From assembly GCA_947594855.1 (NCBI GenBank), contig CANQEL010000015.1:1-55438 (forward strand): a DNA stretch of 55,438 nucleotides. Direction: 5' to 3'. The number at the start of each line of letters is the position of its first letter. Positions within the stretch are counted from its first letter, which is position 1. This DNA is from an uncultured Lachnospiraceae bacterium. Lineage in GTDB: Bacteria; Bacillota; Clostridia; Lachnospirales; Lachnospiraceae. The notes under the pieces are model-generated. The model was given only the letters and a program-made list of their open reading frames with translations, was not told where the DNA came from and made no database searches. The translations under genes and the position numbers were made by a program. Positions 1 through 55,438 of this stretch are shown here, piece after piece.

Positions 1-26
1 AGGCCTCCTTATGATAATTTATTTTA

Positions 27-731
27 TCATAGAAGACCTCTTATAACATCATTTACAGAAAAAGTTTCACATTCTCGCCATACAAGCGGCTTGGTATTGG
101 CTTTTGCTTCTTCTTCAAGCTCCGCGCCTACGCTGTCAATAATGCTGGTATCTGCTTTAGTCCATTTGTTAAACTTATCAGAGAAGTTGATAGCCCACAA
201 AAGAAACATGACATAAAGCGTCGCGCATATTGAATCCATAACAAGCGCGTATGCCATCATATCTTCAGGGACGTCAAGGGCAGCCTGTATTGCAAGCATG
301 TTGCCGCCGCCTCCCATCCAGCTTCCGCAGAGCGCTCCAAGCGCCTGCCATGCGTCGGTTCCCAGCGCTCTTGACATAATAGCATACGATATAACGAAGC
401 CCAGACCAATTGAAACGGTGGCGGAGAAAAATCCAATCAGCATCTTTGGTCCGAGCCTTACAATCTTTTTCAGGTCACATCTAAGCAGCATAATGAATAA
501 CATTGCATATAAAATAGGATTTTTCAATGCATTATATGCGTCGCCCGTAGCTTCAAGGTTCCATAATTTAACGGTACAGCAAAGCATAAGTCCAAGGTAA
601 ATAAGAACTATCGGAGGCGCAAATTTAAAAATTCGTTCTGCCGTCTTTCCTTTGAATATTTTAGGCAGGCACACAAGGACAGCTGCAATAAATATAAGCG
701 CAGCTATGTACATAAAACCATCTTTAATCAT
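27..731 (-). CDS. DUF819 (YjcL-type) membrane protein, N-terminal half only
   Basis: The 234-residue product is strongly hydrophobic for its first ~190 residues, with about six membrane segments and a Gly-rich SWMGGGGNMLAIQ loop near residue 137. This matches the N-terminal half of DUF819/YjcL-type membrane proteins, which are normally about 390 residues. After an acidic cytoplasmic linker (about residues 192-222) the frame stops at TGA, just where the second membrane half should begin. Stops in the other frames follow at once, then a strong AAGGAGG on the minus strand near position 4-10. The second half may therefore be a separate gene beyond the window edge. It lies 27 bases behind pepD and is probably cotranscribed with it. 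The substrate is unknown. It could also be a pseudogene fragment. Confidence 0.65.
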   Translation of the reverse strand: MIKDGFMYIAALIFIAAVLVCLPKIFKGKTAERIFKFAPPIVLIYLGLMLCCTVKLWNLEATGDAYNALKNPILYAMLFIMLLRCDLKKIVRLGPKMLIGFFSATVSIGLGFVISYAIMSRALGTDAWQALGALCGSWMGGGGNMLAIQAALDVPEDMMAYALVMDSICATLYVMFLLWAINFSDKFNKWTKADTSIIDSVGAELEEEAKANTKPLVWRECETFSVNDVIRGLL

Positions 732-758
732 ACTTCCACTCTCTCTTTCTTATAAACA

Positions 759-2207
759 TTATTTCAAATTTTTTAGTACCTGCAAAAGATATTGCCAGCA
801 TCTTTGTACAGATTTTATCTCAAGTTTCTCATCAGGCGTATGGACATTCTTCATATTGGGCCCTATGGATACCATGTCTGCCCCATCAAGTTTTTCCGCC
901 AGGATTCCGCACTCAAGTCCGGCGTGGATTGTGCATATAAGCGGCTCTTTACCATACATTTCCTCATACGTTTTTACCATCACATCCCTAAGAGCTGACG
1001 TATGCTTATATTCCCAGGCAGGATAATCGTCTTCTTCTGCCATTTCACCGCCCATGCCTTCTATAAGACATCTTAACTGTCTTACGGTTTCCGTCTTACC
1101 ATAATTTGTATTGGAGCGAATCATAAAACCGAGATTTAATTGTCCGTCTTTAACGGATACGCTGCCAAGGTTAGATGAAGTCTGAACCATAAACGGTATG
1201 TCCTGATTCATTGCAAGAATCCCATTAGGAACATTAATTAATGCCATTATCATCTTTCTGCTGTCAGCTTCACTTATATATCTTTCAGGAACTCTTGTAT
1301 CTGCTGCCGTTACAAGGGCATTAGGTTCTGTTCCTGCGCACGCCTCTTTCAGCCATGCATTAAACTTAGCAAGAATGACATCAAACTGTCTGATATTTTC
1401 ACGTTTAATGCATATTACCGATTCTGCAGACGACGGAATCACATTGAGCCTTTCTCCTGATACAAAACCAGCTATGGCAATTCTGATATGCCTGTCAACT
1501 TCATACAGAAATTCAGCAAGAATCTTCGCTGCATTTTTACGTTCTTTTCCAATATCAATTCCTGAATGTCCGCCAATGAATCCTCCTGCCGTAATTTTTA
1601 CAGCGCACATACCATCCTCTGCATTTTCATATATAAGAGGCAGCTTACAGCTTATCCTGATTGCCCCGGCGCAGCTTGCAGTTATAACTCCCTCTTCCTC
1701 AGAATCAATATTAATGAGTTTCCTGCCTGAAAGCCTCGATGCATCAAGCTCGTTTGCCCCACGGAGTCCTATTTCCTCATCTGTCGTAAACAATGCCTCT
1801 ATAGGCGGATGTTCTATACTGTCATCATCCAACAGCGCCAGTATATAAGCTATTGCAATTCCATCATCACCGCCAAGGGTAGTTCCGTCTGCATGCATAT
1901 ATTCCCCATCGATTATAATGTCAATTCCTTCCTGCTCCATATCCTTATTGCAGCCCTGACTTTTCTCGCACACCATATCAAGATGTCCCTGAAGAATAAC
2001 GCTTTCACTATGCTTATATCCACTGGTACCGTCTTTGAAAATCATTATATTTCCATATTCATCACGATATGACTTAAACCCGCGCTCATCTGCAAAATTA
2101 ACACAATACCTGGCAAGCGCTTCTGTATTACCTGAGCCATGGGGGATTTTGGAAATTTCAGAGAAGAAATAGAAAACTTTGCCGGATTCAAGTTCATCGA
2201 GTAACAT
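759..2207 (-). CDS. pepD: Aminoacyl-histidine dipeptidase (PepD, M20C family)
   Basis: The 482-residue product has the usual length for M20C dipeptidases, cytoplasmic enzymes that hydrolyse Xaa-His and other dipeptides. Metal and catalytic motifs are visible: GHLDMV (His75, Asp77), GGDDGIA (Asp114/115) and TTDEEIG (Glu144/145), with a C-terminal HTPDE segment supplying the last metal ligand region. The start is fixed by AAAGGAGG seven bases upstream. It is the first gene of a pair with the DUF819 membrane protein, so peptide or amino-acid movement across the membrane is a possible joint role (inference). Confidence 0.92.
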   Translation of the reverse strand: MLLDELESGKVFYFFSEISKIPHGSGNTEALARYCVNFADERGFKSYRDEYGNIMIFKDGTSGYKHSESVILQGHLDMVCEKSQGCNKDMEQEGIDIIIDGEYMHADGTTLGGDDGIAIAYILALLDDDSIEHPPIEALFTTDEEIGLRGANELDASRLSGRKLINIDSEEEGVITASCAGAIRISCKLPLIYENAEDGMCAVKITAGGFIGGHSGIDIGKERKNAAKILAEFLYEVDRHIRIAIAGFVSGERLNVIPSSAESVICIKRENIRQFDVILAKFNAWLKEACAGTEPNALVTAADTRVPERYISEADSRKMIMALINVPNGILAMNQDIPFMVQTSSNLGSVSVKDGQLNLGFMIRSNTNYGKTETVRQLRCLIEGMGGEMAEEDDYPAWEYKHTSALRDVMVKTYEEMYGKEPLICTIHAGLECGILAEKLDGADMVSIGPNMKNVHTPDEKLEIKSVQRCWQYLLQVLKNLK

Positions 2208-2237
2208 ATTACACCTCCTTTTTATTTAATATTTTAT

Positions 2238-2243
2238 ATTATA
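2238..2243 (-). promoter_or_regulatory. Extended -10 element for pepD
   Basis: On the minus strand TATAAT is preceded by TG with one base between, an extended -10 box, about 30 bases from the pepD start. No good -35 is seen at the right distance, which is tolerated with an extended -10. Confidence 0.45.
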
Positions 2244-2362
2244 ACATATTTTTTACTAAAATTTACATGATTTTTATTTAATTCTTCAAATAATTATTCC
2301 TTTAAAACCCTGTAATTATATGATACTATCTATACTGTATTTTACTTTTTGGGAGGATTATT

Positions 2363-3535
2363 ATGAATAAAAAAGAAATTGCAGAAATAAGAAAATTATT
2401 TAATAAAGAACACTGCCATGTAAGAAGGCTCTGCGGCTGTTATGTCGATGCTGAAAAAAATATAAAAACTACAATAAAGCACGCATTTTTATCGCTTGAG
2501 GAAGAAGAAATGTCCAAGTACATAAATATATTCAGGGCATCTCTTTCAGGTACAATCGGAAAAAATCTTATTAATCTGGATTTCCCCACTGAACAGGAAA
2601 GCGAAGGGGGCACACAGAATTTTCTGTTAAAGTTAAGAAACAGCCGTCTGAAGGATGACGGGCTTATAAACGAATTCTATAACAAAGTGATTGAATATTA
2701 TAATTATTCAGAAAACTATTACATTATACTTGCTGACGCGGCATATGACATACCGGGCATTACAACCGACGGCAATTATCTTGACGATGCATCAGTATAT
2801 GTATATGAACATCTTATATGCTGTATATGTCCTGTTAAGCTTGAGAAATCCGCTCTTTACTACAATGCTGAAGCAGGCACAATTGAAACGAGGATACGCG
2901 ACTGGCTGGTTGACGTGCCTGCGCACGGATTCTTATTCCCTGCATTTAATGACAGAAACACCGACATACATTCCATGCTTTACTACACAAGGAAAAGTGA
3001 AGATACCCAGCCTGATTTTATCAATAATATGTTTGCAACCGGATATCCTATGACCAGCAAAAGCCAGAATATTGCATTTCAGACAATTGTCGAACAGTCA
3101 CTCGGAGAAGATTGCAATTTTGATACTGTAAAAAATATACATGATAACCTAAATGAAATGATAGAGGAACAAAAAGATATGCCTGAACCGGTAACTCTAG
3201 ACAGAAATGATGTAAGGCATCTGCTTGAAAAAAGCGGAATTAAAGAAGAAAAACTTGAAATATTTGATAAAAAATATGAACAAATCGTCTCAGACGAGTC
3301 TTTTACTTCAAATACCGGCTCTACTGAAACTATATTTACCGCATCCAATATTGCAAATAAGCGCAATCTTGAAATAAAAACTGCTGATGTAGCTATTAAA
3401 GTAAATCCCAAAAGATGCGACCTTATTGAAACTGTCATGATTGATGGTATTCCATATATACTTATACAGGTAAACGAGCATGTCACACTAAACGGAATTA
3501 AAGTACGGCCCGATGACATCAGGCGGGAAATCTGA
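2363..3535 (+). CDS. DUF4317 family protein
   Basis: The 390-residue protein begins with a charged MNKKEIAEIRKLF helix followed by a Cys-containing stretch (residues 19-27), as in DUF4317 proteins of Lachnospiraceae. No signal peptide or membrane segment is seen, so it is probably cytoplasmic. The C-terminal ~130 residues are charged (Lys/Glu-rich, residues 260-300) and end in a predicted beta-rich segment. GGGAGG eight bases upstream supports the start. It stands alone between pepD and dpaB on opposite strands and has its own terminator. Function is unknown. Confidence 0.8.
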   Translation: MNKKEIAEIRKLFNKEHCHVRRLCGCYVDAEKNIKTTIKHAFLSLEEEEMSKYINIFRASLSGTIGKNLINLDFPTEQESEGGTQNFLLKLRNSRLKDDGLINEFYNKVIEYYNYSENYYIILADAAYDIPGITTDGNYLDDASVYVYEHLICCICPVKLEKSALYYNAEAGTIETRIRDWLVDVPAHGFLFPAFNDRNTDIHSMLYYTRKSEDTQPDFINNMFATGYPMTSKSQNIAFQTIVEQSLGEDCNFDTVKNIHDNLNEMIEEQKDMPEPVTLDRNDVRHLLEKSGIKEEKLEIFDKKYEQIVSDESFTSNTGSTETIFTASNIANKRNLEIKTADVAIKVNPKRCDLIETVMIDGIPYILIQVNEHVTLNGIKVRPDDIRREI

Positions 3536-3548
3536 ATCCATATGTATT

Positions 3549-3580
3549 ACGGGCCTGATTAAATCAAGTCCGTTTTTTCT
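3549..3580 (+). terminator. Rho-independent terminator after the DUF4317 gene
   Basis: An imperfect hairpin (ACGGGCC...AGTCCGT with TGAT/ATCA inside) is followed by TTTTTTCTTTT. It lies in the 50 bases between this gene and the convergent dpaB stop. Confidence 0.6.
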
Positions 3581-3585
3581 TTTGC

Positions 3586-4164
3586 TCATATAAGCACCGG
3601 CTGTATCTGCTTTCCTGATACAGCTTCAATAATCGTATCGCCAAGTTTTGATACATCCGCTATCATTGAATTAGGTTTTTTTATATAATTATCCTGTCCA
3701 AACGGCACAAAATAAATATTTTTCATATTCATCATCATTCCGATATTATGAAAATTGATACCTAAGGCATCATTGGTAGATACTGATATCACAAGCGGCC
3801 TGCCATTTCTCAGATGAGCTTTTGCAGCCATAAGCACGGGGCTGTCTGTTATTCCATTGCACAGTTTTGCAAGCGTATTTCCCGTACATGGCGCTATTAC
3901 CATTACGTCAAAAGGATCATTGGGTCCTATCACTTCTGCCTGTTCAATGGTTTTCATACCGTTTTTTCCGGTAATTTTTTCAACTTCGGCTACAAATTCA
4001 TCTGCTCTACCGAATCTCGAATTAATTTTCTGGGCATTGAAAGAAAAAACAGGAGTGATATCAGCTCCTGTATCCGCCAGTTTCTTAAGTTCCTCTTTTA
4101 TTTTAGCAAATGTACAAAATGAACCTGTTATTCCAAATCCTATATTACAATTTGCTAACTCCAA
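3586..4164 (-). CDS. dpaB: Dipicolinate synthase subunit B
   Basis: The 192-residue flavoprotein-fold protein opens with GFGITGSFCTF and carries the APCTGNTLAKLCNGITDSPV segment typical of SpoVFB. With DpaA it makes dipicolinic acid, the calcium chelator of the spore core, in the mother cell. The frame begins at a TTG codon, supported by GGGGGAG six bases upstream; no ATG fits. It follows dpaA by 15 bases. Its presence says the organism can, or recently could, form mature endospores. Confidence 0.92.
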   Translation of the reverse strand: MELANCNIGFGITGSFCTFAKIKEELKKLADTGADITPVFSFNAQKINSRFGRADEFVAEVEKITGKNGMKTIEQAEVIGPNDPFDVMVIAPCTGNTLAKLCNGITDSPVLMAAKAHLRNGRPLVISVSTNDALGINFHNIGMMMNMKNIYFVPFGQDNYIKKPNSMIADVSKLGDTIIEAVSGKQIQPVLI

Positions 4165-4179
4165 AAAACACTCCCCCTG

Positions 4180-4986
4180 TTACTCCTTATTTTTTATTTT
4201 CTCAAGCACCTCCACAACGACATTACCAAGGATTTCTCCGGATGTCTTTGGTGAATACTTTCCGGGCAGCCCAAGACTGTGTACCGCTGTAATATTATGT
4301 TCCCTGCAGTACATAAAATCCGTACCTCCCGGAACTGAAGCAATGTCAATAATCACAACGTCTTCATTCAATTTGTCAATTTCCTTTCTGCCTAACACTC
4401 TTGCCGGTACAGTATTAATCACAAAATCATATTTCTTATACTCCTCACGTTCAAACATATCACATATATCCATTCCATGAAACGCCGCATCATCTCTCGC
4501 ATATCTGCTTCTTGCAGCTACAGTAACGTATGCTCCCATCGCATGAAACCGTGATACTATTTCCCTTCCGCACCTTCCATATCCTATAACAAGGCACTTG
4601 GAACCCGATATGTTAATCCTGCCGTACTTTACCGCTTCCGCAAGTGTACCCTCAGCAGTGGCAACAGCATTTTTCAGCGCAACTTCCTCCATATCTCCAA
4701 AATCATATGTCTTGAAACATTTAAATCCATCCGGTATATTCCAGCCGAATAAAATGGTATTTTCCGGAATCATCTTTGCAACGCATAACCATTTTTCTGT
4801 CACCGGAGTAGGAAGTACAACTGCATCACATCCTTCCAGTGCATCTTCAAGCTTATTTTCATTCTTAATATTTCCGCATACACTTTCACATTCAATGTCA
4901 TAGATTTTTACATTAAAATCACTTAACAGCAGAGTACGCGCAAGATAGCACTGTCTCAAGTCTCCGCCAACCACTGCGATATTCAT
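4180..4986 (-). CDS. dpaA: Dipicolinate synthase subunit A
   Basis: The 268-residue product has an N-terminal DpaA domain (AVVGGDLRQCYLARTL) and a central Rossmann motif VIGYGRCGREIV near residue 133, as in SpoVFA. It forms dipicolinate synthase with DpaB, acting on a dihydrodipicolinate-pathway intermediate. The start has AGGGGG upstream. A sigma-K-like promoter precedes it, matching the known control of spoVF in Bacillus subtilis. It is first of a two-gene operon. Confidence 0.93.
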   Translation of the reverse strand: MNIAVVGGDLRQCYLARTLLLSDFNVKIYDIECESVCGNIKNENKLEDALEGCDAVVLPTPVTEKWLCVAKMIPENTILFGWNIPDGFKCFKTYDFGDMEEVALKNAVATAEGTLAEAVKYGRINISGSKCLVIGYGRCGREIVSRFHAMGAYVTVAARSRYARDDAAFHGMDICDMFEREEYKKYDFVINTVPARVLGRKEIDKLNEDVVIIDIASVPGGTDFMYCREHNITAVHSLGLPGKYSPKTSGEILGNVVVEVLEKIKNKE

Positions 4987-5005
4987 AACAACAACCCCCT
5001 TACAT

Positions 5006-5032
5006 TAATATATGTCTTCCGGACGCCTGAGT
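5006..5032 (-). promoter_or_regulatory. Sigma-K-like promoter of dpaAB
   Basis: On the minus strand an AC dinucleotide is followed after 16 bases by CATATATTA, which fits the sigma-K pattern AC-N16/17-CATANNNTA. The -10 lies about 20 bases from the dpaA start codon. The match is seen; the sigma-factor assignment is inferred from the gene's role. Confidence 0.55.
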
Positions 5033-5040
5033 GTATGTAC

Positions 5041-5078
5041 AAAAAAATTGACAGGGCTGTTATCCCTGCCAATTTTTT
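5041..5078 (-). terminator. Rho-independent terminator of the polysaccharide deacetylase gene
   Basis: On the minus strand AATTGGCAGGG and CCCTGTCAATT flank a 7-base loop and are followed by a run of T. It lies 20 bases after the deacetylase stop. Confidence 0.8.
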
Positions 5079-5099
5079 ATATACATTCAAATATATTAT

Positions 5100-6245
5100 T
5101 TAATTCCTCGGCTCCATATACTCGGCTTTATTATAATAATTCCCTGCAAATAACGGAATATCCTTAGCTGCAAAAAGTTCTGAAACCGATACAATCTGAT
5201 AACCCTGTTCCGCAAAATATTGAACTAATTCTTCAATTACATCTGCAGTAGTAGCATATGTTTCATGCATAAGAACTATATCACCATCTTTTGCTCTTTC
5301 AACATTACTAATAATTTGTTCCTTTGTTGCCTTATCCCAATCCTTGCTATCAATACTACAGCCTATTAACGGCACATTACAATTATCCTGCACCTGTGCG
5401 TTTACGCCAAGGTTCGGCGGCCTGAGGGTAAAATCAGATATTCCGGTAAGGTCGCTAAGCGCCTTGCGCGACTTTTCTATCTCATCTGCAACTGCCTGTC
5501 CGTCAGGGAATTTCTGAGTGTCACTTAGGGATGTCCACTGCGAAGTATGGTTAGCCACTTCATGTCCGTTTTCCATAGCCGTAAGGATTTCATTATTCAT
5601 ATCATCTGTGCCAAGCTTCTCAGTTACATAATTAAATGTAGCATGGAAATTGTACTCTTTAAGAGCTTTCTGTATCCTCATGCTGTAGCTTGTATCAGAT
5701 GAACCTACAGGCCCGTCGTCAAAGGTAAATGCAACCATTGGCTTATTGGGGTCTATCCATGAAATATCGAGCTTATCATATACAAATGCTCCTTCCTGCA
5801 TATATTTAGGAGTTGCAGTAGGTTCAGGCGCATTTGTCGGACTTTGGGTAACATCAGGCGTATTTGCCGGCGCAGGAGTATTCACAGACACCGTTGTATC
5901 AGTCTGATTTACCTGTTTTTTACTTTCATCTTCACTTACGGTAACTTTACATTTCATCTTTTTCTTACCTGCCTTTGCCGTAATAGTTGTTTTACCGGCT
6001 GCTTTTGCCTTCACAACACCTTTGGCTGTTACTTTTGCAACCTTTTTATTAGAAGACGCCCATTTTACTTTCTTTTTGTAATTTTTCACTTTAAGCTTTA
6101 CAGTCTCTCCAATTTTCAGTGAAACGGATGATTTATTAAGCTTAACCTTAGCCGCCTGTGAAACGCTTCCATCCGGACAGGCTATACCTGCAAGCAACAC
6201 GGCACAAAGCAGCCATGACACTGTTTTTACCAATATTTTTCTCAT
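5100..6245 (-). CDS. Secreted polysaccharide deacetylase with N-terminal Ig-like (Big2) domain
   Basis: A signal peptide (about residues 1-32, ending near SQAA) is followed by a Lys-rich Big2-like domain (about 33-110), a Thr/Pro linker, and a NodB carbohydrate-esterase-4 domain. The motif TFDDGP is intact and VLMHE matches the C-terminal His motif. The second motif reads NHTSQW, so the second metal-binding His of the usual H-S/T-x-x-H is replaced by Trp. The RPP motif is followed by NLG rather than YG. Metal binding may be altered. The second ATG (6243-6245) has GGAGG at seven bases and is preferred. It probably modifies cell-wall or capsular amino sugars. Confidence 0.85.
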   Translation of the reverse strand: MRKILVKTVSWLLCAVLLAGIACPDGSVSQAAKVKLNKSSVSLKIGETVKLKVKNYKKKVKWASSNKKVAKVTAKGVVKAKAAGKTTITAKAGKKKMKCKVTVSEDESKKQVNQTDTTVSVNTPAPANTPDVTQSPTNAPEPTATPKYMQEGAFVYDKLDISWIDPNKPMVAFTFDDGPVGSSDTSYSMRIQKALKEYNFHATFNYVTEKLGTDDMNNEILTAMENGHEVANHTSQWTSLSDTQKFPDGQAVADEIEKSRKALSDLTGISDFTLRPPNLGVNAQVQDNCNVPLIGCSIDSKDWDKATKEQIISNVERAKDGDIVLMHETYATTADVIEELVQYFAEQGYQIVSVSELFAAKDIPLFAGNYYNKAEYMEPRN

Positions 6246-6278
6246 TGTCATTCCTCCATTAATAATTTGATAAATAAT

Positions 6279-6307
6279 ATTATAGCAAATTAATCTTTTT
6301 ATTACAA
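6279..6307 (-). promoter_or_regulatory. Sigma-A promoter of the polysaccharide deacetylase gene
   Basis: On the minus strand TTGTAA and TATAAT are separated by exactly 17 bases, about 35 bases before the start codon. Confidence 0.7.
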
Positions 6308-6313
6308 TGCAGC

Positions 6314-6342
6314 TTGTATTTTTTTATCTGACATGCTATACT
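6314..6342 (+). promoter_or_regulatory. Sigma-A promoter of the radical SAM repair genes
   Basis: TTGTAT and TATACT are separated by 17 bases. The SOS-box-like sequence begins six bases after the -10, so a bound repressor would cover the transcription start. Confidence 0.65.
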
Positions 6343-6347
6343 TATAT

Positions 6348-6361
6348 AGAACAAATGTTCG
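6348..6361 (+). promoter_or_regulatory. LexA (SOS) box
   Basis: AGAACAAATGTTCG holds a perfect GAAC-N4-GTTC palindrome, the Gram-positive LexA/DinR operator pattern. It sits just after the -10 of the promoter for the radical SAM DNA-repair pair. The match is seen; LexA binding is inferred. Confidence 0.7.
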
Positions 6362-6379
6362 TATAAGGATGTGTTTTGT

Positions 6380-7822
6380 ATGGTAATTATTGAAAATGCC
6401 AATATAGATGATAAATTAAAAATACTTGCAGATTCTGCCAAATATGACGTTGCATGCACATCAAGCGGTGTGGAAAGAAAGGCTGAAAAGGGCAGTATGG
6501 GCTCTACAAGCGCATGTGGAATATGCCACAGCTTTGCTGCAGATGGAAGATGCATATCCCTTTTAAAAATATTATATACAAATGAATGTATCTATAACTG
6601 CAAATATTGTATTAACAGAGTAACCAATGATATTCCGCGTGTATCATTCACTCCAGAAGAAATATGCAGCCTTACCATGGAATTTTATAAAAGAAATTAT
6701 ATAGAAGGGCTTTTTCTGAGTTCAGGCATACTTCATACCCCTGATTATACAATGGAACTTATGATACAGACTCTTAAAATGCTCAGGGAAGATTATCATT
6801 TCGGAGGTTACATCCACTGTAAAACAATACCGGGCGCATCCTCCGAACTTGTTGAACTTGCCGGATGGTATGCAGACCGCATGAGCATCAACCTTGAACT
6901 GCCTACTGCAGACGGTTTAAAAAGGCTTGCTCCAAACAAGTCACGCAATGCAATATTAAATCCCATGCGGCAGATTCAGCTCGGCATAGACCAGAGCCGC
7001 AGGCTTCTTGGCATGAAAGGCGGAAATTACAGCGCTTACAGCTACACCAGAGACCGCCTTGCCAAAAAGGAACCCCATCTTACTTCTTCTAAAGTGCTGT
7101 TTGATATGCCTAAGATTGCCCCATCGTCACCCGCTGTTCTCCACAGACAGTCCGACAGTCTTACAAAAAGAGGCTTTGCGCCGGCAGGACAGAGTACGCA
7201 GATGATTATCGGCGCTTCAGGCGAAACTGACTTTGAAATAATGTCAGTCACCGAAGCATTATATCAGAAATTCGATTTAAAACGCGTGTTTTACTCAGCA
7301 TTTATCAATGTTAATAATGATGATGAACTTCCCTCGCCTGCCGACGGTCCTCCTCTTGCCCGTGAACACAGATTATATCAGGCCGACTGGCTTTTGAGAT
7401 ACTATGGTTTTTCCGCATCTGAACTGCTTAGTGACAAACGCCCGAATTTTAATCCGTTTCTTGACCCAAAATGCGACTGGGCTCTCGGACACCTGGAAGA
7501 TTTTCCTGTAGAAATCAACCGCGCTGATTATGATACGCTTCTCAGGGTTCCCGGCATAGGCGTAAAATCTGCCGGCAGAATAATTAAAGCGAGGCGCATG
7601 GGCAAGGTAGGCTTTAACGATTTGAAAAATATGGGTGTCGTACTTAGACGCGCAGTCTATTTCATAACCTGCGGCGGAAAAATGTTCTCAAACGCACTTC
7701 ATATAGATGAGGATTTTATAACAAAACAGCTTATAAACAAAGACACATTGTTAAGAAATAATACATCTGAAAGCAGTATTACTTACAAACAGATGCATTT
7801 GTTTGATTTTATTCCACAATAG
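6380..7822 (+). CDS. Putative DNA modification/repair radical SAM protein (TIGR03916-like)
   Basis: The 480-residue protein carries CIYNCKYC (Cys70, Cys74, Cys77), the CxxxCxxC motif for a 4Fe-4S cluster that cleaves SAM. Additional Cys residues (Cys46, Cys49, Cys58) lie just before it. The C-terminal part holds a helix-hairpin-helix (LLRVPGIGVKSAGRIIKARR), a DNA-binding motif. This layout matches the radical SAM half of a widespread two-gene DNA-repair system. ATG at 6380 with AAGGAT upstream is preferred over the GTG at 6371. Twelve bases separate it from its partner, and an SOS box lies upstream. The reaction is unknown. Confidence 0.87.
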   Translation: MVIIENANIDDKLKILADSAKYDVACTSSGVERKAEKGSMGSTSACGICHSFAADGRCISLLKILYTNECIYNCKYCINRVTNDIPRVSFTPEEICSLTMEFYKRNYIEGLFLSSGILHTPDYTMELMIQTLKMLREDYHFGGYIHCKTIPGASSELVELAGWYADRMSINLELPTADGLKRLAPNKSRNAILNPMRQIQLGIDQSRRLLGMKGGNYSAYSYTRDRLAKKEPHLTSSKVLFDMPKIAPSSPAVLHRQSDSLTKRGFAPAGQSTQMIIGASGETDFEIMSVTEALYQKFDLKRVFYSAFINVNNDDELPSPADGPPLAREHRLYQADWLLRYYGFSASELLSDKRPNFNPFLDPKCDWALGHLEDFPVEINRADYDTLLRVPGIGVKSAGRIIKARRMGKVGFNDLKNMGVVLRRAVYFITCGGKMFSNALHIDEDFITKQLINKDTLLRNNTSESSITYKQMHLFDFIPQ

Positions 7823-7834
7823 GAGTTTAATGCA

Positions 7835-8608
7835 ATGAAACCAGTAAGAGTATACAGATGCCCCGACACAATAGACGGTATAATGACCGGTATATATGAG
7901 GCAGGAATATCACGTTACGGCCATGATTACATACGCCTTGAAGTGATTTCACCTGACTGCGTTTCTGAAATGCAGCTTTTTTCCGAATATATAGAAATAA
8001 TTGAAGATGCAAAAAAAGCTGCGCTTGCGGCAGACAGTATAATTAAAAAAATATCCTCTGCCGTATATATCAGTATAATTCACGTTCTTTTATCCGACAA
8101 ATCAGACAAAGCAGATATCGCATATCATTTTCTTGTATATGCTTTCCACATAGGTCCCGGCGTTATGTCCGCTTTGCAGGTGCCATGGGTAAAACAGGTA
8201 TTTGAGATTAACCGCGCCGTGGGAAACGAGTCCCATTTTTTCAGGGAATTTCTCAGATTTTCACAGACAGACGGCATATATATTTCCGTAATTGAGCCAA
8301 AGAATCACGTTATTCCGCTTATAACACCTCATTTTGCTGACAGATTAAATACCGAATCTTTTATAATATATGATAAAATACATATGGAGGCAGGCATACA
8401 TCCGGCATCCGGAGACTGGTATATAAGACATATACTGCCTGAAGAAAGTTTGCAATTAGAAAAGATGTATAATAATGACGACGGACTGGCCTCTTTATGG
8501 AAAACTTTCTTTGATGCGATTGCAATAAAGGAGCGTGCTAATCCTTCTCTTCAAAGAAATATGTGTCCGATACATTTCAGAAAACACATGACCGAATTCA
8601 AAGATTAG
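7835..8608 (+). CDS. TIGR03915-like putative DNA repair protein (DUF4130)
   Basis: The 257-residue product begins with a VYRCPDTIDGIMTGIYEA segment and ends with an HPASGDWYIRHILPE region, both typical of the TIGR03915/DUF4130 partner of TIGR03916 radical SAM proteins. No signal peptide or membrane segment is visible. It probably acts with the preceding protein in repairing or modifying DNA bases. TAGGAG lies upstream, 12 bases after the radical SAM stop, so the two are one transcript under the same SOS box. Confidence 0.83.
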   Translation: MKPVRVYRCPDTIDGIMTGIYEAGISRYGHDYIRLEVISPDCVSEMQLFSEYIEIIEDAKKAALAADSIIKKISSAVYISIIHVLLSDKSDKADIAYHFLVYAFHIGPGVMSALQVPWVKQVFEINRAVGNESHFFREFLRFSQTDGIYISVIEPKNHVIPLITPHFADRLNTESFIIYDKIHMEAGIHPASGDWYIRHILPEESLQLEKMYNNDDGLASLWKTFFDAIAIKERANPSLQRNMCPIHFRKHMTEFKD

Positions 8609-8620
8609 CGGAGGTTAATT

Positions 8621-9565
8621 ATGAATAATACCATGTGGTATGGAAAACCATATTACTCACTTAGCGCATACCTAAAAAATACTTATGGAAGAACTTATAA
8701 AAAGATAGCGGTAGACGCAGGTTTTAACTGTCCTAACAGAGACGGAACCCTTGATACTACAGGCTGTATTTTCTGTAGTGAAGGCGGCAGCGGTGACTTT
8801 GCAGTTTCTTTAAATGATGCACTTGCCATTGCAGACAACACTACTGACAACAAATATATTATATATTTTCAGGCATTTACATGTACATACGCAGATGTAG
8901 GATATTTACACAGTTTATATACAAAAGCACTGAATCACCCGTCTGTAATCGGAATATCCATTGCCACAAGGCCTGACTGCCTTGGTCTGCCCGGAACCAT
9001 ATCCGCTGGTTCCAAAATAATGCCTATGTTATCAGAATTAAATACTAAGTATTCCATACAGGATAAATTTATATGGATAGAACTTGGTCTTCAGACAATT
9101 CACGAAGATACTGCCTCATATATAAAAAGACATTACCCTTTACCGGTATATGATAAAGCGGTATCAGCGCTAAATGATGCAGGCATACCATATATTACAC
9201 ATATTATACTGGGACTTCCGAATGAATCTGTGGAAATGATGCTTAACACTGTAAGATATGTATGCAGATACAAACCTTTCGGAATAAAACTGCAGCTTTT
9301 GCATGTGCTTAAAGGCACACAGCTCGCAGACGATTATTCCGCAGGATATTTTAAAACCCTTGAACTTAACGAATATCTTGAAATAATCATAAAATGCATT
9401 CAGAATATTCCTAAAGATATAGTTATACACCGTGTTACCGGAGACGGTCCTAAGAACCTGCTCATTGCCCCAAAGTGGTCCGGACACAAAAGGCATGTAC
9501 TTAACTCCCTGCACAGGCTTATGAAAGAAAAGAACGCTATACAGGGAGATTATACATTATCTTAG
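8621..9565 (+). CDS. TIGR01212 (YhcC) family radical SAM protein
   Basis: The 314-residue protein has the spaced cluster motif of the YhcC family, Cys37 then CIFC (Cys49, Cys52), with the typical VDAGFNCPNRDG segment before it. Members are cytoplasmic Fe-S enzymes of unclear substrate. GCGGAGG precedes the start by seven bases, and it follows the repair pair by 12 bases, so it may share their SOS promoter. Its last four bases overlap the end of the convergent ABC transporter gene. Confidence 0.88.
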   Translation: MNNTMWYGKPYYSLSAYLKNTYGRTYKKIAVDAGFNCPNRDGTLDTTGCIFCSEGGSGDFAVSLNDALAIADNTTDNKYIIYFQAFTCTYADVGYLHSLYTKALNHPSVIGISIATRPDCLGLPGTISAGSKIMPMLSELNTKYSIQDKFIWIELGLQTIHEDTASYIKRHYPLPVYDKAVSALNDAGIPYITHIILGLPNESVEMMLNTVRYVCRYKPFGIKLQLLHVLKGTQLADDYSAGYFKTLELNEYLEIIIKCIQNIPKDIVIHRVTGDGPKNLLIAPKWSGHKRHVLNSLHRLMKEKNAIQGDYTLS

Positions 9566-11373
9566 GAAAACACTGAATTAATGGCCTCGTCTTCATACTG
9601 ATGTGTATATAATGAATTGTAGTAGCCCTTCTTTGCCAGAAGCTCATCATGTTTTCCCTGTTCAACTATCTTTCCGTCTCTTACAACCAGAATCAAATCT
9701 GCATTTTGTATTGTTGACAGGCGGTGCGCTATAACTATTGATGTTCTTCCTTTTATTATCGTATCTATAGCCGACTGTATCCTCTGTTCAGTAATCGTAT
9801 CAACAGAAGCGGTAGCCTCATCAAGTATTATAATCTTCGGCTTTGCGATAATAGCTCTTGCAAATGATATAAGCTGTTTCTCACCTGTGGATAAAAGCTC
9901 TCCGCCTTCACCAACATCACTGTCAAGTCCTTTTTCCAGTTTGGCAATTACTTCATCTGCCGATACAAGTTTTAATGCCTCACATATATCTTCGTCAGTA
10001 GCATAAGGATTGCCATAAAGCAGATTTTCCCTTATGGTCCCTGAAAAAAGATGCGGAGACTGCAGTACATATCCTATTGCACTGTGGAGCCACAACTGTG
10101 AACGTTCCCTTGCATCCCTTCCGTCAATAAGTATCTGTCCCAAAGTAGGCTCAAAGAACCTGCATATCAGATTCACAAGAGTGGATTTACCCGCTCCCGT
10201 CTCACCGACTATAGCTATGTTCATTCCAAAAGGAATCTTAAGGTTAAAGTTGGTAAGCACATATTCATCTCCGTCAGGATACATAAAACTTACATCAACA
10301 AACTCAATATCACCTTTTATTTCCTCCCAGTTATCCTTCTTAGGGTTAAAGTTATCTCCATATTTTTCTATGACTTCAGGGCTATCAGTGACGTCTGATT
10401 CCGTTTCCATAAGACGTGAAAAACGCTCAATATTTACCTGGGTTGTAATCAAATCCGAAATGCAGTCAACAAGCCATCTGACAGGTTCCATCATTCCCTG
10501 CGCATATGACATAAACATTGAAAATGTTCCAACCTCGCTTTCAGCAATATAACCGCCTCTCCACAGGACAATAGCAAGCGCGCACGAGGACGCAAAATGC
10601 ATTGTGGATGCAAATAATCCCCTAAGATGTGCGCCATGTACGGATTTCGTAAGCATATTATCAGTATCCTTTATGAAATGCCTGCTCATCTTATCTTCAA
10701 TAACAAGTGTCTTTATCGTTTTTGCCCCTGTAATTCCCTCATTAAAATTGCCTGTAATAGTTGAATTAATATCACGTATCTGCCTGTTTACCCTTATAAG
10801 CCTTTTCTGGAACAATGCAAACAAAAGTATAAGAAACGGAACAATAAGCACCACAAGAACAGTAAGCTTAGGATTTACTGCAAACATTACTATAATTGAA
10901 CCGGCAAGATAAGACAGATGCCATACTCCGTCCATCATTCTCCACGAAACAAGCGTTCCGATTCTTGCAGTATCGCTCATAACCCTTGAGTGTATGTATC
11001 CGACACTGTTTTGATTGTAGTAAGAAAACGATAGTGTCTGCAAATGTGAGAACGCCGCATTTCTCAAATCACGGTTAATGCTTACTTCAATCTTCATTGC
11101 ATGAAAACACGAAATATAATTTACTATTCCGGCAAACACAACCGTAACAACGTATATTCCGATAAAAAACGGAAGCGTATCAAGCGTCATGTCTCCAACA
11201 AAGTGATTAAGGGCATATCTTTGATATATTGGAAACAAAATATCAGTAAGACTTCCTCCAAGTCCGCATATTATCATTGCAGTTATTATAATACGGTACT
11301 TTTTCATATATGGAAGGATTTTTCCTATACCAAAGAACGGAAGCGTGTGTTTATCGTTTTTATCCATAATCAT
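9562..11373 (-). CDS. Heterodimeric ABC exporter, second subunit
   Basis: The 603-residue half-transporter has six membrane segments (about residues 15-320) followed by an ATPase domain. Walker A is GETGAGKST and the Walker B end is IILDEATASVD with the catalytic Glu present, but the signature reads LSTGEKQ instead of LSGGQ. That pairs with the partner's weakened Walker B to give one degenerate and one full ATP site, the rule for heterodimeric exporters. Its ATG overlaps the upstream stop as ATGA, so translation is coupled. The likely role is export of drugs, lipids or peptides; the substrate cannot be read from sequence. Confidence 0.9.
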   Translation of the reverse strand: MIMDKNDKHTLPFFGIGKILPYMKKYRIIITAMIICGLGGSLTDILFPIYQRYALNHFVGDMTLDTLPFFIGIYVVTVVFAGIVNYISCFHAMKIEVSINRDLRNAAFSHLQTLSFSYYNQNSVGYIHSRVMSDTARIGTLVSWRMMDGVWHLSYLAGSIIVMFAVNPKLTVLVVLIVPFLILLFALFQKRLIRVNRQIRDINSTITGNFNEGITGAKTIKTLVIEDKMSRHFIKDTDNMLTKSVHGAHLRGLFASTMHFASSCALAIVLWRGGYIAESEVGTFSMFMSYAQGMMEPVRWLVDCISDLITTQVNIERFSRLMETESDVTDSPEVIEKYGDNFNPKKDNWEEIKGDIEFVDVSFMYPDGDEYVLTNFNLKIPFGMNIAIVGETGAGKSTLVNLICRFFEPTLGQILIDGRDARERSQLWLHSAIGYVLQSPHLFSGTIRENLLYGNPYATDEDICEALKLVSADEVIAKLEKGLDSDVGEGGELLSTGEKQLISFARAIIAKPKIIILDEATASVDTITEQRIQSAIDTIIKGRTSIVIAHRLSTIQNADLILVVRDGKIVEQGKHDELLAKKGYYNSLYTHQYEDEAINSVFS

Positions 11374-13196
11374 ACCACCCCTTCCCGTATGGTATTATCA
11401 GAATTATTGCCGGACTGGATTTCATATATCTTCTGATATATGCCTCCTGCCTTCTTTAATTCCTCATGTGTTCCCTGCTCTGCTATTCTGCCTTTGTCCA
11501 AAACAATAATTTTATCAGCTTTGCTAATCGTTGTTATACGGTGTGATATAAGTATTACGCTTGAATTCCTAAAATGCTTTTCAAGCGCAGTACGTATTTT
11601 CTCATCTGTCTCCGTATCTACTGCCGACAGGGAATCATCAAAAATCATAATAGGCGTATTCTGTGTTAATATCCTTGCAATCGCAGTTCTCTGTTTCTGG
11701 CCTCCGGAAAGCGTAACCCCTCTCTCGCCTACAAATGTTTCATATCCTTTTCCAAAATCAGCTATTGTATCTTCCATACACGCAGTCCTTGCTGCTTCCC
11801 TTATCTCACTTAAGGTAATGTCAGTACGTGTAATTCCGATATTCTCGGCAATCGTTCTTGAAAAAAGATACGGTTCCTGAAGTACCATACCTATATTGCT
11901 CCTCAGATAATCAGACTGAATATCTGCTATGTCCACTCCGCCTATGGTAATCTTACCGCAGCCCTCTTTAAGGTCATATAATTTATCAAGAAGAAGCATA
12001 AGCGTAGATTTACCGCTTCCTGTACCGCCAAGAATTCCCAGTGTAGTGCCGCCTTTCATAGAAAACGAAATATCATGTAGAACCTGCGGACAGTTCTCAT
12101 ATGCAAAGTTTACGTTATCAAATACAATATCTCCGTTCATTGGAGGTTTTACTGCATCAGGTTTATCCGACTCAACTTCAGAATCCATTATATATCTTAT
12201 ACGCGATACCGACACGCCCGCTTTACTCATTTCTGATATCATACGTCCAAGTTGTCTGATAGGCCATACAAGCATAGCATTATAAGAAATAAAGGCGATA
12301 TATTCTCCTGTACTCATGCGGCCCCTGATACAGAAAAACGCGCCAAATATAACTACCAGCATGACCTGTATTCCTGATAATATATCGGATGTACTCCAGA
12401 ATCTGCTCATTATCTTTCCAAGACTTACCCACAGACCTGTGTATTCTTCGTTATGTTTTTCAAATCTGTCCTTTTCGTATCTCTCTCTTCCAAAACTGCG
12501 CACTACACGCACTCCGGTAAGATTTTCCTGCGCCATCGCCGACAATACGCCTTCACTTTCATCGCATTTAATAAACCCTTTTCCAATCCGCTTATGAAAC
12601 ATAAATGAATATGTAATAATTACCGGCATTGGCGCAAATGCTATTACCGTAAGAAGAATATCCATAGGCAGCATAAACGATACCGCCATGACAAGCAGTA
12701 TTATTATTCTTATTACTGAAGTAAGCTGCTCCGAAACAAAGTTTTTAACTGTATCAATATCGGAAGTACATCTTTGTATAATATCACCGGTACGGTTATT
12801 CATATGCCATGAAAATGGAAGATGTTCAATATGCTTAAACAGTGAATCCCTCATATTTTTAACAAGCGTTTCCGACGCTTTGGTATTACTTACACGAAAA
12901 ATGTACTCAAATGCAACTTTAATTACCGCCACTATGATAACCGCCAGCGCCATTATCCACAGGTTTCTGTGCAGATATTCAAACCCGCCAAAATAATTTA
13001 CTATTTTCATAACACTGGCCGAGTACTCTGACGAGCTCTCCCCAATAACATTATCTACTGCCATACGGATAATCTGTGGGTTAATCATATCTGCCAGCGC
13101 CATTATCCCTGCAGAAAATATACTAAGCAGAAACATAGCCCTGCAGCCATGCAGAAATTCCCATATTATGTTTCTTTTTTTCGCTTTATTTTCCAT
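11370..13196 (-). CDS. Heterodimeric ABC exporter, first subunit
   Basis: The 608-residue half-transporter has a six-helix membrane domain, Walker A GGTGSGKST (about residues 390-398), a perfect LSGGQKQR signature, and Walker B ending MIFDDSLSAVD. Here the catalytic Glu is replaced by Asp, marking the degenerate site of a heterodimer. The start has GAGG ten bases upstream. Its transcript probably begins near 13440 and carries a long hairpin leader (see the palindrome at 13245-13429). First gene of a two-gene operon. Confidence 0.9.
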   Translation of the reverse strand: MENKAKKRNIIWEFLHGCRAMFLLSIFSAGIMALADMINPQIIRMAVDNVIGESSSEYSASVMKIVNYFGGFEYLHRNLWIMALAVIIVAVIKVAFEYIFRVSNTKASETLVKNMRDSLFKHIEHLPFSWHMNNRTGDIIQRCTSDIDTVKNFVSEQLTSVIRIIILLVMAVSFMLPMDILLTVIAFAPMPVIITYSFMFHKRIGKGFIKCDESEGVLSAMAQENLTGVRVVRSFGRERYEKDRFEKHNEEYTGLWVSLGKIMSRFWSTSDILSGIQVMLVVIFGAFFCIRGRMSTGEYIAFISYNAMLVWPIRQLGRMISEMSKAGVSVSRIRYIMDSEVESDKPDAVKPPMNGDIVFDNVNFAYENCPQVLHDISFSMKGGTTLGILGGTGSGKSTLMLLLDKLYDLKEGCGKITIGGVDIADIQSDYLRSNIGMVLQEPYLFSRTIAENIGITRTDITLSEIREAARTACMEDTIADFGKGYETFVGERGVTLSGGQKQRTAIARILTQNTPIMIFDDSLSAVDTETDEKIRTALEKHFRNSSVILISHRITTISKADKIIVLDKGRIAEQGTHEELKKAGGIYQKIYEIQSGNNSDNTIREGVV

Positions 13197-13244
13197 AATT
13201 TAAACCTCAAAACGCACTAGCTATTCTTTTATCAGGATATATCA

Positions 13245-13429
13245 ATACTGTGATACTGACTGTACCGCAAACACGTCTCTTTTTCTTGTTTTTCTGCGCC
13301 GCTTATTGACATATGTATCCACAAACTCGCCTGCATTGCATGCTCAGACATGTGGATACATATGTCGCTATGCTCAAAAAACTGCGAAAATCCGCCTAAC
13401 GTTTGCTTGTACAGGCAGTATCACAGTAT
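13245..13429. repeat. Long imperfect palindrome A (185 bp)
   Basis: The outer arms ATACTGTGATACTG (13245-13258) and its exact complement (13416-13429) match perfectly. Weaker pairing (CTGTAC/GTACAG, GCAAAC/GTTTGC) continues inward. A second perfect 16-bp arm, GACATATGTATCCACA (13308-13323) with 13351-13366, closes the tip. On the minus strand it would fold at the very start of the ABC exporter mRNA. It shares an ACACGT-plus-pyrimidine segment after the outer stem with the palindromes at 13531 and 52818. Confidence 0.85.
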
Positions 13430-13445
13430 CTATATAACCCTGCTA

Positions 13446-13474
13446 ATAATATACTGTTTATAATAATATTGCAA
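13446..13474 (-). promoter_or_regulatory. Promoter of the ABC exporter operon, with an upstream duplicate
   Basis: On the minus strand TTGCAA and TATTAT are 17 bases apart, which would start the transcript about 10 bases before palindrome A. Almost the same sequence (TTGCAA plus ATTATAAACAGTA) recurs at 13498-13521, with a poorer -10. Confidence 0.55.
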
Positions 13475-13497
13475 CTTAAAAATCTCCGGACAATATC

Positions 13498-13521
13498 TAC
13501 TGTTTATAATAATTATTGCAA
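13498..13521. repeat. Direct repeat of the exporter promoter region
   Basis: TACTGTTTATAATAAT followed by ATTGCAAC occurs at 13452-13474 and again here with one extra base, 46 bases apart. The rest of 13430-13530 holds nothing else recognisable. Confidence 0.75.
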
Positions 13522-13530
13522 CAGGCTGCA

Positions 13531-13680
13531 AGATGTGAGGGGCGTTAGCTGTCTGGCAATACCGTGTGACGCCGCCGGTACTTAGTTTGCGGTCTCTTTA
13601 TCCGCAAACTTATGTATCCGCTGCGTGCGGAGCCGAGTGAGAACGTGTATTGAAAGACAGCTAACGCCCCCTCACATTCT
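13531..13680. repeat. Long imperfect palindrome B (150 bp)
   Basis: Arms TGTGAGG/GGCGTTAGCTGTCT at 13534-13554 pair with 13655-13678 with a one-base bulge. An internal hairpin AGTTTGCGG/CCGCAAACT lies at 13584-13610. Read on the minus strand it shows ACACGTTCTCACTCG and GGCGGCGTCACACGG, both close to segments of palindrome C. It is the next element after the etfA terminator. The 13403-13585 reading frame across it has no ribosome binding site. Confidence 0.85.
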
Positions 13681-13703
13681 TCACCCTATTATAATAATAA
13701 TCA

Positions 13704-13744
13704 TAAAAAATACCTCTCCTGTCTGCTAAACAAAAGAGGTATTT
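13704..13744 (-). terminator. Rho-independent terminator of the butyrate operon
   Basis: On the minus strand AAATACCTCT pairs with AGAGGTATTT around a 17-base loop, followed by six T. It lies 37 bases after the etfA stop. Confidence 0.85.
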
Positions 13745-13780
13745 AATAAATACTAGTCAGTCTAATATCAAACCATATAT

Positions 13781-14818
13781 TTACGCAAGTTCAGCTTTAA
13801 GCGCCTGTGTAAGAGCAGGTACAATCTTGTTAAGGTCACCTACGATACCATAATCAGCCACATCAAAGATTGGTGCATCTTCATCCTTATTAATTGCTAT
13901 TACGATATCTGACTCTTCCATACCGGCAACGTGCTGGATTGCTCCTGATATACCGATTGCAAAATACAGGTTAGGACGTACTGTCTTACCTGTCTGACCT
14001 ACCTGAAGGTCAACCGGAAGCCAGCCATTCTCAACTACAGCACGTGAGCAGCTTACTGTTCCGCCAAGAACTTCTGCCAGGTCTTTTAACATCTGGAAAT
14101 TCTCGGCAGAGCCAACTCCACGGCCGCCGGATACAAGAATCTTTGCATCCATTATGTTCTCTGTTGTTTTAGCCTGTTTAATAATATTAATAATTTCAAC
14201 GTACTTATTATTCTTCTCAAATCCCGGATTATACTCTATTATCTCAGCCTTAGCCCCTTTAACAGGTTCAAGCTTCTGCATAACACCAGGGCGTACAGTT
14301 GCCATCTGCGGTCTGTTGTCCGGACATGCAATAGTTGCAATCGTATTGCCTCCAAAAGCAGGTCTTGTCATAAGGAGCTGATTATGCTTCTGCTCCTGAT
14401 TAGGCATAGGATTGATTGGGAAATCTCCTATCTCAAGCACTGTACAATCTGCTGTAAGTCCTGTCTTAACCCTTGCTGATACCGTAGGGCCGAGGTCCCT
14501 TCCTATTGCAGTAGCACCAACAAGCATGATGTCAGGCTTATATTCATTAATAACTGATGCAAGAGCATGCGCATATGGCTCTGTTCTGTATGTTTCAAGT
14601 TCAGGATCGTCAACAACGATAACTTTATCTGCTCCATGCTCAGCCAGACTGTCGCAAAGATTCTTTACATTGTATCCAAGAAGTACCGCAGTAACATCAG
14701 TGTCAAGATCTTTTGCCAGCTCTTTAGCTTTTCCTATTAATTCAAAAGCAATGCTGCTTAATTCATTATCTACCTGCTGAGCGTAGATGTATACACCTTT
14801 ATATTGTTCTAAACCCAT
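13781..14818 (-). CDS. etfA: Electron transfer flavoprotein alpha subunit
   Basis: The 345-residue EtfA has the C-terminal FAD-binding region with SGGRGVGSAENF and the GISGAIQH segment. With EtfB it forms the electron-transferring partner of butyryl-CoA dehydrogenase, where in clostridia NADH oxidation is split between crotonyl-CoA and ferredoxin. No N-terminal ferredoxin domain is present. The ATG at 14818 is taken because the family starts near MxLEQYKG; two GTG codons four residues upstream (14825-14830) are alternatives. Last gene of the operon. Confidence 0.94.
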   Translation of the reverse strand: MGLEQYKGVYIYAQQVDNELSSIAFELIGKAKELAKDLDTDVTAVLLGYNVKNLCDSLAEHGADKVIVVDDPELETYRTEPYAHALASVINEYKPDIMLVGATAIGRDLGPTVSARVKTGLTADCTVLEIGDFPINPMPNQEQKHNQLLMTRPAFGGNTIATIACPDNRPQMATVRPGVMQKLEPVKGAKAEIIEYNPGFEKNNKYVEIINIIKQAKTTENIMDAKILVSGGRGVGSAENFQMLKDLAEVLGGTVSCSRAVVENGWLPVDLQVGQTGKTVRPNLYFAIGISGAIQHVAGMEESDIVIAINKDEDAPIFDVADYGIVGDLNKIVPALTQALKAELA

Positions 14819-14843
14819 TTTTTTCACCACTTTCCTTCATCAT

Positions 14844-15626
14844 TTAAATAACATGTTTCTCTTTAAGTTTACTCATGATATATTCTACTGATTCAGAAGC
14901 ATCAAGAGTAACTTTTTCACCGGCACCTTTACGGACTTTGTCAGATGCTTTGGCAATCTTTGTAGGAGAACCTTTAAGACCAAGATTGGAATCATCAACA
15001 TCCTTAAGGTCATTTCTTCCCCATACTGTTACTTCACTGTCATATGCGTCAAATATTCCGCCCGGTGTCATATAACGAGGAACATTTAATTCTGAAAGTG
15101 CTGTTATAAGACAAGGCATCTTAGCCTTAATTTCATGATATCTGTCCTCATACTGTCTCTTTACGATTACAGAATCGCCTTCTATCCTGATATCTTCAGC
15201 ATAAGAAATAACCGGCACATTAAGATGCTCAGCAATCTGAGGTCCAACCTGTGCGGTATCACCGTCGATTGCCTGACGTCCTGTTATAATCAGGTCATAA
15301 TCAATATTTCTTATAGCTCCGGCTATTGTTGTGGATGTAGCCCATGTATCAGCTCCACCAAGTACTCTGTCTGTTACAAGTATTGCTTTATCCGCACCCA
15401 TTGCCAAAGCTTCACGAAGAACATCATCAGCCTTTGGAAGTCCCATGGTAATAACTGTAACTTCAGCGCCATGCTCTTCTTTTATTCTAAGCGCAGCCTC
15501 AAGTCCGGCCTTATCATCCGGATTCATTATAGCAAGCATTGCTGCTCTGTCCAGTGTTCCATCAGGATTAAACTTAACTCCGCCCTTGGTATCTGGAACC
15601 TGTTTAATACATACAACGATTTTCAC
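14844..15626 (-). CDS. etfB: Electron transfer flavoprotein beta subunit
   Basis: The 260-residue product begins MKIVVCIKQVPDT, the standard EtfB N terminus, and contains TGRQAIDGDTAQVGP, the nucleotide-binding signature. The GTG at 15626 has AAGGAG eight bases upstream, while the earlier GTG (15635) overlaps that sequence, so the later start is chosen. It forms the flavoprotein dimer with EtfA, encoded 25 bases downstream, and couples to Bcd, encoded just upstream. Confidence 0.94.
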   Translation of the reverse strand: MKIVVCIKQVPDTKGGVKFNPDGTLDRAAMLAIMNPDDKAGLEAALRIKEEHGAEVTVITMGLPKADDVLREALAMGADKAILVTDRVLGGADTWATSTTIAGAIRNIDYDLIITGRQAIDGDTAQVGPQIAEHLNVPVISYAEDIRIEGDSVIVKRQYEDRYHEIKAKMPCLITALSELNVPRYMTPGGIFDAYDSEVTVWGRNDLKDVDDSNLGLKGSPTKIAKASDKVRKGAGEKVTLDASESVEYIMSKLKEKHVI

Positions 15627-15656
15627 GGTATTCACTCCTTATAATTTTAATATTCA

Positions 15657-16811
15657 CTATTTAAGCAATGCACCGGAGATTACCATACGCTGAACTTCTG
15701 ATGTTCCTTCATATATCTCGGTAATCTTGGCATCACGCATCATACGCTCTACATCATACTCTCTGATATATCCATATCCTCCGAACAGCTGTACAACTTC
15801 AGTTGTAACTGCCATTGCAGTCTCTGCTGCAAAAAGCTTAGCCTTTGCTGCTTCTACTGAATATACCTTCTGAGTAGCCTTAGCTATAGCTGCTTTGTAT
15901 ACAAGAAACTTCGCTGCTTCTACCCTGGTAGCCATATCTGCTAACTTAAACTGCGTATTCTGCTGCTGTGCAATAGAACGTCCAAACTGCTTTCTTTCCT
16001 TGGTATATTCTATAGCACGTTCAAGCGCACCCTCAGCTATACCAAGAGCCTGTGCGGCAATACCGATACGGCCGCCGTCAAGTGTATGCATTGCAATAGG
16101 GAATCCCCTGCCTTCAGGTCCGAGCAGATTTTCCTTAGGAATCCTGCAGTCTTCAAATATAAGCTCATATGTAGATGAACCACGGATACCCATCTTCTTT
16201 TCCTTAGTTCCGAATGAGAATCCCGGAGCTCCTTTATCTACTATAAATGCAGAGAAATTCTTCTTTTTACGTCCACGTTTGTCCTCTGCTATACTTGTAA
16301 TAGCGATAACTATATATACATCAGCTTCCTTACCATTGGTAATAAAGCACTTTGAACCGTTAAGCACCCACTCGTCACCGTCAAGTACCGCTTTGGTCTG
16401 GGCACCCTGCGCGTCTGTTCCTGCACCCGGTTCCGTAAGTGCAAATGCGCCAAGCTTTGCTCCTGTAGCAAGATCCTTTACATACTTCTGTTTCTGTTCC
16501 TCTGTACCATATGTCATTATAGGATCAATACAAAGCGATGTATGCGCAGATACGATAACGCCTGTTGTACCGCACACCTTTGAAAGTTCCTCAACACACA
16601 TAACATATGTAAGAGGGTCGCATCCCTGTCCGCCATATTCCTTTGGTACAGGAATTCCAAGGAAACCTGCTTTAGCCATTTTTTCTACTGTTCCTCTTGG
16701 AAATACCTCTGTCTCATCAACTTCCTGGGCAAGAGGTTTTACTTCAGTCTCAGCGAATTCTTTAAATAAAGTTCTCGCCATTTCATGTTTTTTATCTAAC
16801 GAAAAATCCAT
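15657..16811 (-). CDS. bcd: Butyryl-CoA dehydrogenase (short-chain acyl-CoA dehydrogenase)
   Basis: The 384-residue acyl-CoA dehydrogenase shows the FAD-binding FALTEPGAGTDAQG segment and the C-terminal IYEGTSEVQR motif whose Glu (about residue 368) is the catalytic base in short-chain members. It reduces crotonyl-CoA to butyryl-CoA in the cytoplasm, taking electrons from EtfAB. GGAGG lies upstream of the ATG. It sits between hbd and etfB. Confidence 0.94.
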   Translation of the reverse strand: MDFSLDKKHEMARTLFKEFAETEVKPLAQEVDETEVFPRGTVEKMAKAGFLGIPVPKEYGGQGCDPLTYVMCVEELSKVCGTTGVIVSAHTSLCIDPIMTYGTEEQKQKYVKDLATGAKLGAFALTEPGAGTDAQGAQTKAVLDGDEWVLNGSKCFITNGKEADVYIVIAITSIAEDKRGRKKKNFSAFIVDKGAPGFSFGTKEKKMGIRGSSTYELIFEDCRIPKENLLGPEGRGFPIAMHTLDGGRIGIAAQALGIAEGALERAIEYTKERKQFGRSIAQQQNTQFKLADMATRVEAAKFLVYKAAIAKATQKVYSVEAAKAKLFAAETAMAVTTEVVQLFGGYGYIREYDVERMMRDAKITEIYEGTSEVQRMVISGALLK

Positions 16812-16850
16812 GATTTATATTCCTCCATTTATTTTTTATACATTATAGGC

Positions 16851-17693
16851 TTATTTGCTGTAATCGTAGAAACCGATTCCTGTCTTTCTTCCAAGCTTTC
16901 CTGCACGGACCATCTTTCTGAGAAGCGGATGCGGCCTATACTTAGGATCACCTGTTTCAGCCTGAAGAACTTCCATAATTGCAAGACAGATATCAAGTCC
17001 TACAAGGTCTCCAAGTGCAAGAGGTCCCATCGGATGATTAGCTCCAAGCTGCATTGCAGTATCAATTCCTTCTACTGAAGCTACTCCGTCAGCATAGATT
17101 CCTACAGCCTCGTTAATCATAGGAATAAGAATCCTGTTTACGACAAATCCTGCTGCCTCATTTACTTTAACAGGTGTCTTTCCGATTTCTTCAGCAATCT
17201 TTGTAACTTTCTCAACTATATCATCAGGCGTATTCTCACCTGCAATAACTTCAATAAGCTTCATAACAGGAGCCGGATTAAAGAAATGCATTCCTATAAC
17301 AGGTTTGCTTATTCCTGCACCAATCTCTGTAATTGAAAGCGATGACGTATTAGTTGCAAATATAACGTCAGGTTTGGTACAAATTGACTCAAGCTCCTTA
17401 AATGTCTGCTTCTTAACATCCATTACCTCAAGCGCAGCCTCTACTATAAGGTCAGCATCTGTACAGATATCCTTTACGCCTGTTGTAATCTTTGCAAGAA
17501 TTGCATCTGCATCTTCCTGAGCCATCTTGCCTTTAGCCACGCGCTTTTCAAAACCTTTAGCAATTTTATTCTTTCCGTTAGCTGCAAATTCTTCATTAAT
17601 GTCGCACAGATATACTTCATATCCTTCTGTCTGTGCAAATGCCTGTGCAATACCGGAACCCATTGTTCCTGCACCGATAACTCCAACTTTCAT
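16851..17693 (-). CDS. hbd: 3-hydroxybutyryl-CoA dehydrogenase
   Basis: The 280-residue enzyme opens with the NAD(P)-binding [13 protein letters not shown] and has the catalytic [14 protein letters not shown] segment around residue 138. It reduces acetoacetyl-CoA to 3-hydroxybutyryl-CoA. AAGGAGG is at the normal distance. It lies 39 bases before bcd and 27 bases after crt. Confidence 0.95.
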
Positions 17694-17720
17694 TTTGTAT
17701 CCTCCTTAAATTAATAACTT

Positions 17721-18515
17721 TTATTTATTCTGGAATGGAACTACTTTAAGTTTCTTTGACTTATCCTTTTCAAGGAAATTACCCATTCCTGCTTTCTGGT
17801 CTTCTGTTTCAAAACAATCTCCAAAAAGTTTTTCTTCAATAACAATAGCTGCATCCATATCAACCTGAAGTCCTTCATTCATTGCCTTCTTACAGTTACG
17901 TACAGCAATCGGCGCCTGGCTTGCGATGCCTGCTGCCATCTTTTCGGCAGCTGCCATAAGCTCCTCTGTGTTTTCGTATACTGCATTTACAAGGCCAATC
18001 CTGTATGCTTCGTCAGATTTGATATTTCTTCCGCCGTATACCATTTCTTTTGCCTTGCCTACACCTACTATACGGGCAAGTCTCTGGGTTCCGCCAAATC
18101 CCGGAGTAATTCCAAGACCTACTTCAGGCTGACCGAATACTGCATTGGCTGAACATATTCTTATATCACAGCTCATTGCAAGCTCATTACCGCCGCCAAG
18201 CGCAAATCCGTTAACTGCAGCAATTACAGGAACCGGGAAAGTTTCAATCTTACGGAAAATATCATTTCCGTATTTACCGAACTTTTCTCCCTCTGCTTTA
18301 GTCATTGTACTCATTGCACCAATATCTGCGCCTGCAACAAATGATTTCTCACCTGCGCCGGTAACAATTACACAGCGCACGGCATCTGTATCAATCTTAT
18401 CAAATGTATCATTAAGATCCTTAAGCACCTCTTCATTAAGTGCATTAAGCGCTTCAGGCCGATTGATAGTTACTTTTGCAACGTATCCGTTTACTTCATA
18501 ATTAACATATCCCAT
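17721..18515 (-). CDS. crt: Crotonase (3-hydroxybutyryl-CoA dehydratase)
   Basis: The 264-residue enoyl-CoA hydratase family protein has the oxyanion-hole segments SFVAGADIGAM and FALGGGNELAMSCD and the catalytic FGQPEVGLGITPGFGG segment. It dehydrates 3-hydroxybutyryl-CoA to crotonyl-CoA. AAGGAG is about 13 bases from the ATG, a rather long spacing. It is 20 bases after thl. Confidence 0.94.
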   Translation of the reverse strand: MGYVNYEVNGYVAKVTINRPEALNALNEEVLKDLNDTFDKIDTDAVRCVIVTGAGEKSFVAGADIGAMSTMTKAEGEKFGKYGNDIFRKIETFPVPVIAAVNGFALGGGNELAMSCDIRICSANAVFGQPEVGLGITPGFGGTQRLARIVGVGKAKEMVYGGRNIKSDEAYRIGLVNAVYENTEELMAAAEKMAAGIASQAPIAVRNCKKAMNEGLQVDMDAAIVIEEKLFGDCFETEDQKAGMGNFLEKDKSKKLKVVPFQNK

Positions 18516-18535
18516 GAATCCAATACTCTCCTTTA

Positions 18536-19735
18536 TTAATACTTCTCAACAACTGTAGCACAGCCCATTCCGCCGCCGATACAAAGAGTTGCAAGACCTC
18601 TCTTGTAGTTATCGTTCTTTGCCATCTCATGAAGCAGTGTAACAAGAATACGGCATCCTGAAGCTCCAACCGGATGTCCAAGCGCAATTGCACCGCCGTT
18701 AGGATTGAGTTTTGTAAGGTCGAATCCAAGCTCTTTTCCTACTGCAACCGACTGTGCAGCAAATGCTTCATTTGCTTCATATACATCAAAATCATCAATA
18801 GTAAGACCGGTCTTTTCCATAACCTTCTTAGTAGCTGCAACAGGTCCTATACCCATAATCTTAGGATCTACTCCGCCAAGAGCTCCGGCTACCCATGTTG
18901 CCATAGGAGTTACTCCAAGTTCCTTAGCTTTCTCTTCTGACATTACTATAACTGCTGCTGCTCCGTCATTAATACCTGATGAGTTACCTGCCGTAACCAT
19001 TTTACCTGCCGAACCGTCTGCCGATTTGAATGCAGGGCGGAGTTTTGCAAGTCCTTCCATACTTGAATTAGGACGTGGTCCTTCATCAGTATCAAATATA
19101 ATTGTCTGCTTCTTCTGCTTAACTTCAACAGGAACTATCTCATCTTTAAATGCTCCTGTCTCAATTGCTTTACATGCTTTCTGCTGGCTTGCAAGTGAAA
19201 ACTCGTCAAGCTCTTCACGTGTAAGTCCCCACTGCTCACATATATTCTCTGCCGTTGTTCCCATATGATACCCATTAAATGCATCCCATAATGCGTCGTT
19301 AACCATTGTGTCAACTAATGTTCCGTTGTTCATTCTGTATCCGAAACGTGCCTGAGGAAGTGCAAACGGAGCCATTGACATATTTTCCATACCGCCGGCA
19401 ACTACAACGTCTGCATCGCCTGCAACAATCATCTGAGCTGCCATATTAACGCAATTAAGTCCGGAACCGCATACTACGTTAGCTGTTACAGCCGGTACCT
19501 CTACAGGAAGCCCTGCTTTAATTGATGCCTGACGTGCAACATTCTGTCCAAGACCTGCCTGGATAACGCATCCCATGTATACATGGTCTACATCTTCCGG
19601 CTTAACGCCCGCTCTGTTCAGAGCTTCTTTGATTACTATAGCACCAAGCTCTGTTGCAGGAGTAGTGCTTAAAGCGCCTCCCATTGTTCCGATAGCTGTA
19701 CGACAAGCTCCGGCTAAAACTACTTTCTTTGACAT
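18536..19735 (-). CDS. thl: Acetyl-CoA acetyltransferase (thiolase)
   Basis: The 399-residue thiolase condenses two acetyl-CoA to acetoacetyl-CoA, the first step to butyrate. The acyl-accepting Cys89 lies in VVCGSGLNC, the catalytic [10 protein letters not shown] and the C-terminal LCIGGGMGC motif are intact. The open frame extends further upstream into coaD, but AAGGAGG nine bases before ATG 19735 sets the start and the family length agrees. Only 34 bases separate it from coaD. Confidence 0.95.
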
Positions 19736-19769
19736 AAAATGTTCCTCCTTATAAAAATATAAATTAAAT

Positions 19770-20255
19770 TTATTTGTTATTATTAAATTTCTCTTTAAGC
19801 TTAATTGCGACATTTTCCGGCACAAGTTTACTTATATCCGCGCCATAATACGCAATTTCCTTAACTATAGTAGAACTTAAAAACGCATATTCAAGGCTGG
19901 TTGTAAGAAACAACGTGTCTATATCACTGTCAATACTGTGGTTTGTCTGTGCGAGCTGCATCTCATTTTCAAAATCCGTAACAGCCCGAAGCCCTCTTAT
20001 AATAACTGAAGCCCCGTGATTCTTTGCAAAACTGACCGTAAGGCCTTCAAACGCTTCAACCTTCACATTAGGTATATCCCCTACGGCTTCAGAAAGCATA
20101 CAACAGCGTTCCTCCATTGAGAACATAGGATTTTTCTCACTGTTTACAAGGACTCCTATAATAAGTTCGTCAACAACTCTGGCAGCTCTTCTGATAATAT
20201 CCACATGCCCGCATGTTACGGGATCAAAACTTCCCGGATATACCGCTTTAACCAT
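19770..20255 (-). CDS. coaD: Phosphopantetheine adenylyltransferase
   Basis: The 161-residue product begins [20 protein letters not shown], containing the nucleotidyltransferase TxGH motif, and has the typical [19 protein letters not shown] segment. It makes dephospho-CoA from phosphopantetheine and ATP. CAGGAGG is upstream. It stands first in what looks like the butyrate operon, directly ahead of thl with no terminator seen between them, so CoA supply and the CoA-dependent pathway may be expressed together. Confidence 0.95.
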
Positions 20256-20287
20256 AGTAAACCTCCTGATAACCTCTTCACAATGAC

Positions 20288-20316
20288 ATAATACAACATT
20301 GTCAAAATTTTATCAA
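20288..20316 (-). promoter_or_regulatory. Promoter of coaD and the butyrate operon
   Basis: On the minus strand TTGATA and TATTAT are separated by exactly 17 bases, about 33 bases before the coaD start. I see no other good promoter before thl. Confidence 0.65.
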
Positions 20317-20451
20317 TCTTTTTTTTAATAAAAAGCCAATACTGCTTTTGTTACATGCTAAAACAGCTTGACCATCATACTAAGCAATGCTAAAATAACA
20401 ACCAGTTAAACGTATTATATTACAATTCGGTTTAAATAACAATAGCAAATC

Positions 20452-20481
20452 TTGACTTTATACCGACTTTACAAAGATTAT
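20452..20481 (+). promoter_or_regulatory. Promoter of the CoA-transferase gene
   Basis: TTGACT and GATTAT are 18 bases apart, about 30 bases before the start. The rest of the 258-base divergent region (20256-20513) is AT-rich, with two similar ATGCTAAAA segments near 20357 and 20389 and nothing else I can name. Confidence 0.5.
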
Positions 20482-20513
20482 GCATGTTACCGAATTATTA
20501 ATCAGGAGGTTAT

Positions 20514-21857
20514 ATGGATTATCAGAAAATTTATAAAGACAAACTTGTTACCGCAGAAACTGCAGCTATGGCTGTAAAAGACGGAGACTGGGTTGATTAC
20601 GGCTGGACCGCGGCCACACCCGTTGCTATTGATAAGGCGCTCGCAAAGCGTATGCCGTCTCTTACCGGAGTCCATTTAAGAGGCGGAATTCTTATGTGGG
20701 TTCCTGAAATATTCAAAATCGACAACCCTGCCGAACATTTTGAATGGAATTCCTGGCATATGGGAGGAATTGAAAGAAAGGCTGCCGCTCAGGGATTTGC
20801 ATACTATGCTCCAATCAGGTACTCAGAGCTTCCGAGATATTACCGTGACTCTGCCACACCGGGCGACGTTGCTTATTTCCAGGTTGCACCAATGGATGAA
20901 CACGGCTACTTTAATTTTGGTCCGAGCGCATCGCATATGACCGCGGTATGTGAAACTACGAAAACTGTTGTTGTGGAAGTCAACCAGAATATGCCAAGAT
21001 GCCTTGGCGGTATGGAACACTGTATACATATATCACAGGTTGATATGATTGTAGAGGGAGATAACCCCGATATCGCAGAGCTTTCTTCCGGCGGTCCTGC
21101 TACTGAAGTTGATGAAACTGTTGCAAAGCTTATTGTAAACGAAATACCTGACGGAGCATGCCTGCAGCTTGGAATCGGAGGCATGCCTAACGCCGTGGGT
21201 TCACTTATTGCAGAGTCAGACCTTAAAGATCTCGGAGTACATACCGAAATGTATGTTGATGCTTTTGTGGATATCTCAAACGCAGGAAAGATTACCGGCG
21301 CCAGAAAAAATATCGACCGTTTCAGGCAGACTTACGCATTTGCCGCCGGTACTAAAAAGCTTTATGATTTCCTCGACAATAACCCGGAATGTATGAGTGC
21401 CTCTGTAAGTTATACCAACGATATACGCCAGATATCAGCGCTTGACAACTTTATTTCCATAAATAACACAGTAGATATAGACCTCTTCGGTCAGGTTAAT
21501 GCGGAATCTGCCGGCACAAGAAATATAAGCGGCGCAGGCGGACAGCTCGACTTTGTTCTTGGCGCATATCTTTCAAACGGCGGAAAAAGTTTTATATGCT
21601 GCTCATCCACATTTACATCAAAAGACGGCGTAACACACTCCAGAATCAGGCCGACACTTGCCGAAGGTTCAATAGTAACTGATACAAGAGCCAATATACA
21701 CTACTTTGTTACAGAGTATGGCCTTGTGAATTTAAAGGGTCTTTCAACCTGGCAGAAATGTGAAGCGATTATATCCGTTGCACATCCTGATTTCAGGGAT
21801 GAACTTATAAAATCAGCAGAAAAAATGAATATCTGGAGACGAAGCAATAAAAAATAA
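20514..21857 (+). CDS. but: Butyryl-CoA:acetate CoA-transferase
   Basis: The 447-residue class I CoA-transferase moves CoA from butyryl-CoA to acetate, releasing butyrate and regenerating acetyl-CoA. The glutamate that forms the CoA thioester is Glu245 in [10 protein letters not shown]. The [18 protein letters not shown] segment resembles butyrate-producer enzymes more closely than 4-hydroxybutyrate transferases, though the two families are close. CAGGAGG sits six bases upstream. It is divergent from the operon that makes its substrate and has its own promoter. Confidence 0.87.
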
Positions 21858-21947
21858 ATTTTCTATATATATTATTGATTTTTAATTATACAGGAATTAT
21901 AATTAATAACATGATATATAATGATAAAAGAAGGGAGTACGGAATAT

Positions 21948-22241
21948 ATGAAAAAACTTATGAAATTCTTTGTAGGTCTTGCATCCATTGGTGCCACTGT
22001 TGCCGGGGCGTATTATGTAGTAAAAAAATTCCTGTTGAAAGATTCACATGACGATTTTGATGATGATTTTGATGATGACTTCGACGAAGATTTTGACGAC
22101 GATATTTTCAATGATTCTGACGAAGATGAAGAAAAAGATGTCGTACCTGTCAAAATGGAGGAATCAGGCGCAGACGAATCTGAAGATGCTAACGAACCTG
22201 AAGAACCTGAAGAATCCGAGGAAACAGATAAAGCCGAATAA
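21948..22241 (+). CDS. Small membrane-anchored protein with a very acidic tail
   Basis: The 97-residue product has one N-terminal membrane segment (FFVGLASIGATVAGAYYVV), a short basic patch KKFLLK, then a run of Asp/Phe repeats (DDFDDDFDDDFDEDFDDD) and a Glu/Pro-rich end. The basic patch suggests the acidic tail is cytoplasmic. GAAGGGAG ten bases before ATG 21948 is better than the upstream ATG at 21921. No family is recognised. It may bind cations or basic proteins at the membrane (inference). It stands alone between the CoA-transferase gene and pfkA. Confidence 0.7.
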   Translation: MKKLMKFFVGLASIGATVAGAYYVVKKFLLKDSHDDFDDDFDDDFDEDFDDDIFNDSDEDEEKDVVPVKMEESGADESEDANEPEEPEESEETDKAE

Positions 22242-22273
22242 AGTTTCCCTATTCGGGTGATAAGTTTATATTC

Positions 22274-22317
22274 AAAATGCAGGCTCTCCATCAAATGGAT
22301 TGCCTGCATTTTTTTAT
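22274..22317 (+). terminator. Rho-independent terminator after the acidic protein gene
   Basis: AAATGCAGGC pairs with GCCTGCATTT and is followed by TTTTT. It lies before the convergent pfkA stop. Confidence 0.8.
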
Positions 22318-22318
22318 T

Positions 22319-23296
22319 TTACCTTGAAAGTTTATGTATCAGCCTGTCAAGATTAGGGTCTATGGTTTTCTGCATTGCCATTGCTTCTGATATTGAATAG
22401 TCGGTAAACTGTCCGTGCCTGTATGCTACCACGCGGCTTGTCTGTCCCTGGTCAAGAAGGTCTACCGCCCTTGAACCAAGTGCCGATGCATATACCCTGT
22501 CGCGGCATGTAGGGCTTCCGCCTCTCTGTATATGGCCTATAACAGTTGCCCTTGTTTCAATACCTGTCTCTCTTTCAATTGTTTTTGCTATTTCAAACGA
22601 ATCTCCTATACCTTCAGCATTTACAATAATATGATGTTTCTTTCCAATTTTATGTTTGCTCTTTACCTTTTCAATAAGCTTATCAAGCTCGCCTTCATTA
22701 TAAGTTTCAGGCAGAAGCACATACTCGGAACCGTTTGCAATTGCACACCACAATGCAATATGGCCTGCAGTACGCCCCATTACTTCTATAACATTGCATC
22801 GTTCATGCGAGCCCGCGGTGTCTCTTAATTTATCGGCAGCCTCCATTGCCGTATTTACTGCGGTGTCAAATCCTACCGTATATTCGGTACAGGCTATATC
22901 AAGGTCGATTGTACCCGGAACCGCTATTGTCCTTATACCCTGTTCGGCAAGTTTTTCAGCCCCTCTGAAAGAGCCGTCACCGCCAATAACGACTACGCCG
23001 TCAATACCATATTTTCTGCATATCTCAGCGCCCTTAATCTGTCCTTCTTCTGTTTTGAATTCTTCGCACCTTGATGTGTATAATATAGTTCCGCCTCTTG
23101 AAATGATATCAGATACGCTCATTGCATCCATATCAATAAATTCTTCCTCAAGAAGCCCTGTAAATCCCCTCATTATTCCCTTTACCTTATGGCCGAGATC
23201 CGTAGCGGTTCTGACAACGGCCCTTATTGCCGCATTCATTCCCGGTGCATCACCGCCGCTTGTAAGTACTCCGATAGTTTGTTGTTTGTGACTCAT
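22319..23296 (-). CDS. pfkA: ATP-dependent 6-phosphofructokinase
   Basis: The 325-residue enzyme phosphorylates fructose 6-phosphate. GVLTSGGDAPGMNAAIR and GGDGSFRGA fit the ATP-dependent type (Gly after the first GGD). The catalytic segment reads PGTIDLDI instead of the usual PGTIDNDI: both Asp are kept but the Asn is Leu, which is unusual. Of two nearby ATGs, the second (23296) has GGAGG eight bases upstream while the first is too close. It follows dnaE by about 20 bases, in the same apparent operon. Confidence 0.94.
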   Translation of the reverse strand: MSHKQQTIGVLTSGGDAPGMNAAIRAVVRTATDLGHKVKGIMRGFTGLLEEEFIDMDAMSVSDIISRGGTILYTSRCEEFKTEEGQIKGAEICRKYGIDGVVVIGGDGSFRGAEKLAEQGIRTIAVPGTIDLDIACTEYTVGFDTAVNTAMEAADKLRDTAGSHERCNVIEVMGRTAGHIALWCAIANGSEYVLLPETYNEGELDKLIEKVKSKHKIGKKHHIIVNAEGIGDSFEIAKTIERETGIETRATVIGHIQRGGSPTCRDRVYASALGSRAVDLLDQGQTSRVVAYRHGQFTDYSISEAMAMQKTIDPNLDRLIHKLSR

Positions 23297-23315
23297 ATAC
23301 ATTACCTCCTGATTT

Positions 23316-26300
23316 TTATTCTATTTTCTTTTCTACCACCTGAATATTGTCCGTACCAAAACGTGCCCTCAATGCGCTTACCAACTCACTGTCAGCACAT
23401 ACGCCCATACTCATCGGCAGATGTTTTACCTGTTTTTCCTTCTCAAGATATATGCTTATTCTGTCTGTTCCATCGCTTTCATCTGTTATTGCCTTTATAT
23501 CAGGCTCTCCTTTAAGATAATCAGCCTTATTCTGAAATCTTATCCACAGATGCCTTGGAAGCATATCAAACGGTATTATCCTGCTGCATATTACCTTGCC
23601 TGCCCTGTCTTCTTCTACTGTTGCGCGTCCGGAAACAAATACCTTTGCATCCAAATCAATATACTTTTTATATTTCTCAAAATCTTTCGGAAATACAATA
23701 ACCTCTACACTGCCATACAAATCCTCAATTGTTATAAATGCCATAAGACTATTGGTTTTAGTTGTCTTTACCGTCTTATCAGTAATCATACCGCCAATGA
23801 CGACGTTTGTCATATCTTTTATAACCGTTTCACCTGTCTCTTCATCTATAAGAAAATCGGCTGTTGTATTTGTTATATTCTGATGCCATGTACTCTCATA
23901 CTTTTCAAGCGGATGACCGCTTATATATATTCCCAGCACTTCTTTTTCATAAGCTAAAAGCTCTTCCTTATCAAATTCCTCTACATCAGGATACTTTACT
24001 TCAAATGTTACTGCTTCAGAAGGCGCGGCAAACTCAAAAAGATTCATCTGCCCCATAGTATTAGTCTTTCTGTCATTGTTGGCATCATCAATAATCTGCG
24101 CATATATCATCATTTTCTGACGCCTGTTTCCATAAAGGTCATCCATTGCCCCGGCTTTTATCAGATTTTCAACTGCCCTTTTATTTACTTCAGTACCTGA
24201 AAGCCTTTTTATGAAATCAGCCAAATCTTTATAAACGCCGTTCTTCCGTTCCCTTACCACCGCATCTATTACAGGCTTTCCTATACTCTTTATGGCTGAC
24301 ATTCCATAACGTATTCCCTTTTCACCTGTTGAAAAATCTCCAAACCCTTCATTAATGCTTGGAGGAAGTATGTCAATTCCAAGCTGTCTCAGGTGCAGCG
24401 TATACTCTGCAATCTTATCTGTCCTTCCCATAACCGAAGTCATTAACGCCGCCATAAATTCTATTGGAAAATAGCATTTAAGATATGCCGTTCTATACGA
24501 TACAACTGCATATGCAGCCGCATGTGATTTATTAAAGGCATAACTTGCGAAGTCTGTCATCTCATCAAATATATGCATTGCAACCTTTTCATCTATTCCG
24601 TTTGCAATACATCCCTTTACATCCTCTTTTTGATTGCCATAGACAAAATTCTTTCTTTCCTTTTCCATTACTGAAGCTTTTTTCTTAGACATTGCACGCC
24701 TTACCAAATCGCTTCTGCCATAACTGTATCCTGCAAGCTCGCGCACTATCTGCATTACCTGCTCCTGATATACTATACACCCATATGTCGGTGAAAGTAT
24801 AGGTTCAAGTTCTTTACATTCATATATGATAGGCGAACCGCTGTTTTTTCCTTTTACATACTGTGGTATGAAATCCATCGGTCCCGGTCTGTAAAGCGAT
24901 ATGCCGGCAATGATATCCTCAAGGTTTTTCGGTTCAAGCTCTTTCATAAAGTTTTTCATACCCGCACTTTCAAGCTGGAATATTCCTTCACAATGTCCGG
25001 AGCCGATAAGCCCGTATACTTCCTCATCATCATAATCTATGTCCGATACAGAAAATGAATTACCGCATTTTTCCATAATCTTTCCGGCTTTTCCGGTTCT
25101 GATATGTTTATACCCCTGACTGTATCCGTAATTTATAAGGTCAATGGCAGACTGTATAACCGTAAGTGTCCTAAGCCCCAGAAAATCCATTTTTAAAAGC
25201 CCCAGCTCTTCAAGCGTTGTCATTGTATACTGGGTAGTTATTGTTCCGTCTGCCGCTTTAAGAAGCGGTACATATTCTATTACCGGCGCATTACTGATAA
25301 CTACACCTGCCGCATGCATTGATGTGTGCCTCGGAAGTCCTTCAAGCCTCTTTGACATATCTATAAGATATCTGCACTGCTCATCCGAGGCATACGCCTG
25401 CGAGAGCTCAGGATTCTTTTTAAGCGCAGAATCTATAGTCACTCCAAGTTCATTCGGTATCATTTTTGCAATCGTATCAACATAAGAATAGCTTAAATCA
25501 AGCGCACGGCCGACATCCCTTATCGCATTTCTTGCCTTTAAGGTACCAAACGTTACTATCTGTACTACCCTGTCTTTTCCGTATTTTTCCACAACATAAT
25601 CTATAACCTCCTGCCTTCTTTCAAAGCAGAAATCTATATCTATATCAGGCATTGTTACACGTTCTGGGTTAAGGAACCTTTCAAACAGAAGATTATATCT
25701 TATCGGGTCTATATCAGTTATATTAAGCGAATATGCGACTATGCTTCCTGCAGCCGAGCCTCTTCCGGGTCCCACCGATATGCCATGGTCCTTTGCATAC
25801 TTTATAAAATCCCACACAATAAGGAAATAATCTACAAAGCCCATATCTTTTATTACCGACAGCTCATACTTCAACCTGTCCATATGTATATCCGCTTCTT
25901 TGCCGTATCTGTCTTTTATTCCTTCCATACACAGTTTTTCGAGATAATCATAAGCCCCATATCCGGAAGGGACATCATATCTTGGAAGCTTGTAATTACC
26001 GAATTCAATAGTTACATTACATCTGTCTGCAATCACCGTCGTATTATCTATGGCTTCTTTTGCATATGGAAAAAGCTCCCTCATTTCCTCTTCCGATTTG
26101 AGATAATATTGTCCTCCTTCATACCTCATACGGTTTTCATCATTCACTTTTTTCTGTGTCTGGATACACAAAAGTATATCATGCGCCTCTGCATCACTTG
26201 CATTAATATAATGAATATCATTGGTTGCCACAAGCGGGATACCCGTTTCATCATGCAGCTTCATAATCCCCTGGTTTACATTAGCCTGTTCTGCAAGCCC

Positions 26301-26834
26301 ATGATCCTGAAGTTCCAAAAAGAAATTGTTTTCACCAAATATATCCCTGAGCCTGTATGCTTCCTTTTTTGCCTCTTCATAAAAACCAAGTCTCAGATTG
26401 ACTGCTACTGCACCTGCAAGACATGCACTTAATGCAATTATGCCTTCATGATATTCTTCAAGCACCTCATAATCTATACGCGGCTTATAGTAAAAGCCCT
26501 CTACAAAACCCTTTGATACAATTTTCATCAGATTACTGTACCCGGTATTATTTTCTGCCAGGAGTACAAGATGGTGATATCTCTCATCATGTCCTGCCCC
26601 TTCTCTGTCAAATCGCGAACCCGGCGCAACATATACTTCACACCCTATTACCGGTTTTATTCCTGCTGCATGAGCCGCTTTATAAAAATCTATAACGCCA
26701 TACATGACGCCGTGGTCAGTTATGGCAATACTATCCATTCCAAGTTCTTTTGCCCTGTGTACAAGTTCTTCTATCTTACTTGAGCCGTCTAACAGACTGT
26801 ATTCCGTATGCACGTGCAGATGCACAAATCCCAT
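23316..26834 (-). CDS. dnaE: DNA polymerase III alpha subunit
   Basis: The 1172-residue replicative-type polymerase has an N-terminal PHP domain (HLHVHTEYSLLDG, ITDHGVMYG), the palm with catalytic MPDIDIDF, a helix-hairpin-helix region, and a C-terminal OB fold (NVVIGGMITDKTVKTTK). Length fits DnaE1. The ATG at 26834 has AGGAGG at eight bases; the upstream GTG overlaps that site. A separate PolC would be expected elsewhere. It leads to pfkA downstream. Confidence 0.96.
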   Translation of the reverse strand: MGFVHLHVHTEYSLLDGSSKIEELVHRAKELGMDSIAITDHGVMYGVIDFYKAAHAAGIKPVIGCEVYVAPGSRFDREGAGHDERYHHLVLLAENNTGYSNLMKIVSKGFVEGFYYKPRIDYEVLEEYHEGIIALSACLAGAVAVNLRLGFYEEAKKEAYRLRDIFGENNFFLELQDHGLAEQANVNQGIMKLHDETGIPLVATNDIHYINASDAEAHDILLCIQTQKKVNDENRMRYEGGQYYLKSEEEMRELFPYAKEAIDNTTVIADRCNVTIEFGNYKLPRYDVPSGYGAYDYLEKLCMEGIKDRYGKEADIHMDRLKYELSVIKDMGFVDYFLIVWDFIKYAKDHGISVGPGRGSAAGSIVAYSLNITDIDPIRYNLLFERFLNPERVTMPDIDIDFCFERRQEVIDYVVEKYGKDRVVQIVTFGTLKARNAIRDVGRALDLSYSYVDTIAKMIPNELGVTIDSALKKNPELSQAYASDEQCRYLIDMSKRLEGLPRHTSMHAAGVVISNAPVIEYVPLLKAADGTITTQYTMTTLEELGLLKMDFLGLRTLTVIQSAIDLINYGYSQGYKHIRTGKAGKIMEKCGNSFSVSDIDYDDEEVYGLIGSGHCEGIFQLESAGMKNFMKELEPKNLEDIIAGISLYRPGPMDFIPQYVKGKNSGSPIIYECKELEPILSPTYGCIVYQEQVMQIVRELAGYSYGRSDLVRRAMSKKKASVMEKERKNFVYGNQKEDVKGCIANGIDEKVAMHIFDEMTDFASYAFNKSHAAAYAVVSYRTAYLKCYFPIEFMAALMTSVMGRTDKIAEYTLHLRQLGIDILPPSINEGFGDFSTGEKGIRYGMSAIKSIGKPVIDAVVRERKNGVYKDLADFIKRLSGTEVNKRAVENLIKAGAMDDLYGNRRQKMMIYAQIIDDANNDRKTNTMGQMNLFEFAAPSEAVTFEVKYPDVEEFDKEELLAYEKEVLGIYISGHPLEKYESTWHQNITNTTADFLIDEETGETVIKDMTNVVIGGMITDKTVKTTKTNSLMAFITIEDLYGSVEVIVFPKDFEKYKKYIDLDAKVFVSGRATVEEDRAGKVICSRIIPFDMLPRHLWIRFQNKADYLKGEPDIKAITDESDGTDRISIYLEKEKQVKHLPMSMGVCADSELVSALRARFGTDNIQVVEKKIE

Positions 26835-26855
26835 CTTTTCCACCTCCTACTGCAC

Positions 26856-26885
26856 AGTATACCACAAAAAAGAGGAAGCTGTCTA
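26856..26885 (-). promoter_or_regulatory. Promoter of dnaE-pfkA overlapping the upstream terminator
   Basis: On the minus strand TAGACA and TATACT are 18 bases apart, 22 bases before the dnaE start. The -35 falls inside the terminator hairpin of the hprK operon. Confidence 0.5.
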
Positions 26886-26913
26886 AACCTTACACAGTTT
26901 TTACAGCTTCTCT
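26865..26913 (-). terminator. Rho-independent terminator after the crh gene
   Basis: On the minus strand AGAGAAGCTGT pairs with ACAGCTTCCTCT, followed by TTTTTT, 28 bases after the crh stop. Confidence 0.8.
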
Positions 26914-26940
26914 GCCAATTTTAATATTTAATTAATATTG

Positions 26941-27195
26941 TTACTTACTGCTCAGATATTTTTCAATATCATTTACAGCTGTAGTTTCATCTATGCCGTC
27001 TGCATAAACTGTAACCATTTCCCCTGGGAAAATTCCCAGTGACATCATACCAATAATGCTTTTTGCATTTACTTTCTTATTATCATATTCAACATCAATA
27101 TGACATTCATACTTGCTTGCCACCTGTACAAGTACTGCTTCAGGCCTAACGTTGCGGCTTTCCTCAATGCTTACATTGATTGTTCTTGATATCAT
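26941..27195 (-). CDS. crh: Crh-like HPr protein lacking the PTS histidine
   Basis: The 84-residue HPr-fold protein aligns without gaps to HPr. The residue at position 15, His in PTS HPr, is Asn (ESRNVRPEA), while Ser46 in AKSIIGMMSLGI is kept. It therefore cannot carry phosphohistidine but should be a substrate of HprK at Ser46, like Bacillus Crh, which acts as a corepressor of CcpA. Its start has AAAGGAGG and lies inside the end of whiA, a 32-base overlap. The whiA-crh order matches Bacillus, and hprK is in the same operon. Confidence 0.87.
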   Translation of the reverse strand: MISRTINVSIEESRNVRPEAVLVQVASKYECHIDVEYDNKKVNAKSIIGMMSLGIFPGEMVTVYADGIDETTAVNDIEKYLSSK

Positions 27196-28120
27196 TTTTT
27201 TCCTCCTTTTGCCTCCGCAGATTATCAGCTATCTCACTAAGCTTTCTTAATCTGTGATTGACTCCCGATTTGCCAAGAGGCGGATGAAGCATTTCCCCCA
27301 ATTCTTTTAATGATACATCCGCATACATGGTACGCATCCGGGCAACTTCCTGAAGATGTTCAGGAAGATTTTCGAAATTCATATTATCCCTGATATACAT
27401 TATATCCTGTATCTGCCTGTGAGCCGCCCCAGTAGTCTTACTTATATTTGCAGCCTCACAATTCACCTTTCTGTTTACAGAATTACGCATCTCCTTATAT
27501 ATCCTGATATTTTCAAAGCTCATAAGTGCAACATGAGCTTCCATTACGCTTAATATATCTGCAATCTGCGCTCCCTCCTTAATATATACCACATAATTTT
27601 TTTTACGCATGGTATACCTGCATCCGATATTAAACGCATTTAAAATATCTTTAAGCCTTTCAGCTTTTTTTTCATCCTCCGCCGCTATTTCAAAATGATA
27701 CGATTTGGCAGGGTCGGTAATTGAACCTGCTGCCATAAACGCTCCTCTTATAAACGCCCTCTTACAACATGTATTCTGTACCACAAGTCCGCTTACTATG
27801 TTATGTTCATCAAGCTTAACTGCCTGCAGTATATATTTTACCATATCATTATCAATAACAGCTACCTGATAGTATGTATTGTTATGGTTTCTTCTAACCA
27901 TAACTTCCGCTTTAACTTTAAATGTTTTCTCTAATAAAATAAAGTATTTAGCCGCTACTGTCAAGTTTTCCGTACCAACAGTAATGTAGCTGCCATAATT
28001 CCCTGAATACCTGTATCTGCCGCAAAAAGAGATTATTGCCGCAATCTCGGCTATTCTGCAATGCCTTGCCGGGCTTATCTGTTTTAATAATTCATCCTTT
28101 ACCTGTCTTGAAAATGACAT
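27164..28120 (-). CDS. whiA: WhiA DNA-binding protein
   Basis: The 318-residue product has the WhiA layout: an N-terminal LAGLIDADG-like fold (segments RGAFMAAGSITDP and YHFEIAA) and a C-terminal helix-turn-helix (VSLKELGEMLHPPLGKSGVN). WhiA influences division and sporulation-related genes in Gram-positives. It starts 13 bases after the MurB-RapZ gene (GGGAGCAGGG upstream) and its last 32 bases overlap crh. Confidence 0.94.
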   Translation of the reverse strand: MSFSRQVKDELLKQISPARHCRIAEIAAIISFCGRYRYSGNYGSYITVGTENLTVAAKYFILLEKTFKVKAEVMVRRNHNNTYYQVAVIDNDMVKYILQAVKLDEHNIVSGLVVQNTCCKRAFIRGAFMAAGSITDPAKSYHFEIAAEDEKKAERLKDILNAFNIGCRYTMRKKNYVVYIKEGAQIADILSVMEAHVALMSFENIRIYKEMRNSVNRKVNCEAANISKTTGAAHRQIQDIMYIRDNMNFENLPEHLQEVARMRTMYADVSLKELGEMLHPPLGKSGVNHRLRKLSEIADNLRRQKEEKNDIKNNQCKH

Positions 28121-28133
28121 ACCCTGCTCCCAA

Positions 28134-29402
28134 CTACTTATCTATATCTCTATGTTTTAAATTTACAGTATATTCCTCTGCCAAAAGACATTCCCTTAAA
28201 GCTCTTGCAATCGTTACTGAACGGTGTCTTCCGCCTGTACAGCCTATTCCGACCAACGGCATTTTTTTCTCTTTTTTGGCATATTCCAAAATATCTTCTT
28301 TAATTTTTTTTATATATTTTACCGCTTCTTCTGATGACATCACATAATTATATACATCATCATCATTCCCTGTTTTATCCCTAAGCTCATCCACATAATA
28401 AGGATTAGGCAGGAACCTCACATCAATTATCATATCGCATACGGGCGGTTTTCCGTACTTATACCCGAATGTGAGAATATTTAATATATTTTCTTTCGTT
28501 TTACCGACAATCTTTACTTCTGTTTCAAGTTTAACCCCTGTATTCCTATATACCGTATCCTGAACATGGGCAATTACGTCGAGAATGTCTTTTGCCGTCG
28601 CATCTTTTACATTTATTACGAATCCCGCATGTTTCTCAGACACCATTGCCCCGCCTGACTTAAATCCTTTCAGGCCGCACTGTTCAATAAGCTGTCCGGC
28701 AAAATATCCCTCCGGCCTTTTAAACGTGCTTCCGGCGCTTGCATATGAAAGCGGCTGTTTTTCCCTTCTGCGGTTATTATAATCACTCATTTTTGTCTTT
28801 ATTTCTTCTTTATTTCCCGCATTTAACTTAAAACACGCAGAACATACAATATAATCTTTTTTCTGTATTATACTGCTTCTGTAACCAAGTTCAAGCTCCT
28901 GCGCCGTAAGCCTTAATATACTGCCATTAGAATCGCACACATCGGCATATACTATGACATCCTTTATTTCTCCGCCATAAGCCCCTGCATTCATTACGAC
29001 CGCTCCGCCTACGCTTCCCGGTATTCCTGATGCAAATTCAAGTCCTGAAAAACCTGCTGATGCGGCATATCCTGAAAGTGACGGAAGAGACGCTCCTGCT
29101 CCCACAGTGATAATATCATCGTTTAACGTCATATCCGCCATATCTGCGCCTATGTGTATTATAAGTCCGTCATAACCGTCATCAGTAAACAGTACATTGC
29201 TTCCATTGCCAAGTACGTAATAATCAATGTCCTTACTCCTGCACATCTTTACTATTTCAGAAAGAGATTCCGCATCATATGGTTCCACAAGACATGCGGC
29301 TTTTCCCCCGGCCTTAAATGTGGTATATTCTTTCATGCTTACATTGGTTTTAATATTAAGTTTAAGATTAAGCCTTTTAAGTTCATCACATATATAATCC
29401 AT
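28134..29402 (-). CDS. murB: MurB fused to the C-terminal domain of RapZ
   Basis: Residues 1-300 are a full MurB, the FAD enzyme that makes UDP-MurNAc: FKAGGKA, LGNGSNVLF, SGIPGSVGGAV, SAGSTFKRP and the terminal LETEVKIVG with its catalytic Glu. The frame continues in phase into residues 306-420, which match only the RapZ/YvcJ C-terminal domain: NILTFGYKYGKPP, DVRFLPNPYYVDELR, GIGCTGGRHRSVTIA and a terminal KHRD. The RapZ N-terminal P-loop kinase domain is absent. In Escherichia coli this C-terminal domain binds glucosamine 6-phosphate and small RNAs. Separate murB and rapZ genes are the usual arrangement. Starts 16 bases after the ROK gene. Confidence 0.9.
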   Translation of the reverse strand: MDYICDELKRLNLKLNIKTNVSMKEYTTFKAGGKAACLVEPYDAESLSEIVKMCRSKDIDYYVLGNGSNVLFTDDGYDGLIIHIGADMADMTLNDDIITVGAGASLPSLSGYAASAGFSGLEFASGIPGSVGGAVVMNAGAYGGEIKDVIVYADVCDSNGSILRLTAQELELGYRSSIIQKKDYIVCSACFKLNAGNKEEIKTKMSDYNNRRREKQPLSYASAGSTFKRPEGYFAGQLIEQCGLKGFKSGGAMVSEKHAGFVINVKDATAKDILDVIAHVQDTVYRNTGVKLETEVKIVGKTKENILNILTFGYKYGKPPVCDMIIDVRFLPNPYYVDELRDKTGNDDDVYNYVMSSEEAVKYIKKIKEDILEYAKKEKKMPLVGIGCTGGRHRSVTIARALRECLLAEEYTVNLKHRDIDK

Positions 29403-29418
29403 ATAAGATCACCTGCAA

Positions 29419-30360
29419 TCATGCATTATCCATAACCATTTTAATACAGCCGTAAAAGCCTGCATCATTTCCAAGCATGGCTATTCTGAATTTCTTATTC
29501 TTTAATGTATTCATGGAATACATATTATAATACTTCTCAATTTTTTTAATCAGGAATTCTCCTGCTGCCGACACTCCGCCGCCTATAACAAATACCTCCG
29601 GGTCCGTTACGCACGCTACATTTGAAAGAGCCATGCCAAGATATTCCATTGCTTTATCAACTGCCTTATCTGCAGCTTTATCACCTGCTTTTGCCCTGTC
29701 AATTACAATTTTTGCATCCAACTCTTCACTATCAGGCACATTCATTATATTTTTCGCAATTCTTACAATCCCTGTCGCCGAAGCATACTGCTCAAGACAT
29801 CCCCTGCTCTTACAGTTACAAAACTCGGTTTCGTCAGGATTAACAGTCATATGACCTATTTCGCCTGCTGCGCCCACACTTCCTGCATGGATTTTTCCAT
29901 CTATAATTACTCCGCCGCCCACTCCGGTTCCAAGAGTAATCATAATAAGATTGCTAAATCCCTGTCCGCCGCCTTTCCACATTTCTCCAAGGGCAGATAC
30001 ATTTGCATCGTTTCCGACTGTAATTAATGGTATGCCTGATATATTTCTGAACTCCCTGCACACATCTACCGACTTCCAGCCGAGATTCACACATTCATGA
30101 ACCACTCCGTCAAAATCTACCGGTCCCGGAACTCCTATCCCGACTCCGGCTATACTTTGGCAGTTTATATTTTTATCCGCGCACACTTTCTTTAAAGAAA
30201 CTGCTATATCATTAAGTATATGGCTTCCATCGTCGCTTATATCGGTAGGTATTTCCCATTTTTCTGCAAGTTTTTCACTATCAGGCCCTTTTTCATACAA
30301 TCCAAGCTTAACGCTCGTTCCACCGACATCTGCGCCGGCATAATATAATATATCTTCCAT
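29419..30360 (-). CDS. ROK family glucokinase
   Basis: The 313-residue sugar kinase has the phosphate loop DVGGTSVKLGLY, the catalytic NDANVSALGE, GTGVGGGVI and the ROK zinc motif FCNCKSRGCLEQYAS. It probably phosphorylates glucose in the cytoplasm. It begins two bases after hprK ends, so translation is coupled. Substrate choice between glucose and other hexoses cannot be fixed from sequence. Confidence 0.88.
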   Translation of the reverse strand: MEDILYYAGADVGGTSVKLGLYEKGPDSEKLAEKWEIPTDISDDGSHILNDIAVSLKKVCADKNINCQSIAGVGIGVPGPVDFDGVVHECVNLGWKSVDVCREFRNISGIPLITVGNDANVSALGEMWKGGGQGFSNLIMITLGTGVGGGVIIDGKIHAGSVGAAGEIGHMTVNPDETEFCNCKSRGCLEQYASATGIVRIAKNIMNVPDSEELDAKIVIDRAKAGDKAADKAVDKAMEYLGMALSNVACVTDPEVFVIGGGVSAAGEFLIKKIEKYYNMYSMNTLKNKKFRIAMLGNDAGFYGCIKMVMDNA

Positions 30361-30362
30361 TA

Positions 30363-31298
30363 TCAGTCTTCCCTGTTTGTATTCATCATATTATCCATTA
30401 CCCTGTTATACATTTCCTTGGCAGCATTGTAGCCCATCTGTTTCTGCCTGAAGTTAACTGCCGCCGCCTCACATATAATTGCAACATTACGGCCCGGCCT
30501 TATAGGTATTGAATGGCACACCACCTTATTGCCAAGGAATTCCGTATACTGCTCCTCAAGTCCCATTCTGTCATAATCTGAATTCTTATTCCACTCCTCA
30601 AGTTTTATAACAAGATCAATTGAACATCTGTCCTTAACGCCTTCAACACCAAACAGTGCTTTTGCATCTACTATTCCTATTCCCCTTAACTCAATAAAAT
30701 GTCTTGTAATGTCAGGCGCAGTACCCATGAGAAGTTCATCACTTTCTTTGATTATCTCTACAACATCATCCGATACAAGTCTGTGCCCCCTGTGGATAAG
30801 TTCAAGCGCAACTTCACTCTTACCTATTCCGCTTTCACCCATTATCAGTACGCCTTCACCATATATATCTACAAGCACTCCGTGGATAGACATTCTGGGA
30901 GCAAGTTCAACCCGAAGCCACCTTATTACTTCTGCCATAAATGCCGAAGTCGTTTCCTGTGTCCTGAGTACCGGCACGCCCATCTGATATCCGAGTTTTA
31001 TAATATCATCCGACACGCTCATCCCGCGGCAGTATATGATACATGGCACCCCATGGTCCATAAGATTCTTAATTGTCTCAGCTCCATGGTCATCTGTAGT
31101 CTGCTCCATATAAGTGTGCTCAACATGCCCTATAATCTGTATCCTGTGATTATCAAAATGTTCAAAAAAACCTGCGAGCTGAAGAGCCGGCCTGTTAAGG
31201 TCATATTGTATTATTCTTATTTTATCGCAATTAATATTGGTAGTAAGATTCTCAAGTTTCATCTTTGTAATTAATTTACTTAATTTTACCGAATTCAT
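30363..31298 (-). CDS. hprK: HPr kinase/phosphorylase
   Basis: The 311-residue HprK has the P-loop GESGIGKSEVALEL and the family signature around RGIGIVDAKALFGV. It phosphorylates and dephosphorylates Ser46 of HPr/Crh in response to glycolytic state. ATG 31298 has GAGGAGG seven bases upstream; the open frame starts slightly earlier at a TTG inside that site. It is first of hprK, ROK kinase, murB-rapZ, whiA, crh, placing enzyme and Crh substrate in one operon. Confidence 0.95.
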   Translation of the reverse strand: MNSVKLSKLITKMKLENLTTNINCDKIRIIQYDLNRPALQLAGFFEHFDNHRIQIIGHVEHTYMEQTTDDHGAETIKNLMDHGVPCIIYCRGMSVSDDIIKLGYQMGVPVLRTQETTSAFMAEVIRWLRVELAPRMSIHGVLVDIYGEGVLIMGESGIGKSEVALELIHRGHRLVSDDVVEIIKESDELLMGTAPDITRHFIELRGIGIVDAKALFGVEGVKDRCSIDLVIKLEEWNKNSDYDRMGLEEQYTEFLGNKVVCHSIPIRPGRNVAIICEAAAVNFRQKQMGYNAAKEMYNRVMDNMMNTNRED

Positions 31299-31342
31299 AA
31301 AATACCTCCTCAAAAAAACTAACCGTTGTCTGTTTAATTTTC

Positions 31343-31371
31343 ATAATAGCACACGCCACGCACCTTGACAA
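31343..31371 (-). promoter_or_regulatory. Promoter of the hprK operon
   Basis: On the minus strand TTGTCA and TATTAT are 17 bases apart. The -35 shares five bases with the -35 of the divergent promoter at 31365. Confidence 0.65.
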
Positions 31372-31393
31372 ATACTTTCATAAATTATACAGT
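31365..31393 (+). promoter_or_regulatory. Promoter of the Mrp-type ATPase gene
   Basis: TTGACA is followed after 17 bases by TACAGT, or after 15 by TATACA. It overlaps the hprK promoter back to back. Confidence 0.55.
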
Positions 31394-31426
31394 TATAAAT
31401 ATGTTTATATTTGCGGAGGTATTATC

Positions 31427-32254
31427 ATGAGTAGTGAATGTTCAAATGACTGTGCTTCGTGTTCTTCTGCATGCGATAGCAAAAATACTCCTAACAGCTT
31501 CCTTGTAGAACCCAACCCGAAAAGCAGTATCGGAAAAATCATCGGAGTTGTAAGCGGAAAGGGAGGAGTAGGCAAATCACTTGTCACCGAACTTCTTGCA
31601 GCAGGATATCAGAGACGCGGACACAAAACGGCAATACTTGACGCAGACATTACCGGTCCCTCTATCCCAAAAGCGTTTGGCATAGATAAAAAAGCTGTCG
31701 GAAATGAAGACGGAATCCTTCCGGTAACTACTAAGACAGGCATTGACATAATGTCAATTAACCTTCTTTTAGAAAATACAAATGATCCTGTAATATGGCG
31801 CGGTCCCGTAATTGCAGGAGCGGTTAAACAATTTTATACAGATGTTATATGGTCTGACATTGATACTATGTTCGTGGATATGCCGCCAGGAACAGGCGAC
31901 GTACCTCTTACTGTTTTCCAGTCGCTTCCCGTCAATGCAATAATTATTGTAACCTCACCCCAGGAAGTTGTTTCAATGATAGTTGAAAAAGCGGTAGGCA
32001 TGGCAAAAATGATGAATATACCTATACTTGGCATTATTGAAAATATGAGCTACGTACTATGTCCGGACTGTAACAGGCGCATTAACCTGTTTGGAGACAG
32101 CCACCTGTATGACGTTGCCTTAAAATGCGGCCTTTCAGTTCTTGGAAGCATACCTGTGGATTCCAGAATTTCACAGGCAGTTGACGCCGGCGAAATAGAA
32201 AACTTCGAGCAGGACTGGCTCACGCCTGCACTTGATATGATAGAGGCTATATAA
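31427..32254 (+). CDS. Mrp/NBP35-type Fe-S cluster carrier ATPase
   Basis: The 275-residue P-loop ATPase has a Cys-rich N terminus (Cys5, Cys9, Cys12, Cys16), a deviant Walker A GKGGVGKS, the VDMPPGTGDVPL segment and a C-terminal YVLCPDC motif that binds a bridging Fe-S cluster between two subunits. It is thought to carry Fe-S clusters to apo-proteins, useful in a cell with many radical SAM enzymes. GCGGAGG precedes the ATG. thiN follows. Confidence 0.9.
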   Translation: MSSECSNDCASCSSACDSKNTPNSFLVEPNPKSSIGKIIGVVSGKGGVGKSLVTELLAAGYQRRGHKTAILDADITGPSIPKAFGIDKKAVGNEDGILPVTTKTGIDIMSINLLLENTNDPVIWRGPVIAGAVKQFYTDVIWSDIDTMFVDMPPGTGDVPLTVFQSLPVNAIIIVTSPQEVVSMIVEKAVGMAKMMNIPILGIIENMSYVLCPDCNRRINLFGDSHLYDVALKCGLSVLGSIPVDSRISQAVDAGEIENFEQDWLTPALDMIEAI

Positions 32255-32280
32255 GCCGTATCAATACGGAGGATATGAAT

Positions 32281-32964
32281 ATGGGAATATGCTATTTATA
32301 CGGCGCAGGCACTTATTATTCAGATAATACGGAAGTACCTGCAGATAAAGATTATGTAATTGCCGTTGACGGCGGGTATAATTTTCTTAAAAAGCACAAC
32401 ATTGTACCCGACCTTATTATTGGCGATTTTGATTCCATAGAAAAAGGAAACGACGGAAACATTCTTTCAGCCGCAGATATTCCCATAATTTCTTTTCCCC
32501 CTGAAAAAGATTACACCGACATGTATCTTGCCGCTGAAGAAGGAATCCGCGCAGGATATACTGATTTTGCCATATATGGCGGCTGTGGAGGGCGCATAGA
32601 CCATACCATGTCCAATATATCCCTTCTGGCGCATCTTGCATCCATGAACTGCAGGGCATTTCTTATTGCCGACGGTTATATAATAACGGCTGTAAAAGAT
32701 TCTTCATTTTCACTTTCTGCAGAAGGCATGCTTAACCCTGCGCTGAATCTGAAAGCAAAAAAAAACGGTTATATATCCGTACTCTCACACAGCGATATTT
32801 CAGAAGGCGTAACTATATCCGGTCTTAAATACGAAGCAGATGACATAACTCTTACAAATACAATGGTACTTGGTACAAGCAACGAATTCTGCGGCCGTGA
32901 TGCCTTTATAAGCGTCAGCCGCGGCACCCTGCTTATTTTATGCGAAGGCGGCGCAGTCCTGTAA
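32281..32964 (+). CDS. thiN: Thiamine pyrophosphokinase
   Basis: The 227-residue enzyme transfers pyrophosphate from ATP to thiamine. Motifs: AVDGGYNFLKK, PDLIIGDFDSI, FPPEKDYTDMYLA and GGCGGRIDHTMSNI. The ATG at 32281 has GGAGG eight bases upstream; the ATG at 32275 is too close to it. It follows the Mrp-type gene by 26 bases and ends three bases before the convergent repeat-protein gene. Confidence 0.92.
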   Translation: MGICYLYGAGTYYSDNTEVPADKDYVIAVDGGYNFLKKHNIVPDLIIGDFDSIEKGNDGNILSAADIPIISFPPEKDYTDMYLAAEEGIRAGYTDFAIYGGCGGRIDHTMSNISLLAHLASMNCRAFLIADGYIITAVKDSSFSLSAEGMLNPALNLKAKKNGYISVLSHSDISEGVTISGLKYEADDITLTNTMVLGTSNEFCGRDAFISVSRGTLLILCEGGAVL

Positions 32965-32967
32965 GAC

Positions 32968-33795
32968 TCAGACATTCCCTTCCCTGAATCTGTGTTTCCA
33001 TTCACGCAGTCTTCCCGCCGCAAATACAAGAGCCTCTTCTTCAGTTGAATACCTTCTCATTTTTTCGACTTCCGCATATTCATCAGTACTTCCTGCAAGT
33101 ACATATGCATCTGAAACCTGCTTTTTCAGTTTTTCTATGTATTCATCTGTAAGTCCAAGCGCCTCTACTTCCCTGTCAAATTCAGCAGCCTGATTATTAA
33201 TAAGCAGCGCAAGAAGATAATGCCTTAGTGATTCTTTGTTACCATTGCGGCTGTAGGCGTCTCTGAATCCCATCAGCGCTTCCCTGTATGCCCCCGTGTA
33301 AAAACACGCTATTGACCTGTTATGAAGTATATTACCATACTCCTCCGGCGTAAGCTTTAATGAATTGCCGCTTGTAAGTATTTTATCGTATTCCTTTCTT
33401 GCCTGTACATATCTGCCGTATTTCAGATTCATATCGGCTTTCTGCTTCTGCCTTCCGTGATACGGCAGATTCTCTATATCATTTATTATTGCAAGAAGTG
33501 ATTTTATCTCTGCCTCCGTATAATAATCACAGCTGCACATAATGCTTATTACTATATCTTTAAGGCTGCTGTTTATGGATATCATAGTTTCAAGCTTATT
33601 TGCAATAACAGTCATCCCGGCTTCATCCCTAAGCCATGAAACCAGTACCTCATCAAACATATCCGATGTAATTTCATATATATTATTATAAATATAGCAG
33701 CAGAGCTCTTCTATCGAATATACCTTTGTTCCTGACAACGGAAAAACAAACGGTTTATCTGCAGCCTTTCCTGCGCACAATATCAATTTTCCCAA
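32968..33795 (-). CDS. Helical-repeat protein of the DUF5716/DUF5717 cluster
   Basis: The 275-residue cytoplasmic protein has no recognised catalytic motif. Residues ~120-200 look like two or three TPR-type helix pairs (QKADMNLKYGRYVQARKEY, then HNRSIACFYTGAYREALMGF), followed by a charged C-terminal helical tail. TTG at 33795 is the likely start, eight bases after AAGGAGG; the GTG three codons earlier overlaps that site. It is the last of three genes after purA, about 30 bases behind the actin-fold gene, so it may be an adaptor for the other two proteins (inference). Confidence 0.72.
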   Translation of the reverse strand: MGKLILCAGKAADKPFVFPLSGTKVYSIEELCCYIYNNIYEITSDMFDEVLVSWLRDEAGMTVIANKLETMISINSSLKDIVISIMCSCDYYTEAEIKSLLAIINDIENLPYHGRQKQKADMNLKYGRYVQARKEYDKILTSGNSLKLTPEEYGNILHNRSIACFYTGAYREALMGFRDAYSRNGNKESLRHYLLALLINNQAAEFDREVEALGLTDEYIEKLKKQVSDAYVLAGSTDEYAEVEKMRRYSTEEEALVFAAGRLREWKHRFREGNV

Positions 33796-33825
33796 CTCTG
33801 CCACCTCCTTTTATCTCACCTTATC

Positions 33826-35085
33826 TTATATATTTATAATCCTCTCGCTTATCTTATGCGATGATTTCACCATATCGCCAAAACCATTATCCTTTATTGT
33901 GATTATACATTTATCAACACTTTGGAATCTTACCCTCAGACTGATTCTCGACATTCTTCCGGGTCTTTTTTCACCAATTACATCAATGGGTATAAAATGT
34001 TTTGCAACTTCCCTTGTCATTATATTAAGCACACTTATTTCAATCTCAGCTTCTTCATCCGGTATAATGTCTATAGTATTATCGACTTCGTACCATACTG
34101 AACCTGCCTTAGCCAGTATAATATCCTGAAATCCCGCATTTATATATACGCCTGCAGATACATGTGAAGCAATCATATCCTCGTCAATAAAGACAAAATC
34201 ATCCATTTTGCCAAGTCCAGCAAGTTTTCTGGCTGCATAACATGCGCCGCGCACATACAGATTACGTCCTTTAAATACCCTTCTTCCATTACACATTTTT
34301 TTCATTGACTCATCTGCCCAGTCACTGTCAAAGCCTTCGCCAATCATATATAATGCAGACAGAATCTGTCTGTGTATTGCATTTTGAACTACATTTTCAA
34401 ATATACCAGTTATACTATCCTTATATTTTTCATCATGAAGCATAGCAATGTTCAGGCTGTCCGAATAATCCTTTTCAGTTATTCCTGCTATATATGGGGT
34501 TCTGTGCCTGTCCACGCTTATCTGGTAATATTTAAAACCGCTGTAATCAAAATCAAACATTCCGACATCATTTACCCATAATTCACTATTATGGCTTAAT
34601 ACATAATACAGATAACTCTGCTTATGATTGAGTATAACTGTACTGTCACGTGTAATTCCCATTGCCTCCATTGCAAGATATATATATTCAGATATGTTTT
34701 TTCCAAGTTTCTCTATTGTAATGACTATCTTTTTTATTGATTTGCCGGGTTCATACTGCTTAAGCTTAAATAAAGTCTTTCTGAAAAAAGTCACAAACAA
34801 AAGCTCAGGCATTATTTCCTTTTCGTCTATATATATAGGGTTATTATCTGCCGCTCTGTTTACAAAATCATTTATAAGCCGGCATCTTCCTATATCATAA
34901 TAAGCAATAGCTTCCCTTCCGCACAGCCATTCTCCCGTATCCTTAAGTCCCATGACAGTCGGTATAAACATTTCATTTTCATCTTTTCCTACGCATACAG
35001 GCTCAAGCTTGTCCTCATCAAAATAACATATCTGGGAATACTTATCTCCCAAATCAAATCCAACTATCAGTGACTTTTCCTCCAT
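33826..35085 (-). CDS. Actin/Hsp70-fold protein (DUF5716-like)
   Basis: The 419-residue protein has the layout of the Hsp70/actin ATPase fold: phosphate-1-like VGFDLGDKYSQICYF at residue ~8, a second phosphate-like stretch NDVGMFDFDYSGFKYY near 195, adenosine-like YMIGEGFDSDWADES near 255, and VRGACYAARKLAG near 290. The last ~110 residues are predicted beta-rich, recalling a substrate-binding domain. Key residues are looser than in DnaK, so ATPase activity is not certain. Start ATG 35085 has AGAGGGTG upstream. It lies between a 1180-residue protein and a repeat protein in one operon. Confidence 0.75.
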   Translation of the reverse strand: MEEKSLIVGFDLGDKYSQICYFDEDKLEPVCVGKDENEMFIPTVMGLKDTGEWLCGREAIAYYDIGRCRLINDFVNRAADNNPIYIDEKEIMPELLFVTFFRKTLFKLKQYEPGKSIKKIVITIEKLGKNISEYIYLAMEAMGITRDSTVILNHKQSYLYYVLSHNSELWVNDVGMFDFDYSGFKYYQISVDRHRTPYIAGITEKDYSDSLNIAMLHDEKYKDSITGIFENVVQNAIHRQILSALYMIGEGFDSDWADESMKKMCNGRRVFKGRNLYVRGACYAARKLAGLGKMDDFVFIDEDMIASHVSAGVYINAGFQDIILAKAGSVWYEVDNTIDIIPDEEAEIEISVLNIMTREVAKHFIPIDVIGEKRPGRMSRISLRVRFQSVDKCIITIKDNGFGDMVKSSHKISERIINI

Positions 35086-35103
35086 CAAAATTCACCCTCT
35101 TCC

Positions 35104-38100
35104 TCAGAGCGTCTTAAACAGTTTTTTTGCCGCCTCATCAAGCCTTATATAACGCTCCATCTGTTCATACAGTTTATCAATGTTTTTTTCTTTACTGTAT
35201 TTTATCATTGTATTCAGCATACTGAATCTTGTAACATCAGAAACATTACTTCTTTTATATTCGGCGCTTCCCTTTTTCAAAACAATGCCCTGCTGGCTTT
35301 TCCTGTCAAAAAATTCATAATTAACTTTCTCATCTGAAAATATCGCAAGCTCCTTTACATATATTCCATAATATACTTCCGCTGCCTTAGAAACAATTTC
35401 TTCATCACCAAATGAATACCTTACCATTATTTCAGCTCCGGGACTTGCGTTGCACTGTATAATCACGTTATCGTCTATACCGCCTGAAAGACTTATTTTT
35501 CCGGAAAACCTCTTGTAAAAGTCCATTACTATACCTTTACTTATCATTTCATTTAATTTTATATCACAAAAACTTTTAGCCTTATCACTCATCCTGTCAG
35601 AATATGAAAGTCTTTTAAGCATTGCAAGAATACGGCATGTATTGTGCTCAGATGCCATATTTTCCCATAACCATTCCCATACTTTATCATCTATCCTGCA
35701 GTCGTCCGTAAGATATCTGTACGATAAGAGACATACATACGCTTTTACAAGCGTCTTATTATCACCATGTTCAAGATATGACAAAAGTATTTTTTGTCCA
35801 TACTCTTCTATATTTTCAGTAAACACAAGCTGCGCAAGTATTTTTTCTTCAATTACCGTCGTATCAAGACCAAATACTTTTACGGTTTCCCAAAGCTTTA
35901 TCATATTATTTGCCGGGCCGGTATAATATTTCATAAGATATCTGAGTATGTTATCTGAATATAAACCTTCTTTAAATATTGTATATGCGATATCCAGAAG
36001 TATCTCATTCTCTGCGCCAAGTCCTGATTCCTCTATTTCATCATCACACAATTTACTTAACTTATGTATGTCCACACCCTTATATCCGTATTTTCCTAAA
36101 GCTTCAAACGCCTTCTCACGCATGCCCCTTACTATATACAGTTCAAGCCATTTCTGTCTCGTTGCGCGGTCTGCTATATCAAGGTCAAGCCCAAGAAGTA
36201 TCTCGTCAAGATATTCACCCTCTGCGTGTTCATAATAATATGTAATAAGCACGGACAGATTTCTTTTCTGGTAATATCCGCTGAGCTTCAGATGCTGACC
36301 TGCATAACGCCTTATCATTATCATATTTTTATCAGTACGGTAATCCTTTTCACACATTGAAAACATATATGCAAGAAGTTTCCCGTTATAAGGGTATATC
36401 TCAAAACATTTATCCGCATACCCTTCAAGCCTCAAGAATCTGTGTATCGTATAATAATTATTGCCAAGATATCTGTTTCCTTTATCATCTATAAGATATA
36501 TCGTAGTATTTTCCGTACATATGTCTATCAATGCCCTGCCATTAACTAGAGGAGTTACGGTCTCCCCGGCAAGTTCATCCGCTACAACGCACACTTCTTT
36601 CATATTAGGATTGCTGCACACAATTTCATGTTTAAACATTACTTCCGGAAGACTTGCGGCAATCGTTTCATCTATATCAGCGCTGCGCATACAATCCGTA
36701 TATATAACCGCAAGATTCCTGTTTATCTTACCTTCTTCAAGCTGTTTTTTTGCAAAGCTCCTTATCATAAGCGAATAAGCCTTATATGCAGCAGGATTAG
36801 ATTCACGTCCTCTTATTACAGATGCAAAAAGTATCGCTTTTTCACGTTCTCCCAAATGGTTGTCATACATAAAATACATAATCACCTGATGGGGCAGTAC
36901 CGTTTCTTCATTGTCCCCAAGCGACTGCATATAATATTCATATATTTTGGTAATTCTAAGCTGTTTTTCTATTCCAAGCCTGTACCACTTAAGGCTTTGT
37001 TCAGAAACTATATCCGACCGTATAAGCATACTGCATATTACCTGAAGCGTATCAGGAAGCCCAAACTGTTCATACAGGCTGCACAGGCTTCTTATAACAA
37101 ATGGTTTGTACTCTTTTATCCTGCCCGCATGATATGTAAATACCATTGCAGCATCCTTGTTAAGAAGCTGCCGTCTGGCTCCCCATGCAAGCGGCACTGT
37201 TATCTCATCCGCCCATTCATGTATAATCTGCGGCTCTGCATTGGCAATACGGCAGAATTCATAATATATCAAAGGACTTGCCTGTCCGGTTTTCAGAAAT
37301 TTTACTATGTCACTGAACGCAGTCCTTTTATTTCTGTATTTACGATGTGAAGATATAAGAAAATAAAATATAAGAGGCTCTTCATAACCGTCCTCATAAA
37401 ACTTCATAATCTTATCTGAGCAGGCATATGCCTTTTCAGTATCATCCATACATGAAGCTGCAAGCGAACTCATATAGCATGCAGCGCAGTATACTATCAC
37501 GTCTTTTAACGGTGCATCTTCGCCGGGCATAGGCATATTTTCATAACATCCGGCTATATCCGAACATGTTCCCGGACTTTTGTCACACAAAAGCTTCTTG
37601 TACTGTTCTAATATATCCGTTACTTCCTCTGGAAGTTCTTCCCTGTTATCTACTATAAATTCATCTATATACAGAGCAAACTCATTTTCGTTCATTTCGC
37701 CCTGTATATAATCCATATATCCCCTGTAAAGCTTCGTTCTTATATAAAACCCTATATCCTGTAAAGAATCATCTGCAGTATCCGTCATACATTCTATAGT
37801 TATTTCTACATGCTGTAATATAGTATCAAGATATATTTTACCAATATTTTTACCTTCAGAAAGTTTAGATGTATCTATCCTGAAATTAAGCGGCGCTTTA
37901 TCTCCGTCAAACTGGTCGGTACACATTCTTTTATGACCGGCTATAATAAATTCATTGTCGCATGATATCTTTATCTCGGAATATCCCCATGTGTTCCTGC
38001 TTATCATTATGCTGTCATATATATCCCGTGTACAATTGTCATATTTTATATTATTGCGGTCAACGCTTATAAGCACTCTTCTTTTCTTATTGGCATCTAT

Positions 38101-38646
38101 CAGAAACTCTTCCATTGCCTGGGCAGTCTGCGGACTCTTTATTACAGTTTCATACATCTGCCGCCTGTGAATATCATTATAAAGAAATACCGGCACAAAA
38201 CTGTCTGACCTGAATATATCCATGGCTTTGCCCGGATTTTCCTCTGCAAGTTCAGCAAATGCCGTAAGATTTGTAATTTCACCCTCCCCAAGTTTTACGG
38301 ATGGCACCATAATCTCTGCCGTAAACGGAATCCGTACCTCGCCGCACTCTGTAATTGCATATATGCTGTCTGATATCGTATCGCCTACAGAAAGCCCCTC
38401 AGGATTAAAAGTATACGAAACCGATATCTCACTGCCTTCAAAATAAGGGCTCTTAAAAGTAATATAACGGCAGTCCGAATAGAGGATACCTTTCATTGAT
38501 ATCCCCATATCGTTGCCGATATAAAAGCTTCCGCTAAATTTCTTACCTTCATCCGTACATATTGTAAGAGAATTTTCCGACAAGCATATTTTTGCCATGG
38601 ATTCTGCAAAGTTTCCTACCGAAAACCTGCGTATTTTATCATTCAT
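35104..38646 (-). CDS. Giant DUF5717-like protein
   Basis: The 1180-residue protein has no signal peptide or membrane segment. The N-terminal ~300 residues are beta-rich with two Ig-like sandwiches (FSGSFYIGND, then LISVDRNNIKYD and IDTSKLSEGKN). Residues ~310-1000 are helical and repeat-like. About 1030-1180 is a third beta domain plus helices. This resembles DUF5717 proteins of Lachnospiraceae. It starts 21 bases after purA (AGAGGATG upstream) and precedes the actin-fold gene by 15-18 bases, so all are probably cotranscribed. It looks like a large scaffold; function unknown. Confidence 0.75.
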   Translation of the reverse strand: MNDKIRRFSVGNFAESMAKICLSENSLTICTDEGKKFSGSFYIGNDMGISMKGILYSDCRYITFKSPYFEGSEISVSYTFNPEGLSVGDTISDSIYAITECGEVRIPFTAEIMVPSVKLGEGEITNLTAFAELAEENPGKAMDIFRSDSFVPVFLYNDIHRRQMYETVIKSPQTAQAMEEFLIDANKKRRVLISVDRNNIKYDNCTRDIYDSIMISRNTWGYSEIKISCDNEFIIAGHKRMCTDQFDGDKAPLNFRIDTSKLSEGKNIGKIYLDTILQHVEITIECMTDTADDSLQDIGFYIRTKLYRGYMDYIQGEMNENEFALYIDEFIVDNREELPEEVTDILEQYKKLLCDKSPGTCSDIAGCYENMPMPGEDAPLKDVIVYCAACYMSSLAASCMDDTEKAYACSDKIMKFYEDGYEEPLIFYFLISSHRKYRNKRTAFSDIVKFLKTGQASPLIYYEFCRIANAEPQIIHEWADEITVPLAWGARRQLLNKDAAMVFTYHAGRIKEYKPFVIRSLCSLYEQFGLPDTLQVICSMLIRSDIVSEQSLKWYRLGIEKQLRITKIYEYYMQSLGDNEETVLPHQVIMYFMYDNHLGEREKAILFASVIRGRESNPAAYKAYSLMIRSFAKKQLEEGKINRNLAVIYTDCMRSADIDETIAASLPEVMFKHEIVCSNPNMKEVCVVADELAGETVTPLVNGRALIDICTENTTIYLIDDKGNRYLGNNYYTIHRFLRLEGYADKCFEIYPYNGKLLAYMFSMCEKDYRTDKNMIMIRRYAGQHLKLSGYYQKRNLSVLITYYYEHAEGEYLDEILLGLDLDIADRATRQKWLELYIVRGMREKAFEALGKYGYKGVDIHKLSKLCDDEIEESGLGAENEILLDIAYTIFKEGLYSDNILRYLMKYYTGPANNMIKLWETVKVFGLDTTVIEEKILAQLVFTENIEEYGQKILLSYLEHGDNKTLVKAYVCLLSYRYLTDDCRIDDKVWEWLWENMASEHNTCRILAMLKRLSYSDRMSDKAKSFCDIKLNEMISKGIVMDFYKRFSGKISLSGGIDDNVIIQCNASPGAEIMVRYSFGDEEIVSKAAEVYYGIYVKELAIFSDEKVNYEFFDRKSQQGIVLKKGSAEYKRSNVSDVTRFSMLNTMIKYSKEKNIDKLYEQMERYIRLDEAAKKLFKTL

Positions 38647-38667
38647 AAACAGTCATCCTCTGTGACA

Positions 38668-39945
38668 TTATCTGTAGATGATATCATCTCGCTTAGGCCC
38701 GTTAGATACCATGGAAATTCTTACCTCAAGTTCTTCTTCTATACGTTCTATATATCTGCGGCAGTTTTCAGGAAGTTTATCATATTCCCTTATTCCCCTT
38801 ATATCTGTCTTCCAGCCCGGCATAATCTCATATACCGGTTTAGCCTTTGCAAGCTGCGGTGTGGAAGGGAAATCTTTTATTATCTCTCCATCAATCTCAT
38901 ATCCCGTACATATAGGAATTTCATCCAGATATCCAAGTACATCAAGAACCGTAAGCGCTACCTCAGTCGCACCCTGTATACGGCATCCGTAACGGCTTGC
39001 AACAGCATCAAACCAGCCCATACGCCTCGGCCTTCCGGTAGTTGCGCCATACTCGCCACCGTCTCCTCCACGTCTTCTGAGCTCATCTGCTTCTTTTCCA
39101 AATATCTCACTTACAAACTCTCCTGCGCCCACTGCGCTTGAATATGCCTTAACTACCGTAACGATACGTTTAATCTCATACGGCGGAAGTCCGGCTCCTA
39201 CTGCTCCATATGCCGCAAGCGTATGTGAAGACGTAACCATAGGATATATTCCATGGTCAGGGTCCTTCAGAGAACCAAGCTGTCCTTCAAGCAGAACTCT
39301 TTTATTTTCCTTTAACGCCTTATTCAGATATGCAGATACGTTGGCTGTATACGGCGCTATCATATCCCTGTACCCGTGAAGAGTATTAAGAAGCTCATCC
39401 TCATCTATTTCAGGTTTGTGATAAAGGTGTTTAAGAAGCACATTCTTTGCCGTGCATACACGCGAAATCTTCTCTCTAAGTTTTTCATCATCATCAAACA
39501 ATTCCAGTACCTGGAATCCTGTCTTTGCATATTTATCAGAATAAAACGGAGCTATACCTGATCTGGTTGAACCAAACGATGCCCCTGCAAGGCGCTCTTC
39601 CTCATACTGGTCAAATAATATATGATATGGCATAACAATCTGCGCCCTGTCAGATACAAGTATTTTGGGCATTGGAACACCCCGGTAAGTTATTCCTTTA
39701 ATTTCTTTTACAAGGTCAGGTATATTAAGCGCAACCCCGTTACCTATAATATTTGTAGTATGATCATAAAATACCCCTGACGGAAGTATATGCAATGCAA
39801 ATTTACCATAATGGTTTACTATTGTATGCCCTGCATTGCTTCCACCCTGAAAACGGACAATGATATCGGACTCCCTGGCTAGCATATCGGTAATCTTACC
39901 TTTTCCCTCATCTCCCCAGTTTGCTCCTACGACTGCTGTTACCAT
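38668..39945 (-). CDS. purA: Adenylosuccinate synthetase
   Basis: The 425-residue GTP-dependent enzyme joins IMP and aspartate to adenylosuccinate. WGDEGKGKITDML, RFQGGSNAGHTIV and the TTGRPRRMGWFDAV segment are intact. It follows purB by 17 bases, so the two AMP-forming steps are adjacent. The DUF5717-like gene begins 21 bases after its stop with no terminator between. Confidence 0.96.
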   Translation of the reverse strand: MVTAVVGANWGDEGKGKITDMLARESDIIVRFQGGSNAGHTIVNHYGKFALHILPSGVFYDHTTNIIGNGVALNIPDLVKEIKGITYRGVPMPKILVSDRAQIVMPYHILFDQYEEERLAGASFGSTRSGIAPFYSDKYAKTGFQVLELFDDDEKLREKISRVCTAKNVLLKHLYHKPEIDEDELLNTLHGYRDMIAPYTANVSAYLNKALKENKRVLLEGQLGSLKDPDHGIYPMVTSSHTLAAYGAVGAGLPPYEIKRIVTVVKAYSSAVGAGEFVSEIFGKEADELRRRGGDGGEYGATTGRPRRMGWFDAVASRYGCRIQGATEVALTVLDVLGYLDEIPICTGYEIDGEIIKDFPSTPQLAKAKPVYEIMPGWKTDIRGIREYDKLPENCRRYIERIEEELEVRISMVSNGPKRDDIIYR

Positions 39946-39962
39946 AAAACTATTCCCCCTCT

Positions 39963-41417
39963 TTACACATTAATCTCGGCTGTCATACCAAGTAAATCTT
40001 TATTTTTATCAAGTACAGGTTTTATATATTCCAAAACAAACTCCTCTACCTGCGCCGGCGCGCGTCCGACATAAAGCGACGGTTCCATTACCTTTTCAAG
40101 CTCTTCCTTAGATACCGGAAACTTATCGCTCTCAGCAATCAGGTCAAGAAGATTATTATCAAGTCCGTTAACCTTGACATTTGCTCCCGCCTGCATTGAA
40201 AGTTCTCTTATCGCTTCATGAAGCTCCTGTCTGTCTCCCCCTGCTTTTACTGCATCCATCATAATATTTTCCGTTGCCATAAAAGGAAGCTCAGCCATAA
40301 GGTGCTTTCTTATTACTTTATCATATACCACAAGGCCGCCTGTTACATTTATGCACAGGTCAAGTATACCGTCTGTAGCCAGAAATCCCTCTGCAATGCT
40401 TATTCTCTTGTTTGCCGAATCATCAAGAGTCCTCTCAAACCACTGTGTTGCAGAAGTAATCGCAGGATTTAATGCATCAATCATTACATACCTTGATAAT
40501 GAAGCAATCCTCTCGCTTCTCATAGGGTTTCTTTTATAAGCCATTGCCGAAGAACCTATCTGATTCTTTTCAAAAGGTTCCTCTACTTCCTTTAAGTGCT
40601 GAAGAAGCCTTATATCATTTGACATCTTATGTGCACTTGCCGCAATTCCTGCGAGTACATTCATTACCCTTGTATCTGTCTTTCTTGAATAAGTCTGTCC
40701 TGATACAGGATAACATCCTGCAAATCCCATTTTCTTTGCAATAAGCCTGTCAAGCTGTTTTACCTTTTCCTGGTCTCCGGAAAACAGCTCCATAAAACTT
40801 GCCTGTGTTCCTGTAGTTCCCTTTGAGCCAAGAAGCTTTAATGAAGACTTCACATATTCAAGGTCTTCAAGGTCCATAAGGAATTCCTGCATCCACAATG
40901 TCGCCCTTTTTCCAACCGTCGTAGGCTGCGCAGGCTGAAAATGCGTAAATGCAAGTGTAGGAAGATCCTTATATTTCATGGCAAAATCAGATAATGACGC
41001 AATTACATTTACCAGCTTGCCCTTTATAATATCAAGCGCCTTATCCATTATAATAATATCAGTATTATCGCCAACATAACATGAAGTTGCCCCAAGATGT
41101 ATTATCCCCTTTGCATTAGGACACTGAAGCCCATACGCATACACATGCGACATTACGTCATGACGCACAAGTTTTTCTCTTTCCTTCGCATCTTCATAAT
41201 TAATATCCTCTGCATGCGCCTTAAGCTCTTCTATCTGTTCTTTTGTTACCGCAGGCGTTCCGTCTTCTGCAGGAAGCCCCAGTTCATGCTCTGCTTCCGC
41301 AAGTGCAATCCATAGTTTTCTCCATGTCTTAAATTTCATATCAGGAGAAAATACTTCTTTCATTTCCCTGCTTGCATATCTCTCTGACAGCGGGCTCGTA
41401 TATGTATCTGTAGCCAT
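39963..41417 (-). CDS. purB: Adenylosuccinate lyase
   Basis: The 484-residue fumarase/aspartase superfamily enzyme acts twice in purine synthesis. The signature GSSAMAYKRNPMRSER holds the flexible catalytic loop. The open frame runs 29 codons further upstream into purF, but ATG 41417 has TGGAGG nine bases upstream and gives the expected N terminus. Length is nearer the longer PurB class. purF ends 13 bases upstream. Confidence 0.95.
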   Translation of the reverse strand: MATDTYTSPLSERYASREMKEVFSPDMKFKTWRKLWIALAEAEHELGLPAEDGTPAVTKEQIEELKAHAEDINYEDAKEREKLVRHDVMSHVYAYGLQCPNAKGIIHLGATSCYVGDNTDIIIMDKALDIIKGKLVNVIASLSDFAMKYKDLPTLAFTHFQPAQPTTVGKRATLWMQEFLMDLEDLEYVKSSLKLLGSKGTTGTQASFMELFSGDQEKVKQLDRLIAKKMGFAGCYPVSGQTYSRKTDTRVMNVLAGIAASAHKMSNDIRLLQHLKEVEEPFEKNQIGSSAMAYKRNPMRSERIASLSRYVMIDALNPAITSATQWFERTLDDSANKRISIAEGFLATDGILDLCINVTGGLVVYDKVIRKHLMAELPFMATENIMMDAVKAGGDRQELHEAIRELSMQAGANVKVNGLDNNLLDLIAESDKFPVSKEELEKVMEPSLYVGRAPAQVEEFVLEYIKPVLDKNKDLLGMTAEINV

Positions 41418-41430
41418 ATTTATCCTCCAT

Positions 41431-42873
41431 TTATTTCTCGTATTCGCCCCGGATATCATCCTTCGGCGGTTTAACCGGGTAATTACCGGAAAAACATGCA
41501 TCACAATAGCCTTTATCTCCGCCTATAAGTTCGCAAAGTCTCTCACCGTCAAGATATCCCAAAGAATCTGCACCAATCATTTTACATATCTGCCCCACAG
41601 TATTATTATGTGCAATAAGCTGGTCACATGACGGTACATCCGTACCAAAATAGCACGGATACAGGAATGGCGGTGAACTTATTCTTACATGCACCTCCGT
41701 TGCCCCTGCATTTTTAAGCATCCTGACTATTCTTTCACTGGTGGTTCCCCTTACAATAGAATCATCCACCATAACTACCCTTTTACCTTTTACTACTTCT
41801 TTAAGCACATTAAGTTTAATCTTTACACTGGATTCTCTTGCCGCCTGTTTTGGCTTGATAAATGTCCTTCCAACATAACTGTTCTTAATAAATGCTACTC
41901 CATATGGTATATGGGATTCCTGTGCAAATCCCATTGCAGCTGCATTGCCTGAATCCGGTACGCCTACTACTATATCAGCTTCAGCAGGATGCATCTGCGC
42001 AAGTATCCTTCCGGCCATGATTCTCGAATTATATATGCTTATTCCATCAAAGTAACTATCAGGTCTTGCAAAATATATATATTCAAATATACATTTTTTA
42101 GTATCCCTTCCGCACATTGATGTATACGATACAATTCCTTTTTCATTTAATACAACTACTTCTCCCGGAAGCACATCCCTTACAAATTCAGCTCCTACGG
42201 CATCCAGCGCGCAGGTTTCTGACGCAAGTATATACGCATTATCGCGTTTACCTATACACAATGGCCTGAATCCAAATGGGTCCCTTGCCCCTATAAGCTT
42301 TCTCGGACTGCTTATAACAAGCGAATAAGCTCCCTCAAGCCTTTTCATAGCCTCTATTACAGCCTGCTCAACACTGCCTGTATTAAGCCTCTCTCTTGCA
42401 ATAAGATATGCTATAACCTCAGTATCTATAGTTGTCTGAAATATTGCGCCCGTGCGTGCAAGCTCACTTCTCAGTCTGGGCGCATTTATCAGGTTTCCGT
42501 TATGCGCAAGCATAAGAGTTCCTTTAAGGTAATTAAGTACAAGCGGCTGTATATTATACCTGTTGCTTGCCCCGGCAGTTGAATATCTGACATGGCCTAC
42601 GCCTATATTACCTTTAAGCTTATCAAGAACCCCGGCATCATACACCTCATTTATAAGCCCCATACCCTTATGGGATTTCACATTGCCCGCAGGTCCCTCC
42701 GTATCACTTACCGCTATCCCGCAGCTTTCCTGCCCGCGGTGCTGAAGCGCAAACAATCCGTAATATATTGTAGAGGCTATATCATTGCCGCTTATATCAT
42801 ATATTCCAAATACGCCACATTCCTCATGCAGTTCATCCAGTGAATCAAATTCTCCGTAATCATCCTTATTCAT
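41431..42873 (-). CDS. purF: Amidophosphoribosyltransferase
   Basis: The 480-residue enzyme commits PRPP to purine synthesis. An 18-residue propeptide precedes Cys19 in EECGVFGIY, the amidotransferase nucleophile exposed after cleavage. The PRPP loop VVMVDDSIVRGTTSER is intact, and Cys residues in CGRDTKKC and CDACFSG fit the Fe-S cluster of the Bacillus type. It follows purC by 17 bases. Confidence 0.96.
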   Translation of the reverse strand: MNKDDYGEFDSLDELHEECGVFGIYDISGNDIASTIYYGLFALQHRGQESCGIAVSDTEGPAGNVKSHKGMGLINEVYDAGVLDKLKGNIGVGHVRYSTAGASNRYNIQPLVLNYLKGTLMLAHNGNLINAPRLRSELARTGAIFQTTIDTEVIAYLIARERLNTGSVEQAVIEAMKRLEGAYSLVISSPRKLIGARDPFGFRPLCIGKRDNAYILASETCALDAVGAEFVRDVLPGEVVVLNEKGIVSYTSMCGRDTKKCIFEYIYFARPDSYFDGISIYNSRIMAGRILAQMHPAEADIVVGVPDSGNAAAMGFAQESHIPYGVAFIKNSYVGRTFIKPKQAARESSVKIKLNVLKEVVKGKRVVMVDDSIVRGTTSERIVRMLKNAGATEVHVRISSPPFLYPCYFGTDVPSCDQLIAHNNTVGQICKMIGADSLGYLDGERLCELIGGDKGYCDACFSGNYPVKPPKDDIRGEYEK

Positions 42874-42890
42874 ATGAATATCACCTGTAA

Positions 42891-43601
42891 TTAATCAAAT
42901 AATCCGATTCTTTTCGACACCTCATTATAAGCGTCTTCAACGCCGCCCATATCACGTCTGAAACGGTCCTTATCCAGCTTTTCCTTCGTATTAATATCCC
43001 AGAAACGGCATGTGTCAGGTGAAATCTCATCAGCAAGGATAATCTGTCCTTTATATCTTCCAAACTCTACCTTAAAGTCTATAAGCATTATTCCACATTC
43101 TTTAAAGAATTCACACAGAAAATCATTTATTTTGAAAACATAGTCTGTAATAGTATCTATTTCTTCTCTTGTTGACGCGCCTATCGCTATTGCAAAATAA
43201 TCGTTAATCAACGGGTCTCCAAGCGCATCATCCTTATAACTGAATTCAAGCGTAGGACATTTAAGCTCTGTTCCTTCTTCAATTCCAAGACGTTTTGAAA
43301 AGCTTCCTGCAGCAACATTCCTCACAATAACTTCAAGGGGTACTATCTCAACTTTCTTTACAGCAGTCTCGCGGTCACTCAACTCTTCAACATAATGTGT
43401 AGGTATGCCAATCTCCTCAAGCTTCTTGAAAAGGAAGTTAGTCATTCTGTTATTGATAACGCCTTTACCGACAATAGTTCCTTTCTTTTCACCATTAAAA
43501 GCTGTGGCATCATCCTTGTAATCTACAATGAGCACATCCTCTACATCTGTTTTATACACCTTTTTTGCTTTTCCTTCATAAAGAAGTTCTTTCTTTTCCA
43601 T
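42891..43601 (-). CDS. purC: SAICAR synthetase
   Basis: The 236-residue ATP-dependent ligase has the YEGKAKKVY start, [12 protein letters not shown] and the catalytic [18 protein letters not shown] region. It adds aspartate to CAIR. AAAGGAA lies upstream. It is first in purC-purF-purB-purA plus three downstream genes. The leader is only about 40 bases, too short for a purine riboswitch. Confidence 0.95.
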
Positions 43602-43651
43602 AACCTGAATTCCTTTCTCTTACTTTATTTTAACGTTAATGCTCCACTCTT

Positions 43652-43679
43652 ACTATATCAGTGTGAACTAAGATGTCAA
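43652..43679 (-). promoter_or_regulatory. Promoter of the purine operon
   Basis: On the minus strand TTGACA and TATAGT are 16 bases apart, about 50 bases before the purC start. Confidence 0.75.
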
Positions 43680-43703
43680 TATAATTTATATTAAAAGTTT
43701 GTA

Positions 43704-43731
43704 ACCAGTACATACATATGCTCATAAGATA
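43704..43731 (+). promoter_or_regulatory. Sigma-K-like promoter of the Cys-rich protein gene
   Basis: AC (43704-43705) is followed after 17 bases by CATAAGATA, fitting AC-N16/17-CATANNNTA. TTGTAA overlaps this -35, but no good sigma-A -10 follows. Confidence 0.45.
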
Positions 43732-43763
43732 TTGGTGTAAAGAAAATTTTGGGAGGAAAAAAC

Positions 43764-43979
43764 ATGAGTGATTTAGCTGCAACAAACTGTGGTGGAGACT
43801 GTAGCTGCGGAGGAGAAGGAAACAACAGCTGCTGGATTATAATTCTTTTACTTCTCTGCTGCAATAATAACAATGGCGGATTTGGCGGCGGATGCGGCGG
43901 CAACAATGGTTCTGACTGCTGCAGTATTATCTGGATTATACTGTTGTTATCATGCTTCTGCGGAAACAGCATCTGCTAA
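43764..43979 (+). CDS. Small Cys/Gly/Asn-rich protein, possible spore-coat component
   Basis: The 71-residue product has 12 Cys, two short hydrophobic blocks (CWIIILLLLCC and CCSIIWIILLLSCFC) and a Gly/Asn-rich centre (NNNNGGFGGGCGGNNG). It resembles the chorion-like high-cysteine mini-proteins annotated in Lachnospiraceae, and in character it recalls coat-associated small proteins. GGGAGG precedes ATG 43764 by eight bases. A sigma-K-like promoter and the presence of dpaAB make a spore-coat or crust role plausible (inference). Confidence 0.72.
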   Translation: MSDLAATNCGGDCSCGGEGNNSCWIIILLLLCCNNNNGGFGGGCGGNNGSDCCSIIWIILLLSCFCGNSIC

Positions 43980-44008
43980 TATTCTGACAGCATCCTGAAA
44001 TTGTCAAA

Positions 44009-44058
44009 AAACTTCCGGGCTGATATCCTGCAAAACGGATTCATCCCGGAAGTTTTAT
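44009..44058. terminator. Bidirectional rho-independent terminator
   Basis: AACTTCCGGG (44010-44019) pairs with CCCGGAAGTT (44045-44054). T-runs follow on both strands, so it serves the Cys-rich gene (plus) and the tRNA operon (minus). Confidence 0.85.
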
Positions 44059-44076
44059 ATTTGCAAAAAATAAAAG

Positions 44077-44147
44077 AGCGGGTGATGGGAATCGAACCCA
44101 CGTACCTAGCTTGGAAGGCTAGTGTTCTACCATTGAACTACACCCGC
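44077..44147 (-). tRNA. tRNA-Gly (anticodon TCC)
   Basis: On the minus strand the 7-bp acceptor GCGGGTG/CACCCGC, an anticodon stem CTAGC/GCTAG with loop CTTCCAA, and a T arm with GTTCGATTC form a full cloverleaf of 71 bases. CCA is not encoded. Confidence 0.95.
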
Positions 44148-44184
44148 ATACACAGCAGATAAACTGCCATTATTAAATTTTCAA

Positions 44185-44259
44185 TCGGGGTGACAGGATT
44201 CGAACCTGCGACCCCTTGATCCCAAATCAAGTACTCTAGCCAAACTGAGCCACACCCCG
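44185..44259 (-). tRNA. tRNA-Pro (anticodon TGG)
   Basis: On the minus strand acceptor CGGGGTG/CACCCCG, anticodon stem CTTGA/TCAAG with loop TTTGGGA, and T arm GTTCGAATC form a 75-base cloverleaf. It lies 37 bases upstream of tRNA-Gly in the same transcript. CCA is not encoded. Confidence 0.95.
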
Positions 44260-44310
44260 ATTTTATTCCCGGTGAGCCAGTTTTACTGACTTTTCCGTGA
44301 CGCAAAACAT

Positions 44311-44339
44311 ATTCTACTATATGAATTAACAGATGTCAA
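44311..44339 (-). promoter_or_regulatory. Promoter of the tRNA operon
   Basis: On the minus strand TTGACA and TAGAAT are 17 bases apart. The promoter overlaps the last codons of hisC. Confidence 0.75.
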
Positions 44340-45396
44340 CACTTTTTTTAATTTTTTTCAGAGCTTCAATAAATGCATCCATTTCAGAATCCGTACCAAC
44401 AGTAATTCTAATATAATTGTCTATGCGCGGTTTATCAAAATAACGCACATATATATTTTCAGACCTGAGTTTCTCAAAAATAACCCTGGCAGGAATATTT
44501 TCATGTGAAGCAAATAAAAAGTTTGAACAGGAATCAAGTACCATAAATCCAATCTCTTCAAGCTCTGCTTTGACACGGTTACGCGTATTTATAATCTTTT
44601 CAAGTGTATTTTTAAAATATACATCGTCTTTTACCGCTTCAATTCCCAATATTATCGCCGGCATATTCATCGTATATGAATTAAATGACGATTTAACATC
44701 TTTAAGGGCGTTGATTAACAATGGATTGCCCATCGCAAATCCTATTCTTATACCTGCCATTGACCTTGATTTGGAGAATGTACGTACCACAAGAAGATTA
44801 TCATACCTGTGTATAAGCGGAAGCACGCTCTCTCCGCCAAAGTCAATATAAGCTTCATCGACAATAACTACCGAAGAGCTGTTTTTCGCTATAATTTTTT
44901 CAATATCAGATACAGGCTCATACAGCGACGTCGGCGCATTCGGATTGGCTATCACTATGCCGCCGTTTGGCTCCATGTAATCATTTATATCTATTCTGAA
45001 ATCATCCTTTAATGCGGGTCTTTTGTATGGTATCCCGAAAAGCTCTGCCCAGACATCATAAAAGGAATATGTGATATCAGGAAAAAGTATCGGCTTATCA
45101 GAATTAAAAAACGTAAGAAATGACATTGCAAGCACATCATCGGACCCAACCCCGACAAAAACTTCCGATTCATTTACTCCATAATAATCTGCTATTACAG
45201 CAGTCAGTTCCGTTACATCAGGGTCAGGATACAGCCTGAATTTATCCGTATTGATTTCCCTGCACGCTTTTTTTACTCCCGGTGCAGGGGGATATGGATT
45301 CTCGTTTGTATTAAGTTTTATGACATTATCTGCCTTTGGCTGTTCTCCCGGTATATATGGTTCGGTCTTTCTTACATTTTTCATCCATTCTGACAT
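44326..45396 (-). CDS. hisC: Histidinol-phosphate aminotransferase
   Basis: The 356-residue PLP enzyme of fold type I has NTNENPYPPAPGV near the N terminus, the IANPNAPTS segment and the PLP-lysine motif RTFSKSRSMAGIRIG. It forms histidinol phosphate with glutamate as donor. AGAGG precedes the ATG. It follows the aminotransferase gene by 29 bases. No other his gene is in the window, so a role toward aromatic amino acids is possible. Confidence 0.87.
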   Translation of the reverse strand: MSEWMKNVRKTEPYIPGEQPKADNVIKLNTNENPYPPAPGVKKACREINTDKFRLYPDPDVTELTAVIADYYGVNESEVFVGVGSDDVLAMSFLTFFNSDKPILFPDITYSFYDVWAELFGIPYKRPALKDDFRIDINDYMEPNGGIVIANPNAPTSLYEPVSDIEKIIAKNSSSVVIVDEAYIDFGGESVLPLIHRYDNLLVVRTFSKSRSMAGIRIGFAMGNPLLINALKDVKSSFNSYTMNMPAIILGIEAVKDDVYFKNTLEKIINTRNRVKAELEEIGFMVLDSCSNFLFASHENIPARVIFEKLRSENIYVRYFDKPRIDNYIRITVGTDSEMDAFIEALKKIKKSVDIC

Positions 45397-45425
45397 TGTA
45401 TTTTACCTCTTTTAATATATCTGCT

Positions 45426-46610
45426 TTACCTGCCATAATCCTCTGCCAGTTTTTTAAATGCAGGCAGAGCGCGCTTAATCATATCATTGTCAACACAGTA
45501 TGCTATACGCACATATCCCGGCCCGTTAAACGTAGAACCCGGAACAACAAGCAGATTATACTCTTTTGCTTTAGCAGTAAACGCAACATCATCTCCGCCA
45601 AATGCTTTTACAAAAAGATAAAACGCTCCCTGCGGCTTGATGCACTCATATCCCATTTCAGTAAGGCTTGTATACAAAAGTTCCCTGTTTTTATTGTAAG
45701 CCTCAACATCTACTTCAGCATTTACACATTCTGCAACCACCCTCTGTATAAGCGAAGGGGCATTTACAAAACCAAGTATCCTGTTAGCCACACACGCTGC
45801 TGCCGCAACATTTTCAAAATCATCAATTTCATCAGGCATTACAAGGTAACCTATTCTTTCACCGGGAAGTGAAAGCGACTTGCTGTATGAATAACCTACT
45901 ATAGTATCTTTATAATATTTTGTAAGATAACATACCTCTGCGCCATCATATACAAGCTCCCTGTACGGCTCGTCTGCAATCAGGTATATCGCCTTATTAT
46001 ACTCTTTTTCCTTTTCACAAAGCACACGTGCTATCTCTTTAATCGTTTCCTCAGGGTATACAACTCCTGTAGGGTTATTCGGGTTATTTATGATAACCGC
46101 TTTGGTTTTTTCCGAAAACGCCTTTGCAAAACTCTCTGCCTCCGGAAGAAAATCATCTGTAGGCGGAACTTCTACAAGCACACCTGAATAATTTGCAACA
46201 TAATTTTTATATTCCCCAAAATATGGTGAAAATGTTATAACCTCGTCACCCGGATCAAGAAGCGTCTTAAGGATTACATTAAGTCCCCCTGCTGCCCCTA
46301 CCGTCATAAGTATATTATTCTCATTAAACGAAGTGCCATGTTTCCTGTTAAGGCTTTCCGCTATCTTTGCCCTTACATCTTCATACCCGGCATTAGCCAT
46401 ATACCCGTGTATATATGTTTCATCTTCATTTTCAAGTATATTTATAATAGAATTCTTTACCTCTGCCGGAGGAGCCACGCTTGGATTACCAAGACTGAAA
46501 TCATATACATTCTCAGGCCCGTATTCTTTCGCAAGACGTTTGCCTTCCTCAAACATTGCTCTTATTACAGAACTCCCTTTAACATAATCAACCATACTCT
46601 TTGCAATCAT
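45426..46610 (-). CDS. Aspartate-type PLP aminotransferase
   Basis: The 394-residue fold-type-I aminotransferase shows SLGNPSVAPP, the IINNPNNPTGVVY segment and the PLP-lysine motif SYSKSLSLPGERIGY. Related clostridial proteins are annotated as aspartate or broad amino-acid aminotransferases; the exact donor is open. ACGGAGG is upstream with a strong promoter, and it probably forms an operon with hisC. Confidence 0.87.
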   Translation of the reverse strand: MIAKSMVDYVKGSSVIRAMFEEGKRLAKEYGPENVYDFSLGNPSVAPPAEVKNSIINILENEDETYIHGYMANAGYEDVRAKIAESLNRKHGTSFNENNILMTVGAAGGLNVILKTLLDPGDEVITFSPYFGEYKNYVANYSGVLVEVPPTDDFLPEAESFAKAFSEKTKAVIINNPNNPTGVVYPEETIKEIARVLCEKEKEYNKAIYLIADEPYRELVYDGAEVCYLTKYYKDTIVGYSYSKSLSLPGERIGYLVMPDEIDDFENVAAAACVANRILGFVNAPSLIQRVVAECVNAEVDVEAYNKNRELLYTSLTEMGYECIKPQGAFYLFVKAFGGDDVAFTAKAKEYNLLVVPGSTFNGPGYVRIAYCVDNDMIKRALPAFKKLAEDYGR

Positions 46611-46640
46611 AGCAATACCTCCGTAAAATATATTAGAAAC

Positions 46641-46669
46641 ATTCTACATCCCTGTTATTGTATTGTCAA
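46641..46669 (-). promoter_or_regulatory. Promoter of the aminotransferase-hisC operon
   Basis: On the minus strand TTGACA and TAGAAT are 17 bases apart, about 30 bases before the start codon. Confidence 0.75.
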
Positions 46670-46683
46670 TATTGCCCTTCATG

Positions 46684-46769
46684 TTGCAAAATGTATGTAT
46701 TAGTGTCAAAATGTCATATATTTATAAAATATTATTGACTAATCTATATAACTAGTGTCAAAATGTCAT
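46684..46769 (+). promoter_or_regulatory. Three direct repeats, candidate operator of the AraC-type regulator
   Basis: TAGTGTCAAAATGTCAT occurs exactly twice (46701-46717 and 46753-46769). A weaker third copy TTGCAAAATGTATG starts at 46684. The shared CAAAATGT cores are 20 and 52 bases apart, close to two and five helical turns. The last copy ends just before the regulator's ribosome binding site. Confidence 0.65.
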
Positions 46770-46785
46770 TAATGGAGGGGTATAT

Positions 46786-47616
46786 TTGGACTATTATACA
46801 GTTTCTGTTTCAAAACCGGTTCTGTATCACATGACAGGGAAGTTTGAAGCACTGTCCGAAGACTGGAAACACGCTGAACTTTTCCTTGATGATTACGAAC
46901 TGTGTGTTGTTACAAAGGGCGTTTTATATCTCGAATACAATAAGAAACAATATCATATAGAAGAAGGTGAAATGCTTCTTCTTCCTCCCGTGCCTGTGCC
47001 TTTTAACAAACGCAAAGGTTACCAGAGTTCTGACTGTTCATTTTACTGGATGCACTTTGACCCACAGAGTTCCGGAGGTTTATCTGAAAATATTTCCCTC
47101 CCCGAATACAGCAAACTTATACATCCTGAGAAAATTATAATTCTCATGAAACAGCTGCAGGATGCCGTAAGAAATAACTCACACTCATACACCCTCAATT
47201 ATATGAGTACCGTTATTTTATGCGAAATATATGATGATATACGTTCATCAGAAGACAAATCCACAAGTGCAAATACAGGTACACAGATATATGAAGATAT
47301 TATAGATTACGTTAAGCATAATATACATTCAAAACTTACAGTAAGGCAGATTGCTGAAAAATTCGGCTATAACGAAAAATATATTTCGTATATGTTCTGT
47401 CAGATATCTGGTATTACCCTCAAACAGTTCATACTTGAGCAAAAAGCTGAAGCGGCAAGTTTCTTCCTTACCGATACCAATCTGACAATACAGGAAATAT
47501 CCGTAAAACTCGGATATAACGACAGCCATAATTTTATGAGAAGCTATAAGAAGGCTACTGGATTTTCGCCTACGGAATACCGCAATACATTTACAAAACG
47601 TGTTCTTAATCATTGA
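46786..47616 (+). CDS. AraC family transcriptional regulator
   Basis: The 276-residue protein has an N-terminal cupin-type sensor (GVLYLEYNKKQYHIEEGEML near residue 45) and two C-terminal helix-turn-helices (LTVRQIAEKFGYNEKYISYM and IQEISVKLGYNDSHNFMRSY). The start is a TTG codon with GGAGGGG five bases upstream. It lies 40 bases before the first arabinofuranosidase gene and probably controls both, sensing an arabinose-type sugar (inference). Direct repeats just upstream suggest it also controls itself. Confidence 0.88.
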   Translation: MDYYTVSVSKPVLYHMTGKFEALSEDWKHAELFLDDYELCVVTKGVLYLEYNKKQYHIEEGEMLLLPPVPVPFNKRKGYQSSDCSFYWMHFDPQSSGGLSENISLPEYSKLIHPEKIIILMKQLQDAVRNNSHSYTLNYMSTVILCEIYDDIRSSEDKSTSANTGTQIYEDIIDYVKHNIHSKLTVRQIAEKFGYNEKYISYMFCQISGITLKQFILEQKAEAASFFLTDTNLTIQEISVKLGYNDSHNFMRSYKKATGFSPTEYRNTFTKRVLNH

Positions 47617-47656
47617 GTATAATAAGTTTTAAAACACCTGATATGGAGGAAAGTAT

Positions 47657-49546
47657 ATGCAACTATTAAAAAAGACTACTGCCCTGCATGAACTTAAAGG
47701 TTCGGATGTAACGCTTTTAGACGGCACAATGAAACGCAGGGAACAGGATAACTGCAGTTATCTTATGGAACTTACAAATCGTGCGCTGCTTTATAATCAT
47801 GAGTTTGAGGCTGCGCTTGTACATGATGCAGAGATTCCGCATGATATACACGGCGGATGGGAATCGCCTACCTGCCAGTTAAGAGGTCATTTTCTCGGAC
47901 ACTGGCTTTCAGCTGCTGCCATGCACGTATATGAAACGGGCGATGCCGAACTCAAAGCCAAAGCGGATACTATCATAAACAGACTGTATGAATGTCAGAA
48001 AGCCAACGGAGGAAGCTGGGCTGCAAGTATACCTGAAAAATATATGTACAGGATTGCAGACGGGAAAGGCATATGGGCTCCGCACTATACAATTCACAAA
48101 ACCTTTATGGGGCTTGTGGACATGTACCTTTACACCGGTAACGAAACAGCACTTACAATAGCAGATAATTTTGCAGACTGGTTTTACGACTGGACTAATG
48201 GTTTTGACAGAGAAAAGCTTGATAACATACTGGATTTTGAAACAGGCGGAATGCTTGAAATATGGGTTCTTTTATATGAGATTACCCAAAAAGACAAGTA
48301 TAGGAAACTAATGGACAGATATTACCGTTCCCGCCTTTTTCAACCTCTTCTTGACGGACTGGACCCGCTTACCAATATGCACGCTAATACAACTATCCCT
48401 GAAGTCATCGGAGCAGCAGAAGCCTACGAAGCTACAGGTGATATTAAATACCGTGATATTGCAACAAAATATTGGGAGCAGGCGGTAACTACACGCGGAA
48501 TGTATGCAACAGGCGGTCAGACCAATGGCGAAATATGGTCGCCAAAAATGGAGCTGTCACAAAGACTTGGATTAAAAACCCAGGAACACTGTACTGTTTA
48601 CAATATGATTCGTCTTGCCGACTATATGTTCAGATGGTATAAAGATGCTTCCTATGCTGATTATATTGAAAGAAATATATACAACGGCGTTATGGCACAG
48701 ACTTACTGGCACTGGGAATACACCAACGGCTATACAACCGATAACCCTACTGAAGGACTTATCGCATATTTTCTGCCTATGCGCGCCGGCTCACACAAAG
48801 GCTGGGGCAGTAAAACCGGCAATTTCTTCTGTTGTCATGGTTCTATGGTTCAGGCAAACGCAGCTTTCAACAGATACATATATTATCAGGAAGAAAAAGA
48901 TATATACGTAAACCAGTATTTTGAATCGGATGCACATATTAAAATAAATGAAACTCCCGTAACCGTACATCAAAGACACGATTTGCTTACCGGAAGTTTC
49001 CATCTGTCCAGCACAAGTTCAGGAAAACATACAATTAACAGAACTCCGTCGGAATATCCACATAATCCTGACACAATTACGGTATATCTTAGTATAGAGA
49101 CAGAAGAACCTGTCGACATAAATATACATGTACGTATACCATGGTGGATTACCGCCCCGGCCGAGGTACTTCTTAACGGCAAAAGTATTGCTTCCGTAAA
49201 AGACGGCAGCTGTTATGCCGACATAAGCGGTACTTTTAATAACGATGATGTAATATGCATCACCCTGAAAAAAGGCATTACCGTATGCTCTCTTCCTGAT
49301 GACCCTGACATGGCTGCCTTCATGTATGGGCCTGAAGTACTATGCGGACTGTGTACCGAAGAACGCACACTTACTGTTGACCGCAATCATCCTGAATCCG
49401 TACTTGTTCCTGAGAATGAACGTGAATGGGGATTCTGGCGGCCGCAATTCAGGACACGCGGGCAGGACAGAGGAATACGTTTTATCCCTCTTAACCAGGT
49501 TGGATATGAAAAATACAGTGTGTATTTTCCATTATCATATAAATAA
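47657..49546 (+). CDS. Cytoplasmic GH127-like beta-L-arabinofuranosidase (DUF1680)
   Basis: The 629-residue enzyme has no signal peptide. An alpha/alpha toroid domain holds the GH127 zinc/catalytic residues: Glu310 and Cys312 (TQEHCTVYNM) and Cys392-Cys393 (FFCCHGS); by analogy with Bifidobacterium HypBA1 the first of the Cys pair is the nucleophile. Beta-sandwich domains follow. It probably removes beta-L-arabinofuranose from imported oligosaccharides. TGGAGG precedes the ATG. It sits between the regulator and a secreted paralogue. Confidence 0.85.
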   Translation: MQLLKKTTALHELKGSDVTLLDGTMKRREQDNCSYLMELTNRALLYNHEFEAALVHDAEIPHDIHGGWESPTCQLRGHFLGHWLSAAAMHVYETGDAELKAKADTIINRLYECQKANGGSWAASIPEKYMYRIADGKGIWAPHYTIHKTFMGLVDMYLYTGNETALTIADNFADWFYDWTNGFDREKLDNILDFETGGMLEIWVLLYEITQKDKYRKLMDRYYRSRLFQPLLDGLDPLTNMHANTTIPEVIGAAEAYEATGDIKYRDIATKYWEQAVTTRGMYATGGQTNGEIWSPKMELSQRLGLKTQEHCTVYNMIRLADYMFRWYKDASYADYIERNIYNGVMAQTYWHWEYTNGYTTDNPTEGLIAYFLPMRAGSHKGWGSKTGNFFCCHGSMVQANAAFNRYIYYQEEKDIYVNQYFESDAHIKINETPVTVHQRHDLLTGSFHLSSTSSGKHTINRTPSEYPHNPDTITVYLSIETEEPVDINIHVRIPWWITAPAEVLLNGKSIASVKDGSCYADISGTFNNDDVICITLKKGITVCSLPDDPDMAAFMYGPEVLCGLCTEERTLTVDRNHPESVLVPENEREWGFWRPQFRTRGQDRGIRFIPLNQVGYEKYSVYFPLSYK

Positions 49547-49584
49547 TGAATAATCAATAAATCAAATTTTAAGGAGGTATTTTA

Positions 49585-52500
49585 ATGAAAAAATCACGCG
49601 CAAAGAAAAAGCTGCCGACCAAAATTGCTGCTTTAACTATGGCTGCAGGCATGGTCATAACCATGCTCCCACAGGGTGGCGGAACGGTAAAAACCGTAAA
49701 AGCGGCTTCTGCGCCATATGGTACGAAAGCTTTTTCACTTGATGAGGTTCAGATTACAGACGGATACTATCTTGCGGCACAGGAGTCCGATATAGAATTC
49801 TTATGTAATTTTGACCCGGACAGGATGCTTTCACGTTTCAGAGAAACAGCAGGCCTTGACACAAGGGGCAGCAGACCTTACAGCGGTTGGGAGGACAGTT
49901 ACATCGGCGGTCACTGCGTAGGACACTATCTTTCTGCAGCTGCACAGGCGGTACAGGCAACCGGCGACCCCACGCTCAGTGATATCCTGACATATATGAT
50001 TGATGAGCTTGAAGTATGTCAGGACACTCTCGGCACAGGATTTATATTTGGCGCCAAAATTGAAGATAAGAACTATGTTGAAAAACAATTTGACTGGGTA
50101 GAAGGAAAAGTAAACACTCCAAACCACTGGGTACCCTGGTACAATATGCACAAAGTACTTACCGGCCTTTTGGATGTATACAAATACACAGGCAATGACA
50201 AAGCCCTTGATATTGCCAAAAAGCTCGGAACATGGATATACAACCGCGTAAGCAAATGGGATACAAGTACACAAAACCGGGTACTTGGAGAAGAATACGG
50301 CGGCATGAACGACTGTCTGTATGAGCTCTACAAGCTTACTGACGATACAAACTACAGAGACGCCGCTCACATGTTTGACGAACCTAACCTTTATAAAACA
50401 ATTACATCTGGAAAAGATAATACCTTAAACGGAAGGCACGCCAACGCTACAATACCGAAATTCCTCGGCGCGCTTAACCGTTATAAGGTTCTTTCTGAAA
50501 AAGGAGAGCTTACTGCTGAAGACGAAGAGTATCTTACATATGTTGAAGATTTCTGGACACTCGTTACAAGCAAACATTCCTTTGCTACAGGCGGATTAAG
50601 CGATATGGAGCATTTCAGAAATGACAATGCGCTTGATTCCACACGTACACAGTGTAACGCTGAAAGCTGCTGCGCACATAATATGCTAAGAATGTCAAGG
50701 GACCTGTTCATGTTAACCGGCGACGTCAAATATGCCGACTACTATGAAACCACCCTTAGAAATGCCATAATGGGTTCAATAAATACCAACGACGGAAGCA
50801 CTACCTACTTCACACCGATGGCAACAGGTTACTTTAAGTTCTTTAGTCAGAGCGACCCTGACAAGAATATGTTCTGGTGCTGCACAGGTACCGGTATGGA
50901 GAACTTCACCAAACTTGGTGACAGCATATATTTTCATAATGATGATTCCATCATAGTAAACCAGTATGTAGCATCAACTCTTAACTGGAAAGAAAAAGGA
51001 ATCACGCTTAAACAGGACAGCGACGTAACAAAGAGCGATGAAGCCACATTTACGGTATCATCTTCCTCTCCTGTAAAACTGCACATATACCTCAGAGTTC
51101 CCGAATGGATATCAGGTCCTGCATACGTTACAGTAAACGGCGAAGCAGTAGCCGGATCCGAAGACGGCGGCTATATTGACCTTGACCGCACATGGGCAAC
51201 TGGTGATGTCATCAAAATCAAATACCCTATGACGGTACAGGCAATAGGTCTTCCCGATAATGATACGGTATATGCATTCCGTTACGGTCCTACGCTTCTT
51301 GCTGCAAAACTCGGCACGGAACGTATGGAGCTTACAAACGGTGATAACCTAACATGGGCAGGAGCAAATCTGAGCGCCGCTCACTACAAGGTTGTAGGCT
51401 CTGAAGAATGGGCTACAGGAATCGCATATGGTTCTACAAATACAAATATTCTTGGTCCGGAAACTCTCTACATAGACGATGCCACTCTTGAGTCATATAT
51501 GCAGAATATAGCAGATAATATGCAGAGAACTTCTTCTGATACGCTTGAATTTACACTGAACGGAACCGATGCTTCCGACAACTTTGACGGCGGTCTTACA
51601 TTTGTACCATTTAATACCCTTAATGATGAAAGATATGGTATATACTGGTATTTCAGCGCACAGACACAGGAAGAGCTTGAAGCGTCAATTTTGAAGAACA
51701 AAGAAGAGGGAAGAATTGCCAACTGTCTTGTAGACTCATTACAGCCCGGATACGGACAGTATGAACAGGACAGCATACATGCTATTGAAGAAAACAATTC
51801 GGTAGCAGGTACGATTGAGCAGGGCGGAAGCACACGTTATGCATCTGCCGGCGGATACTTCTCATACAACATGAAAGTCAATCCTGAAAGAAACAATTCC
51901 GTACTCTGCAAATTTGCAAAAGAAGACAATGGAAAAACTATTAAAATAACTGTAGGAGATACTGTAATTGCAACAGATACGCTTAATTACAGCGGCACGG
52001 ATGATTTCTATAACGTATATTATAAGATTCCGGAAGACGTACTTAAAAACAGCCTCACCGAACTGAAAGTTACAAACGATTCCGGAATACAGGAAACATT
52101 TACAGTGGTAAAAGTCAAATTTGAGAGCAATGACTCAAATGACAGTGCAAGACTTGTCGGCGGTCTGTATACAACCGTTGACTTCAGTACAAATGCATCC
52201 ATTACCCAGATAACTCCTAATATGGGCAGGATTGAACAAAACGGTGATATATTTACCCTGTATGTACCTGCGGGCACACAGGTAGTTAAAGCAACTATCA
52301 AGTTAGGCGATATTACAGGTCTTCTGTATATTAACGACCTCCTCGTAAATGATGGTAAAATGCAGACATTTACGGTAAACGGAGAAAATGTATCTTTTAA
52401 ACTTAAAGCATATGCTGAGGATCATACAACCTTTAAAGATTATACGTTAAATGTTGTACAGGAAATACCTTCAGACGGCAAGCCATCAGACACACCTGAT

Positions 52501-52809
52501 AACAAAGTTGTTACGGGTACGCCGCCCAGCACACCGGGTTCGGGTTCAACTACCGCTCCTGCTGCTAAAAAGTCCATAAAGATAAAGGGCAAAAAAACCG
52601 TTAAAGTCGGCAAATCCATTAAACTTACAGCCAAACTTACCAAGGTTAAAGGCAAAGTTAAATGGAGCGTTAATAAGAAAAAACTTGCCAAACTCACTAA
52701 CGCTAAAAAGAACACCGTAAAACTTAAGGCTCTTAAAGCAGGAAAAGTTAAAGTTACTGCAAAGGTTAAGAAGGTTAAGAAGACGGTTACGATTAAGATT
52801 AAGAAGTAA
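49585..52809 (+). CDS. Secreted GH127/GH146-like beta-L-arabinofuranosidase with C-terminal wall-binding domain
   Basis: A signal peptide (about 1-41) precedes a DUF1680-type catalytic domain with Glu360 and Cys362 (NAESCCAHNM) and Cys432-Cys433 (FWCCTGTG), matching the GH127/GH146 zinc-cysteine site. Extra beta domains follow (about 690-960, including a cadherin-like segment), then a Pro/Thr linker and a Lys-rich Big2-like domain (about 995-1074). At 1074 residues it is far longer than the cytoplasmic paralogue. It probably acts on plant arabinan or glycoprotein at the cell surface. AAGGAGG precedes the start. Confidence 0.85.
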   Translation: MKKSRAKKKLPTKIAALTMAAGMVITMLPQGGGTVKTVKAASAPYGTKAFSLDEVQITDGYYLAAQESDIEFLCNFDPDRMLSRFRETAGLDTRGSRPYSGWEDSYIGGHCVGHYLSAAAQAVQATGDPTLSDILTYMIDELEVCQDTLGTGFIFGAKIEDKNYVEKQFDWVEGKVNTPNHWVPWYNMHKVLTGLLDVYKYTGNDKALDIAKKLGTWIYNRVSKWDTSTQNRVLGEEYGGMNDCLYELYKLTDDTNYRDAAHMFDEPNLYKTITSGKDNTLNGRHANATIPKFLGALNRYKVLSEKGELTAEDEEYLTYVEDFWTLVTSKHSFATGGLSDMEHFRNDNALDSTRTQCNAESCCAHNMLRMSRDLFMLTGDVKYADYYETTLRNAIMGSINTNDGSTTYFTPMATGYFKFFSQSDPDKNMFWCCTGTGMENFTKLGDSIYFHNDDSIIVNQYVASTLNWKEKGITLKQDSDVTKSDEATFTVSSSSPVKLHIYLRVPEWISGPAYVTVNGEAVAGSEDGGYIDLDRTWATGDVIKIKYPMTVQAIGLPDNDTVYAFRYGPTLLAAKLGTERMELTNGDNLTWAGANLSAAHYKVVGSEEWATGIAYGSTNTNILGPETLYIDDATLESYMQNIADNMQRTSSDTLEFTLNGTDASDNFDGGLTFVPFNTLNDERYGIYWYFSAQTQEELEASILKNKEEGRIANCLVDSLQPGYGQYEQDSIHAIEENNSVAGTIEQGGSTRYASAGGYFSYNMKVNPERNNSVLCKFAKEDNGKTIKITVGDTVIATDTLNYSGTDDFYNVYYKIPEDVLKNSLTELKVTNDSGIQETFTVVKVKFESNDSNDSARLVGGLYTTVDFSTNASITQITPNMGRIEQNGDIFTLYVPAGTQVVKATIKLGDITGLLYINDLLVNDGKMQTFTVNGENVSFKLKAYAEDHTTFKDYTLNVVQEIPSDGKPSDTPDNKVVTGTPPSTPGSGSTTAPAAKKSIKIKGKKTVKVGKSIKLTAKLTKVKGKVKWSVNKKKLAKLTNAKKNTVKLKALKAGKVKVTAKVKKVKKTVTIKIKK

Positions 52810-52817
52810 AAGCAAAT

Positions 52818-52964
52818 GCATCCGGGCAGCCCATGCTCACTCTGTTATAAGACACGTTTTCACTTGTTTCGCCTCGCAGCAGTGCATAAAATAGCATAAT
52901 ACGCTATTTAAGCACTGGCGGGCTCAAACAGTCTTACAACAGAGTGACATGCCTGTCCGGATGC
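52818..52964. repeat. Long imperfect palindrome C (147 bp)
   Basis: Outer arms GCATCCGG/CCGGATGC, then TCACTCTGTT (52837-52846) with AACAGAGTGA (52938-52947), and an inner CAGTGC...AATAGC/GCTATT...GCACTG hairpin. It lies between the convergent arabinofuranosidase and repeat-protein genes and may help end both transcripts, though no long T-run follows. It shares ACACGTTTTCACTTG and GGCGGGCTCAAACAG with palindrome B. Confidence 0.85.
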
Positions 52965-53008
52965 TCTTTACTCTATAAAATATTACTATATACAAAAATT
53001 GTTACTAG

Positions 53009-55357
53009 CTATTTTATTATGACCACACCCTCGTCGTATAATAATTGTCCGTCTTCATTAAATAACCGAGGACAGTTTGACAGGTCAATTCTGCTTAGTT
53101 GGTTACCATAACAACGCAAACTTTCCAATAACTTACACCCTCCTACATTCAAGCTGCTTAGTTCGTTATCGTAACAGTCTAAAATGCTTAATATCGTGCA
53201 CTTTGTTACATCCAAACTTCTTAACTTATTACCATCACAATATAAATTTTCCAATGCTGTACAATCTGTTACATCCAAACTGTTTAGTTGGTTATTGCTA
53301 CAATCAAGCGTTTGCAAATTCTGACACTTTGTTACATCCAGGCTGCTTAACTGGTTATCCTTACACCACAAATCTTCTAATTCTGCACACATCGTTACAT
53401 CCAGGTCGCTTAGTTGGTTATAACCACAGCTCAAATTTTTCAATGCTGTGCAACCTCTTACATTCAGATTGATTAGTTCGTTCTCATAACAGTCCAAATC
53501 TTCCAATACCACACACTTCGTTACATCCAGACTACTTAGTTGGTTACTTCTACAGTTCAAATCCGTCAATGCCGTACATCCTCTTACATCCAGACTGTTT
53601 AGCTGGTTACTATTACAGCATAACCATTCCAATACCGTACAACCTGTCACATCCAGGCTGCTTAGTTCATTATTATAACAGTTCAACACTTTCAATGCTG
53701 TGCACTCTCTTACATTCAGGCTGCTTAGTTCGTTATTATAACATGTCAAAGATGTCAAGGCTGTACACTCTGCTACATCCAAACTGTTTAGTTGATTAAA
53801 AGAACAGTCCAAAGTTTCTAATGCCGTACATCCTCTTACATCCAGACTGCTTAGTTGGCTACAAGAACAGTCCAAATATATCAATGCCGTACAACCTGTT
53901 ACATCCAAGCTGCTTAGTTGGTTATAAGAACAGTCTAAATTTTCCAATGCCGTACAACCTGTTACATCCAAGCTGCTTAGTTGGTTATAAGAACAGTCTA
54001 AATTTTCCAATGCCGTCAAATCTGATAAATTTAAATTACCTGTTAAACCTCTTGATACATAATTACTATAACTCCAATGAATACTTACAAGTCTTCCGTT
54101 CCCCCATGTATATTCATCACTATTATTTATATCTTCACTAACTGTTGCACCAAGCTCCCTCTGTTCTTTTATTATCTTTTGAAGGGCTGCCACATCATTT
54201 TCATCCTTTTTTGTATTGTCCGGCGTTGCGGTTGGCGTTGCGGTTGGCGCTTCTGTTGCCATCGATTCTTTAATAATCTTAACGTTATCATCACAATATA
54301 AATCCCCGGATTCTAATAATTTTTTGCAACTTGTTATATCTAAAATAGTTAAATAATTGTCCCGACAATTTAGCATCTCCAATTCCGTACAACCTGATAC
54401 ATCCAAACTGCTTAGTTGGTTCTCATAACACATCAAAGATGTCAACATTGTGCATCCTCTTATATCAAGGCTGCTTAGTTGGTTCTCACCACACTCCAAA
54501 TATGTTAATGCCGTACAACCTGTTACATCCAGACTGCTTAGTTGGTTATTATAACAGATTAAACTTTCCAATGCCGTGCAACTCCTTACATCAAGGCTGC
54601 TTAGTTGACCTTCAATACAGTCCAAACTTTCCAATGCCGTAAAGTCTGATAAATTTAGATTACCTATTAAACCGTGTGATAACGATAACCCCCAATCAAT
54701 ACCTACAAGCCTTCCATTCTCCCATGTATATTCATTGCTATTATTGATATCTTCACTAACCGTTGCGCCAAGCTCCCTCTGTTCTTTTATTATCTTTTGA
54801 AGGGCTGCTACATCATTTTCATTTTTATCGGAATAGTCTGGTTCTGTAATCGGTTTTCCCGGCTGCATCGGCTCATCCGTTTTTACAGGCTCATTATTGC
54901 CACCCGGAACATTAGTTGCCTGCGGTATGTTCTGCACATTCTGTCCCAAAGTATTATTAGAAGGTGTTTTGCCCTGTACAACCTGCGATGTCTGTTCCTC
55001 AGTCTTATTCTTCACCGTAACCTTAACAGTCTTCTTTACCTTTTTATTGCTCTTTGCAGTTACGGTTATTTTTGTGTTTCCTGCACTTACGGCAGTTACC
55101 ACGCCCTTTTTATTAACAGTGGCAATACTCTTATCGCCGGACTTATACTTAACTGCTTTCCCTGCTTTCTTAGGCGTTACTTTCTTTATCTTGACAGCAG
55201 CCTTTTCACCCACATACATAGACAGTTTTGTCCTGTTCAAAGTTATCTTCTTTGCCTTTACTGCGGCATCTGACACATCAGGCTGCACTGCTGATGAACA
55301 TACCAGTGCAAATGCCATTACTATACCTGCCGCCATTTTCATACTTTTCTTAAACAT
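53009..55357 (-). CDS. Secreted leucine-rich-repeat protein with Big2-like domain
   Basis: The 782-residue protein has a signal peptide (about 1-31), a Lys-rich Big2-like domain (about 33-115) and a Pro/Asn linker. Two copies of a module follow: a helix (DVAALQKIIKEQRELGATVS) plus a 21-residue repeat array of the form LxxLxCxxNxLxxLDVxxC. The first array has 5 repeats, the second 15, separated by a TATPTATP linker. Each repeat holds two Cys, about 40 in all. Neighbouring DNA units are nearly identical in places, suggesting copy-number change. It is a likely surface adhesin or binding protein. GGGAGG precedes the ATG. Confidence 0.88.
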   Translation of the reverse strand: MFKKSMKMAAGIVMAFALVCSSAVQPDVSDAAVKAKKITLNRTKLSMYVGEKAAVKIKKVTPKKAGKAVKYKSGDKSIATVNKKGVVTAVSAGNTKITVTAKSNKKVKKTVKVTVKNKTEEQTSQVVQGKTPSNNTLGQNVQNIPQATNVPGGNNEPVKTDEPMQPGKPITEPDYSDKNENDVAALQKIIKEQRELGATVSEDINNSNEYTWENGRLVGIDWGLSLSHGLIGNLNLSDFTALESLDCIEGQLSSLDVRSCTALESLICYNNQLSSLDVTGCTALTYLECGENQLSSLDIRGCTMLTSLMCYENQLSSLDVSGCTELEMLNCRDNYLTILDITSCKKLLESGDLYCDDNVKIIKESMATEAPTATPTATPDNTKKDENDVAALQKIIKEQRELGATVSEDINNSDEYTWGNGRLVSIHWSYSNYVSRGLTGNLNLSDLTALENLDCSYNQLSSLDVTGCTALENLDCSYNQLSSLDVTGCTALIYLDCSCSQLSSLDVRGCTALETLDCSFNQLNSLDVAECTALTSLTCYNNELSSLNVRECTALKVLNCYNNELSSLDVTGCTVLEWLCCNSNQLNSLDVRGCTALTDLNCRSNQLSSLDVTKCVVLEDLDCYENELINLNVRGCTALKNLSCGYNQLSDLDVTMCAELEDLWCKDNQLSSLDVTKCQNLQTLDCSNNQLNSLDVTDCTALENLYCDGNKLRSLDVTKCTILSILDCYDNELSSLNVGGCKLLESLRCYGNQLSRIDLSNCPRLFNEDGQLLYDEGVVIIK
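53890..54030 (-). repeat. Near-identical 63-bp tandem units in the LRR gene
   Basis: Two neighbouring 63-bp units, each coding for one 21-residue repeat, are identical or nearly so across their length, while others in the array differ by several bases. This marks a recent duplication. Confidence 0.8.
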
Positions 55358-55438
55358 ACTTTTTCCTCCCTATTTAGTCAAGTGTTTTTTCCTTATTTTT
55401 CAAGGAATTTTTCAATTCATATCTCAGATGAATAAGCC

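Follow-up and report, generated by a model that had tools for sequence, protein, structure and literature searches.

In-frame fusion of MurB to the RapZ C-terminal domain in an uncultured Lachnospiraceae bacterium, and related RapZ-C fusions

RapZ and its homologue YvcJ combine a P-loop N-terminal domain with a C-terminal domain (RapZ-C or CTD). In Escherichia coli RapZ the isolated CTD binds glucosamine 6-phosphate (GlcN6P) with a KD of 10 nM and the N-terminal domain is suggested to be auto-inhibitory (PMC7073468). Crystal structures show malonate or sulphate in the CTD pocket (PMC5737377), and the same pocket contacts the backbone of the small RNA GlmZ (PMC9841335). By itself the CTD is not enough for RNase E to cleave GlmZ (PMC5737377), and the RNA-binding region is described as confined to Enterobacteriaceae (PMC7073468).

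The homologues outside Enterobacteriaceae are less well described. One review presents the molecular role of Bacillus subtilis YvcJ as not characterised and states that evidence of RNA binding by YvcJ is lacking (PMC10216114). The B. subtilis protein is reported to interact with GlmR (PMC7525490) and to bind UDP-GlcNAc, binding being disrupted by the Walker A mutation K22A (PMC7525490, PMC9841335). Enterococcus faecalis YvcJ shows a thermal shift with UDP-GlcNAc and none with GlcN6P, and its K18A variant fails to bind UDP-GlcNAc (PMC10986989). In B. subtilis lacking glmR, overexpression of murB raised sensitivity to cefuroxime and a glmS1 mutation relieved the effect; thus flux through MurB matters for the UDP-GlcNAc pool (PMC6171935).

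A gene that joins RapZ-C to MurB, an enzyme of cell-wall precursor synthesis, is present in a 55,438-nucleotide contig of an uncultured gut Lachnospiraceae bacterium, here called the window. Its features are as follows.

28134..29402, minus strand: murB::rapZ-C fusion gene, 422 aa, a single open frame from the ATG at 29402 to a stop codon ending at 28134
28494..29402, minus strand: MurB part, aa 1-303, with FAD_binding_4 and MurB_C
28518..28520, minus strand: Glu295, last MurB active-site residue, the same in 53/53 rows of MurB alignment A2
28137..28487, minus strand: RapZ C-terminal domain, aa 306-422
28395..28472, minus strand: TFGYKYG...IDVRFLPNPYY, with the K170, D182 and R184 equivalents kept and Tyr as the H190 equivalent
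28218..28244, minus strand: GCTGGRHRS, phosphate/ligand pocket loop, equal to E. coli RapZ 246-254 (pocket residues from PMC5737377)

A preliminary description of this DNA had proposed one uninterrupted frame here that encodes a complete MurB followed by the RapZ C-terminal domain alone. The frame and its coordinates are correct, and the strand, which had been left unstated, is minus. The MurB part is complete: NF010480 matches aa 12-303 with 372.9 bits (cut-off 259) and TIGR00179, a second MurB model, scores 268.7 bits (cut-off 144.5), the match being full-length. PF22740, the RapZ C-domain model, matches aa 307-421 with 122.7 bits (cut-off 27). The full RapZ model NF003828 scores 130.3 bits, under its cut-off of 244, and covers only model positions 143-278 of 278, so the protein is not a two-domain RapZ and the P-loop domain is missing, as had been proposed. 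The motifs quoted in that description (FGYKYG, DVRFLPNPYY and GCTGGRHRS) are all present; in the protein TFGYKYG starts at aa 311, IDVRF at 326, LPNPYY at 331 and GCTGGRHRS at 387.

Residues Y174, R175, S225 and E295, which we take to have the active-site roles of MurB, are invariant in the 53 aligned rows. The active-site Ser is backed by the title of structure 1uxy (an S229A mutant), and in another fused protein (L121) the Glu equivalent to Glu295 of the window aligns with Glu308 of 1hsk, a hand-counted number. No second murB was found in the genome, where TIGR00179 matches the fusion gene alone; since this is the only MurB found, it must be active if the usual peptidoglycan route is followed. 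As the sole murB match, the fused MurB very likely has UDP-GlcNAc-enolpyruvate reductase activity.

A second rapZ was likewise not detected in this genome (97.6% complete, 33 contigs), where NF003828 matches the fusion gene alone at E values up to 10. The same architecture is present in two other assemblies, with 85% (G003) and 74% (G002) identity and no internal stop codons. A frameshift or a private assembly deletion, the artefacts that the preliminary description had set against its own reading, is very unlikely, as three species carry the same architecture. Separate synthesis of RapZ-C from an internal start finds little support in the sequence: in a scan of aa 261-330, ATG, GTG or TTG codons occur only at aa 324 and 328, within the domain, and no ribosome-binding site is obvious by eye at either. 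Rfam models at gathering scores match two tRNAs in the whole window and nothing else.

The gene order around the fusion is hprK, ROK glucokinase, murB::rapZC, whiA, Crh-like HPr and dnaE (the last by eye).

30363..31313, minus strand: hprK, HPr kinase/phosphorylase (TIGR00679, 362.2 bits)
29419..30360, minus strand: ROK-family glucokinase, directly upstream of the fusion (TIGR00744, 270.5 bits)
27164..28120, minus strand: whiA, directly downstream of the fusion (TIGR00647, 278.4 bits)
26941..27195, minus strand: HPr-family protein, Crh-like by eye (TIGR01003, 71.2 bits, cut-off 47.9; NF010354, 77.6 bits, under its cut-off of 123)

The hprK and whiA neighbours named earlier are thereby borne out. 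The crh assignment stands in part: the protein passes the general HPr model and falls under the cut-offs of the single-protein models that it matches. By eye it appears to lack the His at what we presume to be the catalytic position of HPr and, like Crh, to retain a Ser in its regulatory part. The fusion also stands where relatives carry a full rapZ, between murB and whiA.

Ten species of the genus (G000, the window genome, to G009) were compared. The fusion is in three (G000, G002, G003). Two have a two-domain rapZ before whiA, closely behind murB in one (G001) and with ∼2.2 kb between murB and rapZ in the other (G004). The remaining five (G005-G009) have murB and then whiA, with no NF003828 match at 1e-3. 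The genus thus seems to be losing rapZ. In the family, 333 of 397 drawn genomes have NF003828 matches, 332 of them above the cut-off, and the one below is the window genome; G000 and G004 are the only genus members matched in that draw. No match was found in 64/397 family genomes, or in 43/320 among the most complete. With five of ten genus members and 64 of 397 family genomes unmatched, the RapZ domain is dispensable. These absences are not absolute, because a B. subtilis control that has YvcJ and GlmR was missed by NF003828 at 1e-3 and 1e-5 and by TIGR01826 at 1e-3; NF003828 did match it at E up to 10.

The window fusion descends from the MurB and the RapZ of its own genus. On a RapZ-C tree of 47 rows (12 fused domains, E. 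coli and 34 of 73 two-domain RapZ) the two-domain RapZ of the genus and the three fused domains form one group (support 100/99). On a MurB tree of 50 rows (9 fused, 7 from the genus, 30 contig-scan loci and 4 of the 5 relatives described below, L128 being left out) the window fusion clade is nested within the genus (94/97, not a starred branch). The simplest history would start from an ancestral operon with the order murB-rapZ-whiA, in which an in-frame deletion ran from the end of murB into the linker between the RapZ domains. Along with the P-loop domain the murB stop codon would have been lost, leaving RapZ-C attached to the sole MurB detected in this genome.

A search for other proteins with both MurB and RapZ-C had been suggested, and it revealed a recurrence that the preliminary description had not foreseen. 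Among the best 80 loci of a contig scan are two further MurB::RapZ-C proteins (L037 and L038, ∼40% identity). In the family of G430, NF003828 matches 109 of 115 genomes, 103 above the cut-off; the other six have a C-domain match only, in open frames of 438-453 aa. All six loci read hprK - murB::rapZC - whiA, and five two-domain relatives fetched from the 103 read hprK - murB - rapZ - whiA. On the MurB tree this second clade sits with its own family (100/100). A single clade of both MurB::RapZ-C groups is rejected there (lnL difference 105, AU p 0.0001), and with it the possibility that one fusion passed horizontally from one MurB group to the other. On the evidence of this tree, the clade-2 fusion is of independent origin; the shorter RapZ-C tree on its own does not reject a single origin (F1+F2, p 0.12). 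Each of the nine MurB-fusion genomes has a single murB match and a single NF003828 match.

The regulatory setting differs between the two clades, as all six clade-2 fusion genomes have GlmR as well as the glmS ribozyme, and neither is found in the three fusion genomes of the window clade. Neither GlmR nor glmS ribozyme status can explain the fusion in both lineages, their status being opposite in the two. In the window's genus TIGR01826 (GlmR) matches 0/10 genomes and the glmS ribozyme is in one of ten. Separately, GlmR is matched in all six clade-2 genomes (G429, G430, G440, G458, G487, G492) versus none of the five relatives with a two-domain rapZ (G507, G466, G461, G434, G523), a pattern that may reflect lineage history or a functional link.

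A third form was found in a draw of 398 genomes of the phylum, 390 of which have an NF003828 match, 384 above the cut-off. The six weakest matches come from the window genome, from G773 and G830, where a contig end seems to interrupt a two-domain gene, and from three genomes that are the only members of family f69 among those searched. In these three (3/3), GlmR/YvcK carries at its N-terminus, in frame, a RapZ-C that lacks the N-domain (TIGR01826, 383 bits against L133). The product has 474 aa in two genomes and is ended by a contig edge in the third.

L133:1459-2883: RapZ-C::GlmR
L132:1459-2883: RapZ-C::GlmR
L131:1480-2278: RapZ-C::GlmR, cut by the contig end

In both uncut loci whiA follows the fusion, and gap, pgk and tpiA, read by eye, also follow in two longer loci of the family (L135, L136). 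In G579 and G879 the murB match is on another contig than RapZ-C::GlmR. The RapZ-C tree does not reject grouping of the GlmR fusion with either MurB group (F2+F3, p 0.51; F1+F3, p 0.45); as this short tree cannot decide, the argument that the GlmR fusion arose separately is its different partner.

The fused domains were compared in an alignment of 12 fused and 73 two-domain RapZ sequences (two of the latter from contig-end genes) plus E. coli. Thirty-two columns show conservation of 95% or more among the two-domain proteins, and eight of these were marked as pocket or near-pocket (K170, D182, R184, C247, T248, G249, H252, R253). None of the eight is changed in any of the 12 fusions, versus 12 of the other 24 changed in at least one. 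The Fisher p value for this contrast is 0.014, 0.061 without D182 and R184, and 0.27 with only the four conserved residues defined in the crystal paper, the columns not being independent. The pocket residues T248, G249, H252 and R253 and the nearby C247 and K170 are all identical in the window protein. H190, marked too, is not conserved even in two-domain RapZ (Tyr in 48, Phe in 24 and His in 1 of 73) and is Tyr in 12/12 fusions. As the pocket is conserved except for H190, ligand sensing on MurB, one of two roles raised in the preliminary description, stays a live idea, and amino-sugar sensing by the fused domain is plausible.

P231 and E236, present in 73/73 and 72/73 two-domain RapZ, are lost in all 12 fusions, and the segment carrying them is also shorter in the proteins of the window group and in five of the six from the second MurB group. 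We infer that this surface once faced the RapZ N-domain. In both the second MurB group and the GlmR group, P187 has given way to Lys or Arg. In the dimer strand of the window protein D182 is kept, and Y179, V180 and F181 are Met, Ile and Ile. As a side point, the strict Walker A pattern G.[SA]GAGK is unmatched in 14 of 71 two-domain RapZ proteins (for example L035, L041, L046 and L056).

The fused RapZ-C is under purifying selection like that on MurB. NG86 dN/dS values for RapZ-C and MurB, respectively, are 0.118 and 0.112 for the window versus G003, 0.225 and 0.146 for the window versus G002, 0.139 and 0.183 for G003 versus G002, and 0.076 and 0.063 for L037 versus L120; of ten pairs attempted, several in clade 2 were saturated or gave no value. 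RapZ-C is retained throughout species whose MurB parts are 75-86% identical in the window clade and 65-70% in clade 2. These values, this retention and the unchanged pocket columns argue against reading the C-domain as a harmless, decaying tail in a genus that is losing RapZ. The five genus members without a rapZ match and the long stem of the fused domain speak for such a remnant, which we regard as disfavoured and very improbable. The stems of the fused clades on the RapZ-C tree are long (0.62, 0.70 and 1.63), a length compatible with relaxed constraint and equally with changed constraint.

The second role raised earlier, an RNA-linked function carried on MurB in the manner of E. coli RapZ, gained little support. 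The window protein retains a basic residue at five RNA-contacting positions (K170, R184, R196, R238, K251), and the pocket that contacts the GlmZ backbone in E. coli is conserved. On the other hand, K194, R211 and K270 are replaced by Glu, Ser and Tyr. The basic C-terminal RNA-binding motif (K270, K281, R282, K283) is not preserved as a whole: K281 is kept and the protein ends there, without the last residues of the tail. With the Enterobacteriaceae restriction of the region, the lack of RNA evidence for YvcJ and the insufficiency of the isolated E. coli CTD for GlmZ cleavage cited above, this function appears extremely improbable.

AlphaFold2 models of two fusion types have pLDDT 94.1 and 91.9 and pTM 0.75 and 0.83; as RapZ-C is in only 4/53 and 4/31 alignment rows, the packing of RapZ-C on MurB in them is unproven. 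The first RapZ-C strand in the model starts 11 residues past Glu295. A fold search gave 13 MurB and 5 RapZ structures among the 50 matches listed, the rest being mostly FAD-linked oxidoreductases.

The explanation that we tentatively favour, short of thinking it probable, is that RapZ-C on MurB is a ligand-binding module that controls MurB and arose by in-frame deletion within the operon. RapZ-C would have kept its ability to bind GlcN6P or a related small, phosphorylated amino-sugar metabolite. Placed a few residues past the active-site Glu, it would tune MurB in cis or pair MurB molecules through the RapZ-C dimer, and formation of UDP-MurNAc would thereby follow precursor supply. The fusion would keep the small-ligand sensor, drop the half that reads UDP-GlcNAc, and sit on an enzyme that binds a UDP-GlcNAc derivative, a view drawn from the YvcJ, RapZ-CTD and murB/glmS1 literature cited above. 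The authenticity of the fusion with one murB and no separate rapZ in 9/9 genomes, its recurrence (MurB twice, GlmR once), the intact pocket columns, the near-equal dN/dS of the two parts in the window and G003, the model scores, GlcN6P binding by the isolated E. coli CTD and the weight of MurB flux in B. subtilis are all consistent with it. Against it stand the missing GlcN6P thermal shift of E. faecalis YvcJ, Tyr in place of the E. coli H190, the dependence of the pocket contrast on the set of columns chosen, the dispensability of RapZ in genus and family, the long stems, and the single origin that RapZ-C alone does not reject.

Alternatively, RapZ-C could serve another partner independently and have been linked to an operon neighbour by deletion, MurB remaining unregulated. 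The fused neighbours follow operon order, GlmR, the partner in the third lineage, is the gene after rapZ in L129 and L130, and the pocket is intact. However, none of the fused lineages found has kept more of RapZ than the C-domain, and its partners (MurB twice, GlmR once) are all proteins of the UDP-GlcNAc pathway, a coincidence that neighbourhood could still explain. A tether of this kind is conceivable, if somewhat unlikely.

Control could also run in the opposite direction, MurB having replaced the lost RapZ N-domain so that its occupancy by UDP-GlcNAc-enolpyruvate controls the output of RapZ-C. Loss of UDP-GlcNAc binding in the K22A and K18A variants, the placing of another UDP-GlcNAc-pathway protein beside RapZ-C in three lineages and the loss of P231 and E236 in every fusion point in this direction. 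Against it, GlmR lies C-terminal, not N-terminal, of RapZ-C; we consider the proposal distinctly unlikely.

Control of MurB by its fused RapZ-C would add a control point at MurB. The presence of RapZ-C on MurB, with two origins, and on GlmR in a single lineage is in keeping with an add-on that lets proteins of the UDP-GlcNAc pathway sense a ligand, and the domain may be a reusable sensor across lineages. A broader proposal, which we think unlikely, treats RapZ as a device of two parts in which the N-domain, the part that reads UDP-GlcNAc, can be exchanged; in three bacterial lineages it would have been replaced, by MurB twice and by GlmR once. If this were true, a single chain would sense both the substrate of the fused protein and an amino-sugar phosphate, which would put the committed peptidoglycan branch under metabolite control in cis, with no need of small RNAs. 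The recurrent fusions in any case point to the working partners of RapZ-C. They also separate the halves of RapZ: the pocket is kept in all fusions seen, and P231 and E236, candidates for facing the N-domain, are released in all. The function of RapZ-C outside Enterobacteriaceae, where genetics is hard, becomes testable in one protein as the MurB rate with and without ligand. Both domains are already known. No earlier report of the joined architecture was found in the open-access literature searched; domain databases may well show it.

Compared with two-domain RapZ/YvcJ (NF003828; E. coli structures 5o5o and 5o5s), the fusion lacks the P-loop/Walker N-domain that YvcJ needs for UDP-GlcNAc binding and E. 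coli RapZ for its tetramer, and it stops short of the last part of the RNA-binding tail of E. coli RapZ. The fusion resembles MurB (NF010480; 1hsk, 3tx1, 4pyt) in being complete, with invariant active-site residues and as the sole murB match of its genome, and differs in the C-terminal RapZ-C that begins so soon after the active-site Glu. With the RapZ-C::GlmR proteins of the third lineage it shares a RapZ-C that has no N-domain and is in frame with a UDP-GlcNAc-pathway protein and, in the uncut loci, whiA as the following gene, whereas there the partner is GlmR/YvcK and is placed C-terminal of RapZ-C.
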